DNA of 64,000 nt. Origin: Planctomycetaceae bacterium. Lineage in GTDB: Bacteria > Planctomycetota > Planctomycetia > Planctomycetales > Planctomycetaceae. The notes under the pieces were generated by a model. The model had not been told where the DNA came from, searched no databases, and saw nothing but the letters and a program-made list of their open reading frames with translations. Position numbers and translations under genes: made by a program. The number at the start of each line of letters is the position of its first letter. Position 1 is the stretch's first letter. The stretch is taken from positions 1 through 64,000 of the forward strand of contig JAKFUF010000045.1 of the NCBI GenBank assembly GCA_021732845.1. The letters run 5' to 3'. Positions 1-64,000 of the stretch are shown one piece after another.

Positions 1-2
1 GA

Positions 3-1493
3 GGCGGATTCAGTAGAGGTGGCGGCATTCGCGCTGGCGGCGGTGGTTTCAGTGGTGGCGGCGGAATGCATGCGGGTGGTGGCGGATTTAGCGGAGCGCG
101 ACCCGCTCCCTCAGCCAGCGCGTCGCGCAGTTTCAGCAGTGCCTCGCGCGGACCGTACGGTGGGGTGAGTGCAGGTAGCCGAACGTCTTCCGCCACAGTC
201 CGTCCAGGGGGAGGAAGTGGCATTTCCAATCGCGCTTCGGGCTCCTACACCGGCCCGCGCGGCGGCGTGGCGACGGGCGCAGGCCGCAGCGGCTCCTACA
301 CGACGCGAAACGGCTCCACCATTAACTATGGTGGTGGCGGCGGGGCTTACACCGGTCCGCGTGGCGGCGTCGCCATCGGCGGCGGTCGCGGAGCCACGAT
401 CACGACGCCGGGCGGCACCACAGTCGGTGGGGGCAAGGGCGGCGGCGTGGTCATCGGACCGAATGGCAACGTGCATGCGGCTGGTGGGCGTGCGGGCGGA
501 GCGGTCGGGCCGAACGGAAATGCGATTGCCGGTGGTTCTCACGGTGCTGTCACCATTGGCCCCAATGGCGCGACCGCCAGGGGCGGCAGTTGGGGCGCGG
601 CCTCCGGTCCCAATGGTGTCGTTGCCGGTGGCCGGCATGGCGCGGCGGCGGTTGGGCCTTACGGAGCTGCCGCCACAGGCGGACGGTGGGGCGCGGCCGC
701 GGGGCCAAACGGTGCCGTCGCGGGAGGCGGACGCTGGGCGGCCGGAACCGGTCCCAACGGAAGTTTTGCCGCGGGAACTCGCTACGTAGGCTACAACTCG
801 CTGGCCAATCAGGGTTTTTACGTTCGCAATAACTTTGGCTATTACGGGGCCTTCGGAACTGGCTGGTACGCCCGCTATCCCGGTGCCTGGTACGCCGCCG
901 GGCTGGCGACAGCCGCCATCTGGAACTCGGCCAATTGGGGTTATTCCTCCAGCTACTGTGGCTATGCCGAAGACACGGCACCGATCTACTACGACTATGG
1001 CAACAACGTCACCTACGTCGATGGCAATGTCATGTATGGCGACAAGGTCGAAGCCACCGAAGCCGACTACGCCGAACAGGCCGGACAGATCGCCGACGCT
1101 GGCGGCGCAGTGCTGCCTCCCGATGACACCAAGTGGTCGCCATTGGGGGTGTTTGCGATGGCCAAGCCCGACGAGAAGACCTCCGACGACATCTTCCAGT
1201 TGGCGATCAGTCCCGACGGGATCCTGCGGGGCAACTACTACAACGCCCGGACCGACAAGGCGATGCCGATCACCGGGTCACTCGATAAGAAGACCCAGCG
1301 GCTCGCCTGGACCGTGGGCGACGAGAAGGCCCCTGTCTACGAAACCGGACTGTACAACCTGACTCGGGAACAGACGACGATTCTCGTTCACTACAGTCCC
1401 GACCGCACGGAGCAGTTGTCGTTGTTCCAAGTGCCGCCACAGGACAGCACTGCAACGAACACGTCCACTCCGACTCCGTCACCGGCTCCCTGA
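3..1493 (+). CDS. Gly-rich repetitive surface protein, 5' end missing
   Basis: The reading frame is open to the left edge, so the gene starts before the window; the first internal ATG is at 66. The first ~250 residues are low-complexity Gly/Ala/Asn repeats built on a GPNG core alternating with GGR/GGS-W-GAA blocks, without a visible signal peptide in the part present. A Tyr/Trp-rich stretch follows, and the last ~130 residues look globular (WSPLGVFAMA, then ISPDGILRGNYYN, then a GSLDKKTQRLAWTVGD block). That C-terminal domain is familiar from planctomycete proteins loosely annotated as mu-protocadherin-like cell-surface proteins. Function is unknown; a cell-surface or matrix role is inferred from composition. 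It is convergent with the oxidase gene that follows. Confidence 0.75.
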   Translation, partial: GGFSRGGGIRAGGGGFSGGGGMHAGGGGFSGARPAPSASASRSFSSASRGPYGGVSAGSRTSSATVRPGGGSGISNRASGSYTGPRGGVATGAGRSGSYTTRNGSTINYGGGGGAYTGPRGGVAIGGGRGATITTPGGTTVGGGKGGGVVIGPNGNVHAAGGRAGGAVGPNGNAIAGGSHGAVTIGPNGATARGGSWGAASGPNGVVAGGRHGAAAVGPYGAAATGGRWGAAAGPNGAVAGGGRWAAGTGPNGSFAAGTRYVGYNSLANQGFYVRNNFGYYGAFGTGWYARYPGAWYAAGLATAAIWNSANWGYSSSYCGYAEDTAPIYYDYGNNVTYVDGNVMYGDKVEATEADYAEQAGQIADAGGAVLPPDDTKWSPLGVFAMAKPDEKTSDDIFQLAISPDGILRGNYYNARTDKAMPITGSLDKKTQRLAWTVGDEKAPVYETGLYNLTREQTTILVHYSPDRTEQLSLFQVPPQDSTATNTSTPTPSPAP

Positions 1494-1567
1494 AATCCAT
1501 TTGGTTTAGGGGCCACAAGGAGAGTCAATCGCAGGTGTCGTCGCACGGACGACGCTGGCGTTTTGTT

Positions 1568-2791
1568 TCAACAGGCCTTCTTCAAGCTCGTCTCCGGCCA
1601 GCGCGTCGCCAGCCGGTCGACGATGGAATCGCCAATGGTCAGCGAGGCCGTGGCTGCGGGCGAGGGGGCGTTGCAGACGTTGATCACGCGTTCGGTCTCG
1701 TCGATCAGGAAATCATCCACGAGGGATCCATCACGCGAGAGGGCCTGAGCCCGGACTCCAGCCGGGGCGGGGCGCAGGTGTTCCGCGCGAATTTCCGGCA
1801 TTAATCTCTGCAGGGCGCGCACGAAGGCCGCCTTGCTGATCGACCGCCACATTTCACCCATCCCCATCTTCCAGTGCTTCGCCGCCATCCGCAAAAAACC
1901 GGGATAGGTCAGCGACTCCACCAGATCCTGCAGATTCACATCCATCAGCGAATAGCCTTCGCGGGCGAAGGCCAGCACGGCATTCGGGCCGCACTCGATC
2001 CCGCCCTGCACCATCCGCGTGAAATGCACGCCCAGGAACGGGAACTTGGGATCGGGAACCGGGTAAATCAGGTTCCGGCACAGGTGCTCGGCTTCGGGCA
2101 GCAGTTCAAAGTACTCGCCGCGAAACGGCACAACCTGGGCATCCGGGCCGCTTCCGCTCATGCGGGCCACACGGTCGCTGTACAACCCGGCACAGCTCAC
2201 GACCCACTTCGTCTCCAGCGGGCCCTGCGTCGTCTCCAGGGTCACGCCGAGGGGGCCGATCCGCATGGAATCGACCCGGGTGCTGGTCAGGATCCGTCCG
2301 CCGCGCTCCACGATGCGGGCGGCCAGCCGTTCGCAGACCTTGGGATAATCCACGATCCCCGCTTCCGGGACATGAATCGCCCGCAACCCGGCCACATGGG
2401 GCTCAAGCTCTTTGAGCCGCGCCTGGTCAATCAACGAGCACTTCACGCCGTTGGCCACCCCGCGCTCATGAATTCGTTCCAACGCGGGAAATTCATCAGC
2501 GGTGACGGCCACGATCACCTTGCCGCAGATGTCATACGCCACCCCTTCGGCGCGGCAGAAGGCCTCCATCGCCGCCTTGCCGGAACGGCAGTTATTGGCC
2601 TTCAGGGAGCCCGGCTTGTAGTAGATCCCCGAGTGCAGCACCCCGGAATTGCGGCCCGTCTGATGGGCGGCCAGCGTCGGTTCCTTTTCCAGCAGCGTGA
2701 CCTGCCGCTGTGGGAAGCGCTGCGTCAAATGATAGGCGGTGGCCAGCCCCACCACGCCACCGCCAATGATCACCACATCTGTCCGGTCCAT
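1568..2791 (-). CDS. lhgO: L-2-hydroxyglutarate oxidase
   Basis: A 407-residue FAD-dependent oxidoreductase of the DAO family, matching LhgO/YgaF in length and order of motifs. It opens with a Rossmann dinucleotide-binding motif ([17 protein letters not shown], residues 6-22), followed by the LhgO-like [16 protein letters not shown] segment and a C-terminal [26 protein letters not shown] segment split here as DDFLIDE and [10 protein letters not shown]. The family oxidises L-2-hydroxyglutarate to 2-oxoglutarate, feeding electrons to the membrane quinone pool, and so repairs a by-product of central metabolism. The ATG at 2791 is preceded by AGGAG at a good distance. It is a single gene with no operon partner; the upstream region carries an AT-rich repeat. 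Confidence 0.9.
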
Positions 2792-2959
2792 CGCCTGCTC
2801 CTGTCATCACTTCCGCACCCGACTCCGTTGTCGCGGCGCGGGGAGTGTAGACCGGAAGAAACAAGGGAACAAGAGGAGGTCGCTGGCCACTCATGCTTAA
2901 AGACTCGAGGTGGCCTGAGCGTCGTCGGCGATCTTTGGCATCAATGTACATTACATAAG

Positions 2960-3110
2960 TTAATTTCAAATCTCAGATTTCAATTTTCACAGTCTGTGCA
3001 GCCACACCGAACTGTCGACTGAGCTTCAAGGGGGCGAGCGTAACTACTGCCCCGCAGAGTGGATGCCTCGAAAATAATTTTACTGTGAAATTTGAAATCT
3101 GAAATTTGAC
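2960..3110. repeat. AT-rich element with inverted ends
   Basis: In the 385-bp gap between the lhgO start and the next gene, two AT-rich arms lie in inverted orientation (about 2960-3000 and 3080-3110), both built from TTTCAAAT/CAGATTTC/TTTCACAG blocks. The same arms recur around 50741-50780 and 50957-50999 upstream of gatB, again inverted. Otherwise the gap has no gene. Confidence 0.6.
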
Positions 3111-3176
3111 ATTACATCGAATTCAGAGGCGGGACTTTGTCGGAAACGTCAAATTTGAAATTCCCACCCAAGGACA

Positions 3177-4430
3177 TCACGACCCCGGCCGCTCCGGCGC
3201 GGGCAGAGTTTCCAGCAGCCCCAGGGCGGCCCAGGCGGTGCCCCAATAGTGGTAGATTTCGTCGCGGGCCTTCAGCCGGGTCTCGTCCGTGGCGAGGGTG
3301 ATCGACTTCGACGGGGTGAGCCACGAACCGTCCGGTTGCTGCGCCTGCAGCAGGAATTTGCGTGCCGCCAGAATCACGGCCGCGTCTGCGCTGGCCGCCA
3401 GTTTTGCCAGCACATAGAGCGCGATGCCGGTTGTGTACGGATCGCTGGGCGCATCTTTTCTCCAGCCCCAGCCTCCGTCTGGGTTGCGAACGGTCAACAG
3501 TTGCTGGTGCAGCTTGGCGACATCCTCGGCGGAGCCAAACTGCTTCTCGAACAGCAGCCGCGTCGCCAGCCATTCGTGGTTGTCTGGCTCCGCGGGCTGC
3601 TGACGCTGATAGGTGATCGCCTTTTCCACGGCTTCCGCCCGCTTCTGCCCTGGTGCCTCATAGGCAGCCAGCGCCAGCGAGGCCCACATGGTCGTGGTTT
3701 GATTGGCCGCGGGAACCGACCACCGCCGCATCGACAACAGTTGATTGCCCGGCATCCATGATCCATCCGGCCGCTGCAGCCGCTGCATCAGCTCCGCGGT
3801 CTGGCCGCGGAATTCGGCACTGGCCAGCCCGCTGTCCGTGCCGTGGCTGCCCAGCAGCAACTGGCCCAGCACATCCAGCCCGCCGCCGCTGCGATCGGGG
3901 GCATTGAGCGCGCGTTCGGCCGTCTGCACCACAGTGGCTTGGTACAACTGCAATTCTTCGGCCGTCAGCAGCGGCGTCAGCTTCGCCACGAACTCGGCCT
4001 GGGTGATGAAGGGCAGTTCAATCAGTGGCTTCAGCTTCTCTTTGATCGCCAGCGGAAGTTTTGCCTCGTCGACCCGGCCGAGGTCGTAATTCTGCAAACG
4101 ATACAAATTGCGTTGGGCGAGTGAATTCTTGCGCGACCACTCCTCCCACTCGGCCAGCTTCTTCGCATCGACAGGCAGCCCTTTGGTCTGAGCCACGCGG
4201 TGCGTCCACAAGAGATACGGGACGTGGTGGCAGGACATGCAGCCCCGCACTTCCAGCCACTCCACACCGGCGTCTTCCAAGTAAGGTAGGCTGCGGATCA
4301 CGGCATCGCGAACCGCTGCATCGGTCAGGAGGATTTCAGCGGTGGCGGTTGTCGGCGTATTCTCCTCGGCAAAGGCCGAAACGGAAATCGAGAGCCACCA
4401 GACAACACTCAGGCAGATCAGACGCGCCAT
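3177..4430 (-). CDS. Secreted squalene-cyclase-like alpha/alpha-toroid protein with haem c motif
   Basis: The start at 4430 gives 417 residues, is preceded by GGAGA seven bases upstream, and places a clean signal peptide (MARLICLSVVWWLSISVSAFAEE) at the N-terminus; the frame is open further upstream but without signal or ribosome-binding site. Residues 64-68 are CMSCH, a covalent haem c attachment motif followed by HVPYLLW. The rest contains several prenyltransferase/squalene-oxidase-type repeats (QRPDGSWMPGNQ, NPDGGWGWRKDAPSDPYTTGIALYVLA, QQPDGSWLTPS). The catalytic DXDD of true squalene-hopene cyclases is not evident, so enzymatic cyclisation is unlikely. Similar proteins occur in planctomycetes as periplasmic proteins of unknown function. 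Divergent from hom. Confidence 0.75.
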   Translation of the reverse strand: MARLICLSVVWWLSISVSAFAEENTPTTATAEILLTDAAVRDAVIRSLPYLEDAGVEWLEVRGCMSCHHVPYLLWTHRVAQTKGLPVDAKKLAEWEEWSRKNSLAQRNLYRLQNYDLGRVDEAKLPLAIKEKLKPLIELPFITQAEFVAKLTPLLTAEELQLYQATVVQTAERALNAPDRSGGGLDVLGQLLLGSHGTDSGLASAEFRGQTAELMQRLQRPDGSWMPGNQLLSMRRWSVPAANQTTTMWASLALAAYEAPGQKRAEAVEKAITYQRQQPAEPDNHEWLATRLLFEKQFGSAEDVAKLHQQLLTVRNPDGGWGWRKDAPSDPYTTGIALYVLAKLAASADAAVILAARKFLLQAQQPDGSWLTPSKSITLATDETRLKARDEIYHYWGTAWAALGLLETLPAPERPGS

Positions 4431-4634
4431 CACAATCTCCGCCGCTGTCCTACGCCAACGAACCGGCCGAGATGCCGGCTCGCAAACAGCCATTATGCGG
4501 GATTTGGTGACCCTGCACAACGCAACCCTGGGCCGTTCTCAGCGGTTCGCAGGATCGCAGCGGTCAGCCCTCGACCGGCAGGCTAAACGCAAACTATAAA
4601 TCCATCAGCGTGGCTTGCCATTGCCAAATGGCCT

Positions 4635-4715
4635 TGCGTGATTCCGCGACACTGCCAGCGGATCTGGAGTGAGCGCAGGCGAGCCGATCCGCGACAGGTG
4701 TCCCGGAATCACGCA
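4635..4715. repeat. REP-like hairpin element, GATCC/AATCACGCA family
   Basis: Arms 4635-4652 (TGCGTGATTCCGCGACAC) and 4698-4715 pair with a single mismatch, and an inner pair GCGGATC (4658-4664) / GATCCGC (4686-4692) adds a second stem. Related copies or half-copies lie at 48185-48203, 49180-49215 and 54345-54430. It sits in the divergent spacer between the squalene-cyclase-like gene and hom, which otherwise shows no gene. Confidence 0.7.
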
Positions 4716-4780
4716 CTGTTGTCGAGGCTGTGACCGGCCGCGTCGTTTATGAATTCGTGAAAGAGCGCGAAGGATTTCGC

Positions 4781-6100
4781 ATGTCAGATTCCGCCGTCAA
4801 CGTGGCGATTGTGGGGATGGGGACCGTCGGGACCGGTGTGGCCAAAGTGCTGTTGCAGCACTCCGACCGGTTGGCGCGACGCTCTGGTCAGCGGATGCAC
4901 CTGCGCCGGGCCGTTGTTCGGGATGCGGCCCGGACGCGCGACATCGATCTGCCTGCCGGCGTCCTCACCACCAATCTGCAGGACGTTTTGCAGGATCGCT
5001 CCATTCAGGTCGCCGTGCATCTGGTGGGCGGAGTGTATCCCGCCCGCGAGATTCTGCTGTCGCTGCTGGAAGCGGGAAAAGATGTGGTCACGGCCAACAA
5101 AGCGCTGCTGTGTGAGTGCGGCGATGAGCTGTTCAGCCGGGCGCGCGAACTGGGACGGACCATCGCCTTTGAAGCCTCCGTCGCCGGCGGCATCCCGATC
5201 ATCGCCACCATCGGGCAAAGCCTGGCAGCCAATCAGATTACATCGATTTCCGCGATCCTGAACGGCACCACGAATTTCATTCTCACGCAGATGGTGCGGG
5301 AAAACGCCGCTTATGCTGACGCCCTGCGGAAGGCTCAGGAACTGGGTTATGCCGAGGCCGATCCGACTCTGGATGTGGATGGCACCGACGCCGCACAAAA
5401 ACTCGTGCTGCTGACCCAGCTCGCCTATGGGGTGAAGCCCAAATTAGGCGAATTTCCCCGCCAGGGAATCGACACACTGGAACTGGCTGACCTGCGCTAC
5501 GCGGCGGAGCTGGGCCACACCATCAAGTTGTTGGCCGTTTCGCGGCTCGTGGATGGGCGTCTTGAACTGCATGTGCTGCCCACACTGGTGCGGCATCACA
5601 CGCCGCTGGCCGAAGTGCATGGCGCCTTCAACGCCGTGTCCGTGGTGGGGGACGTGGTGGGGCACACGTGGTACTCGGGTCCGGGAGCGGGACAGATGCC
5701 CACCGCCTCCGCCGTCGTGGCCGACCTGATCGACACGGTGAGCGGTCGAACGCGGATCACCTTCCCACATTTGGAGATCTGGCGAAATCCAGCGCCGTTC
5801 GCGATGCGTCCGCGGGAGGAGTTTTCGAGCCGGTTCTATTTTCGCTTCAATGTCGAAGACCGCCCGCACACACTCGCCGACATCGCGGACATTTTGGGGC
5901 GCAATCACATCAGCATCGCGTCCGTGATCCAGCACGAGGCGCCGGAACATGAACATGCCGGATCGATTTCAAAACCAATTGTCCCCTTGGTGATCATGAC
6001 CCACAGAACGCGGCAGGGTGACGTGAATGCCGCCGAGGCCGAACTGGACAAGCTGCCTGGACTGCGACCGCCCCGAGTCTGCCTGCCTGTGGCGGACTAA
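4781..6100 (+). CDS. hom: Homoserine dehydrogenase
   Basis: 439 residues from the ATG at 4781, which has AAGGA at 4770-4774; the frame extends 17 codons further upstream but that extension lacks homology. It catalyses NAD(P)-dependent reduction of aspartate semialdehyde to homoserine, the branch point to threonine and methionine. Visible: the N-terminal nucleotide-binding loop GMGTVGTGV, the ANKALLCECGDELF block, the substrate-domain signature SISAILNGTTNFILTQM with nearby ELGYAEADPTLDVDGTDAAQKL, and a C-terminal ACT domain (FYFRFNVEDRPHTLADIADIL...SIASVIQHE) expected to bind the feedback inhibitor threonine. Length and order match the long bacterial form. It stands alone rather than in a thr operon. 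Confidence 0.95.
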   Translation: MSDSAVNVAIVGMGTVGTGVAKVLLQHSDRLARRSGQRMHLRRAVVRDAARTRDIDLPAGVLTTNLQDVLQDRSIQVAVHLVGGVYPAREILLSLLEAGKDVVTANKALLCECGDELFSRARELGRTIAFEASVAGGIPIIATIGQSLAANQITSISAILNGTTNFILTQMVRENAAYADALRKAQELGYAEADPTLDVDGTDAAQKLVLLTQLAYGVKPKLGEFPRQGIDTLELADLRYAAELGHTIKLLAVSRLVDGRLELHVLPTLVRHHTPLAEVHGAFNAVSVVGDVVGHTWYSGPGAGQMPTASAVVADLIDTVSGRTRITFPHLEIWRNPAPFAMRPREEFSSRFYFRFNVEDRPHTLADIADILGRNHISIASVIQHEAPEHEHAGSISKPIVPLVIMTHRTRQGDVNAAEAELDKLPGLRPPRVCLPVAD

Positions 6101-6196
6101 ATCCCAACTGGGCCTCGAAACCGTAAGGCTCAAACTCCAAAGGAGATCCGATATATGTTCAGAATACCGATTTCCTGGGGAACAGGTAGAGAATCA

Positions 6197-6218
6197 ATTA
6201 ATTCGCGTGCGAATTAAT
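6197..6218. promoter_or_regulatory. Perfect 22-bp palindrome upstream of lipoprotein/DUF1559 copy 1
   Basis: ATTAATTCGC and GCGAATTAAT arms separated by GT, 39 bp before the -35 box. The equivalent site of copy 2 (8050-8071) keeps the dyad although one arm base changed A to C with the matching T to G in the other arm. It may be an operator or the hairpin of an upstream transcript. Confidence 0.55.
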
Positions 6219-6256
6219 AATGTCAAGGCCAAAAATCGAAAAAAAACGAGCGCACA

Positions 6257-6285
6257 TTGACATCTCATTTTTCTTGGCGTACCGT
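6257..6285 (+). promoter_or_regulatory. Predicted sigma-70-type promoter, copy 1
   Basis: TTGACA at 6257-6262, 17-bp AT-rich spacer, TACCGT at 6280-6285. The arrangement is conserved in the duplicated unit at 8109-8137, which supports it although the -10 box is weak. Confidence 0.5.
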
Positions 6286-6335
6286 GAAACTCAATTCTGA
6301 TTCGTAACTGATCCCCAATTTCTACGAGTCATCCC

Positions 6336-6791
6336 ATGCGGAAGTCCATTGTTCTGTCGCTCTGCGCGTCCCTGCTTGTCCTGGGCTGTGGCACAAGCGC
6401 GAAACCCAAACCTAAGGTGTACCCTGTCACCGGCAAGGTTACACAGGGTGGGAAGCCACTTGGCGACTGCACGATCGGATTCGCGCTGGTCACGGCTCCT
6501 GCTGGTGCTCCTCCAGGTTACAGCGGAGTGGTCGCTGCCGATGGCACCTACAAACTGGTGGATCCCGCTGATGGGAAAGAGGGCGCGGCGGAAGGGAAGT
6601 ATAAAGTGGTTCTCAACCCCAGCCCGCAGGCGGCTCAGAAGGCCATGATGGCACCGGGAGCGATGGGTCCTGGCTATGCCGGCGGCGTTGGAGGCATCCC
6701 CCAGAAAAACCAGCAGGCAGCCACGACTGACATCGAGAAAGAAGTTAAGGCTGACGACAAAGGAAATGTGATTGACATCTCCATCCCCTAA
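6336..6791 (+). CDS. Small lipoprotein, copy 1
   Basis: 151 residues with a lipoprotein signal peptide (MRKSIVLSLCASLLVLGC, lipobox Cys18). The mature part begins KPKVYPVTGKVTQGGKPLGDCTIGF, a carboxypeptidase-regulatory-like beta-sandwich start found in many planctomycete lipoproteins that accompany DUF1559 genes, followed by a Pro/Gly/Ala/Met-rich tail. Probably anchored to a membrane on the periplasmic side. It sits 129 bp before the DUF1559 gene, probably in the same transcript, with a CTTCGCC/GGCGAAG hairpin at 6833-6853 between them. Its twin is at 8189. Molecular role unknown. Confidence 0.85.
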   Translation: MRKSIVLSLCASLLVLGCGTSAKPKPKVYPVTGKVTQGGKPLGDCTIGFALVTAPAGAPPGYSGVVAADGTYKLVDPADGKEGAAEGKYKVVLNPSPQAAQKAMMAPGAMGPGYAGGVGGIPQKNQQAATTDIEKEVKADDKGNVIDISIP

Positions 6792-6920
6792 GTCATTCAC
6801 CCATTCGGGATAAGTTGATCTATTCTTCATTGCTTCGCCGATCATGGGCGAAGTGAAAAACTGGAACTCCATAATTCGCCCATTCGGGCACTTCTCTGTT
6901 CTCTGTTCCAAGGTGATCCC

Positions 6921-7952
6921 ATGATCTCCCGCACTTCGGGCAGGCAACTTCGCCTGCGCGCCTTCACCCTCATCGAATTGCTGGTGGTCATCGCGATCAT
7001 CGCAATTCTCGTGGCATTGCTGCTCCCCGCAGTCCAGCAGGCCCGTGAAGCGGCCCGCCGGTCGACCTGCAAAAACAATCTCAAGCAGATCGGGCTCGCG
7101 CTCCACAACTACCACGACACTCACAACCGCCTGCCGCTCAATCGCATGGGCGGCCGGAATAACTCCGGTGCTTGGGGAACTCTCTTCCCCGTGACGTTCG
7201 GCAACGTGGGCTGGATGGCAATGATCCTCCCCTTCATGGATCAGGGTCCCCTCTACAACACGATCAACTTCTCCGACAGTTCCCAGGGTGCCTCGTCGAT
7301 CATCGGATCGTCCAACGGTGGCATCGCGGCGAACATCGCTGCCCGCCGCACGGTTGTGACACCCTATCTGTGCCCAAGCAACCCGCAGGCGGCTGTCGTC
7401 GTCAGTCAGTCGTCGAACCCCGACAGTTGGGGAGACGGAATCGATGGTGGCCGAACCGATTATGTCGGAAACATGGGCTGGATGCATGCTGGTCACCGCG
7501 ATTGCCCCCAGGGGATTTACGGCGGAAACTGGAACGGCGCGGCTTGGGCCGATGTGCAGAATTTCGCCTCAAAAATGTCTGACTGCAACGGCGTGATCGG
7601 CTGGCAGGGTTGCATCAACCTCAAGGACATCTCCGACGGAACCTCCACGACGCTGGCGGTGATGGAGAACCATCACTGGATCAACAAAGCCCTTCCTGGT
7701 GACAACCCGTTCGCCGATTCGATGTGGATGGGATCCTATGCGATCCACAGCATTAAGATGCCGATCAACTGGGACATGCAGAAGAACGGCGGCACCGACT
7801 TCCGCTGCGACCAGTGGAGCAGCATCCACACCGGCGGTGCCCATGGCCTGATGGCTGACGGCGCGGTGAAGTTCGCCAACGAGAACATCGACTGGACGAT
7901 TCGCCGGGCGATCGGCACCCGCAACCGGAGTGAAGTGGCCGCCGACTTCTAA
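6921..7952 (+). CDS. DUF1559 prepilin-like protein, copy 1
   Basis: 343 residues. Residues 14-45 form a type IV prepilin N-terminus: cleavage before Phe15 in AFTLIELLVVIAIIAILVALL, with the conserved Glu19 at mature position +5. The DUF1559 body follows, and the C-terminal H-x9-DG signature is HTGGAHGLMADGAV. AAGGTG lies before the ATG. The family is hugely expanded in Planctomycetes and is presumed to form pseudopilin-like secreted or surface components; no partner is established. The gene is followed by the 28-bp palindrome at 7985. The interior is identical in DNA to the copy at 8774. Confidence 0.9.
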   Translation: MISRTSGRQLRLRAFTLIELLVVIAIIAILVALLLPAVQQAREAARRSTCKNNLKQIGLALHNYHDTHNRLPLNRMGGRNNSGAWGTLFPVTFGNVGWMAMILPFMDQGPLYNTINFSDSSQGASSIIGSSNGGIAANIAARRTVVTPYLCPSNPQAAVVVSQSSNPDSWGDGIDGGRTDYVGNMGWMHAGHRDCPQGIYGGNWNGAAWADVQNFASKMSDCNGVIGWQGCINLKDISDGTSTTLAVMENHHWINKALPGDNPFADSMWMGSYAIHSIKMPINWDMQKNGGTDFRCDQWSSIHTGGAHGLMADGAVKFANENIDWTIRRAIGTRNRSEVAADF

Positions 7953-7984
7953 GCGACGGCGGAGAATTCGACCGATTTTTTCAA

Positions 7985-8012
7985 CAAGCCCACTGGCATG
8001 CCAGTGGGCTTG
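7985..8012. terminator. 28-bp perfect palindrome after DUF1559 copy 1
   Basis: CAAGCCCACTGGCA followed by its exact complement TGCCAGTGGGCTTG, 32 bp after the stop codon; a second small stem GTGCCCG/CGGGCAC follows at 8021-8035. The downstream tract is only moderately T-rich. It can act as a terminator but belongs to a CACTGGC/GCCAGTG palindrome family also seen at 9838 and 33720. Confidence 0.6.
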
Positions 8013-8049
8013 TGCTTTTGGTGCCCGCCGGGCACAAGCGAAAAACGAC

Positions 8050-8071
8050 ATTCATTCGGGCACGAATGAAT
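8050..8071. promoter_or_regulatory. 22-bp palindrome upstream of copy 2, covarying with copy 1
   Basis: ATTCATTCG and CGAATGAAT arms separated by GGCA. It occupies the position exactly equivalent to 6197-6218 in the duplicate, with paired compensatory changes. Confidence 0.55.
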
Positions 8072-8108
8072 AATGTCAAGGCGTAAAATTGGAAAAAACG
8101 GTTCCTCA

Positions 8109-8137
8109 TTGACTTTTCATTTTTCTTAGCTTACCGT
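8109..8137 (+). promoter_or_regulatory. Predicted sigma-70-type promoter, copy 2
   Basis: TTGACT at 8109-8114, 17-bp spacer, TACCGT at 8132-8137; same geometry as copy 1. Confidence 0.5.
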
Positions 8138-8188
8138 AAATCTCCTATATTAATTCGTAACCGATCCCCAATTTCTACGAGTCCTCCA

Positions 8189-8644
8189 ATGCGGAAGATC
8201 TTTCTTCTGTCGTTCTGCGCGTCCCTGTTTGTCCTGGGCTGTGGCACAAGCGCAAAACCCAAACCCAAAGTTTACCCTGTCACGGGCAAAGTTACACAGG
8301 GCGGGAAGCCACTCGGCGACTGCACGATTGGATTCGCGCTGGTCACGGCTCCTGCTGGCGCTCCTCCAGGCTACAGCGGAGTGGTCGCTGCCGATGGCAC
8401 CTACAAGCTGGTGGATCCCTCTGATGGGAAAGAGGGTGCGGCGGAAGGGAAGTATAAAGTGGTTCTCAACCCCAGCCCGCAGTCGGCTCAGAAGGCCATG
8501 ATGGCACCGGGAGCGATGGGTCCTGGCTATGCCGGCGGCGTTGGAGGCATCCCCCAGAAAAACCAGCAGGCAGCCACGACTGACATCGAGAAAGAAGTCA
8601 AGGCTGACGACAAAGGAAATGTGATTGACATCTCCATCCCCTAA
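8189..8644 (+). CDS. Small lipoprotein, copy 2
   Basis: 151 residues, nearly identical to the product at 6336. Differences are confined to the signal peptide (KIFLLSFCASLFVLGC, lipobox Cys18) and two Ala/Ser exchanges in the mature part. It keeps the KPKVYPVTGKVTQGGKP motif of the carboxypeptidase-regulatory-like fold. It precedes the second DUF1559 gene by 129 bp, with the same hairpin in the spacer. Function unknown. Confidence 0.85.
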   Translation: MRKIFLLSFCASLFVLGCGTSAKPKPKVYPVTGKVTQGGKPLGDCTIGFALVTAPAGAPPGYSGVVAADGTYKLVDPSDGKEGAAEGKYKVVLNPSPQSAQKAMMAPGAMGPGYAGGVGGIPQKNQQAATTDIEKEVKADDKGNVIDISIP

Positions 8645-8773
8645 GTCATTGACCCATTCGCAATAAGTTGATTTTTTCTTCATTGCTTCGCCGATAATGG
8701 GCGAAGCGAAAGTTTCGGACACCATAATCCGCCCATTCGGGCACTTCTCTGTTCTCTGTTCCAAGGTGATCCC

Positions 8774-9805
8774 ATGATCTCCCGCACTTCGGGCAGGCAA
8801 CTTCGCCTGCGCGCCTTTACGCTCATCGAATTGCTGGTGGTCATCGCGATCATCGCAATTCTCGTGGCATTGCTGCTCCCCGCAGTCCAGCAGGCCCGTG
8901 AAGCGGCCCGCCGGTCGACCTGCAAAAACAATCTCAAGCAGATCGGGCTCGCGCTCCACAACTACCACGACACTCACAACCGCCTGCCGCTCAATCGCAT
9001 GGGCGGCCGGAATAACTCCGGTGCTTGGGGAACTCTCTTCCCCGTGACGTTCGGCAACGTGGGCTGGATGGCAATGATCCTCCCCTTCATGGATCAGGGT
9101 CCCCTCTACAACACGATCAACTTCTCCGACAGTTCCCAGGGTGCCTCGTCGATCATCGGATCGTCCAACGGTGGCATCGCGGCGAACATCGCTGCCCGCC
9201 GCACGGTTGTGACACCCTATCTGTGCCCAAGCAACCCGCAGGCGGCTGTCGTCGTCAGTCAGTCGTCGAACCCCGACAGTTGGGGAGACGGAATCGATGG
9301 TGGCCGAACCGATTATGTCGGAAACATGGGCTGGATGCATGCTGGTCACCGCGATTGCCCCCAGGGGATTTACGGCGGAAACTGGAACGGCGCGGCTTGG
9401 GCCGATGTGCAGAATTTCGCCTCAAAAATGTCTGACTGCAACGGCGTGATCGGCTGGCAGGGTTGCATCAACCTCAAGGACATCTCCGACGGAACCTCCA
9501 CGACGCTGGCGGTGATGGAGAACCATCACTGGATCAACAAAGCCCTTCCTGGTGACAACCCGTTCGCCGATTCGATGTGGATGGGATCCTATGCGATCCA
9601 CAGCATTAAGATGCCGATCAACTGGGACATGCAGAAGAACGGCGGCACCGACTTCCGCTGCGACCAGTGGAGCAGCATCCACACCGGCGGTGCCCATGGC
9701 CTGATGGCTGACGGCGCGGTGAAGTTCGCCAACGAGAACATCGACTGGACGATCCGCCAGGCGATCGGCACCCGTAACCGGAGTGAAGTGGCTGCCGACT
9801 TCTAA
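8774..9805 (+). CDS. DUF1559 prepilin-like protein, copy 2
   Basis: 343 residues, differing from the 6921 product only at one position (TIRQAIG instead of TIRRAIG). Prepilin cleavage site AFTLIE at 14-19, hydrophobic helix and C-terminal H-x9-DG motif are all intact, so both copies should be functional. AAGGTG precedes the ATG. The palindrome at 9838 lies just after it. Confidence 0.9.
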   Translation: MISRTSGRQLRLRAFTLIELLVVIAIIAILVALLLPAVQQAREAARRSTCKNNLKQIGLALHNYHDTHNRLPLNRMGGRNNSGAWGTLFPVTFGNVGWMAMILPFMDQGPLYNTINFSDSSQGASSIIGSSNGGIAANIAARRTVVTPYLCPSNPQAAVVVSQSSNPDSWGDGIDGGRTDYVGNMGWMHAGHRDCPQGIYGGNWNGAAWADVQNFASKMSDCNGVIGWQGCINLKDISDGTSTTLAVMENHHWINKALPGDNPFADSMWMGSYAIHSIKMPINWDMQKNGGTDFRCDQWSSIHTGGAHGLMADGAVKFANENIDWTIRQAIGTRNRSEVAADF

Positions 9806-9837
9806 GAAACGGCACGAACGTGAGACTGATGCACCCC

Positions 9838-9865
9838 CAAGCCCACTGGCATGCCAGTGGGCTTG
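9838..9865. terminator. 28-bp perfect palindrome after DUF1559 copy 2
   Basis: Same sequence as 7985-8012 (CAAGCCCACTGGCA plus complement), followed by a T-rich TTCTTTGTTG tract. Its position rules out the upstream in-frame starts of the next gene, so that gene should begin at 9913. Confidence 0.65.
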
Positions 9866-9912
9866 TTCTTTGTTGTCTGCCGCAATTGGGACTCCGCTGG
9901 ACTCGCGTCACC

Positions 9913-11673
9913 ATGCGACCATTCGTCTGTCTGATACTCGCGGCAATTCTTCTTGCCGGTTGCGATCGCCCACCACCTCCTGAAGCGCCGGCAACAACTG
10001 CCACCAAACCGATCGAAACGGAGCCTCCAAAACCGAGCCAGGCGTTCCTGCTGCGTCCCAAACTGACGCCGAAAGTCGCCATCCAGGTCCCAAGCCCTGT
10101 CTTCCTCGAACGGGCGGCCGAGGCAAAAATTGACCACCGCTACGTGTCCGGGCCCAAAGAAGCCCAATTGATGGTCCAGCCCACGGGTGGCGGCTGTGGC
10201 TGGATCGACTATGACCGCGACGGGCAGTGGGACCTGTATCTCAACCAGGGAGGCAACCCGTCCGCCCCTCCGTCCCCATCTCAACCCTCCGACCAACTGT
10301 ACCGGAATGCCGGATCGGGACTGTTTCAAGCGGTCACCGGTCCGGCCAGGATCGAAGACCGCGACTTCAGCCAGGGTGTCGCCGTCGGAGACTTCGACAA
10401 CGACGGTTTTGAAGATCTGCTGGTGACCAATGCTGGACGGGACACGCTGTTCCATAATCTGGGCGATGGCACTTTCGCAGACGCCAGTGACTTACTGGAG
10501 CAGCCGAGCGCCTGGAGCAGCAGTGCCGCCTGGGGCGACATCGACCGTGACGGCGACCTCGACCTGTATGTGTGCCGCTACGTCGACTTTGACCGCTTTC
10601 ATCCACAGCTCTGCCGCACGGCCAAAGGCGAGCCGAAAATGTGCCAGCCAAACGAGGTCGAGCCGATTCCCGACGAGATGTACCTGAACAATGGCGATGG
10701 GACATTCAGTCCGGCCGCCAAGGCCCGCGGACTGTTCGGCCCTGGAAATCGCGCGCTGGGAGTGGCCATCGCCGATTTTGACAACGATGGCTGGCCCGAC
10801 ATCTATGTCGCCAACGATGCCACGGCCAACTTCATGTTCATCAACCAGCATGACGGACAGTTCAAGAACATGGCGGACGCCCTCGGCTGCGCGGTGACCT
10901 GGGAGGGCCGTGCGCAGGCCAGCATGGGGGTCGGTGTGGCGGACTACGACCACAACGGATTCCTGGACCTGTACCTCACCCATTTCGAGGGAGAATGGAA
11001 CACGCTTTACCGCAATCTCGGTCCACGCGGGTTCAGCGATGTGACCGCCACCGCTGGCGGTGTGGAACCGACCTTGCCGATGGTCGGTTTTGGCACGGTG
11101 ATGGAAGACTTCAACCAGGACGGCAACGAGGATGTGATTGTGGCCAATGGCCACTTGGACGACCCGGGCCACTTGGGAATTGAGCTGGCGATGAAGCCCC
11201 ATTTATTCTCATTCGCCGGGCTGCGGATGAAGGATCAGTCGGCAACTGGCGGAGACTACTTCCAACAGAAATACATTGGCCGCGGTCTGGCCACCGCCGA
11301 CTACGACGACGATGGCGACCTGGACGTGGCCATCGTCAATCAGGATGCTCCGCTGGCTCTGCTGGAAAACCAGTCGGCACGCGGTCATTGGCTGAAACTG
11401 GAGTTCGTGGCTCGGGGCAATCGCCGCGGCATCGGGACGCGGGTCAAACTTCAATCCGGCCAGCAGACATTCCTGCGCGAGCTTGTCGGCGGAGCCACGT
11501 ATTGTGCGGCCAACCAGCCGGTGCTGGTGTTTGGGCTGGGTGCGGAAGCGGCCGCCTGCCGGTTGGAGATTCAGTGGCCGGGCGGATTGCATCAAACACT
11601 TGAAAACGTCACGATCGACCAGACGCTGCGGTTGTTTGAACCCGATGCCGCGGCTGCTTCTCCTCTGCCCTAG
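9913..11673 (+). CDS. CRTAC1-family FG-GAP/VCBS lipoprotein with ASPIC/UnbV C-terminus
   Basis: 586 residues from the ATG at 9913, which gives a lipoprotein signal (MRPFVCLILAAILLAGC, Cys17). The frame continues upstream through the terminator palindrome, so that extension is rejected. The mature protein carries repeated calcium-binding-type FG-GAP/VCBS blades with D-x-D-x-D-G loops (DYDRDGQWD, DFDNDGFED, DIDRDGDLD, DFDNDGWPD, DYDDDGDLD), predicting a beta-propeller. The C-terminal ~70 residues (NRRGIGTRVKLQSG...QPVLVFGLG...LEIQWPGG) match the ASPIC/UnbV domain. Such proteins are extracellular and of unknown role. The TPR gene follows 12 bp downstream, so the two are probably co-transcribed. 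Confidence 0.88.
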   Translation: MRPFVCLILAAILLAGCDRPPPPEAPATTATKPIETEPPKPSQAFLLRPKLTPKVAIQVPSPVFLERAAEAKIDHRYVSGPKEAQLMVQPTGGGCGWIDYDRDGQWDLYLNQGGNPSAPPSPSQPSDQLYRNAGSGLFQAVTGPARIEDRDFSQGVAVGDFDNDGFEDLLVTNAGRDTLFHNLGDGTFADASDLLEQPSAWSSSAAWGDIDRDGDLDLYVCRYVDFDRFHPQLCRTAKGEPKMCQPNEVEPIPDEMYLNNGDGTFSPAAKARGLFGPGNRALGVAIADFDNDGWPDIYVANDATANFMFINQHDGQFKNMADALGCAVTWEGRAQASMGVGVADYDHNGFLDLYLTHFEGEWNTLYRNLGPRGFSDVTATAGGVEPTLPMVGFGTVMEDFNQDGNEDVIVANGHLDDPGHLGIELAMKPHLFSFAGLRMKDQSATGGDYFQQKYIGRGLATADYDDDGDLDVAIVNQDAPLALLENQSARGHWLKLEFVARGNRRGIGTRVKLQSGQQTFLRELVGGATYCAANQPVLVFGLGAEAAACRLEIQWPGGLHQTLENVTIDQTLRLFEPDAAAASPLP

Positions 11674-11685
11674 ACTCCCCGCGTC

Positions 11686-12903
11686 ATGCCGCTGCCCGCT
11701 GTCAAACGCCTCCAACTCCTTGTCGCGGCCGCACTGCTGGGCCTCGCTGGGGTTGCCGGCTGGTGGCTGCCCAATCGTGGGCCAACCCTCGACCAAATTC
11801 GGGAACAGGCCGAGGCGGCACTGATGGATCGCGATTGGGCGAAGCTGGCCGAACTGAGCCACCAGTGGACGGCGCGGATGCCACAGGAGGCCACGGGCTG
11901 GTTGTATCAGGCGGAAGCGCTGCAGCAACAAGGCCAGTATGCCGAAGCGGTGGCTTGTTTGCAGAAAATTCCCGACACCGATCCACGGGCGACGCAGGCC
12001 CGGCTGGGTGAAATTGACCTGCAATTTGGTCCCATGAACCGGCCCCGCGTTGGAGCGGAGGTCTGCGAACGGCTGCTGAAGGTGAACCCGGCGTCGCCAG
12101 CAGCGCGGCAGCGGCTGACGTTCTTCCTGGCGATGACCCTGCAGCGCACCCGGCTCATCCGCGAGATCCGCTCGTCATTGGACCGGGCAGAGGTGCGGGA
12201 GGCTTATGTCTACCTGTTTCTGGCTGACGTGCTCCATTTTTCCAACGGGGCCGAGCTGAATGGCCAGTGGCTTCAGGGCGAACCCGATTCCGAACTCTAT
12301 GAAGTCGCCCAGGCGATGTTCATCGCCGAGGCGCTCGACGCCAGCATCTCCATGGACGATCGCGAGGCGGCTCAATTGGCCCAGTTGGCGACAGCCAAAA
12401 AAGGGCCGTTGCTGGACAAGTTGCTGAAAAAATATCCGCACAATGTGGAACTTCTGGCCTACCAATTGAAACAGTGCCTGCTGACGGGCAAGGTGGATCG
12501 CGCCGTGGAACTGCTGGCGCAGGCCCCCGCCGAGGCGGAACAGGACAACCGGTTCTGGCGGTACAAGGGGTGGGTTCACGCCCAATGGGATGAGGCCCAG
12601 GCGGCCGAGGACGAATACCGCCAGGCCCTGAAACTTCATCCGCTCGACTGGTCGACGCGGCACCTGCTGGCGGATCTGTTGCAGCAGCAGGGCCGGCCGG
12701 CAGAGGCCAAGGCCCAGCGGGATCTGGTCAATCGCGCCAATGCCCTCCGACGGGTGATCCAGGGGGCCAGGAATGCCCGCGAGATGCCCACGGAAGCGCT
12801 CCAACAACTGGCCCACTACGCCCGCGACTGCGGCGACACCCAGTTTGCGGCGGCGCTCGGAAAACAACTGGCTCGCTTCAGCGGGAGGAAGGGCGCGCCG
12901 TAA
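11686..12903 (+). CDS. Membrane-anchored TPR protein
   Basis: 405 residues with an N-terminal hydrophobic helix (LQLLVAAALLGLAGVAGWWLP) acting as a signal anchor, followed by TPR-like helical repeats (GWLYQAEALQQQGQYAEAVACLQKIP; WVHAQWDEAQAAEDEYRQALKLHP). It starts 12 bp after the CRTAC1 lipoprotein. It is clearly paralogous to the convergent gene at 12948-14174: both have an F-x-AMTLQR-x-x-L-x-R-x-IR block and a REAYVY-x-FLA block at equivalent positions. The likely role is a periplasmic scaffold for the neighbouring lipoprotein, inferred only from adjacency. Confidence 0.8.
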   Translation: MPLPAVKRLQLLVAAALLGLAGVAGWWLPNRGPTLDQIREQAEAALMDRDWAKLAELSHQWTARMPQEATGWLYQAEALQQQGQYAEAVACLQKIPDTDPRATQARLGEIDLQFGPMNRPRVGAEVCERLLKVNPASPAARQRLTFFLAMTLQRTRLIREIRSSLDRAEVREAYVYLFLADVLHFSNGAELNGQWLQGEPDSELYEVAQAMFIAEALDASISMDDREAAQLAQLATAKKGPLLDKLLKKYPHNVELLAYQLKQCLLTGKVDRAVELLAQAPAEAEQDNRFWRYKGWVHAQWDEAQAAEDEYRQALKLHPLDWSTRHLLADLLQQQGRPAEAKAQRDLVNRANALRRVIQGARNAREMPTEALQQLAHYARDCGDTQFAAALGKQLARFSGRKGAP

Positions 12904-12947
12904 GGCCAACTGCAAACCTGGCCTGAAGCCGCGCGGAACGCTTGGCG

Positions 12948-14174
12948 TCACCGCAACTGCGGGGGCTGACCTGAAAACTGCCGCATTCGCCGCTGCAGAG
13001 CCGGCCCCACGTCCTCTTCGCCACACTCCCGGTACAGCTTCGCCAGTTGCAGCAGGAGTGGCGGGGTCACCAGTTCCACGGCCGTGAGTTTCTTCAGTCC
13101 CCGGCGGATTTCATTGGCTTGTTCGGTCAAACGGGTCAGCCGCGCGACTTCGGCGGGATGCTGACGGCGGCGTTCGACGACGGCCAGCCGGTTCATGGTG
13201 TTCCAGTCCATGATGTGCATGCCCAGGGCCTGCTGGTAGGCTTCCGCGGCCTCGTCGAATTCCTTGTTCGACTCGTGCAGCCACCCTTTGAACCGCCAGA
13301 AGCGGTTGTCGTCCCGCGCAGCCACGGGGGCCTGGCCCAGCAACTCGGCAACTGTCGCGACATCTGCCGCTTCAATCCGCTCATCAATCTTGTAGGCCAG
13401 CAGTTCCAGGTTCTGGGGAAATCGCTGGAACAGCCTGTTGACCTCGTCGAGTTTGGAGCGGCCCCCGCTTGCCGGCGGCTGAACTCCTGACGACGGGCTT
13501 TCGGCTTCCGTCTCCTGAGTGGTGGGTTCGGGAAACTGCAGGACGCGGGCCACGAGAAACAGCTCTTCATCCGGGGCGCGTTCCAGCCACCGCTCGTTGA
13601 GTTTCACCGCCGTCGCCGAGCGGAGCGTATAGGCCAGAAAATAGTACACATACGCCTCGCGTGGCTCAGACTCCGCAGCCACCGCCGCGCGGATCTGCCG
13701 CAACAGCTTCTGCCGTTGCAGTGTCATGGCGTAGAACCAAATCAACTGTTCCTGCGCCCCCACCGCGCGGGGATCAATGCTCAAGATCCGTTCGCAGGCG
13801 GCCACCCCCCGCAACGGCTCATTCAGTTCCGAAAACGAGAGCTTCGACAGTTCAATCAGAGCGGGAACCGCCTCGGGCGCCGAGTCGGGGACGCTCCATA
13901 AACTGTCGGCCGCCAGCGACCACTCTTGTCGCGCCCGCGCCGCCTGCGCCCGGTACATCCACGCCTCGCCGGCGGCGGGATCCCACGCCGTCCAGCGTGC
14001 GGCCGCCTGCGACAACTGCGCCCACTGCCCATCATTCTGCGCGGCGTGACACTGCGCGGCGAGGTCTCGCAGCCGATAGTCGCGCCACAAACCGTGCAGG
14101 AACGGCGACGCAGCCGTCACCGCCAGCACGACGGCAACGGCAATGATCAGGAAGCTACGTCGCTTGGAAGACAT
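12948..14174 (-). CDS. Membrane-anchored TPR protein, paralogue of the convergent gene
   Basis: 408 residues with an N-terminal signal anchor (SFLIIAVAVVLAVTAASPFLHGLW) and TPR-like repeats (AWMYRAQAARARQEWSLAADSLWSVP; FDEAAEAYQQALGMHIMDWNTMNRLA). It shares with the 11686 product the AMTLQRQKLLRQIR and REAYVYYFLAYTLR blocks and the DDNRFWRFKGWLHE segment (DNRFWRYKGWVHA there), so the pair arose by inverted duplication or by duplication and inversion. Only 44 bp separate the convergent stops. The caspase-fold gene lies upstream on the same strand, ~58 bp away, and may share a transcript. Function unknown. Confidence 0.8.
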   Translation of the reverse strand: MSSKRRSFLIIAVAVVLAVTAASPFLHGLWRDYRLRDLAAQCHAAQNDGQWAQLSQAAARWTAWDPAAGEAWMYRAQAARARQEWSLAADSLWSVPDSAPEAVPALIELSKLSFSELNEPLRGVAACERILSIDPRAVGAQEQLIWFYAMTLQRQKLLRQIRAAVAAESEPREAYVYYFLAYTLRSATAVKLNERWLERAPDEELFLVARVLQFPEPTTQETEAESPSSGVQPPASGGRSKLDEVNRLFQRFPQNLELLAYKIDERIEAADVATVAELLGQAPVAARDDNRFWRFKGWLHESNKEFDEAAEAYQQALGMHIMDWNTMNRLAVVERRRQHPAEVARLTRLTEQANEIRRGLKKLTAVELVTPPLLLQLAKLYRECGEEDVGPALQRRMRQFSGQPPQLR

Positions 14175-14217
14175 TCAAAAACTCAGCCAGCGTCACAAAC
14201 CGTCGCCAATCAGCGGC

Positions 14218-14251
14218 CCATTTGTCATTTCGTCATTTGTCATTTGTCATT
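14218..14251. repeat. TTGTCAT heptamer tract
   Basis: Four degenerate ATTTGTC/TTGTCAT iterations. It overlaps the 3' end of the gene at 14233, whose last codons (MTNDK) are encoded by the tract. The same heptamer recurs in the spacers of the tad genes near 59.3 and 60.5-60.6 kb. Confidence 0.7.
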
Positions 14252-15213
14252 CCCTTTTCAGGCAGCTTCCACGGCAGCACCATCGCCCTGGCCCGCCCTC
14301 CATCCAGCTTCGGATCGTCCGGCATTTTCGGCGTACCCTCCACCGGAGGCCGGCCTCCCTGATCCTCGGGCAGAAATTCGAGCTGCAGTTCGCTCCCCTT
14401 CCCGTCGCCATTGTCATCGATCAGCGCGTGCTCCGTGCTCAGAGTCTTCTCCAAAGCATAACCGGAGGCCACGTTCCGAGCGGCCGCGACATACAGGTCA
14501 AACAACGTCTCCCGCCCATCGCTGTCGGCATCCCGCGTTTCCTGGTGCGGGTTTTTCAGCACGTCCGCCAAAGCCGTCGGGTAGAGGGTCTCATTGACCT
14601 CCTGGTCGGCCTCCGTGGCCGAGATCACCACCCGCCCGGGCTTGGCCAGGGGCTTCAGGAAAAAGCCGCTGACGGGTGTGGTGATCCAGAAGACCTGCTC
14701 GCCACAGTTGACCTCGGCGAATAGTCTTCCGAACTCATCCGCGGTCAGGTCCGGACCGGGCACATTCAACCACACCTTCTTGCCATCGTGATGGGTGTGA
14801 CCAACGACAATCACCCAGAGCGCGTCCTCGGGCTTCAACGCCTTCAGTTCCGCGGCCTCGCGGGCAATTTCCTCCTTGAGGCAGGTTCCGCGTGAGGCAG
14901 TCAGCGCCGGCCCGTCACTCGGCTTCTTGGCGCTGCCGAACTGCACGCGGATCTCTTCCGCCTTGACCCCCAAATTGGTCGTCAGCCCCTCGTGAATCGC
15001 TTCGACCACGCTGGCAAACAGTTTGCGGTGCTCGTCATCGCCCGGGAGGCCGCACAGGATGAGCACCCGGCGCGTCGCTGTCGGGGTAGTCTCCGTCTGC
15101 GCTGGCAGTGGCTCGGCGCTCCCCAGCAGCAGCCAGCCGATCAACAAGGCTACGCAGAACCTTTTGCGACTGCTGTTTGACACGGCAAATTTGTCGAGGA
15201 CGGTCATTGCCAT
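14233..15213 (-). CDS. Secreted caspase/C13-fold protein, apparently without catalytic Cys
   Basis: 326 residues with a signal peptide ending near LLLGSAEPLPAQ. The order of elements is that of clan CD proteins: a first strand RRVLILCGLPGDDEHR (residues 49-63), a histidine strand ALWVIVVGHTHHDG (His139 in a GH motif), a strand where the catalytic C-x-S-G is expected but reads TTPVSG (178-183), and then RVVISATEADQEVNET. His is retained while Cys appears replaced by Pro180, suggesting a pseudo-peptidase. The fold call rests on motif order only. The start could be 15213 or 15207. It is divergent from the membrane protein at 15353. Confidence 0.6.
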   Translation of the reverse strand: MAMTVLDKFAVSNSSRKRFCVALLIGWLLLGSAEPLPAQTETTPTATRRVLILCGLPGDDEHRKLFASVVEAIHEGLTTNLGVKAEEIRVQFGSAKKPSDGPALTASRGTCLKEEIAREAAELKALKPEDALWVIVVGHTHHDGKKVWLNVPGPDLTADEFGRLFAEVNCGEQVFWITTPVSGFFLKPLAKPGRVVISATEADQEVNETLYPTALADVLKNPHQETRDADSDGRETLFDLYVAAARNVASGYALEKTLSTEHALIDDNGDGKGSELQLEFLPEDQGGRPPVEGTPKMPDDPKLDGGRARAMVLPWKLPEKGMTNDK

Positions 15214-15352
15214 GCGGTCGATCTCCGGTCTTGCTGGCTTTCGCCGTTCCAGTCTCGGCGAGACTGTGCAAACGGATATACTAAATCACATTGCGTTTAT
15301 TCCACCATGCAGGGACGGACAATTGGTTTTACCTCACCAGGAGGGTGATTTC

Positions 15353-17302
15353 TTGACGCCGTGGCTCCAGCGACTGCTTGTGTTCGTGCTGGGACTCATG
15401 GTGGGTTGCGGATACTGCGCCTGGCGAACCGGATTGCCTCTGGTCTGGGACGACACCTCGACGGCAGCCACGGCCGCGGCGCTTCAGGAAGTCACGGAGG
15501 GTGAAGGCTGGTTTGCCAGCTTCCACGGCGTGCATGGCGGGGGATACCGGCCCCTGAGCACGCTGATCCGGCATTGGGGCACACGGCTGGCGACGGATCC
15601 TCATGTGCTGCCTCCGGCAGTCCTCGCGCTGAATGCCGTGGTTCTGGGCTGCCTTGCTTCCAGCTACTTCTGGCTGGCCATTCGCGCCACCGGTTCCCTC
15701 GGATGGGGACTGTATGCGACTTTTTTACTGCTGTGTTCGATGCCGATGCTGACCGGTGCGCTGGTGATCTTTGCGGGCATTCAAGCCGTTGTGCCCCTGG
15801 CCCTGTGCCTCGCCCTGGTGTGTCACGAGCAGGGGAACAGCACCACAGGCTGGCCGCGCCGAATGTGGTTCGCAGGTCTCTGCGCGGTCTTCATCGCCGG
15901 ACCGTGGTATCGCGAATTCATCGGCATGGCCCCCTTGCTGATCGCCATCTCCGAGTGGCGCAGGGCACGCCGGCTGACCTGGCTGCATCTCCTCGCCGCT
16001 CTCGCGTTCCTGCACGCGCTGTTTCCCACGGCTCTGATGCACCTGCTGATCCCCTCCCTTCCCGTGGCTCCCGTGTTTCGCCTCGGCAGCCTGGGGGCGG
16101 TCGTCAAACCCCTGCCGGACCACATCTCCCCCGGGACCGTCATCCGGGCGGTGCAGGCCCTGCACTGGCGAATCTTTCTGGACCTGTTCAGCATCGTTCC
16201 ACCCACGGCGGTTGTCCTGGCTGTTGCGGGCGTGCTCGTTTCCCGGCGATCAAGGACCGTCGCGTCGGAAAGCACGTCCGTGACCGGCAGAACTCCGCCT
16301 TCAAAGACCAGCCTTGATGCGTGGCTTCTCGTTCTTTTTTTTCTGGCGACATTTCTGCCATTTCTGAAAGTCTTCAAGATCCAGATGCACCTGGCGTATT
16401 GTCTGGTCCCCTTCTGCCTGTTGCTGGCCATGGGGACCCGCAAACTGTGCGAGGCGGCTGGAAAGTCACGGTGGAGGGGCTTTGCGCAGGCAGCCTTGAT
16501 CGTTGTCGTGCTGGATCAAGGGTTGAACCCGTGGATCGTGCGGCAGGCGACCGCCACGCTGTACACCGCCATCGGCCGGCAAGCCACGTGGCTCAAGGAC
16601 TCCGTGCCACGGGGCACACCCGTGGTGTGCAATGCACTGCAGATTCAGGACATCACCTGGTTCAGCGGCGGACACATTCGCGGCATGGCCCTGTCCGGCG
16701 GCACGCCAGACTCACGCGACTGGATTACCAGCGTCGGCACCTTCAACGCCTTACTGGCCCGGGAGACGCCGGGCAGCGTGTTGCTGCTGGATGTTCGTCT
16801 TCCCAGTCTGACAGGGCAGCCAGGCACCAAACGGACGCATTACATCGTGCAAGAACACCTGGTTGAGATGCAGCCCCTGCAGGTCGCCGCGGCAAACAGC
16901 AGCGACGCCGACGAGGCCCGGTTCGCCTGGCCACAAATCGACCCTTTGCGGTGGCTTATCCCCCCACAAAACGTCTCCTGGCCGGGTCCACCCGACCTGG
17001 AATTCGACGGCTATCGCGGCCCCGACCGCCGTGGCTGGCCGTGGCTGCGAGAAATGGCGCTGGAGTACCACCTCTACCGCGTCACCGGCCGCGCCGCGTC
17101 TCCCTGGGAGCCGAACCCCACGCTGATCGAAGAATACGAACGGTTCAACATCGTCCTCCATGGAAGCACCTGCTACGGCATCCCCGAACCCGAAGGCGCG
17201 TTCGATCTCGCCCGGATTCAACGCGGCGGCTACAGCCGGATCGTGATTGGGAAAACCGTGGAGGAGGTGAGAAAAGGCATTGGTGAAACGACGCAACCCT
17301 GA
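15353..17302 (+). CDS. Polytopic membrane protein, GT-C glycosyltransferase-like
   Basis: I place the start at TTG 15353 because AGGAGG sits at 15339-15344, eight bases upstream; earlier in-frame ATGs overlap the divergent gene and have no such site. The 649-residue product begins with a transmembrane helix ([21 protein letters not shown]), then LPLVWDD and [15 protein letters not shown], the acidic-loop and RPL arrangement seen in GT-C transferases that use polyprenyl-phosphate sugars. About ten further hydrophobic helices follow. A soluble ~200-residue C-terminal part ends the protein. The gene for UDP-glucuronate decarboxylase follows, consistent with glycan or exopolysaccharide synthesis. 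Substrate unknown. Confidence 0.65.
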
Positions 17303-17439
17303 ACGGCGGCGGCCATCGTGCCTGCGTGCCGCGATGGTTCACATCGCAGGATGCCGCTTGTATCGCCTTGTCGGCGTGGCTTACAATTCCGCGCTTCCTC
17401 GCCCGGTCCGGGCTGGTGGCAACTTCAAATGAGATGAAC

Positions 17440-18369
17440 ATGTCGACGATTTTGGTGACCGGCGGAGCGGGATTTTTGGGAAGCCACCTCTGCGAGCGGC
17501 TGATCGCCCGCGGCGATGAAGTCCTGTGCCTGGACAATTTTTTCACGGGCCGCAAAGTCAATATCGAACACCTGCTGACGCATCCGCGGTTCGAGCTGAT
17601 TCGCCACGACATCGTCCATGAGATCTTCCTGGAGGTCGATCAGGTCTACAACATGGCCTGCCCGGCTTCGCCCCAGGCGTACCAGTTCAACCCCATCAAA
17701 ACGATCAAGACCTCGACGGTCGGCATGGTCAACATGCTGGGCCTGGCGAAGCGCTGCCATGCCCGCATTCTGCAGGCGTCGACCTCGGAAGTGTACGGCG
17801 ACCCGCTCGTTCATCCACAGCGCGAAGACTACTGGGGACACGTCAATCCGCTGGGGCCGCGCAGTTGCTACGACGAGGGGAAGCGCGTGGCCGAGTCGCT
17901 GTGCATGAACTATCACCTGGAGCATCAGGTCGAAATCCGGATCGTGCGGATCTTCAACACGTACGGCCCAAGGATGGATCCCGGCGACGGGCGGGTGGTG
18001 TCGAACTTCATCAACCAGGCACTGCGCGGCGAGCCCCTGACGGTGTTTGGCGACGGGCAGCAGACGCGGTCGTTCTGCTATGTGGATGACCTCGTGAACG
18101 GCTTGATGCGGCTGATGGACCAGGACCAGACCGTCGGGCCGGTCAACATTGGCAACCCCCACGAATTCACGATGCTGGAACTGGCCGAAGAGGTGCTGCG
18201 TCAAACCGGGTCGTCGTCCAAGCTGCAACACCTGCCGCTTCCCAAGGATGATCCCCAGCAACGCTGCCCCGACATCTCGCGGGCCAGGGAATTCCTGCAA
18301 TGGGAACCCAAGACGCCGCTCCGCGAAGGGCTGGAGAAGACGATCGCCTATTATCGCGAGGTCATGTAG
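17440..18369 (+). CDS. uxs: UDP-glucuronate decarboxylase (UDP-xylose synthase), SDR family
   Basis: 309 residues from ATG 17440 (17434 is an alternative), the normal length for bacterial UXS. It converts UDP-glucuronate to UDP-xylose using bound NAD. Visible: the Rossmann motif [15 protein letters not shown] at residues 7-21; [13 protein letters not shown]; the UXS-typical [19 protein letters not shown] segment; the active-site strand [10 protein letters not shown]; the Y-x3-K pair in SCYDEGKR near residue 145; and [22 protein letters not shown] with [16 protein letters not shown]. It follows the glycosyltransferase-like membrane protein, so both may serve surface polysaccharide synthesis. 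A REPIN-like element lies just downstream. Confidence 0.92.
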
Positions 18370-18387
18370 CCACCTTTGACGTATCCC

Positions 18388-18494
18388 CTTCGAGCTTGTC
18401 TCGATGGAATCGGGCCTCTGCACTAGGTGCCAGAGTGCGCCGTGTGACCGTCGTAGTGCAAAAGCCCGGATCCACCGAGGCGAGCTCGGTGGGG
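18388..18494. repeat. REPIN-like triple hairpin, copy 1, with possible terminator function
   Basis: Three adjacent hairpins: a degenerate outer one (TTCGAG/CTCGA), a long central one with arms starting CGGGCCTCTGCACTA, and an outer one CCACCGAG (18472-18479) GCGAG CTCGGTGG (18485-18492) followed by a GGTTTTGGTT tract. The same three-part structure occurs at 53011-53110 and 53485-53585. The last stem and T tract could terminate the uxs transcript. Confidence 0.7.
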
Positions 18495-18587
18495 TTTTGG
18501 TTGATCGCGCGCGCTTTGCCGCTCCCGTGAAGAATTCCGACGCGGCGGCTACAATCCGCCGACTTGGATTCCCGTGAAGGAGTGAAC

Positions 18588-21500
18588 ATGTCATTGTGGC
18601 GTCGTTTGGCGGTTCTGTATTCACTGGCCGGATTCGTGCTGACCGGCGTGCTCTTGACCGGCGTGCTCTTGGGCGGGGCGCTCTTTCCTCGAGCCACGGC
18701 TGGTCAGGACAAGCCTGCCAAACCGGCCGCGTATGTCACGGTTGCAGAAGCCGCCGCGGACCCGGACTTCGCCCTGCAGGGCGAATACCTGAGCGAACGC
18801 TTTGGCGTGCAAGTCGTGGCTCAAGGCCATGGCAAATTTCGCACTCTCACGCTCAAGGGTGGCCTGCCCGGTGCCGGCTGGAACGAAACCGACAAGCAGG
18901 TCCAGGACGACGACACCACCGACGATGTCAAAGACCTGTTGACCGCCTTGGGAGCCAAAAAGGTCGAGCGCAAGAGCCCGACCCTGGGCAGCGCAGCCCC
19001 AGAGGGCGCGACCCTCCTGTTTGACGGCACGAAGGACACGCTGGCGAAACACTGGAGGCCGGATACGAAAATGGGGCCGGACGGGTTGCTGCTGCCGCAC
19101 GCCACGACGCTGGAAAACTTCACCGACTACCAGTTGCACGTGGAGTTTCAGATCCCCTTCATGCCCGAGGCGCGTGGCCAGGGACGGGGCAACAGCGGAC
19201 TGTACAACCAGGGCCGGTACGAAGCGCAGATGCTCGACTCCTTTGGGCTGGAGCCCAAGGACAACGAATGCGGCGGGCTGTACAGCATTAAAGCCGCCGA
19301 TGTAAATGCCTGCTTCCCGCCGCTGAGCTGGCAATCGTACGACGTGGAGTTCACCGCCGCCCGGTGGAGCAAGGATGGCAAGGAAAAGTTGTCGAACGCC
19401 TGGACGACCGTGCGCCTCAACGGCATCCTGATTCAGAACGATGTCGAACTGCCGCACACCACCACCGCCGCACCTCAGAAGGAGACTTCAGCACCGGGTC
19501 CGATCTATCTGCAGGATCATGGCAATCCGGTCCGGTACAAAAACATCTGGATCGTGCCCCGCTCGGCGGAGCAGGAGGCCCGCCGGCCGATTGTGGCGGG
19601 CTTCGAACGGTTTCATGGGACCACCGCGGTCGAGATCACACAATCAGGCCGGCTGTTGCTGGGAGAACTCAACTGCGTGGCCTGCCATCAGCCCGAAGCG
19701 GGTGCCGCCGCGCAGCTCACGACGCGGCAGGCTCCAATTCTGGATGAGGTCGGCAAGCGGATTCATCCGGAATATCTGGAGAGATTTCTGGCGGCGCCGC
19801 ACACGGTGAAGCCGGGCACGACCATGCCCGACCTGCTGGCCGACCTGCCGGAAACCGAGCGCGTGGCGGCGGTCAAAGCCCTGGTCAATTTCCTGGCGAC
19901 AACCGGTTCGCTGGCGGAACAGGAGAGCGAAAACCGGATGGCGCAGCATGGGCAGCAGCTCTATCATCAGGTGGGCTGCACGGCGTGCCACGCGCCGCGG
20001 ATGGAGAAGACCGTGGCGACGCGGGTCTCCGTGCCGCTGGGCGACTTGAAGGCCAAGTACAGCATCCCCAGCCTCGCGGCGTTCCTGCAGGACCCGCACA
20101 AGGTGCGGCCTTCGGGCCGGATGCCAGGCTTCGCCCTCGAAGGGAAAGATTTCGTCGACCTGGCGCATTTCCTCATCGGCGAAGTGCGGCTCAAGCCGCG
20201 AAATCCGAACCTCACGTTCTCCGTCTATGAGGGCAACTGGAACCAGGTGCCGGATTTTGGCGTGCTCAAGCCCATCAAGACCGGACAGTGCTCCGGGCTG
20301 GATCTGAATGTCGCCAACCGCACCAACAATTTCGGCGTCCGCTTCGACGGGTTTTTGAAACTCGACAAGGAGGGCGATTACACATTCCATCTCGGTTCGG
20401 ATGACGGCAGCCTGCTGTTCATTGATGGCAAGAAAGTGGTCGATGCCGATGGCGTTCATCCGCACACCGAAAGCAGCGGCCGCGCGCGGCTCAAGGCTGG
20501 TGTGCATCCCATCCGTGTCGATTTCTTCCAAGGCGGCGGGGAATGGACGGTCACCCTGGAATACGAAGGCCCCGGAATCCCCCGGCAGGAGCTGGCCCGC
20601 AATCTGTGGCTCACCGAACAGGGCAACCCCAAGCCGGAACCGGTCAAGGAGGGCGAGGCGGGTTTCCAGTTTGATCCTTCCTTAGTGGCTCAAGGGCAGG
20701 CATTGTTCGGTTCGCTCGGCTGTGCGAACTGCCACCAGTTGAAGGTGAACGGCCAGAAGCTTCCCGGTGCGATGGCCAAGGCGCTGAAGGATTTGGATCT
20801 GAAGCTGGGCTGCCTGAGCAACACGCCAGCTACGCCTGTCGCCGGTGCCAAGGTCCAAGGCGCGCCTGTGCCTCGCTTTGACCTGAACCTGGCGCAGCGG
20901 ACGGCGCTCAAGGCTTCCACGGGTGTGGACAAACCGTCAAATCAATCGGCTCAAACGATTTCGCAGACGATGACCACCTTCAACTGCTATGCCTGTCACA
21001 GCCGGGATGGCAAAGGCGGACCCGAGCGCGACCGGAACCCGCTGTTTACCACGACCATTCCCGAAATGGGTGACGAAGGCCGCGTGCCGCCGCCGCTGGA
21101 TGGCGTGGGCGACAAGCTGAACGACGAGTGGCTGCGTAAGGTTCTTGGCGAAGGGGCCAAGGACCGGCCCTACATGCTGACGCGGATGCCAAAGTTTGGC
21201 CTCAACAATGTGCAGCATCTGATCCTCGCGTTTGTCGCCACCGACCGCCGAACGGATGCCGCTGTTCCTCCACCAGCACTGGCCGATTCACGAATGAAGG
21301 CGGTCGGGCGGCAACTGGTGGGCGAGAAGGCGCTGGGCTGCATCAAGTGTCACAGCTTTGGGCAACATCGAGCCACGGGAATCCAGGCGATCAACCTGCA
21401 GACCATGACCACCCGCCTGCGCGAGGACTGGTTTTATCGTTATATGCTCAACCCCGAAGCGTACCGGCCCGGCACCCGCATGCCCGGCAGCTTCAGCGGG

Positions 21501-22280
21501 GGCGTGGCGAGCGTCAAGGATGTGCTGGACGGCCACCCCGGCCAGCAGATCTCCGCCATGTGGCGGTTTTTGAAGGATGGCGATCAGGCGAGTTTGCCCG
21601 ACGGGTTGGTCGCCAACATCATCGAGTTGAAGCCAGAAAAAGAACCGATCCTTTACCGCAACTTCATTGAGGGGCTCTCACCGCGGGGCATCGCCGTGGG
21701 CTATCCGGAACTGGCTCACCTGGCATGGGACGCCGACACCATGAGCCTCGCCCTCCTGTGGCACGGCCGCTTCATCGACGCCGGCAAGCACTGGGAGGGC
21801 CGCGGCCCCGGCTTCCAACGTCCGCTGGGCGACCACGTCATGCCGTTCGAGAAGACGGCCGCACTGGCGACACTCAATTCCGGAACCGAAGCCTGGCCCG
21901 CAGGCAGCCCCAAGGAGCGTGGCTACCGCTTTGCGGGCTACGAACTCGATGCCCAGAGCCGGCCACATTTCCGCTACAAAACCGCCGACTTCACCGTCGA
22001 AGACTTCCCCGAACCCGTGGCTCAAGGCAAAGAGGCCCTCTTTCGCCGCCACATCACGGTGACCGCGTCAAAACCCCTCGACAACCTCTACTTCCGCGCG
22101 GCTGCGGGGCAAACGATCGAAATCCAGTCCGACGGCTCGTACCTGATCGACAAACTCGTCCGCATCGGCCTGCCCAACCAGATGCCCATCATCCGCGAAG
22201 CCGACGGGAAGAAAGAGCTGCTCGTGCCGCTGCAGTTCAAGGATGGCAAGGCGGGGGTGATGCAGGAGATTGCGTGGTGA
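18588..22280 (+). CDS. DUF1080 / cytochrome c / PA14 multidomain secreted protein
   Basis: 1,230 residues from ATG 18588, chosen because AAGGAG lies at 18577-18582. A signal peptide or anchor at the N-terminus is followed by a DUF1080 concanavalin-like domain (~135-325: LLFDGTKDT...NSGLYNQGRYEAQMLDS...). Two cytochrome c modules carry CVACH (~363) and CTACH (~464). A PA14 domain (~543-662: DFGVLKP...DGFLKLDKEGDYTFHLGSDDGSLLFIDGKKV) precedes three more haem sites: CANCH (~712), CYACH (~800) and CIKCH (~918). The last ~250 residues resemble the tail of planctomycete PVC cytochrome proteins. It is probably periplasmic, combining carbohydrate binding or hydrolysis with electron transfer, inferred from domains. 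The beta-propeller at 23395 is a typical companion, here separated by a nuclease gene. Confidence 0.85.
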   Translation: MSLWRRLAVLYSLAGFVLTGVLLTGVLLGGALFPRATAGQDKPAKPAAYVTVAEAAADPDFALQGEYLSERFGVQVVAQGHGKFRTLTLKGGLPGAGWNETDKQVQDDDTTDDVKDLLTALGAKKVERKSPTLGSAAPEGATLLFDGTKDTLAKHWRPDTKMGPDGLLLPHATTLENFTDYQLHVEFQIPFMPEARGQGRGNSGLYNQGRYEAQMLDSFGLEPKDNECGGLYSIKAADVNACFPPLSWQSYDVEFTAARWSKDGKEKLSNAWTTVRLNGILIQNDVELPHTTTAAPQKETSAPGPIYLQDHGNPVRYKNIWIVPRSAEQEARRPIVAGFERFHGTTAVEITQSGRLLLGELNCVACHQPEAGAAAQLTTRQAPILDEVGKRIHPEYLERFLAAPHTVKPGTTMPDLLADLPETERVAAVKALVNFLATTGSLAEQESENRMAQHGQQLYHQVGCTACHAPRMEKTVATRVSVPLGDLKAKYSIPSLAAFLQDPHKVRPSGRMPGFALEGKDFVDLAHFLIGEVRLKPRNPNLTFSVYEGNWNQVPDFGVLKPIKTGQCSGLDLNVANRTNNFGVRFDGFLKLDKEGDYTFHLGSDDGSLLFIDGKKVVDADGVHPHTESSGRARLKAGVHPIRVDFFQGGGEWTVTLEYEGPGIPRQELARNLWLTEQGNPKPEPVKEGEAGFQFDPSLVAQGQALFGSLGCANCHQLKVNGQKLPGAMAKALKDLDLKLGCLSNTPATPVAGAKVQGAPVPRFDLNLAQRTALKASTGVDKPSNQSAQTISQTMTTFNCYACHSRDGKGGPERDRNPLFTTTIPEMGDEGRVPPPLDGVGDKLNDEWLRKVLGEGAKDRPYMLTRMPKFGLNNVQHLILAFVATDRRTDAAVPPPALADSRMKAVGRQLVGEKALGCIKCHSFGQHRATGIQAINLQTMTTRLREDWFYRYMLNPEAYRPGTRMPGSFSGGVASVKDVLDGHPGQQISAMWRFLKDGDQASLPDGLVANIIELKPEKEPILYRNFIEGLSPRGIAVGYPELAHLAWDADTMSLALLWHGRFIDAGKHWEGRGPGFQRPLGDHVMPFEKTAALATLNSGTEAWPAGSPKERGYRFAGYELDAQSRPHFRYKTADFTVEDFPEPVAQGKEALFRRHITVTASKPLDNLYFRAAAGQTIEIQSDGSYLIDKLVRIGLPNQMPIIREADGKKELLVPLQFKDGKAGVMQEIAW

Positions 22281-22343
22281 CGTCAAACTGTGACAATATC
22301 GCTTAGCATGAGACCCACAACCTCAGGAAATAGGGCTTGATCA

Positions 22344-23285
22344 ATGCGTATTTACCGGCACGTAACGGCGAACGGACTCTATCTCAAGCGATTCCCGTTC
22401 CAACGGGAACTGTCAATGGAAGCCTACTTGATCGAGAATGAGAATGTGCTGGAGTTGGACGACAAAATCTTCAAGGATGTGGAGATCGTCGAAGCGGAAC
22501 TCGCGGTTGCCGAAGGCAGGCCGAGTCGCGATTCAGATGGGCGGATCGATATATTGGCAACCTATGCAGCAGAGTATATCGCAGTTGTAGAATTGAAACT
22601 TGGAGAGTTGACAGACATTCACCTCAAACAGCTAGAGGACTACCTCGCCAAGAGAAATCATGTTCTCGAAAAATATTCAGAAACTCTCGGTCCACAGATT
22701 GTAGTGAACCCCAAGTGGATTGGCGTTCTCGCGGGATCGTCAATCAGCCCAGACCTCGCCCAAAAGTTGCGGCAGGGCTATTTCGCGGAAGGCGACATCC
22801 CGGTTGCAGCACTGATTATTCAGCGGTTTCGCGGTGAAGATGGAACCGTTTTGGTAACGACTGACACCTGCTTCGGCAGACCCAGCAATGTCAAGGACTC
22901 AACTCTGTACGACTTTGAGGGGGAGACCCTCAACAAAGGACGACTTGCTTTGGCACTCATCAAGCGACACGTCGAGACTCATCCAGCCATTACTTATGCC
23001 GAACTCGAAAATGACTTTCCAAAGTCTTGCCAAGGTCCTGCAGGGGTGTTTACCGATGCGAGCCACGCCACCAATATCTACATAAGCACCAAAAAAAAAC
23101 GGCACTTCGTCAACACGGAAGATTTGATCGAACTCAAGGAGTGCAAGATCGCTGTCAGCAATCAGTGGGGCAAGGACAACATTCTAACCTTGATCAAACG
23201 AGCAAGGACCCTCGGTTACAAAGTGTCCGAAGCAGCCGACGATTTCGCCATGACAACAACCACTATATTTGTCCAAGAAACGTAA
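22344..23285 (+). CDS. PD-(D/E)XK nuclease of the DUF91/NucS-like type
   Basis: 313 residues, more AT-rich and with less biased codons than its neighbours. An N-terminal nuclease core is visible: [17 protein letters not shown] (residues 24-40), then RIDIL with Asp69, then VVELKLGEL with Glu83 and Lys85, giving the D-x13-E-x-K signature. These features match DUF91/NucS-type restriction-like nucleases acting on DNA. The C-terminal ~150 residues are not recognised. The gene splits the multihaem protein from the beta-propeller that usually accompanies it, which together with composition suggests insertion by transfer. A defence or repair role is inferred. Confidence 0.7.
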
Positions 23286-23394
23286 ATTCACCGCCTATTG
23301 GCTGGACATACATACCCACATTGCGATGAATCCGCACTTGTTCGTGCTTTTCATGACCGCTCCACAGTTCACAACATCCGTGGTCTCTCGCCCA

Positions 23395-24885
23395 ATGGCC
23401 ATCTTTCGATCTTGTCTGGTCGCCTTCTCTGTTCTCGCTTTCTACAACCTGCCTGTCTTCGGCGAGGACGCGAAAAGCAAACTCCCCATCGAAAGCGACT
23501 ACTACAAACTCGCCACCTTCCAGATCCCCGAGGGTGTCGTCCTGGAAGCGAGTGCCTTCCAGTTGATGCCGGACGGCAAGCTGGCCGTGGCTTCGCGTCG
23601 CGGCGAGGTGTGGATGGTCACTGATCCCTTTGCGGACGAGGTGAAGGCCAGTCAGTTCTCGCGGTTCGCGCATGGGCTGCATGAAGTGCTGAGCCTCGCG
23701 GAGCGGGATGGCTGGCTGTATGTCACACAGCGGACGGATGTGTCGCGGATCAAGGATTCCAATGGCGACGGCCGGGCCGACCAGTTTGAAGTGGTCAACG
23801 GCGACTGGGAGATCACCGGCGACTACCACGAGTACGCCTTCGGCTCCAAGTTCGACAAGGAGGGCAACCTGTGGATCGTGCTGTGCCTCACGGGTTCCTT
23901 CAGCAGCGAATCGAAATACCGTGGCTGGTGCGTCCGCATCACGCCCGACGGCAAGCTGATCCCCACCTGCAGCGGCATCCGCTCGCCGGGCGGGATCGGC
24001 ACGAATGCCATGGGCGACATGTTCTACACCGACAACCAGGGGCCGTGGAACGGCACCTGCAACTTGAAGCATCTCGTCCCCGGGAAGTTCATGGGGCACC
24101 CCGGCGGGTTCAAGTGGTACAGCCTCGCTGAACAGGCGATGGGCAAGGCACCGGTCGAGCCGACCAGCGGCAGCCGCTTCGTGATCGAAGCCAAGCGGAT
24201 TCCCGAATATGTGCCGCCGGTGATCCTCTTCCCTTACAAGAAGATGGGACAGTCGGCCAGCGGCATCGCGTGCGACACCACGGAAGGAAAGTTTGGGCCG
24301 TTCAAAGGGCAGATGTTCGTGGGTGAGCAGACCAACAGCACGGTCATGCGCTGCTTCCTGGAAACGGTCAACGGCCGCTGGCAGGGCGCCTGCTTCCCGT
24401 TCCGCGACGGGTTCGGCTCGGGAACGTTGGGGCTGGAAATGTCTCCCAGCGGAAGCCTGTTTGTCGGCGGCACCAACCGAGGCTGGGGCTCCCGCGGCAA
24501 CAAGCCGTTCGCCGTCGAACGCCTGCAATGGACCGGCAAAGTGCCGTTCGAGATCCACGAGATGCGGGCCAAGCCCGATGGGTTCGAACTGACCTTCACC
24601 CAACCAGTGGACACCGCCACCGCCAGCCAGATCGACGCCTACACCCTGTCGACCTACACCTATATCTATCAGGCATCGTATGGCAGCCCAGAGGTCGACC
24701 ACACGACACCCACCATTACCAAAGCTGTCGTGGCCGAGGACAAGAAAAGCGTTCGGCTGACCGTTGCCGGGCTGCAGGAAGGGCACGTGCATGAGCTGCA
24801 CCTGCCGGGCCTCCGCTCGGCTGACTCTTTGCCGCTGCTGCATCCCGAGGCGTATTACACGCTGACTTCGATCCCCTTGAAGTGA
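23395..24885 (+). CDS. Secreted beta-propeller of the PVC-cytochrome companion type
   Basis: 496 residues if translation begins at ATG 23395, which gives a signal peptide ([25 protein letters not shown]); no good ribosome-binding site is seen and ATGs at 23326 or 23353 are possible. The mature protein has strand repeats of a sorbosone-dehydrogenase/soluble-quinoprotein-like propeller ([70 protein letters not shown]), with a C-terminal Ig-like segment. This family accompanies multihaem DUF1080 proteins in planctomycetes. Probably periplasmic; substrate unknown. Its stop overlaps the GTG start of the Rpn gene by four bases. Confidence 0.78.
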
Positions 24886-25889
24886 GGTCCGTCCTGTCTG
24901 ACATTCCCAATCCGCACGACGGACTCTTCAAGGAATTGCTGTCACGTGTTGACGCCGCACAGGACATCGCCCGCAACTATCTGCCGCCGACGATTGTCCA
25001 GCGACTCGACCTGCAAAGCATGGAACTCGTGAAGGATTCGTGGGTCGACGAGGAACTCCGGCAGCACTTCGCCGATGTCTTGTACCGGCTCAAGTGGCTC
25101 AACCCAGATGGCAGCGTTGGTGATGTCTATCTGTTTGTCCTTTTTGAGCACAAAAGCCAGCCGGATGCGGAGACGCCCTTCCAACTGCTGCGCTACATGG
25201 TGCAGCAATGGCACTCGCACCTGAAAACCGGTTCGTTGCCGCTACCGTTCATCATTCCGCTGGTGATGTATCATGGCGAGGCGAAGTGGAATCACCCGCA
25301 GACATTCGAATGCCTGTTCGGCGACATCCCAGCGGACATGCGCGGATACGTTCCGCAGTTTTCCTATGAGCTGTTGGATCTGTCCCTGCATTCAAAGCGG
25401 CAGATTGTGGGCGACGCCCTGGTAAGGTCAACGTTTTCGCTGATGCAGTCGGTCTTTGCAGCGAACCTCGATGAGCGTTTGCCGGAAATCCTGAAAACTC
25501 TCGCCACCATCAGGCCGGCCGAGTTAAGATTGCTGGAAGTGATGCTGCGCTATGTTTCCGTGACTGGGTCGCTGAGTGAGTCTGACCTGTCCGCAGCCGT
25601 CAAAGCCGCCTTTCCCCTGCAAGCGAGCGAACTGATGCCAACCCTGGCCGAGACATGGATGGAGAGAGGGATGGAGAGAGGGATGGAGAAAGGGATGGAG
25701 AAAGGTGTCCACAGCGGGCAGCTTTCCGTGATCGTTCGGCAGCTCACCGTCAAATTTGGAGACGCAATTGATTCTGCAGTTCAGACAGACCTAGGGGAGC
25801 TTTCGACAGCAGACCTGAGTCAGTTGAGCGAGGATCTGCTCAAGCTCACAACCGTGGACGAGCTGCGTCAGTGGCTCGCACGCCGCTGA
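24882..25889 (+). CDS. Rpn-family PD-(D/E)XK nuclease (recombination-promoting nuclease)
   Basis: 335 residues starting at GTG 24882, overlapping the upstream stop (GTGA). The N-terminus [12 protein letters not shown] (10-21) and the nuclease core FADVLYRL (Asp65) with [12 protein letters not shown] (Glu89, Lys91) are hallmarks of the Rpn/transposase_31 family, DNA nucleases related to mobile elements. The C-terminal part (from ~221) carries a helical domain with a run of MERGMEKG repeats at ~262-275. In E. coli Rpn proteins a short C-terminal form made from an internal start is reported to neutralise the toxic long form; here an in-frame ATG at 25542 would give the equivalent 115-residue product. 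A separate gene copy of that same C-terminal part follows at 26096. Confidence 0.85.
25665..25706. repeat. 12-bp tandem repeat inside the Rpn gene
   Basis: About 3.5 iterations of ATGGAGAGAGGG or ATGGAGAAAGGG encode [16 protein letters not shown]. The downstream partial copy has only two to three iterations (around 26215-26250), so the tract length varies between the copies. Confidence 0.8.
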
Positions 25890-25915
25890 ACGGCCTTGCC
25901 GCAAAGTCGCATTCG

Positions 25916-26015
25916 TCAGCGGGTGACCGCCAGAAACCGCGCGAGCGACGGCACAATCAGCAGCGCCACCGCCATGGCGTAGATTATGTTGGGCTGCACG
26001 AGCCAGACGAGGCTG
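25916..26015 (-). pseudogene. Possible C-terminal remnant of a membrane protein
   Basis: On the minus strand the sequence encodes LVWLVQPNIIYAMAVALLIVPSLARFLAVTR in pieces such as NIIYAMAVALLIVPS followed by ARFLAVTR and a stop, a hydrophobic helix resembling the end of a transporter. It is fused in frame to antisense of the Rpn partial copy, so no intact gene remains. Family not identified. Confidence 0.3.
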
Positions 26016-26095
26016 GCGGCGAACCTAGACGAGCGGATGACGGAAATCCTGAAAACTCTCGCCACCATCAGGCCGGCTGAGTTTAATTGCTGGTA

Positions 26096-26434
26096 ATGTT
26101 GCTGCGATATGTTTCCGTCACTGGGTCGCTGAGTGAGTCTGACCTGTCTGCAGCCGTCCAAGCCGCCTTTCCCCTGCAAGCGAGCGAACTGATGCCAACT
26201 CTGGCCGAAACGTGGATGGAGAGGGGGATGGAGAAAGGGATGGAGATAGGTGTCCATAGTGGGCAGCTTTCTTTGATGATCCGGCAACTGACCGTCAAGT
26301 TTGGCCAGGCAATTGACGCTGCCATTCAGACAGATTTGGGCAAGCTTTCGACCGCAAATCTCGACCAGTTGGGCGAGGCTCTCCTCAGCCTCAAGACCGT
26401 GGACGAACTGCACCAGTGGCTCCCACGTCGCTGA
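26096..26434 (+). CDS. Free-standing copy of the Rpn C-terminal domain
   Basis: 112 residues from ATG 26096 (TTG 26087 in the same frame would add three). It aligns along its length with residues 221-335 of the upstream Rpn protein ([40 protein letters not shown], then VKFG-AID-A-QTDLG-LSTA). Homology in the DNA extends upstream to about 26019, but a one-base deletion and in-frame stops there separate this part from any nuclease domain. The open frame is preserved for the whole C-terminal domain despite many substitutions, which argues against simple decay. By analogy with the reported intragenic Rpn short forms, it could act as an antitoxin-like partner. No clear ribosome-binding site is seen. 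Confidence 0.55.
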   Translation: MLLRYVSVTGSLSESDLSAAVQAAFPLQASELMPTLAETWMERGMEKGMEIGVHSGQLSLMIRQLTVKFGQAIDAAIQTDLGKLSTANLDQLGEALLSLKTVDELHQWLPRR

Positions 26435-26494
26435 CTTGAACTCACTCGTCTCGAGTTGTGATTTCGCGACTGTGATTTCGCGACCAGCAGCGCA

Positions 26495-29400
26495 TCAGGT
26501 CTTCACGGCTTTCCGTGCCTCCTCCCAGGTCTTCTGCCAGCGCTCGGCTTCCTCGGGTTTGTCCCACGCCCGATAGAGTTCCACAAGCCGCTGGATGGCA
26601 TCGGTCAGGCGGGCCTTGAATTGAAGGGGGATCTTGGCTTCTCGTTCCTGGAGACCGTGATAAGCCTCCAGCAGCAGGGGTTCGGCGGCTTGGAAGTTTT
26701 TCTGGCCGAAGAGGCTCGCTCCCAGGAGGGATCGGGTGTTGAAACGGAGCCACCCCTCAGGGTCTTTCGCATCACGGATGAGCAGGCATTCCCGCAGGAG
26801 CAACTCGGCCTCCACATGCCGCTGCTGCAACAGCAGGTTCATGCCCAGGCCGGCCATCGCCGCCGCGGTCCGCAGGTCCGCATCGCCGAACTGCCGTCGC
26901 TCGTCAACGAGCATCTGCCGCCAGATCGTTTCGGCCAGCAGGAGCCGTCCAACGGATTCGTACAGGGTGGCGAGACCGCCGGGCAATGGGCGGAGGTTGG
27001 CGGGGACCGGGCCGTCGCGCTGCGACAGGCGGTCCAGAGCCTCGGCCAGCAGCGGGATCGCCTGCTCAGGCTGGCCAACATCGCGATGGAGGAATCCCAG
27101 GGTCTGCATGACATACAGGGTGTCAGGATGGTCCGGGCCGGGGTTCTCGCGGCGGAGGCGGAGCGTCTCGGCATACTCGCGAATCGCGTCCTCCCAGCGC
27201 TTCGCGAGGGAGTACCCATAAGCCAGGTTTTGCCGGCTGAGCACGGTCTGGACGTGGGCCGGCCCCTGCTGAGCCACGCGGAGCCGCAGGGTTTCTTCGT
27301 AGAGCGGCAGCGCCAGGTCGAGCTTGTTGGTCATCTGGTAAGCCACGGCGAGGTTGTTCATCGTGACGAGCGTGTCGAGGTGCATCCGCCCGAGCTTCTC
27401 CGCGCGGAGCTTCAAGGTCTCCTCGTAGATCGGAACCGCCAGGTCGTTTCGACCAACACGCACCTGTACGGCGGCCAGGTTGTGCATGCTCTGCAGCGTG
27501 GCGGGAGCATCGGCGCCGAATCGAACCTTGTGAATGGCGACGATCTCCTCGTGCAGCGTAACGGCCAGAGTTGGTTTTCCCGCCGCCTCGTACGTTTGTT
27601 GCAGGGCGATGAGGCTTGCAAGAGTGTCGGGATCGTTGGAGCCCAGCAGTTTTTTTCGGCCAGCCACAACCTGCTCCAAATGCGGCAGCGCCAGGTCGAA
27701 GTGTCCCAGGTACCGCTGGCTCTGTCCCAATCCGAACTGCGCGTTCAGTGTTTCCGGGGCCTCGGGACCGCGTTGTGCCACGAAGCCCGCGAAGGCAATC
27801 TCATAGGCCGCCAGGGCCTTGTCGTACTCCAGCAACGCCTGGTGGGCTTTCCCCACATCGTGGTGACTGCCAAGCGTGCTGAGATCGTCCGGGCCCAGCA
27901 CCTCGGTGCGAATTGCCAACAATTCCTGATCCAGCGCCAGGGCCTGGGCAAACCGCCCGGAAAAAAAGTGCGCGCCGGCCAGCCCCTGCATGCTGCCCAA
28001 CGTGAGAGTGTCGCGGGGGCCGAGAAACTCCCGACATTTGGCCAATGTTTGGTCGAACAGGGGAGTGGACTTGTCGTATTGTTTGAGCCACTGGTGTGCC
28101 ACCGCCAGTTCGTTGCGGCTGAAGAGCGACAGCGGATCGTCTGGACCGAGCACGCGCACGCGGCGGTCGAACACCTCCTGGTAGAGCAGCAGCGCCCGGT
28201 CGTACTGTCCGGCGGCGGACAGTGCCGAGGCGAGGTTGTTCATGCTGAGCAGTGTGGCCGGAGCGTCGATTCCCTCCGTCTCGCGGCGCTGCTTGACCAC
28301 CTCCTCGAATGCGGCGACCGACTGCGTGTACCGGCCAGCCGTGTGATAGGCCGTGGCCAGCGTGTCGGCGGCGTCCAGCGCCGCCGCGCTCGTCAGCCCC
28401 TGGTCTGCATGGTGGCGGTAGATTTTCTCGTACAGCTTCATCGCCTCATCAAATCTTTTGTCCGTCAGACAGGCTTGAGCGAGCGAGCCCGTGGCGGTCA
28501 GCCAGGCCGAACTCCCGGCGCCGCTGAGCCTCTGCAGGATCACCACCGCCTCTTCCAGCAGCGGGATGGCCTGGCTGGCCTTCTGCTGCGCCAGATAGAC
28601 CCGGGCCAAAAGCTGCAGGTCATCCGAGATGTTGAAGTCGGCCGTTCCCGCCGACTTTCGATGCACCTTGAGAGCGTCTTCCAGGAGTTGCGCCGCCTTA
28701 TCCAAATCTCCCTGAGCCTCGTAGGCTTGTGCCAAGACCTCGGCGGCGGTCAGCGTGGTCGCATCTTCGGCCCCCCACTTCGCACGGGATAATTCGAGGG
28801 CTTCCGTCAACTGGGCGATGGCCGCCTCGGTTTGCCCCGCCTGCCGCCGGGCATTGCCCAGGCCAATCATTGAGGCGACCGTATCGGGATGGTCGGCCCC
28901 CAGCTTCGCCCTGCGCAAGGTCATCGTCTTTTCGTACAAGTCCGCCGCCAGCTCCTCCTGTCCGCCTTCCAGGTACAGGAGGGCCAGATTGTTGTTCGCC
29001 AGCAGGGTATCTGGATGGTCGGCCCCCACGGTAAGTTTTTGCTGCTCGGCGACCTGTGTCATCAGCGTCGTGGCCTGCTCCAGATCGTTGAGCCGCCACC
29101 GGCACAAGGCCAGATTGTTCAGCATGGTCAGCGTGTCGGCGTCCTCCGCCCCCTCGTTGCGGAGGGTCAGTTGATAGGCCTCTTCCATCAGGGGCGCTGC
29201 GGCGTCGAACTTGCCTGCCTCGAACAGGGCAAACCCCAGATTGTTGATGCTGCTCACCGTGTCAGGATGTTCGGCACCCAGGTGGGCTCGGCGGCTGCGG
29301 ACGAGGCCTTCCAGCAGGGGCAGCGCCAGATCCCCCCGACCCACCTGCTGATGGGTCATCGCCAGGTTGTTGATGGCCGTCCAGGTTTGGGGATGGTCGT

Positions 29401-31591
29401 TCCCCCACTCCGCACGCATCCGCTCCACCGCCTCCTGGTTTAACGCCAGCGCCGCCTTCAGATTCCCCGCCTGGTATTCGGCGAGCCCCAGGTTGACCAT
29501 GCTGACGGTCGTTTCGCGGCTGTCCGTCACCTTCAGAGAACGCCTCGTCTTTAGCACCTCCGCGAGCAGCGGCAGCGCGTCCTGCAGGCGGCCGGCACCC
29601 ATCAGCGCCAGCCCGAGGTGGTTCATGGTCGTCAGCGTGGTCTCATGCGTCGGCCCGAGCTTGTCCCGCGCGACGATGTGGGTCTTTTCCAGCAGGTCAA
29701 CCGCCTCGTTGAAGTGCGACAGGGCCTGGTGGCTCGTCGCCAGCCCGTTGGCATTCTTCAGCGTGGCTTGATCCGCCTCGCCCAACTCGGCCAGCAGTGT
29801 CTTGCGGGCACTCTCATACAACGGGATCGCTTTTTCGTAGTGTCCCAGCCCGGCCAGAGCGTCCGCCAGGATGCCCTGCAGCTCCGCGACGATCAACGGG
29901 TCGCCCACCGCCTCGCCCGAAAGCTGGGCGGCAGCGGCATCAAGGTTTTCACCCAGTTCCACCTGCAGTGGCTTCGCCCCCTTCTCGCGGGAAAACGGGT
30001 CGAGGCTGCCAAACACCGAGGCCAGAATCTCGTTGCCCCGCTGAAGCTGCTCAAGCCGCCGCTGCGCCGAGTCGCGCTGCTGCTGGGCCTGACGCAGACC
30101 GACAGTGGTTCCGATGATGCCCGCAATCAGCGCCAGCCCGACAAGAACTCCGGCAATCACCGGTCCGCGGTGGCGGCTCAAAAACTTTCTGAACCGATAG
30201 CCGGCGGAGGGGGGACAGGCCTCCACCGCCTCGTCCGCCAGATGGCGTTCGATGTCGTGTGCCAGGCCGATGGCGGTTTCGTACCGGCGGGAGCGGTCCT
30301 TCTCCAGGCACTTCATCACGATCCAGTCGAGTTCGCCGCGCAGCAGGCGGGCCAGCTTGACCGGCTCGATCCGCCGCAGCGCCGCCACGCTCGCCAGCGA
30401 CTGGTGCGATCCGCTCAGCCGCGTGCTCGGCTTCTGTGGCTCATCCTCCCGGATGATCCGCACCATCTCCAAGAGCGCCCCGCGCCGCAACTGCTGCTTG
30501 TCGTGCGGCGTCGATCCAGTCAGCAGCTCATACAGCATCACCCCCAGTGAATACACATCCGAACGGGTGTCGATGTCCAAAGCGTTGAGGTCCGCCTGCT
30601 CCGGCGACATGTACTCCAACGTGCCGAGAATCTGCCCGATTTCCGTGAAATCCGCCTCGTCAGTCAGCGGCTGATGCAGCGCCTTGGCGACGCCGAAGTC
30701 GATCACCTTGGGGATTGGCCGGCCATCCTGCACGCAGACGAGGACGTTCGACGGCTTGATGTCGCGGTGAATGATCCCCTTCTGATGCGCGTGCTGAATC
30801 GCCTGGCAGACCGGCACGAACAGTTCCAGCCGCTCGCGCAGGGACAGACGCTGCTCGTCGCAAAAGCGTGTGATCGGAATGCCATCGACCAGCTCCATCA
30901 CAAAGTACGGCGTGCCGGCCGCAGTCTGGCCGCCGTCATACACGCGCGCGATGTGCGTGTGGTCCATCAGCGCCAGGGCCTGCCGCTCGGCTTCAAACCG
31001 CCGCAAGACTTGGACGCTGTCCATGCCCGGCTTGATCAGCTTGAGCGCCACCTGCCGCCGCACCGGCTCGGTCTGCTCGGCGATCCATACGCTGCCCATG
31101 CCGCCTTCGCCCACCTTGCGCACGAGGCAGTAAGGGCCGACAAATTCGCTCGGGGTCGCGTCCTGGTGGCTCCCCGCGGGTTGGGGCACCGCTGGCGGGG
31201 GCATATCCTGCGCCTGCACTCCGGGGAGGTAATTGATGGTTTCCGCATGCGGATCGGATGGGGCCGAGCTGCTGCCGGACCCCGACAGTTCGGCCTCAAG
31301 TTCCTTGACGGTCTCCCGGATCAGTGCGATCCACTCGGGAAACTGGTCCAGATAGCGGTTCAGGGGGACGGGAATTCCGCTGTGCAGGCGCGTCTCGACA
31401 TCCAGCCGCACCAGTTCCTCGGCCATCACTCTGCGGAGATGTTCGGGCACCGCCTGGACGATCGGCTGCAGCCCGTCCGCCGCCGCCACACTCCACGACT
31501 TGGCATACGCATCGCACACGGCGTTTACCTGCTGCAGGTCGGCCAGCGGCAGGGCGTTAAACGCAGAGAGTTCGTCGTTCGGCGGAGTCAT
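26495..31591 (-). CDS. Transmembrane Ser/Thr protein kinase with a large TPR sensor domain
   Basis: 1,698 residues. A ~150-residue planctomycete-type N-terminal region precedes a complete eukaryotic-like kinase domain (~153-430): glycine loop GEGGMGSV (161-168), Lys184 in VALKLIK, catalytic HRDIKPSN (275-282), DFG (298-300) and activation segment LEYMSPEQ. A single transmembrane helix (VIAGVLVGLALIAGIIGTTVG, ~477-498) leads to roughly 1,150 residues of kinesin-light-chain-type TPRs with the 42-residue period and LG-x-x-HPDTL motif. The topology suggests a cytoplasmic kinase and periplasmic TPR array. An ECF sigma factor gene lies upstream on the same strand, a pairing common in Planctomycetes, so signalling to transcription is likely but inferred. 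Confidence 0.93.
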   Translation of the reverse strand: MTPPNDELSAFNALPLADLQQVNAVCDAYAKSWSVAAADGLQPIVQAVPEHLRRVMAEELVRLDVETRLHSGIPVPLNRYLDQFPEWIALIRETVKELEAELSGSGSSSAPSDPHAETINYLPGVQAQDMPPPAVPQPAGSHQDATPSEFVGPYCLVRKVGEGGMGSVWIAEQTEPVRRQVALKLIKPGMDSVQVLRRFEAERQALALMDHTHIARVYDGGQTAAGTPYFVMELVDGIPITRFCDEQRLSLRERLELFVPVCQAIQHAHQKGIIHRDIKPSNVLVCVQDGRPIPKVIDFGVAKALHQPLTDEADFTEIGQILGTLEYMSPEQADLNALDIDTRSDVYSLGVMLYELLTGSTPHDKQQLRRGALLEMVRIIREDEPQKPSTRLSGSHQSLASVAALRRIEPVKLARLLRGELDWIVMKCLEKDRSRRYETAIGLAHDIERHLADEAVEACPPSAGYRFRKFLSRHRGPVIAGVLVGLALIAGIIGTTVGLRQAQQQRDSAQRRLEQLQRGNEILASVFGSLDPFSREKGAKPLQVELGENLDAAAAQLSGEAVGDPLIVAELQGILADALAGLGHYEKAIPLYESARKTLLAELGEADQATLKNANGLATSHQALSHFNEAVDLLEKTHIVARDKLGPTHETTLTTMNHLGLALMGAGRLQDALPLLAEVLKTRRSLKVTDSRETTVSMVNLGLAEYQAGNLKAALALNQEAVERMRAEWGNDHPQTWTAINNLAMTHQQVGRGDLALPLLEGLVRSRRAHLGAEHPDTVSSINNLGFALFEAGKFDAAAPLMEEAYQLTLRNEGAEDADTLTMLNNLALCRWRLNDLEQATTLMTQVAEQQKLTVGADHPDTLLANNNLALLYLEGGQEELAADLYEKTMTLRRAKLGADHPDTVASMIGLGNARRQAGQTEAAIAQLTEALELSRAKWGAEDATTLTAAEVLAQAYEAQGDLDKAAQLLEDALKVHRKSAGTADFNISDDLQLLARVYLAQQKASQAIPLLEEAVVILQRLSGAGSSAWLTATGSLAQACLTDKRFDEAMKLYEKIYRHHADQGLTSAAALDAADTLATAYHTAGRYTQSVAAFEEVVKQRRETEGIDAPATLLSMNNLASALSAAGQYDRALLLYQEVFDRRVRVLGPDDPLSLFSRNELAVAHQWLKQYDKSTPLFDQTLAKCREFLGPRDTLTLGSMQGLAGAHFFSGRFAQALALDQELLAIRTEVLGPDDLSTLGSHHDVGKAHQALLEYDKALAAYEIAFAGFVAQRGPEAPETLNAQFGLGQSQRYLGHFDLALPHLEQVVAGRKKLLGSNDPDTLASLIALQQTYEAAGKPTLAVTLHEEIVAIHKVRFGADAPATLQSMHNLAAVQVRVGRNDLAVPIYEETLKLRAEKLGRMHLDTLVTMNNLAVAYQMTNKLDLALPLYEETLRLRVAQQGPAHVQTVLSRQNLAYGYSLAKRWEDAIREYAETLRLRRENPGPDHPDTLYVMQTLGFLHRDVGQPEQAIPLLAEALDRLSQRDGPVPANLRPLPGGLATLYESVGRLLLAETIWRQMLVDERRQFGDADLRTAAAMAGLGMNLLLQQRHVEAELLLRECLLIRDAKDPEGWLRFNTRSLLGASLFGQKNFQAAEPLLLEAYHGLQEREAKIPLQFKARLTDAIQRLVELYRAWDKPEEAERWQKTWEEARKAVKT

Positions 31592-31871
31592 GAGCCTTGC
31601 TGGATTCTGGCTGAATGTTTGTGTGCGGAACTAACGTATGGGGAATCAAAACGCATCAGGTCGATGAGCGGGACAGGATGAAAGAGAATGCAAAAGGATG
31701 AGAGAGGATCTGTTCCGGCTTGCAGCCTCATCATCCTGTCTTGTCATTCAAAATCCTTTTCCATCCCCGGCATGAAACTCACCGTGGAAAATTCGGAATT
31801 GCGTTCCCGTTATTCACGCCTGCGGCTCCGACGTTTCAAGTCTCCGACTCATATCGGTCATCCTCGCGCGT

Positions 31872-31979
31872 TTTCGTGTTCTTCGTGCCTTTCGTGGTTA
31901 TTCCTTCACGGAATTGAATGATGGCCCAGACTTCGTTCACTCGGTTCACTGAACCACGAAAGGCACGAAGAACACGAAA
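31872..31979. repeat. Perfect 28-bp inverted repeat with 52-bp loop
   Basis: Arms 31872-31899 (begins TTTCGTGTTCTTCGTGCC) and 31952-31979 (ends GCACGAAGAACACGAAA) are exact complements. It lies in the 549-bp gap between the ECF sigma factor end and the kinase start, where no gene is visible. A different sequence with the same architecture is at 53997-54101. Confidence 0.85.
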
Positions 31980-32140
31980 GGTCGAACCACGAGTCCCAAT
32001 CCTCTACGAATAAGAATTTGCCGAGTTCAGGATGATGGTTGATTCAGTCGTGCGCTGCTTTCGTGCCAGAGTATTCCGTAGTGCACCAACTCAACGCTCT
32101 GCCGATGCATCGGAGTTGCACGATGAAGCTCGCACAACAG

Positions 32141-32797
32141 TCAACCGTCCTCTGTCTTGTCGCCCCAGACTTTGCGGATCTCCAGCAGTTTGCGGTGTAC
32201 GGTCCGGCGGGTGACGTTCAATTTGGAGGCGATTTCGATGGGGGCAAAATTCTCCAGCCGCAGTCGGGCGATCTCGCGGAGGGTGTCGTCGCCAAGCTGG
32301 CTCATCAGTCCGTCGCAGGTTTCGGCCACTTCACAGGCAAAGTCGGGCGTCGGCTCGCGGCTGGCGAGCATGTCGAGCCCCGCCCCATCGCCATCCAGAC
32401 CGTCAAAGCAGGCGCTGGCCACCGTCCGTTGAACGTCTCGTTTGGCCGCCCGCTCGTCCCGCAGCCGGTTCGAAATCTTCCGCTCGGCAATGACGACCAG
32501 CAGCCGCCACAGGCTGTCCCGGTCATCGAGCGCCGCCGCCCGCTGTTGCTGCACCGCGGCAAACAGGCTGTGAAAGGCGCTGTTGGCGACGTCGTCCTCG
32601 TCGTACACCCCCCGAATCCCGCGCGGGAGCCGACCGCGGGCCAATTGCGTGAGCCGCCGGCAAAAATGATCCCACAGCGGACCCGCCGCGGCGGCTTCGC
32701 CCTGTTGCAACTGCCGCATCCAAAGCGTGACGGGATCGTCGGGAGCCACTGTGGACACCGTAAGGACACGCTCGGCGAACGGCCCGGGTACAACCAC
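32141..32797 (-). CDS. ECF-type RNA polymerase sigma factor
   Basis: 218 residues. A sigma region 2 is seen at ~25-115 (TLWMRQLQQGEAAAAGPLWDHFCRRL...YDEDDVANSAFHSLFAAV...DRDSLWRLLVVIAERKISNRLRDE) and region 4 with a helix-turn-helix at ~170-212 (LRLENFAPIEIASKLNVTRRTVHRKLLEIRKVW). This is the planctomycete ECF group that lacks a classical anti-sigma factor and is usually paired with a Ser/Thr kinase. The kinase-TPR gene follows 549 bp downstream in the same direction. The true start may be internal (a GTG at the VSTVAPDDPVT segment), as the first ~14 residues look non-homologous. Regulation by phosphorylation is an inference. Confidence 0.85.
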   Translation of the reverse strand: MVVPGPFAERVLTVSTVAPDDPVTLWMRQLQQGEAAAAGPLWDHFCRRLTQLARGRLPRGIRGVYDEDDVANSAFHSLFAAVQQQRAAALDDRDSLWRLLVVIAERKISNRLRDERAAKRDVQRTVASACFDGLDGDGAGLDMLASREPTPDFACEVAETCDGLMSQLGDDTLREIARLRLENFAPIEIASKLNVTRRTVHRKLLEIRKVWGDKTEDG

Positions 32798-33241
32798 CGC
32801 CCCCGGAGCGACCCCCCAGTCGAAGCGGCGTTGCCTGCCTGCGCAAGCGTCCTCAGCACTTTATCACCGCTTTCTAGAACGTGCAAATAAATGTTGGATC
32901 GGTGATCGGTGGAACCGCAGCCTCAGCGACGCTCGGACATCGACACCCTCGAATGGGTGCCACTGTGCCACTGTGCCACACCCGCCGTCCGGTGGCCCGC
33001 GGGATCATACAGCGTCGTGACCGACCGAAGTTCTGGTGTCGTGACGCGCTGTGTGCGGTTGACAGGATCGAACATGGACGTCGTCCGTCGCGTGACATCT
33101 GACATCAGCGTCGGGTTGCGGGCTGGGACGAGACTTTACAGGCTGCCCTACTGTCCGGTGATTGGGACGTTGAACGACCCCGACAGGGTCAATGCCGGGA
33201 ATCTCCCCCAGACCCAGGGCGTCGCCGGCACTGGTAGGTTT

Positions 33242-33602
33242 TTGCTCGCTGCGGAGCCCCTGGCGCGGATGGGTGGCTTGCGCCACCTTCCTCATCCGCT
33301 GTCGGGGTTCCTCGCTCACTGCCGGCTTTGCCCTGGGCTGACAGAATGAGCCTTACAGGCTCAAGCCGATGCCACGTGGCTTGTCGGCGGGTGTGGCATT
33401 GCCAAAAAGGCTGTCGATTCTGTGTGCCACGGGTCAGCTTGTCTGCCAGTGGGAACGGGGACCGACTTCGCCAATCTGACAGTGGACTTTTCCGAATGGG
33501 ACATCGCCAGAGGTTCGCGCGGGTCAGTCTTGCTCGCTGCGGAACCCCTGGCGCGGATGGGTGGCTTGCGCCGCCTTCATCCGCTGTCGGGGTTACTCGC
33601 TC
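33242..33602. repeat. Duplicated ~75-bp block
   Basis: Blocks at about 33242-33318 and 33529-33602 share TTGCTCGCTGCGGA-CCCCTGGCGCGGATGG, TGGCTTGCGCC and CATCCGCTGTCGGGGTT, with small differences. Direct orientation, non-coding. Confidence 0.75.
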
Positions 33603-33719
33603 GCTGGCAGCAGGCTGACCCGTGGCACCCCGCTCGGGCCTGTCCGTCCTTGTCCGCGATTGCCACACGCCCGACCTGACAACCACAAGCTCTAGGAGAA
33701 GAATGTCGTCAGACGCTCG

Positions 33720-33736
33720 CACTGGCAAAGCCAGTG
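33720..33736. repeat. CACTGGC-AAA-GCCAGTG palindrome
   Basis: Seven-base arms around AAA, within GCACTGGCAAAGCCAGTGGC. It is related to the palindromes at 7985 and 9838 and lies about 100 bp before the RAYT transposase remnant. Confidence 0.7.
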
Positions 33737-33836
33737 GCACACAACTGCGTGGTCGATCTCGCCACTGCCACACCCGCCGGAGGCACGGAGCACAAGACCT
33801 CGGAATCACGCCGCCGCAACCGCCGTCGGAGAGTCC

Positions 33837-34015
33837 TGGCAGCGGCGTTTCAGGGAGCACACCATTGAGGCTGAGGACGACTTCGACGCGCATGTCGAGG
33901 ACATCCACTGGAACCCGGTCAAGCCCGGATCCGTCCGCCGTCCCCGTCCATCGCCGCACTCGTCATTTCACCGCTGGGTGGAAGACGGGGCATCCCCTGA
34001 ACTGGGGATGCGGAT
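33837..34015 (+). pseudogene. Remnant of a REP-associated tyrosine transposase (RAYT)
   Basis: Reading from TGG 33837, the frame gives WQRRFREHTIEAEDDFDAHV, then EDIHWNPVKPGSV, then HSSFHRWVEDG. This corresponds to the C-terminal region of RAYT/IS200-like Y1 transposases (family pattern WQRRFWEHxIRDEDDFxxHVDYIHYNPVK...WPxSSFHRxVxxG, quoted here in pieces). The N-terminal HUH and catalytic Tyr region is absent, and a frame slip near the end disrupts the expected P-x-WG terminus. RAYTs mobilise REP-type palindromes, which are abundant in this window. Confidence 0.7.
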
Positions 34016-34277
34016 TACGCCCAATCTCGATTGCGAAGATAGATGATCAAGTTGGCGAATGAGCCAGGAGACAGGCTGAAGGGCCTTCACGCCGTTGTTG
34101 ACTTGAGCCGACGCCACCCGTGGCTCACGGACTTGCTTTCAAAATGCAGCCCCATTGCGTCGTGGCCCGCCGGATTACATCAATTTGCGGATGACGTAAT
34201 TACCGTCATGACAGCAAGTCGTTTCAAGGGAAGGTCTTGTGTGCACACTGTCAGTACGGGAATTACGTCACATTGCG

Positions 34278-34621
34278 TCACAGTGCGTCAATCACCGTAG
34301 GATCCGGCCCCGGATACCAGCGACCTTGATTTGTTCGGCCTTCTGAATGGGCATTGCCGCGCCGCTGCAAGGTCCGCACAAGCGATTGGACCTGAGTCAC
34401 TGACAGTGCTGGCAGGACTTGGCACAGTTCCTCGAGTTTCGAGCCCTCGGGATTCTCTTCGATGTGCTTCAGCAGCAGGGCGAGGTTCTGCTCACGGTCC
34501 AGCCCTTTCTTACGCGTATAAGTGCCTTTTTGTCCCACGAATTCGTAATAGCGCCTCGCGAGCAGCAGCGTTCGGCCCTTCCCCTTCTCGATCACGCCAA
34601 GGTCCAGAAGCCGCGCGACTC
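34278..34621 (-). pseudogene. C-terminal remnant of an AlbA/AAA-type (RecG-like) ATP-binding protein
   Basis: The open frame reads RLLDLGVIEKGKGRTLLLAR, then RYYEFVGQKGTYTRKKGLDR, then EQNLALLLKHIEENPEGSKL, and ends in a winged-helix-like VLPALSVTQVQSLVRTLQRR segment and GRWYPG. This resembles the C-terminal winged-helix part of the divergent-AAA/AlbA_2 DNA-binding proteins often found in mobile or defence contexts. The N-terminal AlbA domain is missing; upstream in frame is only repeat sequence (GTGCCACTGTGCCACTGG). It is therefore called a fragment rather than a 133-residue gene. Confidence 0.5.
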
Positions 34622-34725
34622 CAGTGGCACAGTGGCACAGTGCCACACCGGCCGAACTGACCAGCGGCAACCAGTTCATCCGCCGTAGCTCGCGTCGAAC
34701 AGTCAGAAGAACTCCACTTGTTCAT

Positions 34726-34757
34726 CATGGCATGCCAGGCATGCCAGGCATGCCATG
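34726..34757. repeat. Triple GGCATGCCA near-palindrome
   Basis: CATGGCATGCC followed by AGGCATGCC twice and ATG: three iterations that make an almost perfect 32-bp palindrome just beyond the stop of the CHAT gene. It may serve as a terminator. Confidence 0.55.
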
Positions 34758-34764
34758 TTTTCGC

Positions 34765-37700
34765 TCAGTTGGGATCACCAATCAAAATGAAAGCAGCCCA
34801 AAAGCGCGGGTGATCGAAAGGTTTGACCTGCCTGGGGTTAGCATTGGCATCAATGGTCGGAGCCACGATTTTCAGTGGCCGCTGATTCTTCGCACGGGAC
34901 ACGCTGTTCGTCAGGCCGGCCAGTTGCAGGCCGACTTCTTCCTGCGTCATGTTTCTCAGCCACGCCTTGGCTTCGGCGAGGGCGGAGGCTTTCGGCATTG
35001 GGCTCGCCAGTCCATCGCGTTTCCCCAACAGATTGCGATAGAAACGGTCCATGAGCAGCGCGGTGGCCCGGTCGTCGACTTCCCACAGCGACAGGCAGAC
35101 GCTGCGGCTGCCGGCCAGAAGGAATGCCTGGGCGAAGCCCAGCAAGCCGTCGCCACCACCTTCCCGACCCAATCCGGTCTGGCAGGCGGAGAGGGTGACC
35201 AGTTCCGTGTCGAGCTTCCAGTGCTCCAGTACCTCCCGCGCGGTGATCTGGCCGTTAATCCAAGGCTCTCCGCTGGGAGCAAATTCTTGAGTGTTGGGAT
35301 CGTCCTGCGCCAGGATCAAAGCCGAGTCAAACGCCCGAATGTTGTTCGCCGAACCGTGGCTCGCGAAATGCAGATACCGAAACTTGCCCAGTTGCCCGCC
35401 CGTGCGCAGCGCTTCGACCTGCGATTCGGAGGCCGCATGGTCGGCCAGCACGATTGCCTTCCCCGCGAACAGCTCGCTGAGCGTCTTGAGTTCGAGCCGG
35501 GTGCCGGGCAGATCGGTCCATTCCCCGCCCCGGCTGGTCAGCAGCTTGTCGATCTGCCGACGGCTGGCGATCGCCTGGGGAGCCGGTTCCCTGGCCAAAG
35601 CGACGCCGAGCTTGCCCGGCGCGAAGTCGCGCACCACCGGTTTCGCTTCGCCTTCGCGCCAAATGCTCACGGCGACAGTCTTGTCGTTGGCGTGATTGGC
35701 AACTTCCTGGGCGAGACCGTCCACGGTCTTCAGTTCGACGCCGGCATAGGACAGCAGCACGTCGCCCGACTGGACCCGGCCGTTCTTCTCGGCGTTGCCC
35801 CCGGGGACAACCTGCTCCACCAGCAGCCCGCCCGGAGGCAACTCTGTGGGGACCGGCTTTTGCGCCGTGTCGACGTCATAAAATGGATCGCCAAGCGCCA
35901 GCACTCCGTCCGACTTCGGCGGTGCCTTGTCCTTCAGCCGGGCCAGAAACGTGCCGGATGGGACGTAGCTGATGGTGTACCTGTCGGTCAGCACCTCGAT
36001 CGGAATGCCGGCCATCTCGTTGACCGCCACAACGTAAAGCTTCTTTACACCGTGAAGATGCTTTTCCAACGGTGCGATTCGCTGGTCGTAGAGTTGTTTC
36101 GCGAGTTTGACGATTTCCGCCTTGCTGGCGGTTCCCTGTCGCAGAAGATCTCGACATTGCTCCGCCAATTTATCGTCGTCAATTGTGAAACGCTGGCTTT
36201 CGCCACGCCCAGGCAACGGCTCGAAGTGTGGATCTTTCGTCCCTCGAAGCACGCAACCCCAATGTTCATTCACCCCGCCCGATTTCTCAGCAATGTCAAC
36301 CCAGGCGACAAAAGCTTCGTCCGCCGTTAGCGAATTCTGTATTTCCGTGAAAGTGGCCACCTCGCGGTTGCTCAATTCCACAGCGAACCTGTTCAGTTGT
36401 CCCAAAACCAATCTTCGCTCCGTTTCGAGCGATGCCAGCTCTTGCTTTTCAAGGTCCGACCGTTCATGGCGTGTGACCAGGTCCGAAATACGCGGTTGGA
36501 TGGCGGCTTGCCGGTTCGCGAGCAGGACACTTTCTCTCTCTTCGTCCGTGGTCAGTCTCGCACCGCGTCGGATGGCGAGTTCGTCGAGCAGGCCGCGAGC
36601 CAAATTGGATTCAAGTGATGTGAATGCCACTGCCGGCAATTTAAGCCGCACCTGGGTTGCGCTCAACAATGGATACGGATTGCGGCTGTTACTGACAGTG
36701 AAGCGCGCGGCGCCAGTGCCAATTGCCAGCAAACGACTGGCTTCACGGGAGTGGAGCCCCCTTAGCAGCATTGCCAGAGTCTCCTCAAGCTTATTTTGAG
36801 CTCGCAAATTGAAGGCCAGGTTCGTAAATGCTGAAGCGGTTTCCGGATGGCCTTCGCCAAGAACCCGCTGATAAAGAGATAATGCACGGTTGTAGTATGG
36901 TTCCGCTTCGGTGAATCGCCGCTGCGCGTTCAAGTTGAAGGCCATCTCAAAATAGCTGTCAGCGGTTTCGGGATGATCCTTGCCAAGCGACTGTTCACGA
37001 ACCGTCATGGCCAGCCTGCACAACGGCTCTGCCTCTTCGTACAGGCCTCCTGAGTTGAGAATGCCGGCGATTACGCTGTAACTGTGAGCGGTTTCGGGAT
37101 GATCCTTGCCAAGAACCAGCTCTCGGATGGCAAGCGACTTTCTGGCGAGCGCCGTGGCTTCATCACTCTTGTGTTGGGTATTTAGATTGACTGCCAGATT
37201 GGAATAACTTCTGGCGACGAAGGGATGATCGTCCGCCAGTGAGTTCCGCATGATTTCAAGGGCCCACCTCAGGATGGGTTCAGCCTCGGCGTGTCTGCCC
37301 TGCCCGCTCAGGTTATTCGCCAACCCACTGTATCCAATGGCGGTTTCAGAATGACCATTCCCGAGCGTCGCCTGGTAGATCTGCAAAGACTTCCTGTAAA
37401 GCGGCTCCGCCTCGAGGCATTTCCCTTGTGCGTCCAAGCTTCCAGCCAAATTGTTGTAGCTCTGCGCAGTGGCTGGGTGGTCCTCGCCAAACAGATTTTT
37501 TCGGATCGTAAGGGCCTTCGCATAAAGCGGCTCGGCATCGGCATGGCGACCCTGGGATTTGAGGTTGAATGCCGCATTATTGTAACTTGTGGCGGTCGTT
37601 GGATGATCTTCCCCAAGCACTGCCTTGCAGATTGCCAGGGCTCGCTGGAGGTGTGGCTCGGCTTCGGCATACTTGCCCTGAGAGTTTAGGTTTAGAGCCA

Positions 37701-38691
37701 TATTGTTGTAGATGTTCGCCACGGACGGGTGATTTTCTCCCAGCGTTTTCTGTCGGATGGCCAGTGCCTTTTTGTAAAGCGCATCCGCCTCGGCGTGCTT
37801 GCCGAGTTTATTCAAGTTTATCCCCAAATTGTTATAGCTTGTGGCCGTATGGGGGTGGACTTCTCCAAAAACCCTTTGAATGATCGACAGAGACTTTCGA
37901 AAATGAGGCTCGGCATCGGCAAATCTGCTCTGGCCATCCAAATTGAATGCCAGATTGTTGTGGCTTGCTGCAATGTGAAAGTGCTCTTCGCCCAGCGAAG
38001 ATTCACGAATCGCCAATGCGTTCTTCATCAGGGGTTCGGCCTCGAGGAACTTGCCTTGCGATTTTAAGTTGTCCGCCAGATTGTCATAGCTGGAGGCGGT
38101 GTCGGGGTGAGCCTCACCCAAAGACTGGCGATTGATTGCCAATGCCTTTCTGAAGTACGAGTCGGCCTCGGCATGTTTGCCCTGTGCATGGAGGTTCGTC
38201 GCCAGGCCGTCGTAGCTTGCAGCAGTTGTAGGATGGTTATCGCCAAGAAATTTCAGACTAACCTTCACCGCGGCTTCCCAAATCGGAATCGCCTCCAGAT
38301 ATTTCAGGTTCGATTCAAGTTCTTTCGCCTGACTGGCACTTTGCACCGCTTGCCGCCATTGTTCCCGTTCAGCCGAGGACAGCGCGGAGATTTTGGACAA
38401 GACTTGCAATTGCACTTTGGCATTCGCAGTCTCGTAATGGTCTTGGCCTTGAATGCGTTGTCGAATTGCCAGGAGAGCCTTCGCTGACTCGATGGCACTG
38501 TCGTAGGCGTCCTTTTGCTCACTGTCGTTGACCTTTTTTTGAAGCTCCGCGGCTGCCGTCGCATCGTCACCCTCCAACATTCGCTGCCATTGCGGTTTCT
38601 TGGCGAGATCGTCCTTCGGCAACTCCTGTGCGGAGAGAAGCGTCAATGTCCCAAGCAGTATTCCAGGCAGCAGCAGTGTCTTGTGAAGCAT
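34765..38691 (-). CDS. Secreted TPR-CHAT protease-like protein with inserted PDZ domain
   Basis: 1,308 residues from ATG 38691, which gives a signal peptide (MLHKTLLLPGILLGTLTLLSAQ); the frame has one earlier ATG at 38727 without signal. Residues ~149-652 are twelve consecutive kinesin-light-chain TPRs, each exactly 42 residues, with the LGEDHPTTATSYNN motif. A CHAT domain spans ~765-1305: EIQNSLTADEAFVAWVDI at its start, catalytic His in YLHFASHG (~1113), Cys in LSACQTGLG (~1168) and the terminal RFWAAFILIGD. Between the two CHAT halves, at ~945-1030, lies a PDZ domain (LLVEQVVPGGNAEKNGRVQSGDVLLSYAGVELKTVDGL). CHAT domains are caspase-like Cys peptidases, so this should be an exported regulated protease with both catalytic residues intact. 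The TIR gene lies 59 bp upstream in the same direction, probably an operon. Confidence 0.88.
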   Translation of the reverse strand: MLHKTLLLPGILLGTLTLLSAQELPKDDLAKKPQWQRMLEGDDATAAAELQKKVNDSEQKDAYDSAIESAKALLAIRQRIQGQDHYETANAKVQLQVLSKISALSSAEREQWRQAVQSASQAKELESNLKYLEAIPIWEAAVKVSLKFLGDNHPTTAASYDGLATNLHAQGKHAEADSYFRKALAINRQSLGEAHPDTASSYDNLADNLKSQGKFLEAEPLMKNALAIRESSLGEEHFHIAASHNNLAFNLDGQSRFADAEPHFRKSLSIIQRVFGEVHPHTATSYNNLGINLNKLGKHAEADALYKKALAIRQKTLGENHPSVANIYNNMALNLNSQGKYAEAEPHLQRALAICKAVLGEDHPTTATSYNNAAFNLKSQGRHADAEPLYAKALTIRKNLFGEDHPATAQSYNNLAGSLDAQGKCLEAEPLYRKSLQIYQATLGNGHSETAIGYSGLANNLSGQGRHAEAEPILRWALEIMRNSLADDHPFVARSYSNLAVNLNTQHKSDEATALARKSLAIRELVLGKDHPETAHSYSVIAGILNSGGLYEEAEPLCRLAMTVREQSLGKDHPETADSYFEMAFNLNAQRRFTEAEPYYNRALSLYQRVLGEGHPETASAFTNLAFNLRAQNKLEETLAMLLRGLHSREASRLLAIGTGAARFTVSNSRNPYPLLSATQVRLKLPAVAFTSLESNLARGLLDELAIRRGARLTTDEERESVLLANRQAAIQPRISDLVTRHERSDLEKQELASLETERRLVLGQLNRFAVELSNREVATFTEIQNSLTADEAFVAWVDIAEKSGGVNEHWGCVLRGTKDPHFEPLPGRGESQRFTIDDDKLAEQCRDLLRQGTASKAEIVKLAKQLYDQRIAPLEKHLHGVKKLYVVAVNEMAGIPIEVLTDRYTISYVPSGTFLARLKDKAPPKSDGVLALGDPFYDVDTAQKPVPTELPPGGLLVEQVVPGGNAEKNGRVQSGDVLLSYAGVELKTVDGLAQEVANHANDKTVAVSIWREGEAKPVVRDFAPGKLGVALAREPAPQAIASRRQIDKLLTSRGGEWTDLPGTRLELKTLSELFAGKAIVLADHAASESQVEALRTGGQLGKFRYLHFASHGSANNIRAFDSALILAQDDPNTQEFAPSGEPWINGQITAREVLEHWKLDTELVTLSACQTGLGREGGGDGLLGFAQAFLLAGSRSVCLSLWEVDDRATALLMDRFYRNLLGKRDGLASPMPKASALAEAKAWLRNMTQEEVGLQLAGLTNSVSRAKNQRPLKIVAPTIDANANPRQVKPFDHPRFWAAFILIGDPN

Positions 38692-38750
38692 GGTGGTCTC
38701 GGGATGCAAGTCGTGTTGGATTTCCACTGTGTCAAATCGCGGCAGTTTGT

Positions 38751-39938
38751 TTACTTTTTGGTCGCCACGGCGAAGCCATTACCGGCAGCCACGGTCGCGC
38801 TCGATCGGCCCTTTAAATATTGCATGACGTTCACGAACCGACCCAGCACTCCGAGGGCGGCTTCGCCTTTGGCACGGGTAGTTCCGTGTGCGCTCTTTGA
38901 GTCGATCCAGGTGCCATCGTGGACGAAGACATTTCCATTTGGACTTGGAGTGGGCACCCATGCGGTTGGCTTCTCCTCGGCCCACCGCTTGAAGGGGGGC
39001 AGAGGTCGATCCGAGGCGGCGACGGCGAAGACCCAGAGGCCCGCGCCCTCCTGCAGGCCGTAGTGCTGATCGAGTTGGTCGCTCGCAGGATAGCGAATTC
39101 GATCGCTCAGAACTGGCGGCTGGTCTTCGGTGTCCGGGGAGATCAGCTCCATCACGCCATCGGGACGAAACGCAACGAGGTACGCGTACGCGGGACGCGA
39201 GAGTTCGACATCGAGCGTAACCTGGTCGCCCACATGCGCGCCAAAGGACTGCTCACCCAGAACACCTTCCGCCGTGGCAGTCTCTTCGCTGGTTTTCGCG
39301 AAATGATGGATGCGGAAGGATTTGACCCGAAGGTCTTCAAGCGGTGACGTGCCGTTGGGCCAGAGCGTGTAGCACAGAGCGGCCACGATTAGCGCCGTCG
39401 TCGGCAGGCCGATGAGCAGCATCCAGCGTCGAGGCTGCCGCGGGCGGACGAGGGAGGCTGGCGGATGACTTGCCGGTCGGTCATTTTTCAGGGCAAGGAC
39501 CAGTTGTGCCGCGGTTTGCTCGGGTGAAAGGTGCCAAGCATCCAGCCAGTGCGCCGAAGACAGGTGCAGTTCCAGCGCCGGTCCCGGAGAAATATTTTCA
39601 AGGCGGACGGGGATGACGCGTTTGCCCTTGCTGGTGGCGCGCTCGACTTCATGCCGGACGTGAACCGAAGCGTTTGAACTCGCCGACAAGAGCAGCACAA
39701 TCGTCGCGGTGCTTTCAATGGCGCGAATGATCGCCTCGGCGTAATCGCTTCCTGGAATCACATCGCGGGGAGCGATCCAGCAGGCGATGCACTGCTCTTC
39801 AAGCAGCAGGCACAGCTCTAACGCCCGATTCTTGTCCGATGACGCATAGCTCAAAAAAACCTGCTTGGCTGTTGTGGCCCGGCGGGGTGCAGCCTCAGGT
39901 TTGGTTGCAGCCTCAAGTCCATTGTTTGGGACGATCAT
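38751..39938 (-). CDS. TIR domain protein with transmembrane helix and DUF4384-like extracytoplasmic domain
   Basis: 395 residues. Residues 25-150 are a bacterial TIR domain: QVFLSYASSDKNRALEL, CIACWIAPRDVIPGSDYAEAI, ATIVLLLSASSNASVHVRHEVERA with the probable catalytic Glu97, and RVIPVRLENI. Such TIRs usually cleave NAD or make signalling nucleotides. RPRQPRRW precedes a single helix (~173-192, WMLLIGLPTTALIVAALCY), so by the positive-inside rule the TIR is cytoplasmic and the rest periplasmic. Residues ~205-395 resemble DUF4384 (VTLDVELSRPAYAYLVAFRPDGVMELISP; LSDRIRYPA; LWVFAVAASDRPLP), a domain commonly found with CHAT or caspase-like proteins. The CHAT gene starts 59 bp downstream. Confidence 0.85.
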   Translation of the reverse strand: MIVPNNGLEAATKPEAAPRRATTAKQVFLSYASSDKNRALELCLLLEEQCIACWIAPRDVIPGSDYAEAIIRAIESTATIVLLLSASSNASVHVRHEVERATSKGKRVIPVRLENISPGPALELHLSSAHWLDAWHLSPEQTAAQLVLALKNDRPASHPPASLVRPRQPRRWMLLIGLPTTALIVAALCYTLWPNGTSPLEDLRVKSFRIHHFAKTSEETATAEGVLGEQSFGAHVGDQVTLDVELSRPAYAYLVAFRPDGVMELISPDTEDQPPVLSDRIRYPASDQLDQHYGLQEGAGLWVFAVAASDRPLPPFKRWAEEKPTAWVPTPSPNGNVFVHDGTWIDSKSAHGTTRAKGEAALGVLGRFVNVMQYLKGRSSATVAAGNGFAVATKK

Positions 39939-40223
39939 GGAGCATGCCCTGTCGCGGAGCCACCGAGAATGAATCTACTATGGAGTGCGGCAGCGTACAA
40001 TGAACGGAACTCATATCGCCTACGATAGGCCACGCGGGCCAGGACGGCGGCGGCATGGTGTCCACTTCTTGGGAGCGTTCGTCCAGTTCCACCAGGATCT
40101 CCAGCATCATCATCGGCATGGTGGCACCGGCGGGCCAGCAGACGAGAATCACTCAGTTTGCCGCAGGCCGGCTTGTTTGACCGTGCGAGCGGAGAACGAA
40201 TCTGCTCTTCAAACGCGATTCGT

Positions 40224-40576
40224 GGCGTTTCGGCCGCGAGGAAGTTGAGGAGTTTGGCCAGTTCGGTGGGGCGGGGTTCTCTGGAGAGGGCCAAGAGCCA
40301 GACGTGGTGGATTTGGGTGGCGGGGTCGGGGCCGGCGTCTTGGGCGAGGCGTTCGGCGAGGGCTTTGGCTTGGCGGTTGACGAACTGGCCGTTGAAGAGG
40401 GTCAGGGCTTGGGGAGCCACGCTGGTAACCTGGCGCTGGGCGGCGGTGCGGGTGGTGTCGCAGAGGTCGAGGACTTCGAACATCGGCACCATCAGGGAGC
40501 GTTTGGTGAGGGCGTAGATCGTGCGGCGGAGGCGTCGCGCTCGTCGAACGGCTTCCAGATGCTGTTGGGGTCGCTG
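40224..40576 (-). pseudogene. Degenerate partial copy of a DUF1553 gene 3' end
   Basis: This stretch aligns with 41846-42199 of the DUF1549/DUF1553 gene at an offset of 1,622 bp and about 90% identity, encoding RRTIYALTKRSLMVPMFEVL, DTTRTAAQRQVTSVAPQALT and LFNGQFVNRQAKALAERLAQ. A one-base deletion near 40530 breaks the frame at the upstream end and the true C-terminus is missing. The surrounding 39.9-40.8 kb holds no intact gene. Together with the intact copy it brackets the HEPN and KOW-like genes. Confidence 0.8.
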
Positions 40577-40786
40577 CAGATTGTTCATTGATTCAAGCCC
40601 GGGAAGAGTCCGCTTTGCCGGCCATGATGGACGGCCTACAGCCTGCTGCAACTGACATCACCAAATGACCACTCTCATGGGCAGGAGCGCTGGTCAATGC
40701 GAGTCGGGCCTGGCTGGCGCTGGCAGCCTTGAGACGAAGAGAGTTCGTCGGCTGATTCAACAGAGTCGCGTTGGTGAGCGAGACGG

Positions 40787-41086
40787 TTACTTAACGGTGG
40801 AACCCGTGGCTTCGGACGGCGCGTCTGGCCTTTCCGCCAGCTTGTTCCGTTGAAGACGCAATTTGGCGCTGGTGGGCGGGAGGGCCTCCAATTGGTCCCC
40901 GCGAACTTCGATGTAGGTGACACTGGGCTTGCGCTGAACCAGGACACGATAAACCTGTGATCCACCCGGCCCCAGCGCGCCACGCAGTTCCACAATGCGG
41001 CCGGGATTTCCGGCGTAATGGCGAATTCTCACCCGGTCGCCGATGTTGAATGCTGGCGAGATGTCGGCCTGCTTTTGCTTCGCCAT
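40787..41086 (-). CDS. Small KOW/SH3-like protein next to the HEPN gene
   Basis: 99 residues from ATG 41086, chosen because AAGGAGA lies ~9 bases upstream; the frame runs up to 41116. Residues ~9-60 read FNIGDRVRIRHYAGNPGRIVELRGALGPGG in pieces (IGDRVRIRHY, NPGRIVELRGALG, YRVLVQRKPSVTYIEVRGDQLEAL), typical of a KOW or SH3-like beta-barrel. The C-terminal tail is basic and Pro/Ser-rich. It starts 32 bp after the stop of the HEPN gene and is probably co-translated with it. It could be a nucleic-acid-binding partner or antitoxin; that is inference. It has no predicted signal peptide. Confidence 0.65.
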   Translation of the reverse strand: MAKQKQADISPAFNIGDRVRIRHYAGNPGRIVELRGALGPGGSQVYRVLVQRKPSVTYIEVRGDQLEALPPTSAKLRLQRNKLAERPDAPSEATGSTVK

Positions 41087-41118
41087 GGTGCATGTCTCCT
41101 TGCTCACGGAATCCAAGG

Positions 41119-41667
41119 CTACCTGCGGAGAATCTTCAGCAGGTGATTGTACATGATGTCGTCAAGCGATGTTGCCAATCCATTGCAGGAACTCCTCCAT
41201 TTTTGAATGGCGGCGAGGGACGGAAGACCGGTTGAAGGAACCGTGCCATGATGCGCGGCAATGTTCCTCCAGCGATTCAACTCGCCGAGCTCAGTCAATC
41301 GGGCCGCGTTTGCAGCGTCATGCGTGACCATCTGCAACGGAAAGCCAAACCGATTGAAGTCCTTTTTCAAGTTTTCGATGTTGGGATTGCCATGATCCAG
41401 GGCTCGGCCGGCCGTAAACTGCTGCTGGACTAATACCTGGAGTGTAGGCCTGACTCTGGACGCCACCAGTTGACTGCATTCGCTGTACAGGTCGCGGCAA
41501 TAGCCTTGGAAATGCGCGGATAGCAGGAGAATGACCCCGCGTATGTTCTCGTCGACCAGTTTATGATTTGGGACTGCAAGGGTCATTGAGGTAAGGCACT
41601 GCATCTCAACCTCATTCAACCTTGAAGCCCGATCGTTCACCCAAACAGCATACGAAGCCGACGGCAT
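41119..41667 (-). CDS. HEPN domain protein, probable RNase toxin-like
   Basis: 182 residues from ATG 41667, which is preceded by GGGAGG four bases away; a TTG at 41685 is the only earlier start. The protein is mostly helical. Residues 134-140 read RNIAAHH, fitting the R-x4-H active-site motif of HEPN ribonucleases (Arg134, His139), within LNRWRNIAAHHGTVPS. The N-terminal part (DENIRGVILLLSAHFQGYCRDLYSEC) resembles the RiboL-PSP/HEPN or RAMP-associated HEPN class. HEPN proteins act as RNases in toxin-antitoxin, abortive infection and CRISPR systems. It is followed by the KOW-like gene and flanked by direct repeats of the DUF1553 gene end, suggesting a mobile two-gene cassette. Confidence 0.7.
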   Translation of the reverse strand: MPSASYAVWVNDRASRLNEVEMQCLTSMTLAVPNHKLVDENIRGVILLLSAHFQGYCRDLYSECSQLVASRVRPTLQVLVQQQFTAGRALDHGNPNIENLKKDFNRFGFPLQMVTHDAANAARLTELGELNRWRNIAAHHGTVPSTGLPSLAAIQKWRSSCNGLATSLDDIMYNHLLKILRR

Positions 41668-41736
41668 GGCCCCTCCCGAAGCCAAGTTTCTGGAATGTTC
41701 AAATCTCTCTGGCTCATAGGTCGAGATCTATCCACA

Positions 41737-44004
41737 TCACTCCGGATAAACAAATTCATTCAAATTCAACACCCCCCGCGCCAATTGTTCCAGGGCCAGC
41801 TTCCTTGCGGCGTCGGTGTCGATTCCGCGTTCCTCTGCAATCCTGGGCGTTTCGGTCGCGAGGAAGTCGAGGAGTTTGGCCAGTTCATTCGGGCGGGGCT
41901 CGCGGGAGAGGGCGAGGAGCCAGGCGTGGCGGATTTGGGGGGTGGGGTCGGGGCCGGCGTCTTGGGCGAGGCGGTCGGCGAGGGCTTTGGCTTGGCGGTT
42001 GACGAACTGGCCGTTGAAGAGGGTCAGGGCTTGGGGAGCCACGCTGGTGACTTGGCGCTGGGCGGCGGTGCGGGTGGTGTCGCAGAGGTCGAGCACCTCG
42101 AACATCGGCACCATCAGCGAGCGTTTGGTGAGGGCGTAGATCGTGCGGCGGGAGGCGTCGCGCTCATCAAACGGTTTCCAGATGCTGTTGGGGTCGCTGC
42201 TGCCGGCCAGGGCTTCCGGCGGAACGTATTCATAAAAGCTGGGACCGTACATCTGCGGGTTGAGCTTCCCGCTGACCGCCAGCATGGCATCGCGAATCGT
42301 CTCGACCTCCAGGCGGTGATAAGGCATCCGCCACAGACGTTCGTTCTCGGGGTCGGTTTTCGCATAGTCCTCCCGCCACCCGTGGCTCATTCGATACGTC
42401 TGGCTCGTGAGAATGAGCCGGTGCAGTTTCTTGAGCGACCAGCCGTCTTTCACGAACTGGCTGGCCAGCCAGTCGAGCAGTTCCGGATGCGACGGGGGCA
42501 GGCCGAGCAGGCCGAAGTCGCTGGGGGTGCGCACCAGGCCTTCGCCAAAATGATGCTGCCAGACGCGGTTGACGATGACCCGCGCGGTGAGCGGGTTGGC
42601 AGGGTCGACGAGCCACCGCGCGAGGGTCAGGCGGTGCCCGCTGGTGTTGGAGCCGGCCAAAGGCGTCTTGGGAAAATCTAAAGGCTGCTTGACCAGCACC
42701 GTCGGCACGCCGGGGGGAGTCAACGCGCCCGGCCGGTTGGCGCGGCCGCGAACCAAGAGATGCGTGGGCGGAGCCTCGGGCGAGGGTTCGTGAACGTAGT
42801 AGGCCAGCGGCAGGTCGGGCGTCGCCTCACGCCAGACTTGAATCTGCAGGGCATTCTGGGCGAGTGCCTGCCGTTCGGCGGGCGTGTAAGCCGCCTCGGC
42901 TTTGCGTTCGAGGAGTGCAGCATTCGTGTCAACAGTCAGTTTTTGACGCTGCGTGCGGTCACTGGGGGGAGTGAGGAACGCAGCCACGATGGGGGCGGGG
43001 AACTGGCTCTTGCCCGCTTTGAGCATTGCTATGGCAGCGTCGTCACGAATCTTTCGGCTGGCGGTGCTCAACTCGGCAATCTTGGCATCGCGGGCAGCCA
43101 GCGCGGCCAGTTGGGCGCGGTTGCCGGCGGGGGCGTCGAGGTCGCCGCGGCCGGCCTGGTGCCGCCGCAGCGTGTTGAACACCGCCACCATCCGGTAATA
43201 GTCGACCTGGCTCAGGGCGTCGAACTTGTGGTCGTGGCAGCGGGCACAGTTGAGCGTGAGCCCCAGCACCGCCTGGGCGGTCGTCGCCACCATGTCGTCC
43301 AACTGGTCGAAGCGGTCTTCCTGGAGATCCGCCGGTTCATCGTCCCACGGACCAAGCCGGTAATAACCCAGGGCGATGACCGAGTCCGTGTCGGCGTCGG
43401 GCAGTTCATCTCCCGCGAACTGTTCCAGCAGGAACCGGTTGTACGGCTTGTCGTCGTTGAGGCTGCGGATCACCCAGTCGCGGTACCGCCAGACATGGGG
43501 CTTGATCCCGTCGCGCTCGTAGCCGTTGGTGTCCGCGTACCGCACGAGATCCAGCCAGTGACGGCCCCAGCGTTCGCCATAACCCGTGCGGCTCAACAGG
43601 TCGTCGGCCAGCAGGTCGGCGGCAGTGCCAAAATCCGCCTGGTCGAGGAACGCCGTGCGTTCGGCGAGCGTGGGCGGCAGGCCGATCACATCCAGAGACA
43701 TCCGCCGCAGTAGGGCTTCCGGAGTTGCCGGAGCCGCTGGCTCCCAGCCCTCGGCTTCCAGTTTGGCGAGGACAAACCGGTCGATGGGGTTTCGCACCCA
43801 GGCACTGTTCTTCACCGCCGGTGGCTCAGGCTGAGCCACGGGTTGATAGGCCCAGTGTTCGCGGTCGGACGCGGTGACGCGGGCATCGGCCTGAGCCACG
43901 GGGTCTTCGGCGGGTGTTGCCGCAGCCTGTTCTTCGGCGTGGAGGAAGGCGGCTGTGACCAGAATGACAGCAAGTGCCAGTCCGTACGGGACAAGACGGA
44001 ACAT
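41737..44004 (-). CDS. DUF1549/DUF1553 secreted protein with haem c motif
   Basis: 755 residues with a signal peptide (MFRLVPYGLALAVILVTAAFLHAEE). The DUF1549 (PSCyt2) part is at ~65-280 (NPIDRFVLAKLEAEGW, PPTLAERTAFLDQ, RYADTNGYERDGIKPHVWRYRDWVI) and includes CARCH (~255), a haem c site. DUF1553 (PSD1) occupies ~470-740 (LARWLVDPANPLTARVIVNRVWQHHFGEGLVRTPSDFG, GWSLKKLHRLILTSQTYR, RSLMVPMFEVLDLCD). AGAGG precedes the ATG. These planctomycete proteins are probably periplasmic redox or polysaccharide-related proteins; reaction unknown. The usual downstream DUF1501 partner is absent; a DUF1552 gene lies upstream, separated by Uma2 genes. Confidence 0.92.
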   Translation of the reverse strand: MFRLVPYGLALAVILVTAAFLHAEEQAAATPAEDPVAQADARVTASDREHWAYQPVAQPEPPAVKNSAWVRNPIDRFVLAKLEAEGWEPAAPATPEALLRRMSLDVIGLPPTLAERTAFLDQADFGTAADLLADDLLSRTGYGERWGRHWLDLVRYADTNGYERDGIKPHVWRYRDWVIRSLNDDKPYNRFLLEQFAGDELPDADTDSVIALGYYRLGPWDDEPADLQEDRFDQLDDMVATTAQAVLGLTLNCARCHDHKFDALSQVDYYRMVAVFNTLRRHQAGRGDLDAPAGNRAQLAALAARDAKIAELSTASRKIRDDAAIAMLKAGKSQFPAPIVAAFLTPPSDRTQRQKLTVDTNAALLERKAEAAYTPAERQALAQNALQIQVWREATPDLPLAYYVHEPSPEAPPTHLLVRGRANRPGALTPPGVPTVLVKQPLDFPKTPLAGSNTSGHRLTLARWLVDPANPLTARVIVNRVWQHHFGEGLVRTPSDFGLLGLPPSHPELLDWLASQFVKDGWSLKKLHRLILTSQTYRMSHGWREDYAKTDPENERLWRMPYHRLEVETIRDAMLAVSGKLNPQMYGPSFYEYVPPEALAGSSDPNSIWKPFDERDASRRTIYALTKRSLMVPMFEVLDLCDTTRTAAQRQVTSVAPQALTLFNGQFVNRQAKALADRLAQDAGPDPTPQIRHAWLLALSREPRPNELAKLLDFLATETPRIAEERGIDTDAARKLALEQLARGVLNLNEFVYPE

Positions 44005-44089
44005 CCAGCAGCCTCTGTATCGGTGTTAGTTTGCAGGAATTCGGCACACCTGTCGTGGATCAGTTCGCTGGCACCCGATTCAGATCCAC

Positions 44090-44248
44090 CCGCGATCTCG
44101 CCTGGGGCACCCGAACGCCACGATCACATCCGGCGCACGACGGATCGTGTTCTTGCCCTTCACGGGATACCAGTTCATGTTCATTATGACGGCAACTTGG
44201 GATGCCGTCCTCGACATAGAATCCCGGCAATCTGGTGGCTGTCGACAT
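44090..44248 (-). pseudogene. Broken Uma2-family nuclease copy
   Basis: It starts like the intact gene (MSTATRLPGFYVEDGIP from ATG 44248), then an internal deletion of ~130 bp joins it, out of frame, to the segment equivalent to QVAV-MNMNWYPVKG and RAPDVIVAFG. No homology continues past about 44090. It is a partial duplicate of the gene at 44313-45041; the 308-bp gap shows nothing else. Confidence 0.75.
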
Positions 44249-44312
44249 CATCGTGGCTCACGTGTGAATGGCAATTCTTGACGCTCGCATGCCCCCCGCA
44301 CCGATCCGTGCG

Positions 44313-45041
44313 TTACTCAAGGCCCGCCTGCCGCAGTCGTTCGCGAAGAGACTCGATTTCGGCGGAAGCGGCCGCTTCAACTCGCGCCTTGGCCCGCGCC
44401 ACCTCGTCACGCTCCCATTCGGCAACAGCCGCCCTGCGATCAGATTTTTGTCGTTCGCGCTCTGAAGCGGCCAGTGTCAGAAATGGCGTGCCATCCGGTT
44501 GGAAGACTTTCAAACCCTCGTCAGCGGTGTGCTCAAAGCGGATTTGCAAGCGGGGACTCACACAGGCTGGGTAGGCAGGAACCTCCACGAGTTGGTGACC
44601 TTTACCAATCCACACCTTCAAAGTGTCGGTATCTGGGTCATAGAGATAGAACTCCTCCACATCATGCTGCTCGTAGAAGCTTAGCTTCTCAACCATTTCG
44701 GTCGCTGAATTACCCGGCGAAAGGATTTCAAACACCACTTGGGGGGCGATGTTGTCTTCCAGCCACTGGATGTAAGACCCGCGACGCTCCTTCCCGCGAC
44801 CGAATGCGACCATGACATCAGGCGCGCGACAAATCCGGGGTTCCCCTTTCACGGGGTACCAGTTCATGTTGCCCATGACAGCAACTTGCGGATCGTCCAA
44901 ATACAGGCTCATCAAATTCTCGAAGAGCAGTACAATCCAGCTAAACTGCGCGGAGTTGTCACCCATCTCGACTCCGTCGTCATCGGGGTACACGATGCCG
45001 TCTTCGACATGGCATCCCGTCATTCTGGTGGCTGTCGACAT
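44313..45041 (-). CDS. Uma2-family (DUF820) PD-(D/E)XK endonuclease-like protein
   Basis: 242 residues from ATG 45041. The Uma2 core is visible: WIVLLFENLMSLYL, a catalytic-strand region with RAPDVMVAF (Asp of PDV), and VVFEILSPGNSATEMVEKLSFYEQHDVEEFYLYDP (Glu of FEILSP). It ends in a charged coiled-coil tail (ASERERQKSDRRAAVAEWERDEVARA). Uma2 proteins are widespread, probably nucleases associated with mobile DNA, with poorly known function. It sits between the DUF1552 and DUF1553 genes, which commonly neighbour each other, so it looks like an insertion. A truncated relative follows it. Confidence 0.85.
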   Translation of the reverse strand: MSTATRMTGCHVEDGIVYPDDDGVEMGDNSAQFSWIVLLFENLMSLYLDDPQVAVMGNMNWYPVKGEPRICRAPDVMVAFGRGKERRGSYIQWLEDNIAPQVVFEILSPGNSATEMVEKLSFYEQHDVEEFYLYDPDTDTLKVWIGKGHQLVEVPAYPACVSPRLQIRFEHTADEGLKVFQPDGTPFLTLAASERERQKSDRRAAVAEWERDEVARAKARVEAAASAEIESLRERLRQAGLE

Positions 45042-45104
45042 GTTCAATGCTCATGGAGATGGCGGTTCAGGTCTTTCGTTGGCACTCACGCCCCTACAAC
45101 ACGC

Positions 45105-46475
45105 TCAAACCAACCCTGTCAAAGGCCCATCACCGCAGTAGTCGGGGTTGCCGAACCGTTCGAGGTGATGGCCGAAGCCGCCGGCCAGCGCCAGCAGCAG
45201 GCGGTTGTGGGGTGCCTTGCGGTATTTCAGGGAGCGGCCCATGTGGAAGTCGAGGCCGCCGCCGACCAGCACGAACGGGATGTTGTCGAGGGTGTGCGAA
45301 TTCCCCTTGCCGAGTTCGTTCGTCCACACGATCAGCGTGTTGTCCAGCAGGCTGCCGCTGCCGCCGGGCTCGGGTGTGGCTGCCAGCCGGGTCGCCAGGT
45401 AGGCGAGTTGCTCGCAGTACCAGGTGTTGATCTTGGTCAGCTTGTCCTGGGAATCCTGCTTGCTGTCTTCATGGTGCGACAGGTCGTGGTGGCCCTCTTC
45501 GATGCCGAGCCACCGCATCTTGGCCTGACCCACGGAATTCGTGTATTGCAGTGTGGCGACGCGGGCGAAATCCGCGGCAAAACTGTTGACCATCAGGTCA
45601 ATCTGCATCTTGCTGAGCTGCGGGATGTTGTTGTTGTCCTCTTTGACGCCGCCTGCCAGTTCCGGAACCGCATGCCCGGCGTCAGGCTGGCGAGCGGAGT
45701 CAGCGACGGCGGCTGATTCCACTTTGCTCGATTTGAGTTCGAGTTCCAGCTCGCGGACGAGGGTGGCATGTTCGTCGAGCAACCGCCGGTCTTCGGCGCT
45801 GACCGCCGCGCGGATCTTCCCCAAGTCCTCCTGCAGATCATCAAGAATGCTCCGCAGGCTCTCCTGATCCTTGAGCCGGCCATACAGCTTGTTGAACATC
45901 TGGTAGGGGCTGCTGATCGGCGCGACGGGCTTGTTGGCGGCCGTGTAAACCATGCGGGTCCAGGTGTCGGCACGATCGGGCACCTGCACGCCGAACTCCA
46001 GCGAACCGAACCGCGTGCGTGTTTCGGCCTTCGCCTGCAGATATTCCTTGATCTCCTGGTCGATGGAGCGGCCGCTGGACCAGCCGGCGGGGGTGTCGGA
46101 ACCACCCTGGATGTTGCCCGGAAACAGTTCGATTCCGGTCAGCAGGCAGCCGATGCCCCGCATATGGTTGTCGCCATCGCCGCGGACCTTGTCGCAGACG
46201 CCGTTCAGCACCAAAGTCTGGTGGCGGAGCGCATCGAGCGGCTGCAGGATCGGCGGCAGGGTGAAGCACTCACCCTCCTCTTCCGGCCAGAAGGTCTTGG
46301 GAACAATCCCATTGGGGCTGAACAGCACCACCAGCCGTTGCTTCCGTGGCTGGTCCGCCCCGTAGGCGCCCCGTGGGGCGAAACTTGGCAGGTTCAACAC
46401 AAACGGCACCGCCGCCGCGCTCAGCCCCAGACGCTGGATGAACTCACGGCGGCTCGACGGGCGGGAGCGGGACAT
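45105..46475 (-). CDS. DUF1552 Tat-exported protein
   Basis: 456 residues from ATG 46475 (AGGTG upstream); the frame is open 55 codons further but that part is non-homologous. The N-terminus carries a twin-arginine signal ([21 protein letters not shown]). The DUF1552 body follows, with [49 protein letters not shown], and C-terminal [24 protein letters not shown]. The fold belongs to the alkaline-phosphatase-like DUF1501/DUF1552 group. These usually partner haem-containing DUF1549/DUF1553 proteins, one of which lies downstream. Tat export suggests folding with a cofactor or metal before transport. Reaction unknown. Confidence 0.9.
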
Positions 46476-46652
46476 CAGGGCACCTTGTGAAAAGTCTATT
46501 GGCCGCTTTGGCGACCCACAGTTGCCGGGTATGCAGCCCAGATCGGTCGCATCAGGCATTGTATCGCCACTGACGGTGTTCTGACATTCAAACTTGCCTT
46601 CCCGCCCGGATTCAAACCTCGGTGCCGCCTGTGGCTCCATCCACTTTGTATG

Positions 46653-48179
46653 TCAGCGCACTTTGGCGGGCGGCTTCTGTCCGGGTGGAATCAAGGTCGT
46701 GTACTTTCGACCCTCCATCCGGCGCTTCCACTCTTCCCGCGCCGCGTTCAGCAGTTCGGGCTTTTCCAGCAGGTCGAGTGCGGTGACGGCCAGCGTTTTG
46801 GCGGCGGAGATCGTGCCTTTTTCACCAATGGACGAGCCGATGGCCGCGACGTTTTGCCAACTGTGGCCAGGGCTTCCCTCGGCCGCGCAGGCGACCCGCA
46901 GGCCGCCGGTGGGGACGTACCAGCTAATGTCACCAACGTCCGTCGAACCCTTGGAAGGCTCCGCGGCGGAGCTGGGCGATTCGATCTCCTCGTGGAGCGG
47001 AGTTTTGAATTCCCGTTGGAAATCCGCCACCAGTGGAGCCTGCAGGCGGCGGGCAAAGGCGCGTTCTTCGTCGGTGAACTTCGGGATCCCCGCCCGCTTC
47101 AGGTTCTGGGCGAGCAGCTCCGCCAGGGGCGTGTTGACAATAATTTCGTGGCAGTCCGTGTCGATCTGCACCGCCACCTTCGTGCGGGTCATCAGCGCCG
47201 CGCCTTTGGCAATGTCGTTGATCCACTCAAAGTACTGCTCGACATCATGGTGTTTGTCGGCCCGGACGTAGTACCAGACGGTTGCCTTGGCCGGGACAAC
47301 GTTTGGGGCACCGCCGCCATCGGTGATCACATAGTGCAGCCGGGCATCCTCCTTCACATGCTCGCGCATGAAGTTCACGCCGACATTCATCAGCTCGACG
47401 GCATCCAGGGCGCTGCGTCCGCTGTCGGGGCTGGCGGCCGCATGGGCGGCGACTCCGGAGAATGTGAATTTGACCGAGACCGCCGCCTTGGCACTGCCGG
47501 CCCAGGCACCATTGCGGCTCGAAGGGTGCCAGTGCAGGCACACGTCGAGATCGTCGAACTGCTTGTCGAGCAGCATGTAGACTTTGCCAATCAATGTCTC
47601 TTCCGCGGGCGTGCCATACAGGCGGACCGTGCCCGGCAGCTTCTGCCGTTCCATCGCCGCCTTGACCGCCAAGGCCGCCCCCAACGCCGCCGTGCCCAAG
47701 CCGCTGTGACCACAGGCATGGCCGGGTGCCCCATCGGTCACGGGTTCGCGGTCGCCGCTGACCTTCTGGCTCATGCCCGGCAGTGCATCGTATTCCGCCA
47801 AAATCCCAATAATGGGATGCCCGCTGCCATAACTGGCCACGAACGAAGTCGGCATGCCCGACACTCCGGTCTTCACCGAAAACCCCGCCGACTTCAACTT
47901 GTCCACCAGCAGGGCCGAGGACTTGTGCTCTTCCAGCCCGACTTCAGCAAACTCCCAAATGGCCTTGTTGACCTGTTTAAGTTCCTCCGTCCGGCCATCA
48001 ATGTCCTTCAGGGCAGCCTCCTGAGAGGGCCGCCACGGCTTGGCAGGTTCGGACTTGGCGGACTCCTGACCGATGACCGGTGTGTGCCCGATGACGATGC
48101 CGACGAACAGTGTGGTGGCCACCGCTCGCAGGAACCGCTGCGCCGGAGAGTGGACTGCAGCAACGTGAAAGCCTGACAT
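46653..48179 (-). CDS. Secreted M20-family amidohydrolase, AbgB-like
   Basis: 508 residues from ATG 48179, supported by GGGAG eight bases upstream. A signal peptide (FLRAVATTLFVGIVIGHTPVIGQ) precedes an M20 dipeptidase/aminobenzoyl-glutamate hydrolase-type domain. Metal and catalytic features are visible: GILAEYDALPG, the PGHACGHSGLGTAALGAAL metal-ligand block, GTPAEET (catalytic Glu region) and VCLHWHPS, with the dimerisation-domain segment FSGVAAHAAASPDSGRSALDAVELMNVGVNFMREH. The C-terminus ends in a PSKGSTDVGDISWYVPTGGL metal-ligand segment. It should hydrolyse an amide bond of an N-acyl or aryl amino acid in the periplasm; substrate unknown. Convergent neighbours and no operon. Confidence 0.9.
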   Translation of the reverse strand: MSGFHVAAVHSPAQRFLRAVATTLFVGIVIGHTPVIGQESAKSEPAKPWRPSQEAALKDIDGRTEELKQVNKAIWEFAEVGLEEHKSSALLVDKLKSAGFSVKTGVSGMPTSFVASYGSGHPIIGILAEYDALPGMSQKVSGDREPVTDGAPGHACGHSGLGTAALGAALAVKAAMERQKLPGTVRLYGTPAEETLIGKVYMLLDKQFDDLDVCLHWHPSSRNGAWAGSAKAAVSVKFTFSGVAAHAAASPDSGRSALDAVELMNVGVNFMREHVKEDARLHYVITDGGGAPNVVPAKATVWYYVRADKHHDVEQYFEWINDIAKGAALMTRTKVAVQIDTDCHEIIVNTPLAELLAQNLKRAGIPKFTDEERAFARRLQAPLVADFQREFKTPLHEEIESPSSAAEPSKGSTDVGDISWYVPTGGLRVACAAEGSPGHSWQNVAAIGSSIGEKGTISAAKTLAVTALDLLEKPELLNAAREEWKRRMEGRKYTTLIPPGQKPPAKVR

Positions 48180-48388
48180 CAGTCGATCTCCCGGAATCAC
48201 ACAATGTTATAGAGGTTCTTCAACAATGGGTTCGTGGCCGCTCAGCAGCATATTCGCCGTCCGCCTGCTTCGCCACTTGCCGCGTCAAATCCGAGATTGA
48301 ATGCTCAGGCCCTTCGTTCTCTGGTGTTCCGTCTGCTAAAGTTGAATGGAAGAACCAATAAGTGCAACATGGCAGGCACGCCGCTGAC

Positions 48389-48829
48389 ATGCAGTGTCTG
48401 CCGTTCGCTCCTCCCCACAAACCGACGGTGATTCCCGTGTTTTTGCTGCGTGCCTTTCGCCTGCGGTGTCCCCGCTGTGGCGAAGGCCAGTTGTATTCCA
48501 GCCTGTTTCGTATGCACAAAGCCTGTCCACATTGTGGCTACGACTTTCAGCGCGAACCGGGGTTTTATCTGGGCTCGATCTACATCAACTACGGCTGGAC
48601 GGCACTGATCACCGTGGTTGGATTCGTGGTCCTGCGGCTCGGGTTCGACTTCCCGCGCGGACCACTGCTGATTGGCTTCACGACGTTTTGCGTGATCTTC
48701 CCGCTGCTCTTTTTCCACCACGCCCGCGCCCTGTGGCTCGCCATGGATTTCAATTTCGACCCGACCGGCGGCAGGCCACGGCAGCCGGCGAATCCGGAAG
48801 AGAATCCCCCGGCTCGGACTGAAAGTTAA
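48389..48829 (+). CDS. DUF983 membrane protein
   Basis: 146 residues from ATG 48389; GTG 48362 or GTG 48428 are other possible starts and no ribosome-binding site decides. Two zinc-ribbon knuckles (LRCPRCGEGQLYSSLFRMHKACPHCGYDF) are followed by the family's REPGFYLGSIYINYG segment and two transmembrane helices (WTALITVVGFVVLRLGF and PLLIGFTTFCVIFPLLFFHHARALWLAMDF). DUF983 proteins are small membrane proteins of unknown function found in many bacteria. The tail is Pro-rich and variable. Confidence 0.85.
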   Translation: MQCLPFAPPHKPTVIPVFLLRAFRLRCPRCGEGQLYSSLFRMHKACPHCGYDFQREPGFYLGSIYINYGWTALITVVGFVVLRLGFDFPRGPLLIGFTTFCVIFPLLFFHHARALWLAMDFNFDPTGGRPRQPANPEENPPARTES

Positions 48830-49229
48830 GGGAATAGCACCGTCCCTGGTCGTGGGCTGGCCATTCGGCGTGGCTCTCTTCCTGCCAAACTGGGACGCTC
48901 ACATTACGAATCTGTTCGGTGGAACACCGTCTTGAGCCGCGGCGCGCCCGGTTCCATGTTCGGCCTGCGCTCGCACTGACGGTACAGCACGCATGGCCCC
49001 AGGCCAAAACGAACCAGTCGACCTTCGTCGGTCGTCCGGACGGTGTCGCCGAAAACTGTCGTTCAGTGCCTCGATTTTTGTCGCAGGGAGTACAATCAGG
49101 AAATGCAGAATTTGCGAGTGGGCCGCGAGCATCCGCGAGGGGATTTCGCTAGAATTCGCCACGATTCAGGAGTGATTCAGATCCACGACAGGTGTGCTGA
49201 AATCACGCAAACTATAAAGGGCAAGTGTT
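48830..49229. other. Intergenic stretch upstream of gatA
   Basis: 400 bp without a recognisable gene; in particular no gatC-like frame was found. The last 50 bp carry a copy of the GATCC-CGACAGGTGT-AATCACGCA element (49180-49209) running directly into ACTATAAAGGG before the gatA start. Confidence 0.55.
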
Positions 49230-50699
49230 ATGTCGCTCAGCGGTGCCACGGCGGGTGAACTTCTTTTGCGGCTTGAGCGGGGCGACCTGACCGCGGTGGA
49301 GATCACGGCGGGCTACCTGGATGCCATTGCAGCCCGCGACGGACGGGTACAGGCGTTTCTGTCCGTCAACCGCGACGAGGCGCTGCGACAGGCGACGGAG
49401 ATCGACAGCCGCCGGCAGCGGGGCGCACCGGTGGGAAAACTGGCCGGTCTGCCCGTCGCCGTGAAGGACGTGATCTGCGCGAAGGGCCAGAAGACGACCT
49501 GCGCCAGCAAGATGCTGCAGAATTTCGTGCCGCCGTACGACGCCCACGTCATCACCCGCCTGCGGGACGAGGACGCGGTGCTGATCGGGCGGACGAACAT
49601 GGACGAATTCGCCATGGGTTCGTCGACAGAGAACTCCGCCTTCCAGGTCACCAAGAACCCGTGGAATTTGAGCCACGCGCCCGGCGGGTCCAGCGGTGGC
49701 TCAGCCGCGGCGGTGGCGGCGGGGATGTCGCCCTTCTCTCTCGGCAGCGACACCGGTGGCTCAATCCGCCAGCCAGCCGGTTTCTGCGGCGTCGTGGGGA
49801 TCAAGCCGACCTATGGCCGCGTTTCACGGTACGGGCTGGTGGCATTCGCCAGTTCCCTCGACCAGATCGGCCCGTTCGCCAACGATGTGCATGGCGCGGC
49901 ACTGCTGCTGGAAGCGATCGCCGGCCGCGACCCGCGCGATTCGACCTCGGTCGACATGCCGGTGCCCAAGTATGCCGCCACGGTGGATGAGCCACTGGCC
50001 GGCCTGAAAATCGGCGTGGCCAAGGAGCACTTTGTCGCGGGCCTCAATGTCGAAGTCGAAGCGGCGGTGATGGCCGCGCTGGATGTCTACCGCAAGCTGG
50101 GCGCGGAGGTCAAAGAGGTCTCGCTGCCGCACTCCAAGTACTCGGTGGCGGTGTACTACATTGTTTGTGCCTCGGAGGCCTCAAGCAACCTGGCCCGGTA
50201 TGACGGCGTGCATTACGGGCACCGGGCAGAATCCTTCAAGGACATGATCGACATGTTCTGTCGCACCCGCGGCGAAGGGTTCGGCGCTGAGGTGAAACGG
50301 CGAATCATGCTGGGCACATACGCCCTGTCGGCTGGCTATTACGACGCCTACTACCTCAAGGCGTTGAAAGTCCGCCGGTTGATTCGTCAGGACTACGACG
50401 AGGCGTTCAAATCGGTGGATGTCATCGTCTCGCCCTCGTCGCCCACACCCGCGTTCAAGATTGGCGAACTGGTGGACGACCCGCTGTCGATGTACCTGCA
50501 GGACATCTACACCATCAGCGCGAACCTCGCCGGCCTGCCAGGCATCGTGCTGCCGGCGGGCTTCAGTAGCTCCGGGCTGCCGATCGGCCTGCAACTGCAG
50601 GGTCCGGCCTTCGCCGAAGAACGCCTGCTCCGCGCCGCCCGGATGTACGAACGCGAAACCGACTGGCACCGCCGCCACCCGGAACTGCCACGCGGCTGA
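49230..50699 (+). CDS. gatA: Asp-tRNA(Asn)/Glu-tRNA(Gln) amidotransferase subunit A
   Basis: 489 residues, matching GatA throughout. It is the amidase subunit that releases ammonia from glutamine for conversion of mischarged Glu-tRNA(Gln) or Asp-tRNA(Asn). The Ser-cisSer-Lys triad is visible: Lys79 in LPVAVKDVI, Ser154 in APGGSSGGSAAAVAAG and Ser178 in GSDTGGSIRQPA. Further signatures are GRTNMDEFAMGSSTENS and GIKPTYGRVSRYGLVAFASSLDQIGP in adjoining blocks. gatB follows ~370 bp downstream in the same direction; gatC is not adjacent. The start at 49230 lies ~20 bp after the repeat-derived AATCACGCAAACTATAAA. Confidence 0.97.
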   Translation: MSLSGATAGELLLRLERGDLTAVEITAGYLDAIAARDGRVQAFLSVNRDEALRQATEIDSRRQRGAPVGKLAGLPVAVKDVICAKGQKTTCASKMLQNFVPPYDAHVITRLRDEDAVLIGRTNMDEFAMGSSTENSAFQVTKNPWNLSHAPGGSSGGSAAAVAAGMSPFSLGSDTGGSIRQPAGFCGVVGIKPTYGRVSRYGLVAFASSLDQIGPFANDVHGAALLLEAIAGRDPRDSTSVDMPVPKYAATVDEPLAGLKIGVAKEHFVAGLNVEVEAAVMAALDVYRKLGAEVKEVSLPHSKYSVAVYYIVCASEASSNLARYDGVHYGHRAESFKDMIDMFCRTRGEGFGAEVKRRIMLGTYALSAGYYDAYYLKALKVRRLIRQDYDEAFKSVDVIVSPSSPTPAFKIGELVDDPLSMYLQDIYTISANLAGLPGIVLPAGFSSSGLPIGLQLQGPAFAEERLLRAARMYERETDWHRRHPELPRG

Positions 50700-50740
50700 G
50701 TGCGCCGCCAGGCAGTCTGTCACAGCAAGATTAGAGGCTA

Positions 50741-50999
50741 AATAATTTCAAATTTCAGATTTCAAATTTCACAGTCTGTGAGATTCAAGCTCTGAAATCG
50801 CTCAGCCACAATCAGGTCCGCACCCACAGTTTGTATTCGTGAAATTCGTAAGATTCGTGACAATTCGTGGTCCCTTTCTTCGCTGCCCAGCGAAAGATTT
50901 GACCCCATGGCCGATCACGAACATCTGTTCTCATGGTGCTCAGGCACCATGTTCGTACTGTGAATTTTGAAATCTGAGATATCTGAGATTTGAAATTCG
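50741..50999. repeat. Element with inverted AT-rich ends between gatA and gatB
   Basis: Left end ~50741-50780 (AATTTCAGATTTCAAATTTC then ACAGTCTGTG) and right end ~50957-50999 (TACTGTGAATTTTGAAATC, ATCTGAGATTTGAAATTCG) are inverted versions of one another and of the pair at 2960/3110. The interior contains TTCGTGAAATTCGTAAGATTCGTG iterations split as ATTCGTGAAATTCG and AGATTCGTGACAATTCGTGG. No gene. Confidence 0.65.
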
Positions 51000-51070
51000 T
51001 ATCGTCTGCGAGCCGATTCCTTCGCCAGCAGTCGCGGACAAAAGCCCAAATCAAGAGTCACGAGAGCGTC

Positions 51071-52558
51071 ATGAACCACACCGTCATCATCGGCCTTGAA
51101 GTTCACGTGCAGTTGCAGACGAAGTCCAAGATCTTCTGTGGCTGCTCCGCCGACTTCAACCCGGACCATCCCAATGTGCAGACTTGTCCGGTCTGCCTCG
51201 GATTGCCGGGTGCGCTGCCGGTCATGAACCGCGAGGCGTTTGAGCTGGGGGTCAAGACGGCGCTCGCGCTCAACTGCGAGATCTCGTCCTATACCAAGTG
51301 GGACCGCAAGCACTACTACTACCCCGACCTGCCGAAGGGGTTTCAGATCAGCCAGTTCGACCTGCCCTTCAGCGAGGATGGGTTTCTGGAAATCGAAACG
51401 AACCCGGAGACTGGCGAGCGGCGAAGAATCGGCATCATCCGCGCCCACCTGGAAGAAGACGCCGGCAAAAATCTGCACGACGACGCCGGACGGAGCGACA
51501 GCCAGGTGGACCTGAACCGCGCGGGCACGCCGCTGTTGGAGATCGTCTCGCAGCCGGACATGCGGACCGCGGCCGAAGCCACGAAGTATCTGCAGGAACT
51601 GCGGCTGCTGCTGACGTACCTGGGCGTATCCGACTGCAACATGCAGGAAGGCAGCCTGCGCTGCGACGCCAACGTCAACCTGCACATCCACCAGGATGAC
51701 GGCCACAAGGTGCCGACACCGATCGTCGAAGTTAAAAATCTGAACAGTTTCCGGAATGTCGAAATTGCTCTGGAATACGAGGTCCAGCGGCAACTGGAGG
51801 CCTTCAAAGCCACCGGCATCAAGTTCGGTGACAAGGGCGGCCACAAAACGACCCGTGGCTTCGACGCCGGCACCGGGAAGACCACGCCGCAGCGAGAAAA
51901 AGAAGACTCGGCCGACTACCGCTACTTCCCCGACCCCGACCTGCTGCCGGTCACGGTCACCGAGGACTACATCTCCAGCGTCCGCGAGGCCCTGCCAGAA
52001 TTTCCGGCCGACCGCCGCAAACGGTTTGTCGCCGCGTATCAACTCTCTGACTACGACGTGCAGGTCATCGTCGACCAGGGCCGTGGCTTCGGCGACTACT
52101 TCGAGGAAGTCGCGAAGCTCTGTGGCGACGGCAAGCAGGCGTGCAACTGGGTCACGCAGGACATTCTGCGCGAATTGAAAGAGCGGAAGCTCGAATTCAG
52201 CGAATTCCCCATCTCGGCACCTGTCCTGGGCGATCTGCTCGGCCGAATCACCAAAAAGAAGCTCACCACCAAGAGCGCCCGCGAGATCTTCATGGATCTG
52301 CTGGACGGCAACGGCGCATCCACCGCGCGGATCGATGAGATCATCGCCGCCAAGGGGCTGGCCATCGTCGAGGACACCGGGGCGATCGAAAAAGTCATCG
52401 CCACGGTCATCGACAAGAACGCCAAGGCCGTGGCTGACTTCAAAGCCGGCAAACAAGCCGCCGTGGGTGCGCTCATTGGCCAGGTGATGCGCGAAGTGAA
52501 GGGTGCCGACCCGCAGAAGGTCCGCGAGATGCTCATCGCGGCGCTGTCACAACGCTGA
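51071..52558 (+). CDS. gatB: Asp-tRNA(Asn)/Glu-tRNA(Gln) amidotransferase subunit B
   Basis: 495 residues from ATG 51071, where GatB homology begins ([21 protein letters not shown], quoted from residue 2); the frame extends 27 codons upstream into repeat sequence. GatB binds tRNA and performs the kinase and transamidation steps using ammonia from GatA. Signatures: [65 protein letters not shown], and a C-terminal YqeY/tail domain ([21 protein letters not shown]...[17 protein letters not shown]). Cys residues of the zinc site are seen in CGCSADF and CPVCLG. Length is normal. Confidence 0.97.
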
Positions 52559-52744
52559 TGCCCGAAGCTACGCCTAAACCCCACAAAGTTCAGGGCCTGT
52601 CGGTTTAATCGGTAGATGCCATCGCCGGACCGCCGTGCCTTTCGCAGAGCGAGGGGCAACACAAAGTTGCCGAGTCACTCCGTGACTCGCATCGGGGCTT
52701 TCTCGACGGCTTGCCCTCCAACGCGAACGGCAGGGCGCAAGCTC

Positions 52745-52877
52745 AGCCTTTTGAAGGTGTGGAAACAGCGGGAAACTCCGGGTTTTCTGAAGAGTGCGGC
52801 CACCTAGATCTAGCGTCGAAAGATGCTGAAGTCCCGAATTCTCGGTGTTTTTCACGACAATGCACCTTCAAAAGGTT
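52745..52877. mobile_element. MITE-like insertion with 13-bp terminal inverted repeats
   Basis: CCTTTTGAAGGTG (52747-52759) and CACCTTCAAAAGG (52863-52875) are exact inverted repeats bounding ~130 bp. The 12-bp sequence GGGCGCAAGCTC occurs directly on both sides (52733-52744 and 52878-52889), whereas the uninterrupted units at 53.3 and 53.8 kb carry it once, as expected of a target-site duplication. There is no coding sequence inside. Module shuffling between repeats is an alternative explanation. Confidence 0.6.
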
Positions 52878-53010
52878 GGGCGCAAGCTCTCCGGTGAGTC
52901 TCAAAGTCGCCCAGTCACTCCGGCTGGGTTCGAGTCACGGAGTGACTCGCCTACGGTGTGACTCACGACCGCCGCAACCAGTCCTGGCCACGCCTGTGAT
53001 GGTCGCCGCC

Positions 53011-53110
53011 CCACCGAGTTCATCTCGGTGGATTCGGGCCTGTGCACTACGCCGCACGCCACCGTTCTGCGTAGTGCAGAGGCCCGAATCCACTGAGGCA
53101 AGCTCAGTGG
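53011..53110. repeat. REPIN-like triple hairpin, copy 2
   Basis: Hairpin A: CCACCGAG (53011-53018) TTCAT CTCGGTGG (53024-53031). Hairpin B: 22-base arms at 53031-53052 and 53069-53090 with one mismatch and a 16-nt loop. Hairpin C: CCACTGAG (53090-53097) GCAAG CTCAGTGG (53103-53110). A and C are inverted relative to each other, the layout of REPINs. Confidence 0.8.
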
Positions 53111-53484
53111 GGTTGCGGTCGCACAACCGGCACGGGGCACCCTGAAAGTAGCGGCTGGGCGCAAGCCCTCCGGTGAGCCACAAACTGCGAAACCGATCAC
53201 CGGACGGCTCGCGCCGTGCCGCTATCAAGACGGCGTAAACCAGACCATGCCCGCGGTCTCTCGCGGAGCGAGAGGCAACACAAAGTTGCCGAGTCACTCC
53301 GTGACTCGCATCGGGGCTTTCTCGACGGCTTGCCCTCCAACGCGATCGGCAGGGCACAAGCTCTCTGGTGAGTCTCACAGTCGCCCAGTCACTCCGGCTA
53401 GGTTCGAGTCACGGAGTGACTCGGCTACGGTGTGACTCACGGCCGCCGCAACCAGTCCTGGCCACGCCTGTGTCCTCCACGACC

Positions 53485-53585
53485 CCACCGAGTTCATCTC
53501 GGTGGTGAACGGGCCTCTGCACTACGCCGCACGCCACCGTTCTGCGTAGTGCAGAGGCCCGAATCCACTGAGGCAAGCTCAGTGG
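53485..53585. repeat. REPIN-like triple hairpin, copy 3
   Basis: Same structure as 53011-53110. The central stem here is a perfect 18-bp pair (53510-53527 CGGGCCTCTGCACTACGC with 53544-53561) and has the same 16-nt loop; outer stems are at 53485-53505 and 53565-53585. Confidence 0.8.
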
Positions 53586-53996
53586 GGTTGCGGTCGCACA
53601 ACCGGCACCCTGAAAGTAGCGGCTGGGCGCAAGCCCTCCGGTGAACCACAAAGTGCGAAACCGATCACCGGACGGCTCGCGCCGTTCCGCTATCAAGACG
53701 GCGTAAACCAGACCATGCCCGCGGTCTCTCGCGGAGCGAGAGGCAACACAAAGTTGCCGAGTCACTCCGTGACTCGCATCGGGGCTTTCTCGACGGCTTG
53801 CCCTCCAACGCGAACGGCAGGGCGCAAGCTCTCCGGTGAGTCTCAAAGTCGCCCAGTCACTCCGGCCGGGTTCGAGTCACGGAGTGACTCGGCTACTGTG
53901 TGACTCACGACCGCCGCAACCGGTCCTTGCCACGTCATGCAACTGGAGTTGTTCTTTGCCTCACTTCCGATCCAGTGGCCGACCCAACAGCCTTTA

Positions 53997-54101
53997 TTCG
54001 CGTCAATTCGCGTTCATTCGCGGTGCTAACAATTCGACGGGCCGACATCGGTCAAAAAGACGTGCGGTGAGAAACCGCGAATGAACGCGAATTGACGCGA
54101 A
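53997..54101. repeat. Perfect 28-bp inverted repeat with 49-bp loop
   Basis: Arms 53997-54024 (TTCGCGTCAATTCGCG then TTCATTCGCGGT) and 54074-54101 are exact complements. The architecture matches 31872-31979 although the sequence differs; both are built on TTCGYG triplet-like iterations. Confidence 0.85.
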
Positions 54102-54344
54102 CAGGCTGACTTGGCGGCAGGAGCTGAAGCCCGCCTGTCACGCCTGCGGAACTCACGTCGTTCAACCCCGAGCAAAGTCGCCCAGTCACTCCGGCTGAGT
54201 TCGAGTCACGGAGTGACTCGCCTACTGTGTGACTTGCCACGCCTGTGGTGGTCGCCGCCCCACGGAGTTCGCCTCGGTGGTCAGCGGGCCTGTGCACGAC
54301 GCCGTGCGTGTTGCCGTTCGATCGAAATGGCCGGGCGCGATTTC

Positions 54345-54430
54345 GGGACGCCGCCAGCGGATTCGGAGTGCGCGTCAGCGAGCGGATCCGCGACCGGGGT
54401 CCGGGAATCACGCAAGATGATATGGCGTAA
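54345..54430. repeat. REP-like element, GATCC/AATCACGCA family, second full copy
   Basis: Contains CCAGCGGATTCGGAGTGCGC, then GCGGATCCGCGACCGG and GTCCGGGAATCACGCA, collinear with the element at 4635-4715. It is followed by an AGATGATATGG segment. Confidence 0.65.
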
Positions 54431-54723
54431 AAGCCCCAAACCACTGAGAGAGGCTCAGGATCGTGCGTTGGGATGGCAGACCGTTCGTGGAGGCGGCCTG
54501 GCTATTGCATGGCGGGTTCGAGTCACGGAGTGACTCGGCAACTTTGCATGTGCATGCCCACGCGACGACACCGGCCGCGAACCGGACGCCAATGCGTTCC
54601 GGGCGATCGGGGGTCAATCTGGCGCAATTTTGCCCCGAGGGTTCGGTGGTGGAATGAATTCGTGCCAATCAACGCGATCAGCTCCACCACCCACATTCGA
54701 CGTCAACGGGGCTGGCACTGTTC

Positions 54724-54909
54724 TCAGGAACCGCAACTGCTGCAGCCACCGAGTGGGGCACCGCCAAAACCTTGATAGGAGGGGTAGGCCGCGGGGGCGT
54801 AGGCGGCACCGAATGAGCCGCCGCCACATCCGCCACATCGATTGCAACAGCACCCGGTCAGATTGCTCAGAGCGTACAGACTCAGGGCTACGAGCAGCAG
54901 CCTTTTCAT
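54724..54909 (-). CDS. Small Cys/Gly-rich lipoprotein
   Basis: 61 residues from ATG 54909, which has GAGGA eight bases upstream; the surrounding longer frame is not used. MKRLLLVALSLYALSNLTGC is a lipoprotein signal with the lipobox Cys at position 20. The mature part is CCCNRCGGCGGGSFGAAYAP, then a Tyr/Pro/Gly segment, ending GGCSSCGS. The paired cysteines could bind metal or form disulfides. Such small Cys-rich lipoproteins recur in planctomycetes; function unknown. Confidence 0.7.
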   Translation of the reverse strand: MKRLLLVALSLYALSNLTGCCCNRCGGCGGGSFGAAYAPAAYPSYQGFGGAPLGGCSSCGS

Positions 54910-55065
54910 AACCGGATTCCTCGGAAAGATGATTCGGAGAGATGATTTCAGCGACGGAGGCCGCCAGTGAGCGGCGGCTGAGAGGGAGCGTGGAATATCG
55001 GATTCCGACGCCTGCCGCAATAGGAATGTTTCCGGTTTTTCACCGTTTTCTGGGAAATGGCAAAG

Positions 55066-55175
55066 GGGAATGACGCAATGACCAATGAAACAATGACCAA
55101 TGCGTGGGAGGGGAACCGCTGTTGGGCGTTCGACTCTCACACATTGGTCATTGGGACCTTGGTCATTGATCCATT
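55066..55175. repeat. AATGACCAATG repeat hairpin
   Basis: AATGACGCAATGACCAATG and ACAATGACCAATG (55070-55112) face CATTGGTCATTGGGACC and TTGGTCATTGATCCATTG (55142-55176), forming a long imperfect stem. The left arm matches the elements after the tad ATPase and tadB genes. It lies in the 437-bp gap before the TolC-like gene. Confidence 0.7.
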
Positions 55176-55346
55176 GCCCGGGGCCCTGACGGAAATGTCA
55201 AACTCTGCCGGATAATCCGCCGATACTGACGTTAGCGGTTGTTCCGGTTACTCCGGTTATCCGTTGCTCACGGCGAGTTGGAAACGGCGATGATTCGCCT
55301 GTGCCGGCTCTTGTCTGCTTTTCCACGTTTTCGCTGCAGGTTTCCT

Positions 55347-57602
55347 ATGTCCTGTCTGAGATTCAACGCACGCCGACGCTGGCAAAAGGGCGTCAGTCTG
55401 TTGCTGATTGCTTCGATGCTGGCGGGCTGCTCGGCACCGGTGGAAAAGCCCAGGTATCTGGGTGCTGAAAGAGATCTGACGGCCTACGAGGACCAGTCAC
55501 TCAAGCTTGAGCATCCGGTCCTGGACCAAGAGGTGGAGACCCCGGCCTCGGTGGCGGCCACCGACAGCCCCCACACGCTGGGGGACACCCAGAAGCACGA
55601 CGAGATCTGGGAGATGCCCCTGGCCGAGGCGATTCACCTCGCCCTGACCAACAACCGCATCGTGCGGACGCGGGGCGAGTTCCTGTCGTCGGGCAACCAG
55701 CTCTACACCAACCCCGACAACATCACTAGCGTGTACGACCCGGCGATCCGTGACTCGGGCGTGCTGTTCGGCACCCGTGGCGTGGAATCGGCCCTGGCCG
55801 CGTTCGACACGCAGTTCACCACACGCCTGCTGTGGAACGAAAACAAACAGGTGCAAAACAGCCTGTTCGCCCTCAACGGCCTGACACCCGGAACGGTGCT
55901 GGACACCGACGGGGCGACGTTCAACACCGGCCTGACCAAACAGTTTGCCTACGGTGCGTCCGCGTCGTTGTCACACGCGTGGAACTACAACGCCAACAAC
56001 CTGCCTGGCCGGCTGTTCCGTTCGGCCTACGACGGCAACGTGCAGCTCAACTACCGCCAGCCCGTCTGGGCTGGCTCGGGCACCGAATACACCCGCATTG
56101 CCGGCCCGATCGGCGACAATATTGTCGGTCTGTCTGGCGTGAACCAGGGTGTGGTCATCGCCCGCATCAACACCGACATCACCCTGGTCGACTTTGAAGC
56201 CCAGGTGCGGAACATGCTGAAGGATGTCGAGGACATCTACTGGGACCTGTATCTCGCGTACCGGACCTACGACAGCCAGGTTGTCGCCCGCAACAGCGCC
56301 CTCGCCTCGTGGCGGAAAGTCTCCGCCCTCATGGCGGAAGGCTCCAAGGGCGGTGATGCGGCCGACGAAGCTCAGTCTCGCGAAGCCTACTTCGACGCCC
56401 GGTCACGGGCGGAGGATGCCCTGGGCGCAACGCAGACGGAAGGGCTGTATGCCCTCGAACTGCGGCTGCGGCGGATCTGTGGCCTGCCGGTTAACGACGG
56501 CCGCATCATCCGGCCGAAAGACGAGCCGAGCACGGCCGAATTCCAGCCCGACTGGCATGTCTCGCTGGCAGAGGCCCTCACCCGCCGCGAAGAGCTGCGT
56601 CGCCAAAAATGGAACATCAAGAGTCTGGAGCTGCAGTTGAACGCCGCCAACAGCCTGGCAAATCCGCGGTTGGACTTCGTGTCCAGCTATCAGATCAACG
56701 GCTTCGGCGACGACCTGATCGGCCACAACGGCGATGCCGGCACCAACGGTGCCGACTTTCAGAGTGCCTATCGCTCCATCGGTCGCGGTGACCAGACGGG
56801 CTACAGTGCGGGCTTCGAGTTCTCCATGCCGCTCGGCTTGAGAAACGCCCACTCGCAGGTCCGCAACATCGAACTGCGGCTGGCCAAGGCCCGCGATGTG
56901 CTGGCGCAGCAGGAGCTGGAAATCAGCCACGAACTGGCCAACTCCTTCCAGCAGGTTTCGTGGCGGTATGTGACTGCCCAGACGAACTTCAACCGCCGCG
57001 TCGCGGCGGCAGAACAACTGAAGGCGTTCCAGGCGAAATACACGTTCGGAGCCACGACTCTGGATCTCGTGCTGCAGGCCCAGTCGCGTCTGGCCGCGGC
57101 GGAAATCGCCTTCTACCGCAGCATCACCGAATACAACAAGGCCCTCAGCGACCTGCACTACCGCAAGGGAACACTGCTGGAACACAACAACGTGCATCTG
57201 TCGGAAGGGATGTGGACCGCGGAAGCCTACCGCGATGCCTTGCGGAAAGCCTGGGCTCGCAGCTACTCAATGCAGCCGCTCAAGGGTGATCCGCTCCGCA
57301 CCGAACCGGAGCCGTTCGTCAACGAGAGCGGTTTCCTGAGCGGCCCGGCACTCAACGGACTGGGCACATCACCTGCCCCAATGGATGGTTACGACGCCGG
57401 ACAAGCGGTGCCAGGCCCCGGTGAGGCACCTGCCGGCAGCGAGGACATGGTCCCAGGGCGGCTGCCCACGGAAGACCGGCTCAACCCTGATGCCGGTGCC
57501 CCTCAACCCGCCGCCCCAGTGTCCCCAGGTCCCGTGCCAGGTGCTGGGCCGACAGCCCGGCGGATGGTGCTGCCGGATGCTGGCGACAGCTCCGGAGAAT
57601 GA
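55347..57602 (+). CDS. TolC-family outer-membrane lipoprotein
   Basis: 751 residues from ATG 55347, which gives a lipoprotein signal with Cys28 (KGVSLLLIASMLAGC); earlier ATGs at 55239 and 55290 are possible. The central region has two outer-membrane-efflux repeats with coiled-coil helices (AEAIHLALTNNRIVRTRGEF...; LAEALTRREELRRQKWNIKSLELQLNAANS; RNIELRLAKARDVLAQQELEISHELANSFQQVSW). It should form a TolC-like channel. The C-terminal ~100 residues are Pro/Gly-rich and variable. It is longer than typical TolC (~450-500). No RND or membrane-fusion gene is adjacent. A strong terminator follows, separating it from the tad genes. Confidence 0.87.
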   Translation: MSCLRFNARRRWQKGVSLLLIASMLAGCSAPVEKPRYLGAERDLTAYEDQSLKLEHPVLDQEVETPASVAATDSPHTLGDTQKHDEIWEMPLAEAIHLALTNNRIVRTRGEFLSSGNQLYTNPDNITSVYDPAIRDSGVLFGTRGVESALAAFDTQFTTRLLWNENKQVQNSLFALNGLTPGTVLDTDGATFNTGLTKQFAYGASASLSHAWNYNANNLPGRLFRSAYDGNVQLNYRQPVWAGSGTEYTRIAGPIGDNIVGLSGVNQGVVIARINTDITLVDFEAQVRNMLKDVEDIYWDLYLAYRTYDSQVVARNSALASWRKVSALMAEGSKGGDAADEAQSREAYFDARSRAEDALGATQTEGLYALELRLRRICGLPVNDGRIIRPKDEPSTAEFQPDWHVSLAEALTRREELRRQKWNIKSLELQLNAANSLANPRLDFVSSYQINGFGDDLIGHNGDAGTNGADFQSAYRSIGRGDQTGYSAGFEFSMPLGLRNAHSQVRNIELRLAKARDVLAQQELEISHELANSFQQVSWRYVTAQTNFNRRVAAAEQLKAFQAKYTFGATTLDLVLQAQSRLAAAEIAFYRSITEYNKALSDLHYRKGTLLEHNNVHLSEGMWTAEAYRDALRKAWARSYSMQPLKGDPLRTEPEPFVNESGFLSGPALNGLGTSPAPMDGYDAGQAVPGPGEAPAGSEDMVPGRLPTEDRLNPDAGAPQPAAPVSPGPVPGAGPTARRMVLPDAGDSSGE

Positions 57603-57632
57603 GCCACGTGTCGCTAGAGACACAATTGAAAC

Positions 57633-57666
57633 CCGCCCGGCAGCGATGCAAATCGCTGCCGGGCGG
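57633..57666 (+). terminator. Rho-independent terminator after the TolC-like gene
   Basis: Perfect 15-bp stem CCGCCCGGCAGCGAT (57633-57647) and ATCGCTGCCGGGCGG (57652-57666) around a GCAA tetraloop, followed by TTTGCTTTGG; 30 bp after the stop codon. Confidence 0.85.
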
Positions 57667-57887
57667 TTTGCTTTGGCCGGCGAGCCGGATCCGGTGTGAG
57701 TCGGTCCGGTCTTTGTTTGACGGTCAAGCGGGGCCGTAGGGGCGTGTTGCAAAAAATCCTCGCGCACCGTGGCGAAACGTAAGCTAGGGTTTTTCTGAGC
57801 CACGCGGCATGGCCGCAGGGTCTCTTAATACGCATGCAATTGCCGTGACCGCGTCGCGCTTGTTCTTCTGCACAATCGGAGTCTTTC

Positions 57888-59225
57888 ATGCCCGCTCCCG
57901 CCACTCCCGTTCGCAATCCCCGTGGAGCCGAACCGCAACGGGAGAAGGAGAAGAGTTTTGAAGACCTCAAGACTCTGATTCACGCCCGCCTTGTCGAAAA
58001 GCTCGACCTGACCCGGCTGGGCGACCTGGAGGGCGATTCACTCCGCCGCGAGATCCGGCTGGTGGTCGAGCACTTGTGCGACACCGTGGACGTGATGCTC
58101 AACCGGGCGGAACGCGAGCGGCTGATTGAAGAAGTGCTGGACGAAACCTTTGGTTTCGGCCCGCTGGAGCTGCTCCTGAAGGATCCAGGGGTCAGCGACA
58201 TCATGATCAACGGGCCGAAGAAGGTGTTCGTGGAACGCAAGGGGCGCATTGAGCGTTCGCCCGTGACCTTCCGCGACAACGCCCACCTGCTGCAGATTCT
58301 CGACCGCATTGTTTCCAAGATGGGCCGCCGCATCGACGAAACGTCGCCGATGGTCGACGCCCGTCTGCCCGACGGTTCGCGTCTCAATGCCGTCATCCCG
58401 CCGCTGGCCCTCGACGGCCCGTCGCTGTCGATTCGCCGCTTCGGGTCGAACCCGCTGGCCTTGGAAGACCTCCTGCGGTTTGGTGCGTTTACGCCAGAAA
58501 TGGTGATGCTGTTGGAAGGGGCGATCAAAGCCCGGTTGAACATGATCATCTCGGGCGGTACTGGCTCGGGTAAAACGACGTTGCTCAACACGCTGTCGAG
58601 CTTCATTCCGCACGACCAGCGCGTGATCACGATTGAGGACGCGGCCGAACTCCAATTGCAGCAGGAACACGTGCTGCGGCTGGAAACCCGCCCGCCGAAC
58701 ATTGAAGGCCGCGGCCAGGTGACTGCCACGGACCTGGTGAAAAACGCCCTGCGTATGCGTCCCGACCGGATCATCATCGGCGAATGCCGCGGTGCGGAAA
58801 CGCTGGACATGCTGCAGGCGATGAACACCGGCCACGAAGGCTCGCTGACCACGATCCACGCGAACACCCCGCGCGACGCCGTGTCGCGCCTGGAAACGAT
58901 GATCATGATGGGCGGCATCGAGCTGCCGATCAAGGCGTTGCGGCAGCAGTTTGCCGGCGCGGTGGACCTGATCATTCAGGCCAACCGCTTGCAGGGCGGC
59001 CCCCGCAAGATCACCCATATCACGGAAGTGCTGGGTCTCGAACAAGAGACGGTGATCATGCAGGACATCTTCCTGTTCGTGCAGGACGGGATCGACGAGA
59101 CCGGCCGGGCCTACGGGCACTTCGAAGCCACGGGTGTCCGGCCGTCATTCATGGACCGCCTGGAAAGCTCTGGCGTCCGGTTGCCCGCGAACCTGTTCGC
59201 CGCGCGGTCGCTGAATGGACGGTAG
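57888..59225 (+). CDS. tadA: Tad pilus secretion ATPase (CpaF/TadA)
   Basis: 445 residues, start ATG 57888 with GGAG six bases upstream. It is a type II/IV secretion hexameric ATPase of the CpaF branch that powers assembly of Tad/Flp pili. Visible: the N-terminal helical domain (KSFEDLKTLIHARLVEKLDLTRL), GFGPLELLLKDPGVSDIMINGP, Walker A GGTGSGKTTLLNTL (~223-236), Walker B/Asp and His boxes in RMRPDRIIIGECRGAETLDMLQAMNTGHEGSLTTIHAN. It is followed by TadB and TadC homologues in the same direction, each after a ~240-bp spacer holding heptamer repeats. Confidence 0.95.
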   Translation: MPAPATPVRNPRGAEPQREKEKSFEDLKTLIHARLVEKLDLTRLGDLEGDSLRREIRLVVEHLCDTVDVMLNRAERERLIEEVLDETFGFGPLELLLKDPGVSDIMINGPKKVFVERKGRIERSPVTFRDNAHLLQILDRIVSKMGRRIDETSPMVDARLPDGSRLNAVIPPLALDGPSLSIRRFGSNPLALEDLLRFGAFTPEMVMLLEGAIKARLNMIISGGTGSGKTTLLNTLSSFIPHDQRVITIEDAAELQLQQEHVLRLETRPPNIEGRGQVTATDLVKNALRMRPDRIIIGECRGAETLDMLQAMNTGHEGSLTTIHANTPRDAVSRLETMIMMGGIELPIKALRQQFAGAVDLIIQANRLQGGPRKITHITEVLGLEQETVIMQDIFLFVQDGIDETGRAYGHFEATGVRPSFMDRLESSGVRLPANLFAARSLNGR

Positions 59226-59228
59226 TGG

Positions 59229-59305
59229 GGAATGACTCAATGACCAATGAAGCAATGACCAAGGGTGAAATCCAAATGACAAATGACAAATGACAAATGA
59301 CAAAT
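59229..59305. repeat. AATGACCAATG/AAATGAC element after tadA
   Basis: AATGACTCAATGACCAATGA, AGCAATGACCAAGG, GAAATCCAAATGAC and then four AAATGAC heptamers. A nearly identical block begins right after tadB at 60457. The rest of the 244-bp spacer shows no gene; AAAATCGAAAATC iterations precede tadB. Confidence 0.75.
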
Positions 59306-59469
59306 CGCGTTACGTTGATCGTGGGCGGTTTTGTTCCCAAGGCTCATTCGGTGAGCTACGGTTTTGCAGGTCGTTTGTCATTGATGAACCAGTCGAGAGG
59401 CTGAAGCACCACGAGTGACGCGGTCCACAGCCAATCGAAAATCACACATCGAAAATCGAAAATCCTCCC

Positions 59470-60456
59470 ATGTCCATCGTCATCATCTCTGTCGCGGCCT
59501 TCATGGGTGTCGCCACGCTCGTGGCGGCGCTGGCGATGCTGTTTGGCGACTACGGAAATTCGAAGGTTGAAGAGCGGCTGGGCGTGCTGATGTCCCGCAA
59601 AGGCGGCGGCACCGGGGCCGAAGAAGAGGCGATCAAAGGCGGGGTGATGCGGGAGGAGGTGTTCCGCGAAGGCATGGATGGCATCATGGGTGTCATCAAC
59701 AACTTCGCGAGAAAGTTCGGCAACCTGAACCAGGTGTTCGAACAGGCCGATTCGCCCATCGGTGCCAACACGTTTCTGCTGCTCTCCGGCGGGTTTGCCT
59801 TCGTCGGCGTCGCCATCGCCGCCGCGGCTCAGGCCCCCTATCCGCTGTATCCACCGGTCGGCCTGATGACCGGTTCATTGCCACTCATGTGGCTCCTCTG
59901 GCGGCGCAGTTGCCGGCTGGGAAAGTTCGGCAAGCAACTGCCGGACGCGCTGGAAATGATCGGCCGGGCGCTGCGCTCGGGCAACAGTCTGGCGCAGGCC
60001 ATCAAGGTGGTCGTGGAAGAAATGCCGGCTCCGATCTCGACCGAGTTTGGCATCGTCTATGAAGCTCAAAACCTCAACGTGCCGCTTGACCTCGCCCTGA
60101 AGGACATGTTCAAACGTGTGCCCAACATGGACCTGAAGTTCTTCGTGACCTCGGTCGCGATCCAGCGGCAGACCGGCGGTGACCTGGCCGAAATCCTCGA
60201 CAAAATCGGGCATATCGTCCGTGAACGGTTCAAAATCCTGGGACAGGTGCAGGCCCTCACCGGCGAAGGCCGCATCAGCGGCATCGTGCTGATGGCCCTG
60301 CCGATCGCCCTGTTCTTTGGCGTGTACTACATGAACCCCGACTACATGATGCTGCTCTTCACCGACCCGCTGGGGCGAAAAATGATCGCCGCTGCCGTCG
60401 TGCTGCAGATCCTCGGGGCGATCGTGATCAAGAAGATTGTGAACATCAAGGTGTGA
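59470..60456 (+). CDS. tadB: Tad pilus inner-membrane platform protein TadB
   Basis: 328 residues with the T2SSF (GspF-like) domain. An N-terminal helix (IISVAAFMGVATLVAALAMLFG), two central helices (FLLLSGGFAFVGVAIAAAA and PVGLMTGSLPLMWLL), the TadB signature LPDALEMIGRALRSGNSLAQAIKVVVEEMPAPISTEFGIV and RVPNMDLKFFVTSVAIQRQTGGDLAEILDKI, and two C-terminal helices are in the usual order. It forms the membrane platform of the Flp pilus with TadC and the TadA ATPase. No Shine-Dalgarno is obvious upstream. Confidence 0.93.
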   Translation: MSIVIISVAAFMGVATLVAALAMLFGDYGNSKVEERLGVLMSRKGGGTGAEEEAIKGGVMREEVFREGMDGIMGVINNFARKFGNLNQVFEQADSPIGANTFLLLSGGFAFVGVAIAAAAQAPYPLYPPVGLMTGSLPLMWLLWRRSCRLGKFGKQLPDALEMIGRALRSGNSLAQAIKVVVEEMPAPISTEFGIVYEAQNLNVPLDLALKDMFKRVPNMDLKFFVTSVAIQRQTGGDLAEILDKIGHIVRERFKILGQVQALTGEGRISGIVLMALPIALFFGVYYMNPDYMMLLFTDPLGRKMIAAAVVLQILGAIVIKKIVNIKV

Positions 60457-60642
60457 AATGACCCAATGACCAATGAGGCAATGACCAAGAGCGAAATCCA
60501 AATGACAAATGACAAATGACAAATGGGTCGCCAATTGGAATCGCGGCTCGGTGTCATAGAGTCGGACTTCGGCCTGGCTGTCTAAGCTGTGTGAATCAAC
60601 AAGTGACCAATTTGTCATTTGTCATTTGTCATTTGTCATTTG
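60457..60642. repeat. Heptamer repeats between tadB and tadC
   Basis: 60457-60526 repeats the element found after tadA (AATGACCCAATGACCAATGA, GCGAAATCCAAATGAC, three AAATGAC heptamers). 60611-60642 carries four TTTGTCA heptamers in inverse orientation, so the two tracts can pair across ~85 bp. No gene in the 238-bp spacer. Confidence 0.75.
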
Positions 60643-60694
60643 TGCTTCACCTCCGCTCACCTCCTGACCTCGTCCTCCCTCATCCGTTCGTGCC

Positions 60695-61627
60695 ATGAAC
60701 ATCGCCCAAATTCTTCCGTTCGCAGTCTTCGGCGGCATCGCGTGCGCCGTGTGGGCCTTGCTGAACCAGTTCTCGGGCGACAACAACAAGGCCCTGCAGC
60801 GGCTGGATGAGTTGCGGAAGGGAAAGGATCGCACGCCCGACGGCAAAGCCGATGGCGTGGGCGGGATGATCTCGAAGGCCGCTCCCGCGCTTTCCAAGGT
60901 GTTGCAGCCCAAATCCGAACTCGAGCAAAGCAGCCTCAAACTGCGGTTGTGCAATGCCGGTTTCGGTTCACCCCGGGCTTCGGAAATCTACCTGGGGATC
61001 AAGGTCGTCTCGATGCTGTCGGGGCTGGCGATCGGCGCCGGCATCGGCATCAGCTTCTGGGGCATGACCCAAAAGGGGATGTTCGCCGTCATCATCGGCG
61101 GCGGCCTGGGGTTCTATCTGCCTGAACTGGCCCTGACGTTGCTCAAAAAATCGCGGCAGGATCGGATTTTTCTCAGTCTGCCCGACGCCCTCGACCTGCT
61201 GGTTGTGTGTGTGGAAGCCGGGCTTGGTTTGGATGCGGCCATGCGCCGCGTGTCGGATGAACTGAAGGATACCGCTCCGGATTTGACCGCCGAGTTCAAC
61301 GTCTGCAATCTGCAACTGCAAATCGGCCGTCCCCGCCGCGAAGTGCTGCACGACCTGGGGATCCGCTCCGGCGTGGATGACCTCAAGGCCCTCGCGGCGA
61401 CGCTGATCCAAGCTGACCGATTCGGCTCGGGAATCGCCGGCGCGCTCCGCGTCCAATCCGATGCCATGCGCGTCAAACGGTCGCAGCTCGCCGAAGAGCG
61501 CGCGGCTCAAACCGCGGTGAAGATGATCTTCCCGCTCGTGCTGTTCATCTTCCCCGGCATCTTCGTGGTCCTCGTCGGCCCCGCGGCCATCCAGATGGTG
61601 AACAAACTGCTGAAGGTCAACGCGTGA
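60695..61627 (+). CDS. tadC: Tad pilus inner-membrane platform protein TadC
   Basis: 310 residues of the TadC/GspF-like family: N-terminal helix (AVFGGIACAVWALLNQF), a basic region, then KSELEQSSLKLRLCNAGFGSPRASEIYLGIKVVSML, paired helices, and the family segment FLSLPDALDLLVVCVEAGLGLDAAMRRVSDEL with FGSGIAGALRVQSDAMRVKRSQLAEERAAQTAVKM. Terminal helix FPLVLFIFPGIFVVLVGPA. Together with TadB it forms the Flp pilus platform. Further tad genes (pilin, RcpA, RcpC) are not in this window. Confidence 0.93.
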   Translation: MNIAQILPFAVFGGIACAVWALLNQFSGDNNKALQRLDELRKGKDRTPDGKADGVGGMISKAAPALSKVLQPKSELEQSSLKLRLCNAGFGSPRASEIYLGIKVVSMLSGLAIGAGIGISFWGMTQKGMFAVIIGGGLGFYLPELALTLLKKSRQDRIFLSLPDALDLLVVCVEAGLGLDAAMRRVSDELKDTAPDLTAEFNVCNLQLQIGRPRREVLHDLGIRSGVDDLKALAATLIQADRFGSGIAGALRVQSDAMRVKRSQLAEERAAQTAVKMIFPLVLFIFPGIFVVLVGPAAIQMVNKLLKVNA

Positions 61628-61630
61628 CCG

Positions 61631-62243
61631 TAGCGTCGGCTTCAGCCGACCGGCGGGAGACTGCCCCTTCGCTGGAATCAGGGGCGGGTCCGGCGGGGCA
61701 GGTCGCCGTGGTGGGTTGAAACCCACGCTACGTAGCGTCGGCTTCAGCCGACCTGCGGTAGGTAGACCCTCCCTTCGCTGGAATCAGGGGCGGGTCCGGC
61801 GAGGCAGGTCGCCGTGGTGGGTTGAAACCCACGCTACGTAGCGTCGGCTTCAGCCGACCTGCGGTAGACTCCCTTCGCTGGAATCAGGGGCGGGGTCGGC
61901 GGGGCAAGTCGCCGTGGTGGGTTGAAACCCACGCTACGTAGCGTCGGCTTCAGCCGACCGGGGGAGACTCTCCCTTCGCTGGAATCAGGGGCGGGTCCGG
62001 CGGGGCAAGTCGCCGTGGTGGGTTGAAACCCACGCTACGTAGCGTCGGCTTCAGCCGACCTGCGGGAGACCCTGCCTTCGCTGGAATCAGGGGCGGGTCC
62101 GGCGGGGCAAGTCACCGTGGTGGGTTGAAACCCACGCTACGTAGCGTCGGCTTCAGCCGACCTGCGGGAGACCCACCCTTCGCTGGAATCAGGGGCGGGT
62201 CCGGCGGGGCAAGTCACCGTGGTGGGTTGAAACCCACGCTACG
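61631..62243. repeat. Six-unit ~100-bp tandem repeat
   Basis: Units start at 61631, 61733, 61839, 61939, 62040 and 62142 (periods 100-106 bp). Each contains TAGCGTCGGCTTCAGCCGAC (hairpin GTCGGCT/AGCCGAC), CCCTTCGCTGGAATCAGGGG, CGGGTCCGGCGGGGCA and GTGGTGGGTTGAAACCCACG (hairpin GTGGGTT/AACCCAC). Differences are mostly in the short segment after the first hairpin. It lies between tadC and the desaturase gene. Confidence 0.9.
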
Positions 62244-62358
62244 GGTCCGGCGGAGCAAGTCCGGTCAGCCGGGCTTGCGTGGGAGACGTTCGGGGATCAC
62301 ACTGTATTCTTCCCATTCTCTCCGAGCTGACCCAGACCAAAGATCGCGGACGTCGACC

Positions 62359-63342
62359 ATGGAACAAGATCTCATTGCCGAACCCGATCGCGATGTGACC
62401 GAGATCGACCAATGGTGGAGGCAGATTGACTGGGGCTGCGTGGCCGGGATTACCGTCCTGCACATTGGCGCGGCCTGCACGCTGGTGCCGCTGTTTCTGC
62501 CGGCGGGCTCGCCCTTAACGAAATACTTCTTCAGTTGGGAAGCCGTCATCCTGTTCCTGGTGCTGCAGTTCGTCTGCGGCATCTCGAACAACATCGGCAT
62601 GCACCGGCTGCTGACGCACCGGACTTATAAGACCTGGAAGTGGTTCGAGTACTTCCTGGCGGCGATGGCGACGCTGAACTGGCAGGGTGGACCGATCTGG
62701 TGGGTGGCCTCGCACCGCCTGCACCATCGCCTGTCCGACCGCCATGGCGATCCGCATTCGCCACGCAACAATTTCTTCTGGGGCCACATCGGCTGGATGA
62801 TGGTCAAGGATCCGCGGTTCGCGACGCTGGACAGCTACGGGCGGTACGCCGCCGACATCAACAAGGATCCGGTCCACCGCTTCATCGAGACCTACCGCGT
62901 GCTGTGGCACTTCGTGGTCGCAGGCATCTGCTACTTGATTGCCGGCTGGCCGGGCGTGCTCTGGGGAGCGTGCCTGCGGACCGTGGCGATCGTCGAAGTC
63001 ACCGGCCTGGTGAATTCGGCCTCCCACCGCTTTGGCTATCGGACCTTCAACACCAACGACGATTCCCGCAACTTGTGGTGGGTGGCGTACATCACCTACG
63101 GCGAGTGGCACCACAACCATCATGCGTACCCGAACTCCGCCCAGCACGGGTTTTACTGGTGGGAATCGGATTTGAGCTTCCAGATCATCACCGCCCTGAG
63201 CTGGGTGGGAATCACGTGGGACATCCGCACTCCGCCTAAAACCCTGCTGGCTGCCCCCCGACAGACCGGGCTGCTGGAAGTGCCAGAGGACGCCATGCCG
63301 GAACGGGCGTCACAGCTCGAAGTGGCTCGTCTAACCTCGTGA
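62359..63342 (+). CDS. Acyl-CoA/acyl-lipid desaturase (delta-9 type)
   Basis: 327 residues from ATG 62359; the frame runs upstream through the tandem repeat but that part is repeat-encoded and rejected. It is a membrane di-iron fatty-acid desaturase: three histidine boxes HRLLTHR (~81), HRLHH (~119) and HHNHH (~251), with transmembrane helices between them (WEAVILFLVLQFVCGISNNIG; CVAGITVLHIGAACTLVPLFL; FVVAGICYLIAGWPGVLWGACL). SASHRFGYRTFNTNDDSRN is the family motif before the last box. It should introduce a cis double bond into acyl chains for membrane fluidity. Single gene; electron donor not nearby. Confidence 0.93.
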   Translation: MEQDLIAEPDRDVTEIDQWWRQIDWGCVAGITVLHIGAACTLVPLFLPAGSPLTKYFFSWEAVILFLVLQFVCGISNNIGMHRLLTHRTYKTWKWFEYFLAAMATLNWQGGPIWWVASHRLHHRLSDRHGDPHSPRNNFFWGHIGWMMVKDPRFATLDSYGRYAADINKDPVHRFIETYRVLWHFVVAGICYLIAGWPGVLWGACLRTVAIVEVTGLVNSASHRFGYRTFNTNDDSRNLWWVAYITYGEWHHNHHAYPNSAQHGFYWWESDLSFQIITALSWVGITWDIRTPPKTLLAAPRQTGLLEVPEDAMPERASQLEVARLTS

Positions 63343-63407
63343 ATCGCTGCTCAATTCGCTGTGCTCCCATTCCGCCAAACCACGAGCAGTGTACTTTCCG
63401 CTCTTGA

Positions 63408-64000
<593 letters not shown>

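Follow-up and report, generated by a model that had tools for sequence, protein, structure and literature searches.

Several described systems share part of the design of the gene pair reported here, which lies in a 64,000-nucleotide stretch of Planctomycetaceae DNA (the window) and consists of a membrane-anchored TIR protein (P0002) and a TPR-CHAT protein (P0001). The CHAT fold of P0001 is shared with craspase Csx29 and with separase, which match our model at Z 27.8 and 24.9, respectively; unlike both, the window has a signal-peptide-like leader, a PDZ within CHAT and a membrane partner. In Myxococcus, the CHAT of DdvA is periplasmic. DdvA resembles P0001 in its TPR/CHAT-like fold (Z 19.6) and sets a precedent for transmembrane signalling with a CHAT fold; however, it is one chain with a sigma-binding part, whereas the window has a separate gene and a TIR. 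DUF4384 is tabulated with 23 cyanobacterial orthocaspases (PMC8283722), which, as tabulated there, combine it with a caspase-like domain in one chain, in contrast to the two genes with CHAT of the window. Exchange of the same kind, between TIR and kinase, has been described for NPCBM domains fused to a TIR or a S/T/Y kinase as alternative effectors on one adaptor (PMC8195603); the adaptor domain differs, and DUF4384 does not appear in that text. Finally, Thoeris ThsB shares the TIR, for which P0002 gives a weak ThsB_TIR match in Pfam (1.3e-5), yet the window TIR is membrane-anchored with an outer domain and has a CHAT partner. No ThsA was found among those window neighbour ORFs scanned with Pfam, and against the PADLOC defence library P0002 and P0001 had nothing beyond weak TIR and TPR matches.

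The nearest counterpart that we identified is a pair of planctomycete genes encoding kinase-TM-DUF4384 and TPR-CHAT proteins. The window shares its TM-DUF4384 part, its TPR-CHAT partner and their adjacency on one strand, but carries a TIR in place of the N-terminal Ser/Thr kinase. Our literature search, which was thin on subscription journals, returned no description of this pair or of its TIR form.

Architecture of the gene pair

Both genes lie on the minus strand, the likely ATG of the TPR-CHAT gene standing 59 bp past the TIR gene, on contig C12 (the window being its positions 1-64000) of a genome of 9.25 Mb in 262 contigs that its relatives place in the class Planctomycetia. Their features are as follows.

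38751..39938, minus strand: P0002, TIR-TM-DUF4384 gene, 395 aa (ORF and Pfam)
39501..39860, minus strand: TIR domain, aa 27-146 (Pfam TIR_2, 8e-22)
39648-39650, minus strand: conserved TIR glutamate E97 (alignment)
39363..39425, minus strand: single transmembrane helix, about aa 172-192 (hydrophobicity and model)
38754..39344, minus strand: DUF4384 unit, predicted extracytoplasmic beta sandwich, aa 199-395 (Pfam, relatives and model)
34765..38691, minus strand: P0001, TPR-CHAT gene from its likely ATG (codon 13); the longest ORF, 1320 aa, starts at GTG 38727
38632..38691, minus strand: signal-peptide-like leader (crude leader rules)
36778..38370, minus strand, limits approximate: TPR array of about twelve repeats (Pfam TPR_10, 5e-128)
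34774..36108, minus strand: CHAT domain, aa 874-1318 (Pfam CHAT, 3e-60)
35641..35829, minus strand: HtrA/RseP-like PDZ inside the CHAT domain, aa 967-1029 (PDZ_6, 1e-6; PDZ_2, 1e-5)
35356-35358, minus strand: CHAT H1124, numbered from the GTG (1112 from the ATG)
35182-35184, minus strand: CHAT C1182, numbered from the GTG (1170 from the ATG)

The architecture proposed in a sequence-only reading of this DNA is real: P0002 is a TIR-TM-DUF4384 protein and P0001 a leader-TPR-CHAT protein, and the coordinates, strands and gap of the adjacent pair all agree with that reading. Its order of TPR, CHAT and PDZ needs correction, in that all three elements are present but the PDZ is inserted within CHAT. 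The Pfam domain matches of both genes are far from chance.

The TIR glutamate claimed as intact is indeed so, E97 being a glutamate in 28/28 aligned TIR rows (the window gene counted twice). P0002 thereby has both marks of a TIR NADase, the TIR domain and the catalytic glutamate, and its TIR may cleave NAD. One strong hydrophobic segment (near aa 171-194) follows, as had been proposed, and because RPRQPRR precedes it the positive-inside rule places the N-terminus inside; the TIR would lie in the cytoplasm and DUF4384 outside. The Pfam core of DUF4384 covers aa 236-312 (4e-6), while aa 199-395 represents the part conserved among relatives.

The signal peptide attributed to P0001 holds in part: the leader, MLHKTLLLPGILLGTLTLLSAQ, is signal-peptide-like and is called by a relaxed rule, but it carries Leu at -3 and is missed by a strict rule (both rules being crude). 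The protein is a candidate for export. No helix in P0001 scores above this leader, and Pfam gave no anti-sigma match. The CHAT dyad, previously put at His ~1113 and Cys ~1168, is intact at the slightly different positions listed above, and both residues are invariant in 15/15 aligned CHAT rows, window included. With a CHAT fold and a His-Cys dyad, P0001 has the marks of a caspase-type protein and is a putative protease. CHAT was matched at one other place in this genome, L031:4506-8795, where a TPR-CHAT ORF truncated by a contig end adjoins a protein that appears WD40-like by eye.

The structures matched by the CHAT model (pLDDT 81) include Csx29 (339 residues, 3.2 Å), separase (325 residues, 3.2 Å), DdvA (309 residues, 3.5 Å) and gingipain (Z 18.2, 276 residues, 3.8 Å), and the inserted PDZ matches an RseP-type PDZ (Z 12.1, 77 residues, 1.7 Å). 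DUF4384 is modelled as a beta sandwich with pLDDT mostly >75; Foldseek gave no match for it at E<=0.001, and its VIA matches, at Z 7.1 or less, are generic Ig-like sandwiches from which, therefore, no ligand can be read. The TIR portion of the P0002 model is poor. When solved structures were searched by sequence, none was found for P0002; for the CHAT alignment, the matches listed (at least 60) cover the PDZ stretch, and the C-terminal CHAT part gave non-significant matches only.

Conservation of the pair in Planctomycetia

Searched against 59 relatives, P0002 matched larger ORFs through its C-terminal half; in the neighbourhoods of these ORFs a kinase-TM-DUF4384 gene adjoins a TPR-CHAT gene. 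Approached from the CHAT side, a scan of named genomes gave 30 loci, eight of which have kinase-DUF4384 beside CHAT (L046, L047, L048, L050, L053, L054, L057 and L058, in part the same places as other fetched loci); their hosts are Fimbriiglobus, Gemmataceae, Isosphaeraceae and other planctomycetes. The kinase gene of L059 ends in a diverged DUF4384-like stretch, recognized by eye only. Two loci (L055 and L056) hold CHATs of the window clade with no adjoining DUF4384 gene. Another four (L049, L051, L052 and L060) are truncated close to their upstream side, L061 comes from a contig of 3.6 kb, and DUF4384 was matched in none of the more distant CHAT loci (L062-L075). The Isosphaeraceae MAG Centralia_MAG_412 contains six loci with clade CHATs (L051, L054, L055, L056, L057 and L060), some with no DUF4384 gene nearby, a local expansion.

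A DUF4384 model applied to 397 Planctomycetia genomes, with the best few candidates per genome scored as in all alignment-query searches, found 43 places in 34 genomes. The tally was made on the 37 strong places (E<=1.1e-25), one of which is the window. It leaves out six weaker places, among them G551 and G560 (sequence not retrieved) and the second piece of the broken L142 gene; the remaining three (L147, L148 and L149) each carry a kinase, one of them next to a CHAT. Within the strong set, the N-terminal half is a kinase in 34 places (33 in the same ORF, one in an adjoining ORF at L122), unreadable in two (L140 and L142) and a TIR in one, the window. Of the 37 places, 33 have a TPR-CHAT ORF, or a TPR ORF truncated by a contig end, within 2.5 kb on the same strand; CHAT is visible in 28 of these, and five show TPRs alone at a contig end. 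The four places with no same-strand partner are L120, where a TPR ORF lies on the opposite strand, L138, where the contig ends, L142 and L146. CHATs of the window clade are rare (9/392 phylum genomes at 1e-40), and by our own estimate chance adjacency with DUF4384 genes is therefore negligible. Of 170 genomes searched from the family of the window, seven have a DUF4384 match, the six others all being of kinase type.

A signal-peptide-like start is common on the CHAT partner. Under the relaxed leader rule it was called in 22/26 TPR+CHAT ORFs >850 aa versus 6/41 control kinase ORFs, and under the stricter rule, which misses the window, in 20/26 CHAT ORFs >900 aa versus 5/47 kinase ORFs; both rules are crude. 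Judged by sequence, the unit conserved across genomes is a membrane DUF4384 protein with an apparently exported TPR-CHAT protein, and not TIR with CHAT.

The sequence-only reading had proposed that TIR-TM-DUF4384 be sought beside CHAT genes in other planctomycetes. The co-occurrence survives for the TM-DUF4384/TPR-CHAT pair, which recurs in Planctomycetia, but not for the TIR form, which was found in none of the other genomes searched, the other readable N-terminal halves being kinases. Neither P0002 in the 59 relatives nor the DUF4384 model in 392 genomes of the phylum, 397 of the class and 170 of the family brought up a second TIR-TM-DUF4384 among the best few candidates per genome. With the same limit on candidates, the window TIR brought up no second TIR-DUF4384 across the 397 genomes of the class, and plasmids searched by tblastn with P0002 gave no match. 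Eleven further TIR loci (L157-L167) hold kinase-TIR or other fusions, several assigned by eye (FGE, WD40, FHA-like), with a DUF4384 match in none. On present data, TIR-TM-DUF4384 with CHAT is rejected as a conserved system, given the single case and the kinase in the other readable forms.

Origin of the TIR domain

In a DUF4384 tree of 37 rows the window falls in an 18-row group (96/85) and also in a 12-row group (87/80, below star level), the remaining members of both being kinase-type or unreadable; in a CHAT tree of 28 rows it falls in a 17-row group (100/99). DUF4384 and CHAT distances correlate over 24 pairs (r 0.75, with 0/5000 permutations as high), a correlation that we read as co-inheritance, not as proof of contact. 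The window TIR is 65-66% identical to the TIRs of two kinase-TIR-nSTAND1 proteins of its own genome and at most 57% identical to any other TIR listed in the search of 397 genomes; the TIR tree joins it with these own-genome TIRs at 85/79, below star level. The two proteins (L040:7381-11826 and L039:2-2275) are near-identical to each other; the complete one, on contig C21, ends in an FGE domain, and the other is cut by a contig end. dN/dS is about 0.16 for the TIR pair, 0.27 for DUF4384 and 0.26 for CHAT, with high dS. No kinase remnant was found upstream of the TIR gene, and the kinase matches in the window all lie within a separate kinase-TPR gene.

Since both DUF4384 and CHAT fall within groups of kinase-type relatives and the TIR is nearest to own-genome kinase-TIR-nSTAND proteins, these data point to a kinase-to-TIR swap. 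The simplest history would be that the kinase of the receptor module gave way to a TIR of the kind found in kinase-TIR-nSTAND proteins; this direction, and any date for the event, are our reconstruction.

Neighbouring genes

ECF-sigma-like ORFs occur in 15/42 fetched loci (window not counted); by coordinates, at least 10 immediately precede the kinase gene on its own strand and three are divergently oriented, and a Pfam scan of ten of these 15 loci gave sigma-factor matches in 10/10. Sigma control by such kinases has precedent. No sigma gene adjoins the TIR/CHAT pair in the window. Some 2 kb past CHAT, an ECF sigma factor (32141-32797, minus strand; Pfam 5.5e-25) precedes another kinase gene, which encodes a kinase-TPR protein of 1698 aa (26495-31591, minus strand). 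On the other side of the pair, the region 40215-41685 includes a RiboL-PSP HEPN gene (41119-41685, minus strand) and a 109-aa ORF (40787-41116, minus strand), both flanked on one side by an intact DUF1549/DUF1553 gene and on the other by a partial copy of that gene comprising ~360 bp of its 3' part at 92-94% identity. Elsewhere, two CHAT genes accompany one receptor, in tandem in L047 and one on each side of kinase-DUF4384 in L117, L123 and L124.

Discussion

At the level of sequence, our analysis shows the domains, their order, the conserved pairing, the kinase/TIR difference and the intact catalytic residues; export, membrane orientation, the way the signal runs, proteolysis and catalysis by the TIR are predictions. 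We consider that the window holds a domain-swapped planctomycete cross-envelope receptor module with a constant outer half and an exchangeable cytoplasmic output, a reading to which we give a probability of about 0.5. The presumably exported CHAT and the outer DUF4384 are kept while the cytoplasmic domain varies, which is most naturally read as one fixed input feeding exchangeable outputs. The constant outer half would comprise the exported TPR-CHAT caspase-like protein and the DUF4384 of a one-helix membrane protein; the exchangeable inner half would be a Ser/Thr kinase in relatives and, in the window, a TIR resembling those of own-genome kinase-TIR-nSTAND proteins. Using its TPRs and PDZ, the CHAT protein would bind a ligand or else a protein that is foreign or damaged; it would then engage or cut DUF4384, whose change of shape or clustering would be relayed across the helix to switch on the TIR. 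The activated TIR would in turn cleave NAD or make a nucleotide signal, TIR-TIR docking being a third candidate for its output. Against this reading stand the single TIR case, the 4/37 strong places with no same-strand neighbour, the clade CHATs of L055 and L056 with no adjoining DUF4384 gene, the distant CHAT loci L062-L075 that lack a DUF4384 match, the miss of the window leader by the strict rule and the TIR-tree join below star level.

The direction of the signal across the envelope is probably inward, and it could feasibly run the other way, with DUF4384 sensing or anchoring at the envelope to control an exported CHAT effector and the kinase or TIR serving only for tuning. The invariance of the CHAT catalytic residues would suit such an effector, as would the loci with two CHAT genes per receptor. 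However, the variable part is the cytoplasmic domain and ECF-sigma-like genes stand beside many kinase versions; both indicate inward signalling, and we regard the reverse direction as unlikely.

That the closest TIRs found belong to PK-TIR-nSTAND1 proteins of the same genome invites a further thought, namely that the window TIR is a docking domain and not an enzyme, recruiting these proteins by TIR-TIR contact and so keeping a kinase output in two pieces. The similarity may nevertheless reflect domain origin alone, and E97, kept in the window and its relatives, fits an enzyme; we hold the docking role to be improbable. A Toll-like relay, in which the exported TPR-CHAT would activate a one-helix TIR receptor via DUF4384 and the TIR would recruit kinase-TIR-nSTAND by TIR-TIR contact, seems equally improbable. 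Were it true, what had been one receptor kinase would now be two proteins, a TIR receptor and a kinase that bears a TIR.

The example of Myxococcus DdvA, whose CHAT sits in a transmembrane anti-sigma factor (according to structure titles), raises the idea that CHAT acts with no cleavage, as a periplasmic adaptor or ligand trap docking on DUF4384; since H1124 and C1182 are invariant, loss of catalysis is not favoured, and we consider the idea improbable. Least probable of all is that the TIR-DUF4384 fusion arose in assembly or is a lone gene in decay, as the single case, the 262 contigs and the duplicated gene fragment just upstream might suggest, for the frame is open, the gene is internal to a 107,856-bp contig, and the TIR is 64-66% identical to its paralogues at the dN/dS given above.

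Returning to the receptor module with exchangeable output, its separate parts are known, and we found no description of such a module with a kinase-to-TIR swap in the literature searched. Nor did that literature offer a match for the receptor layout itself, in which a membrane kinase has an exported-looking caspase-like protein as its partner; the DUF4384 unit, matched in 34/397 Planctomycetia genomes, is in strong cases nearly always of kinase type. The window would represent a natural exchange of kinase for TIR on one receptor, making the interchangeability of outputs testable, and its gene pair may offer a simple bacterial parallel to Toll-type receptors.
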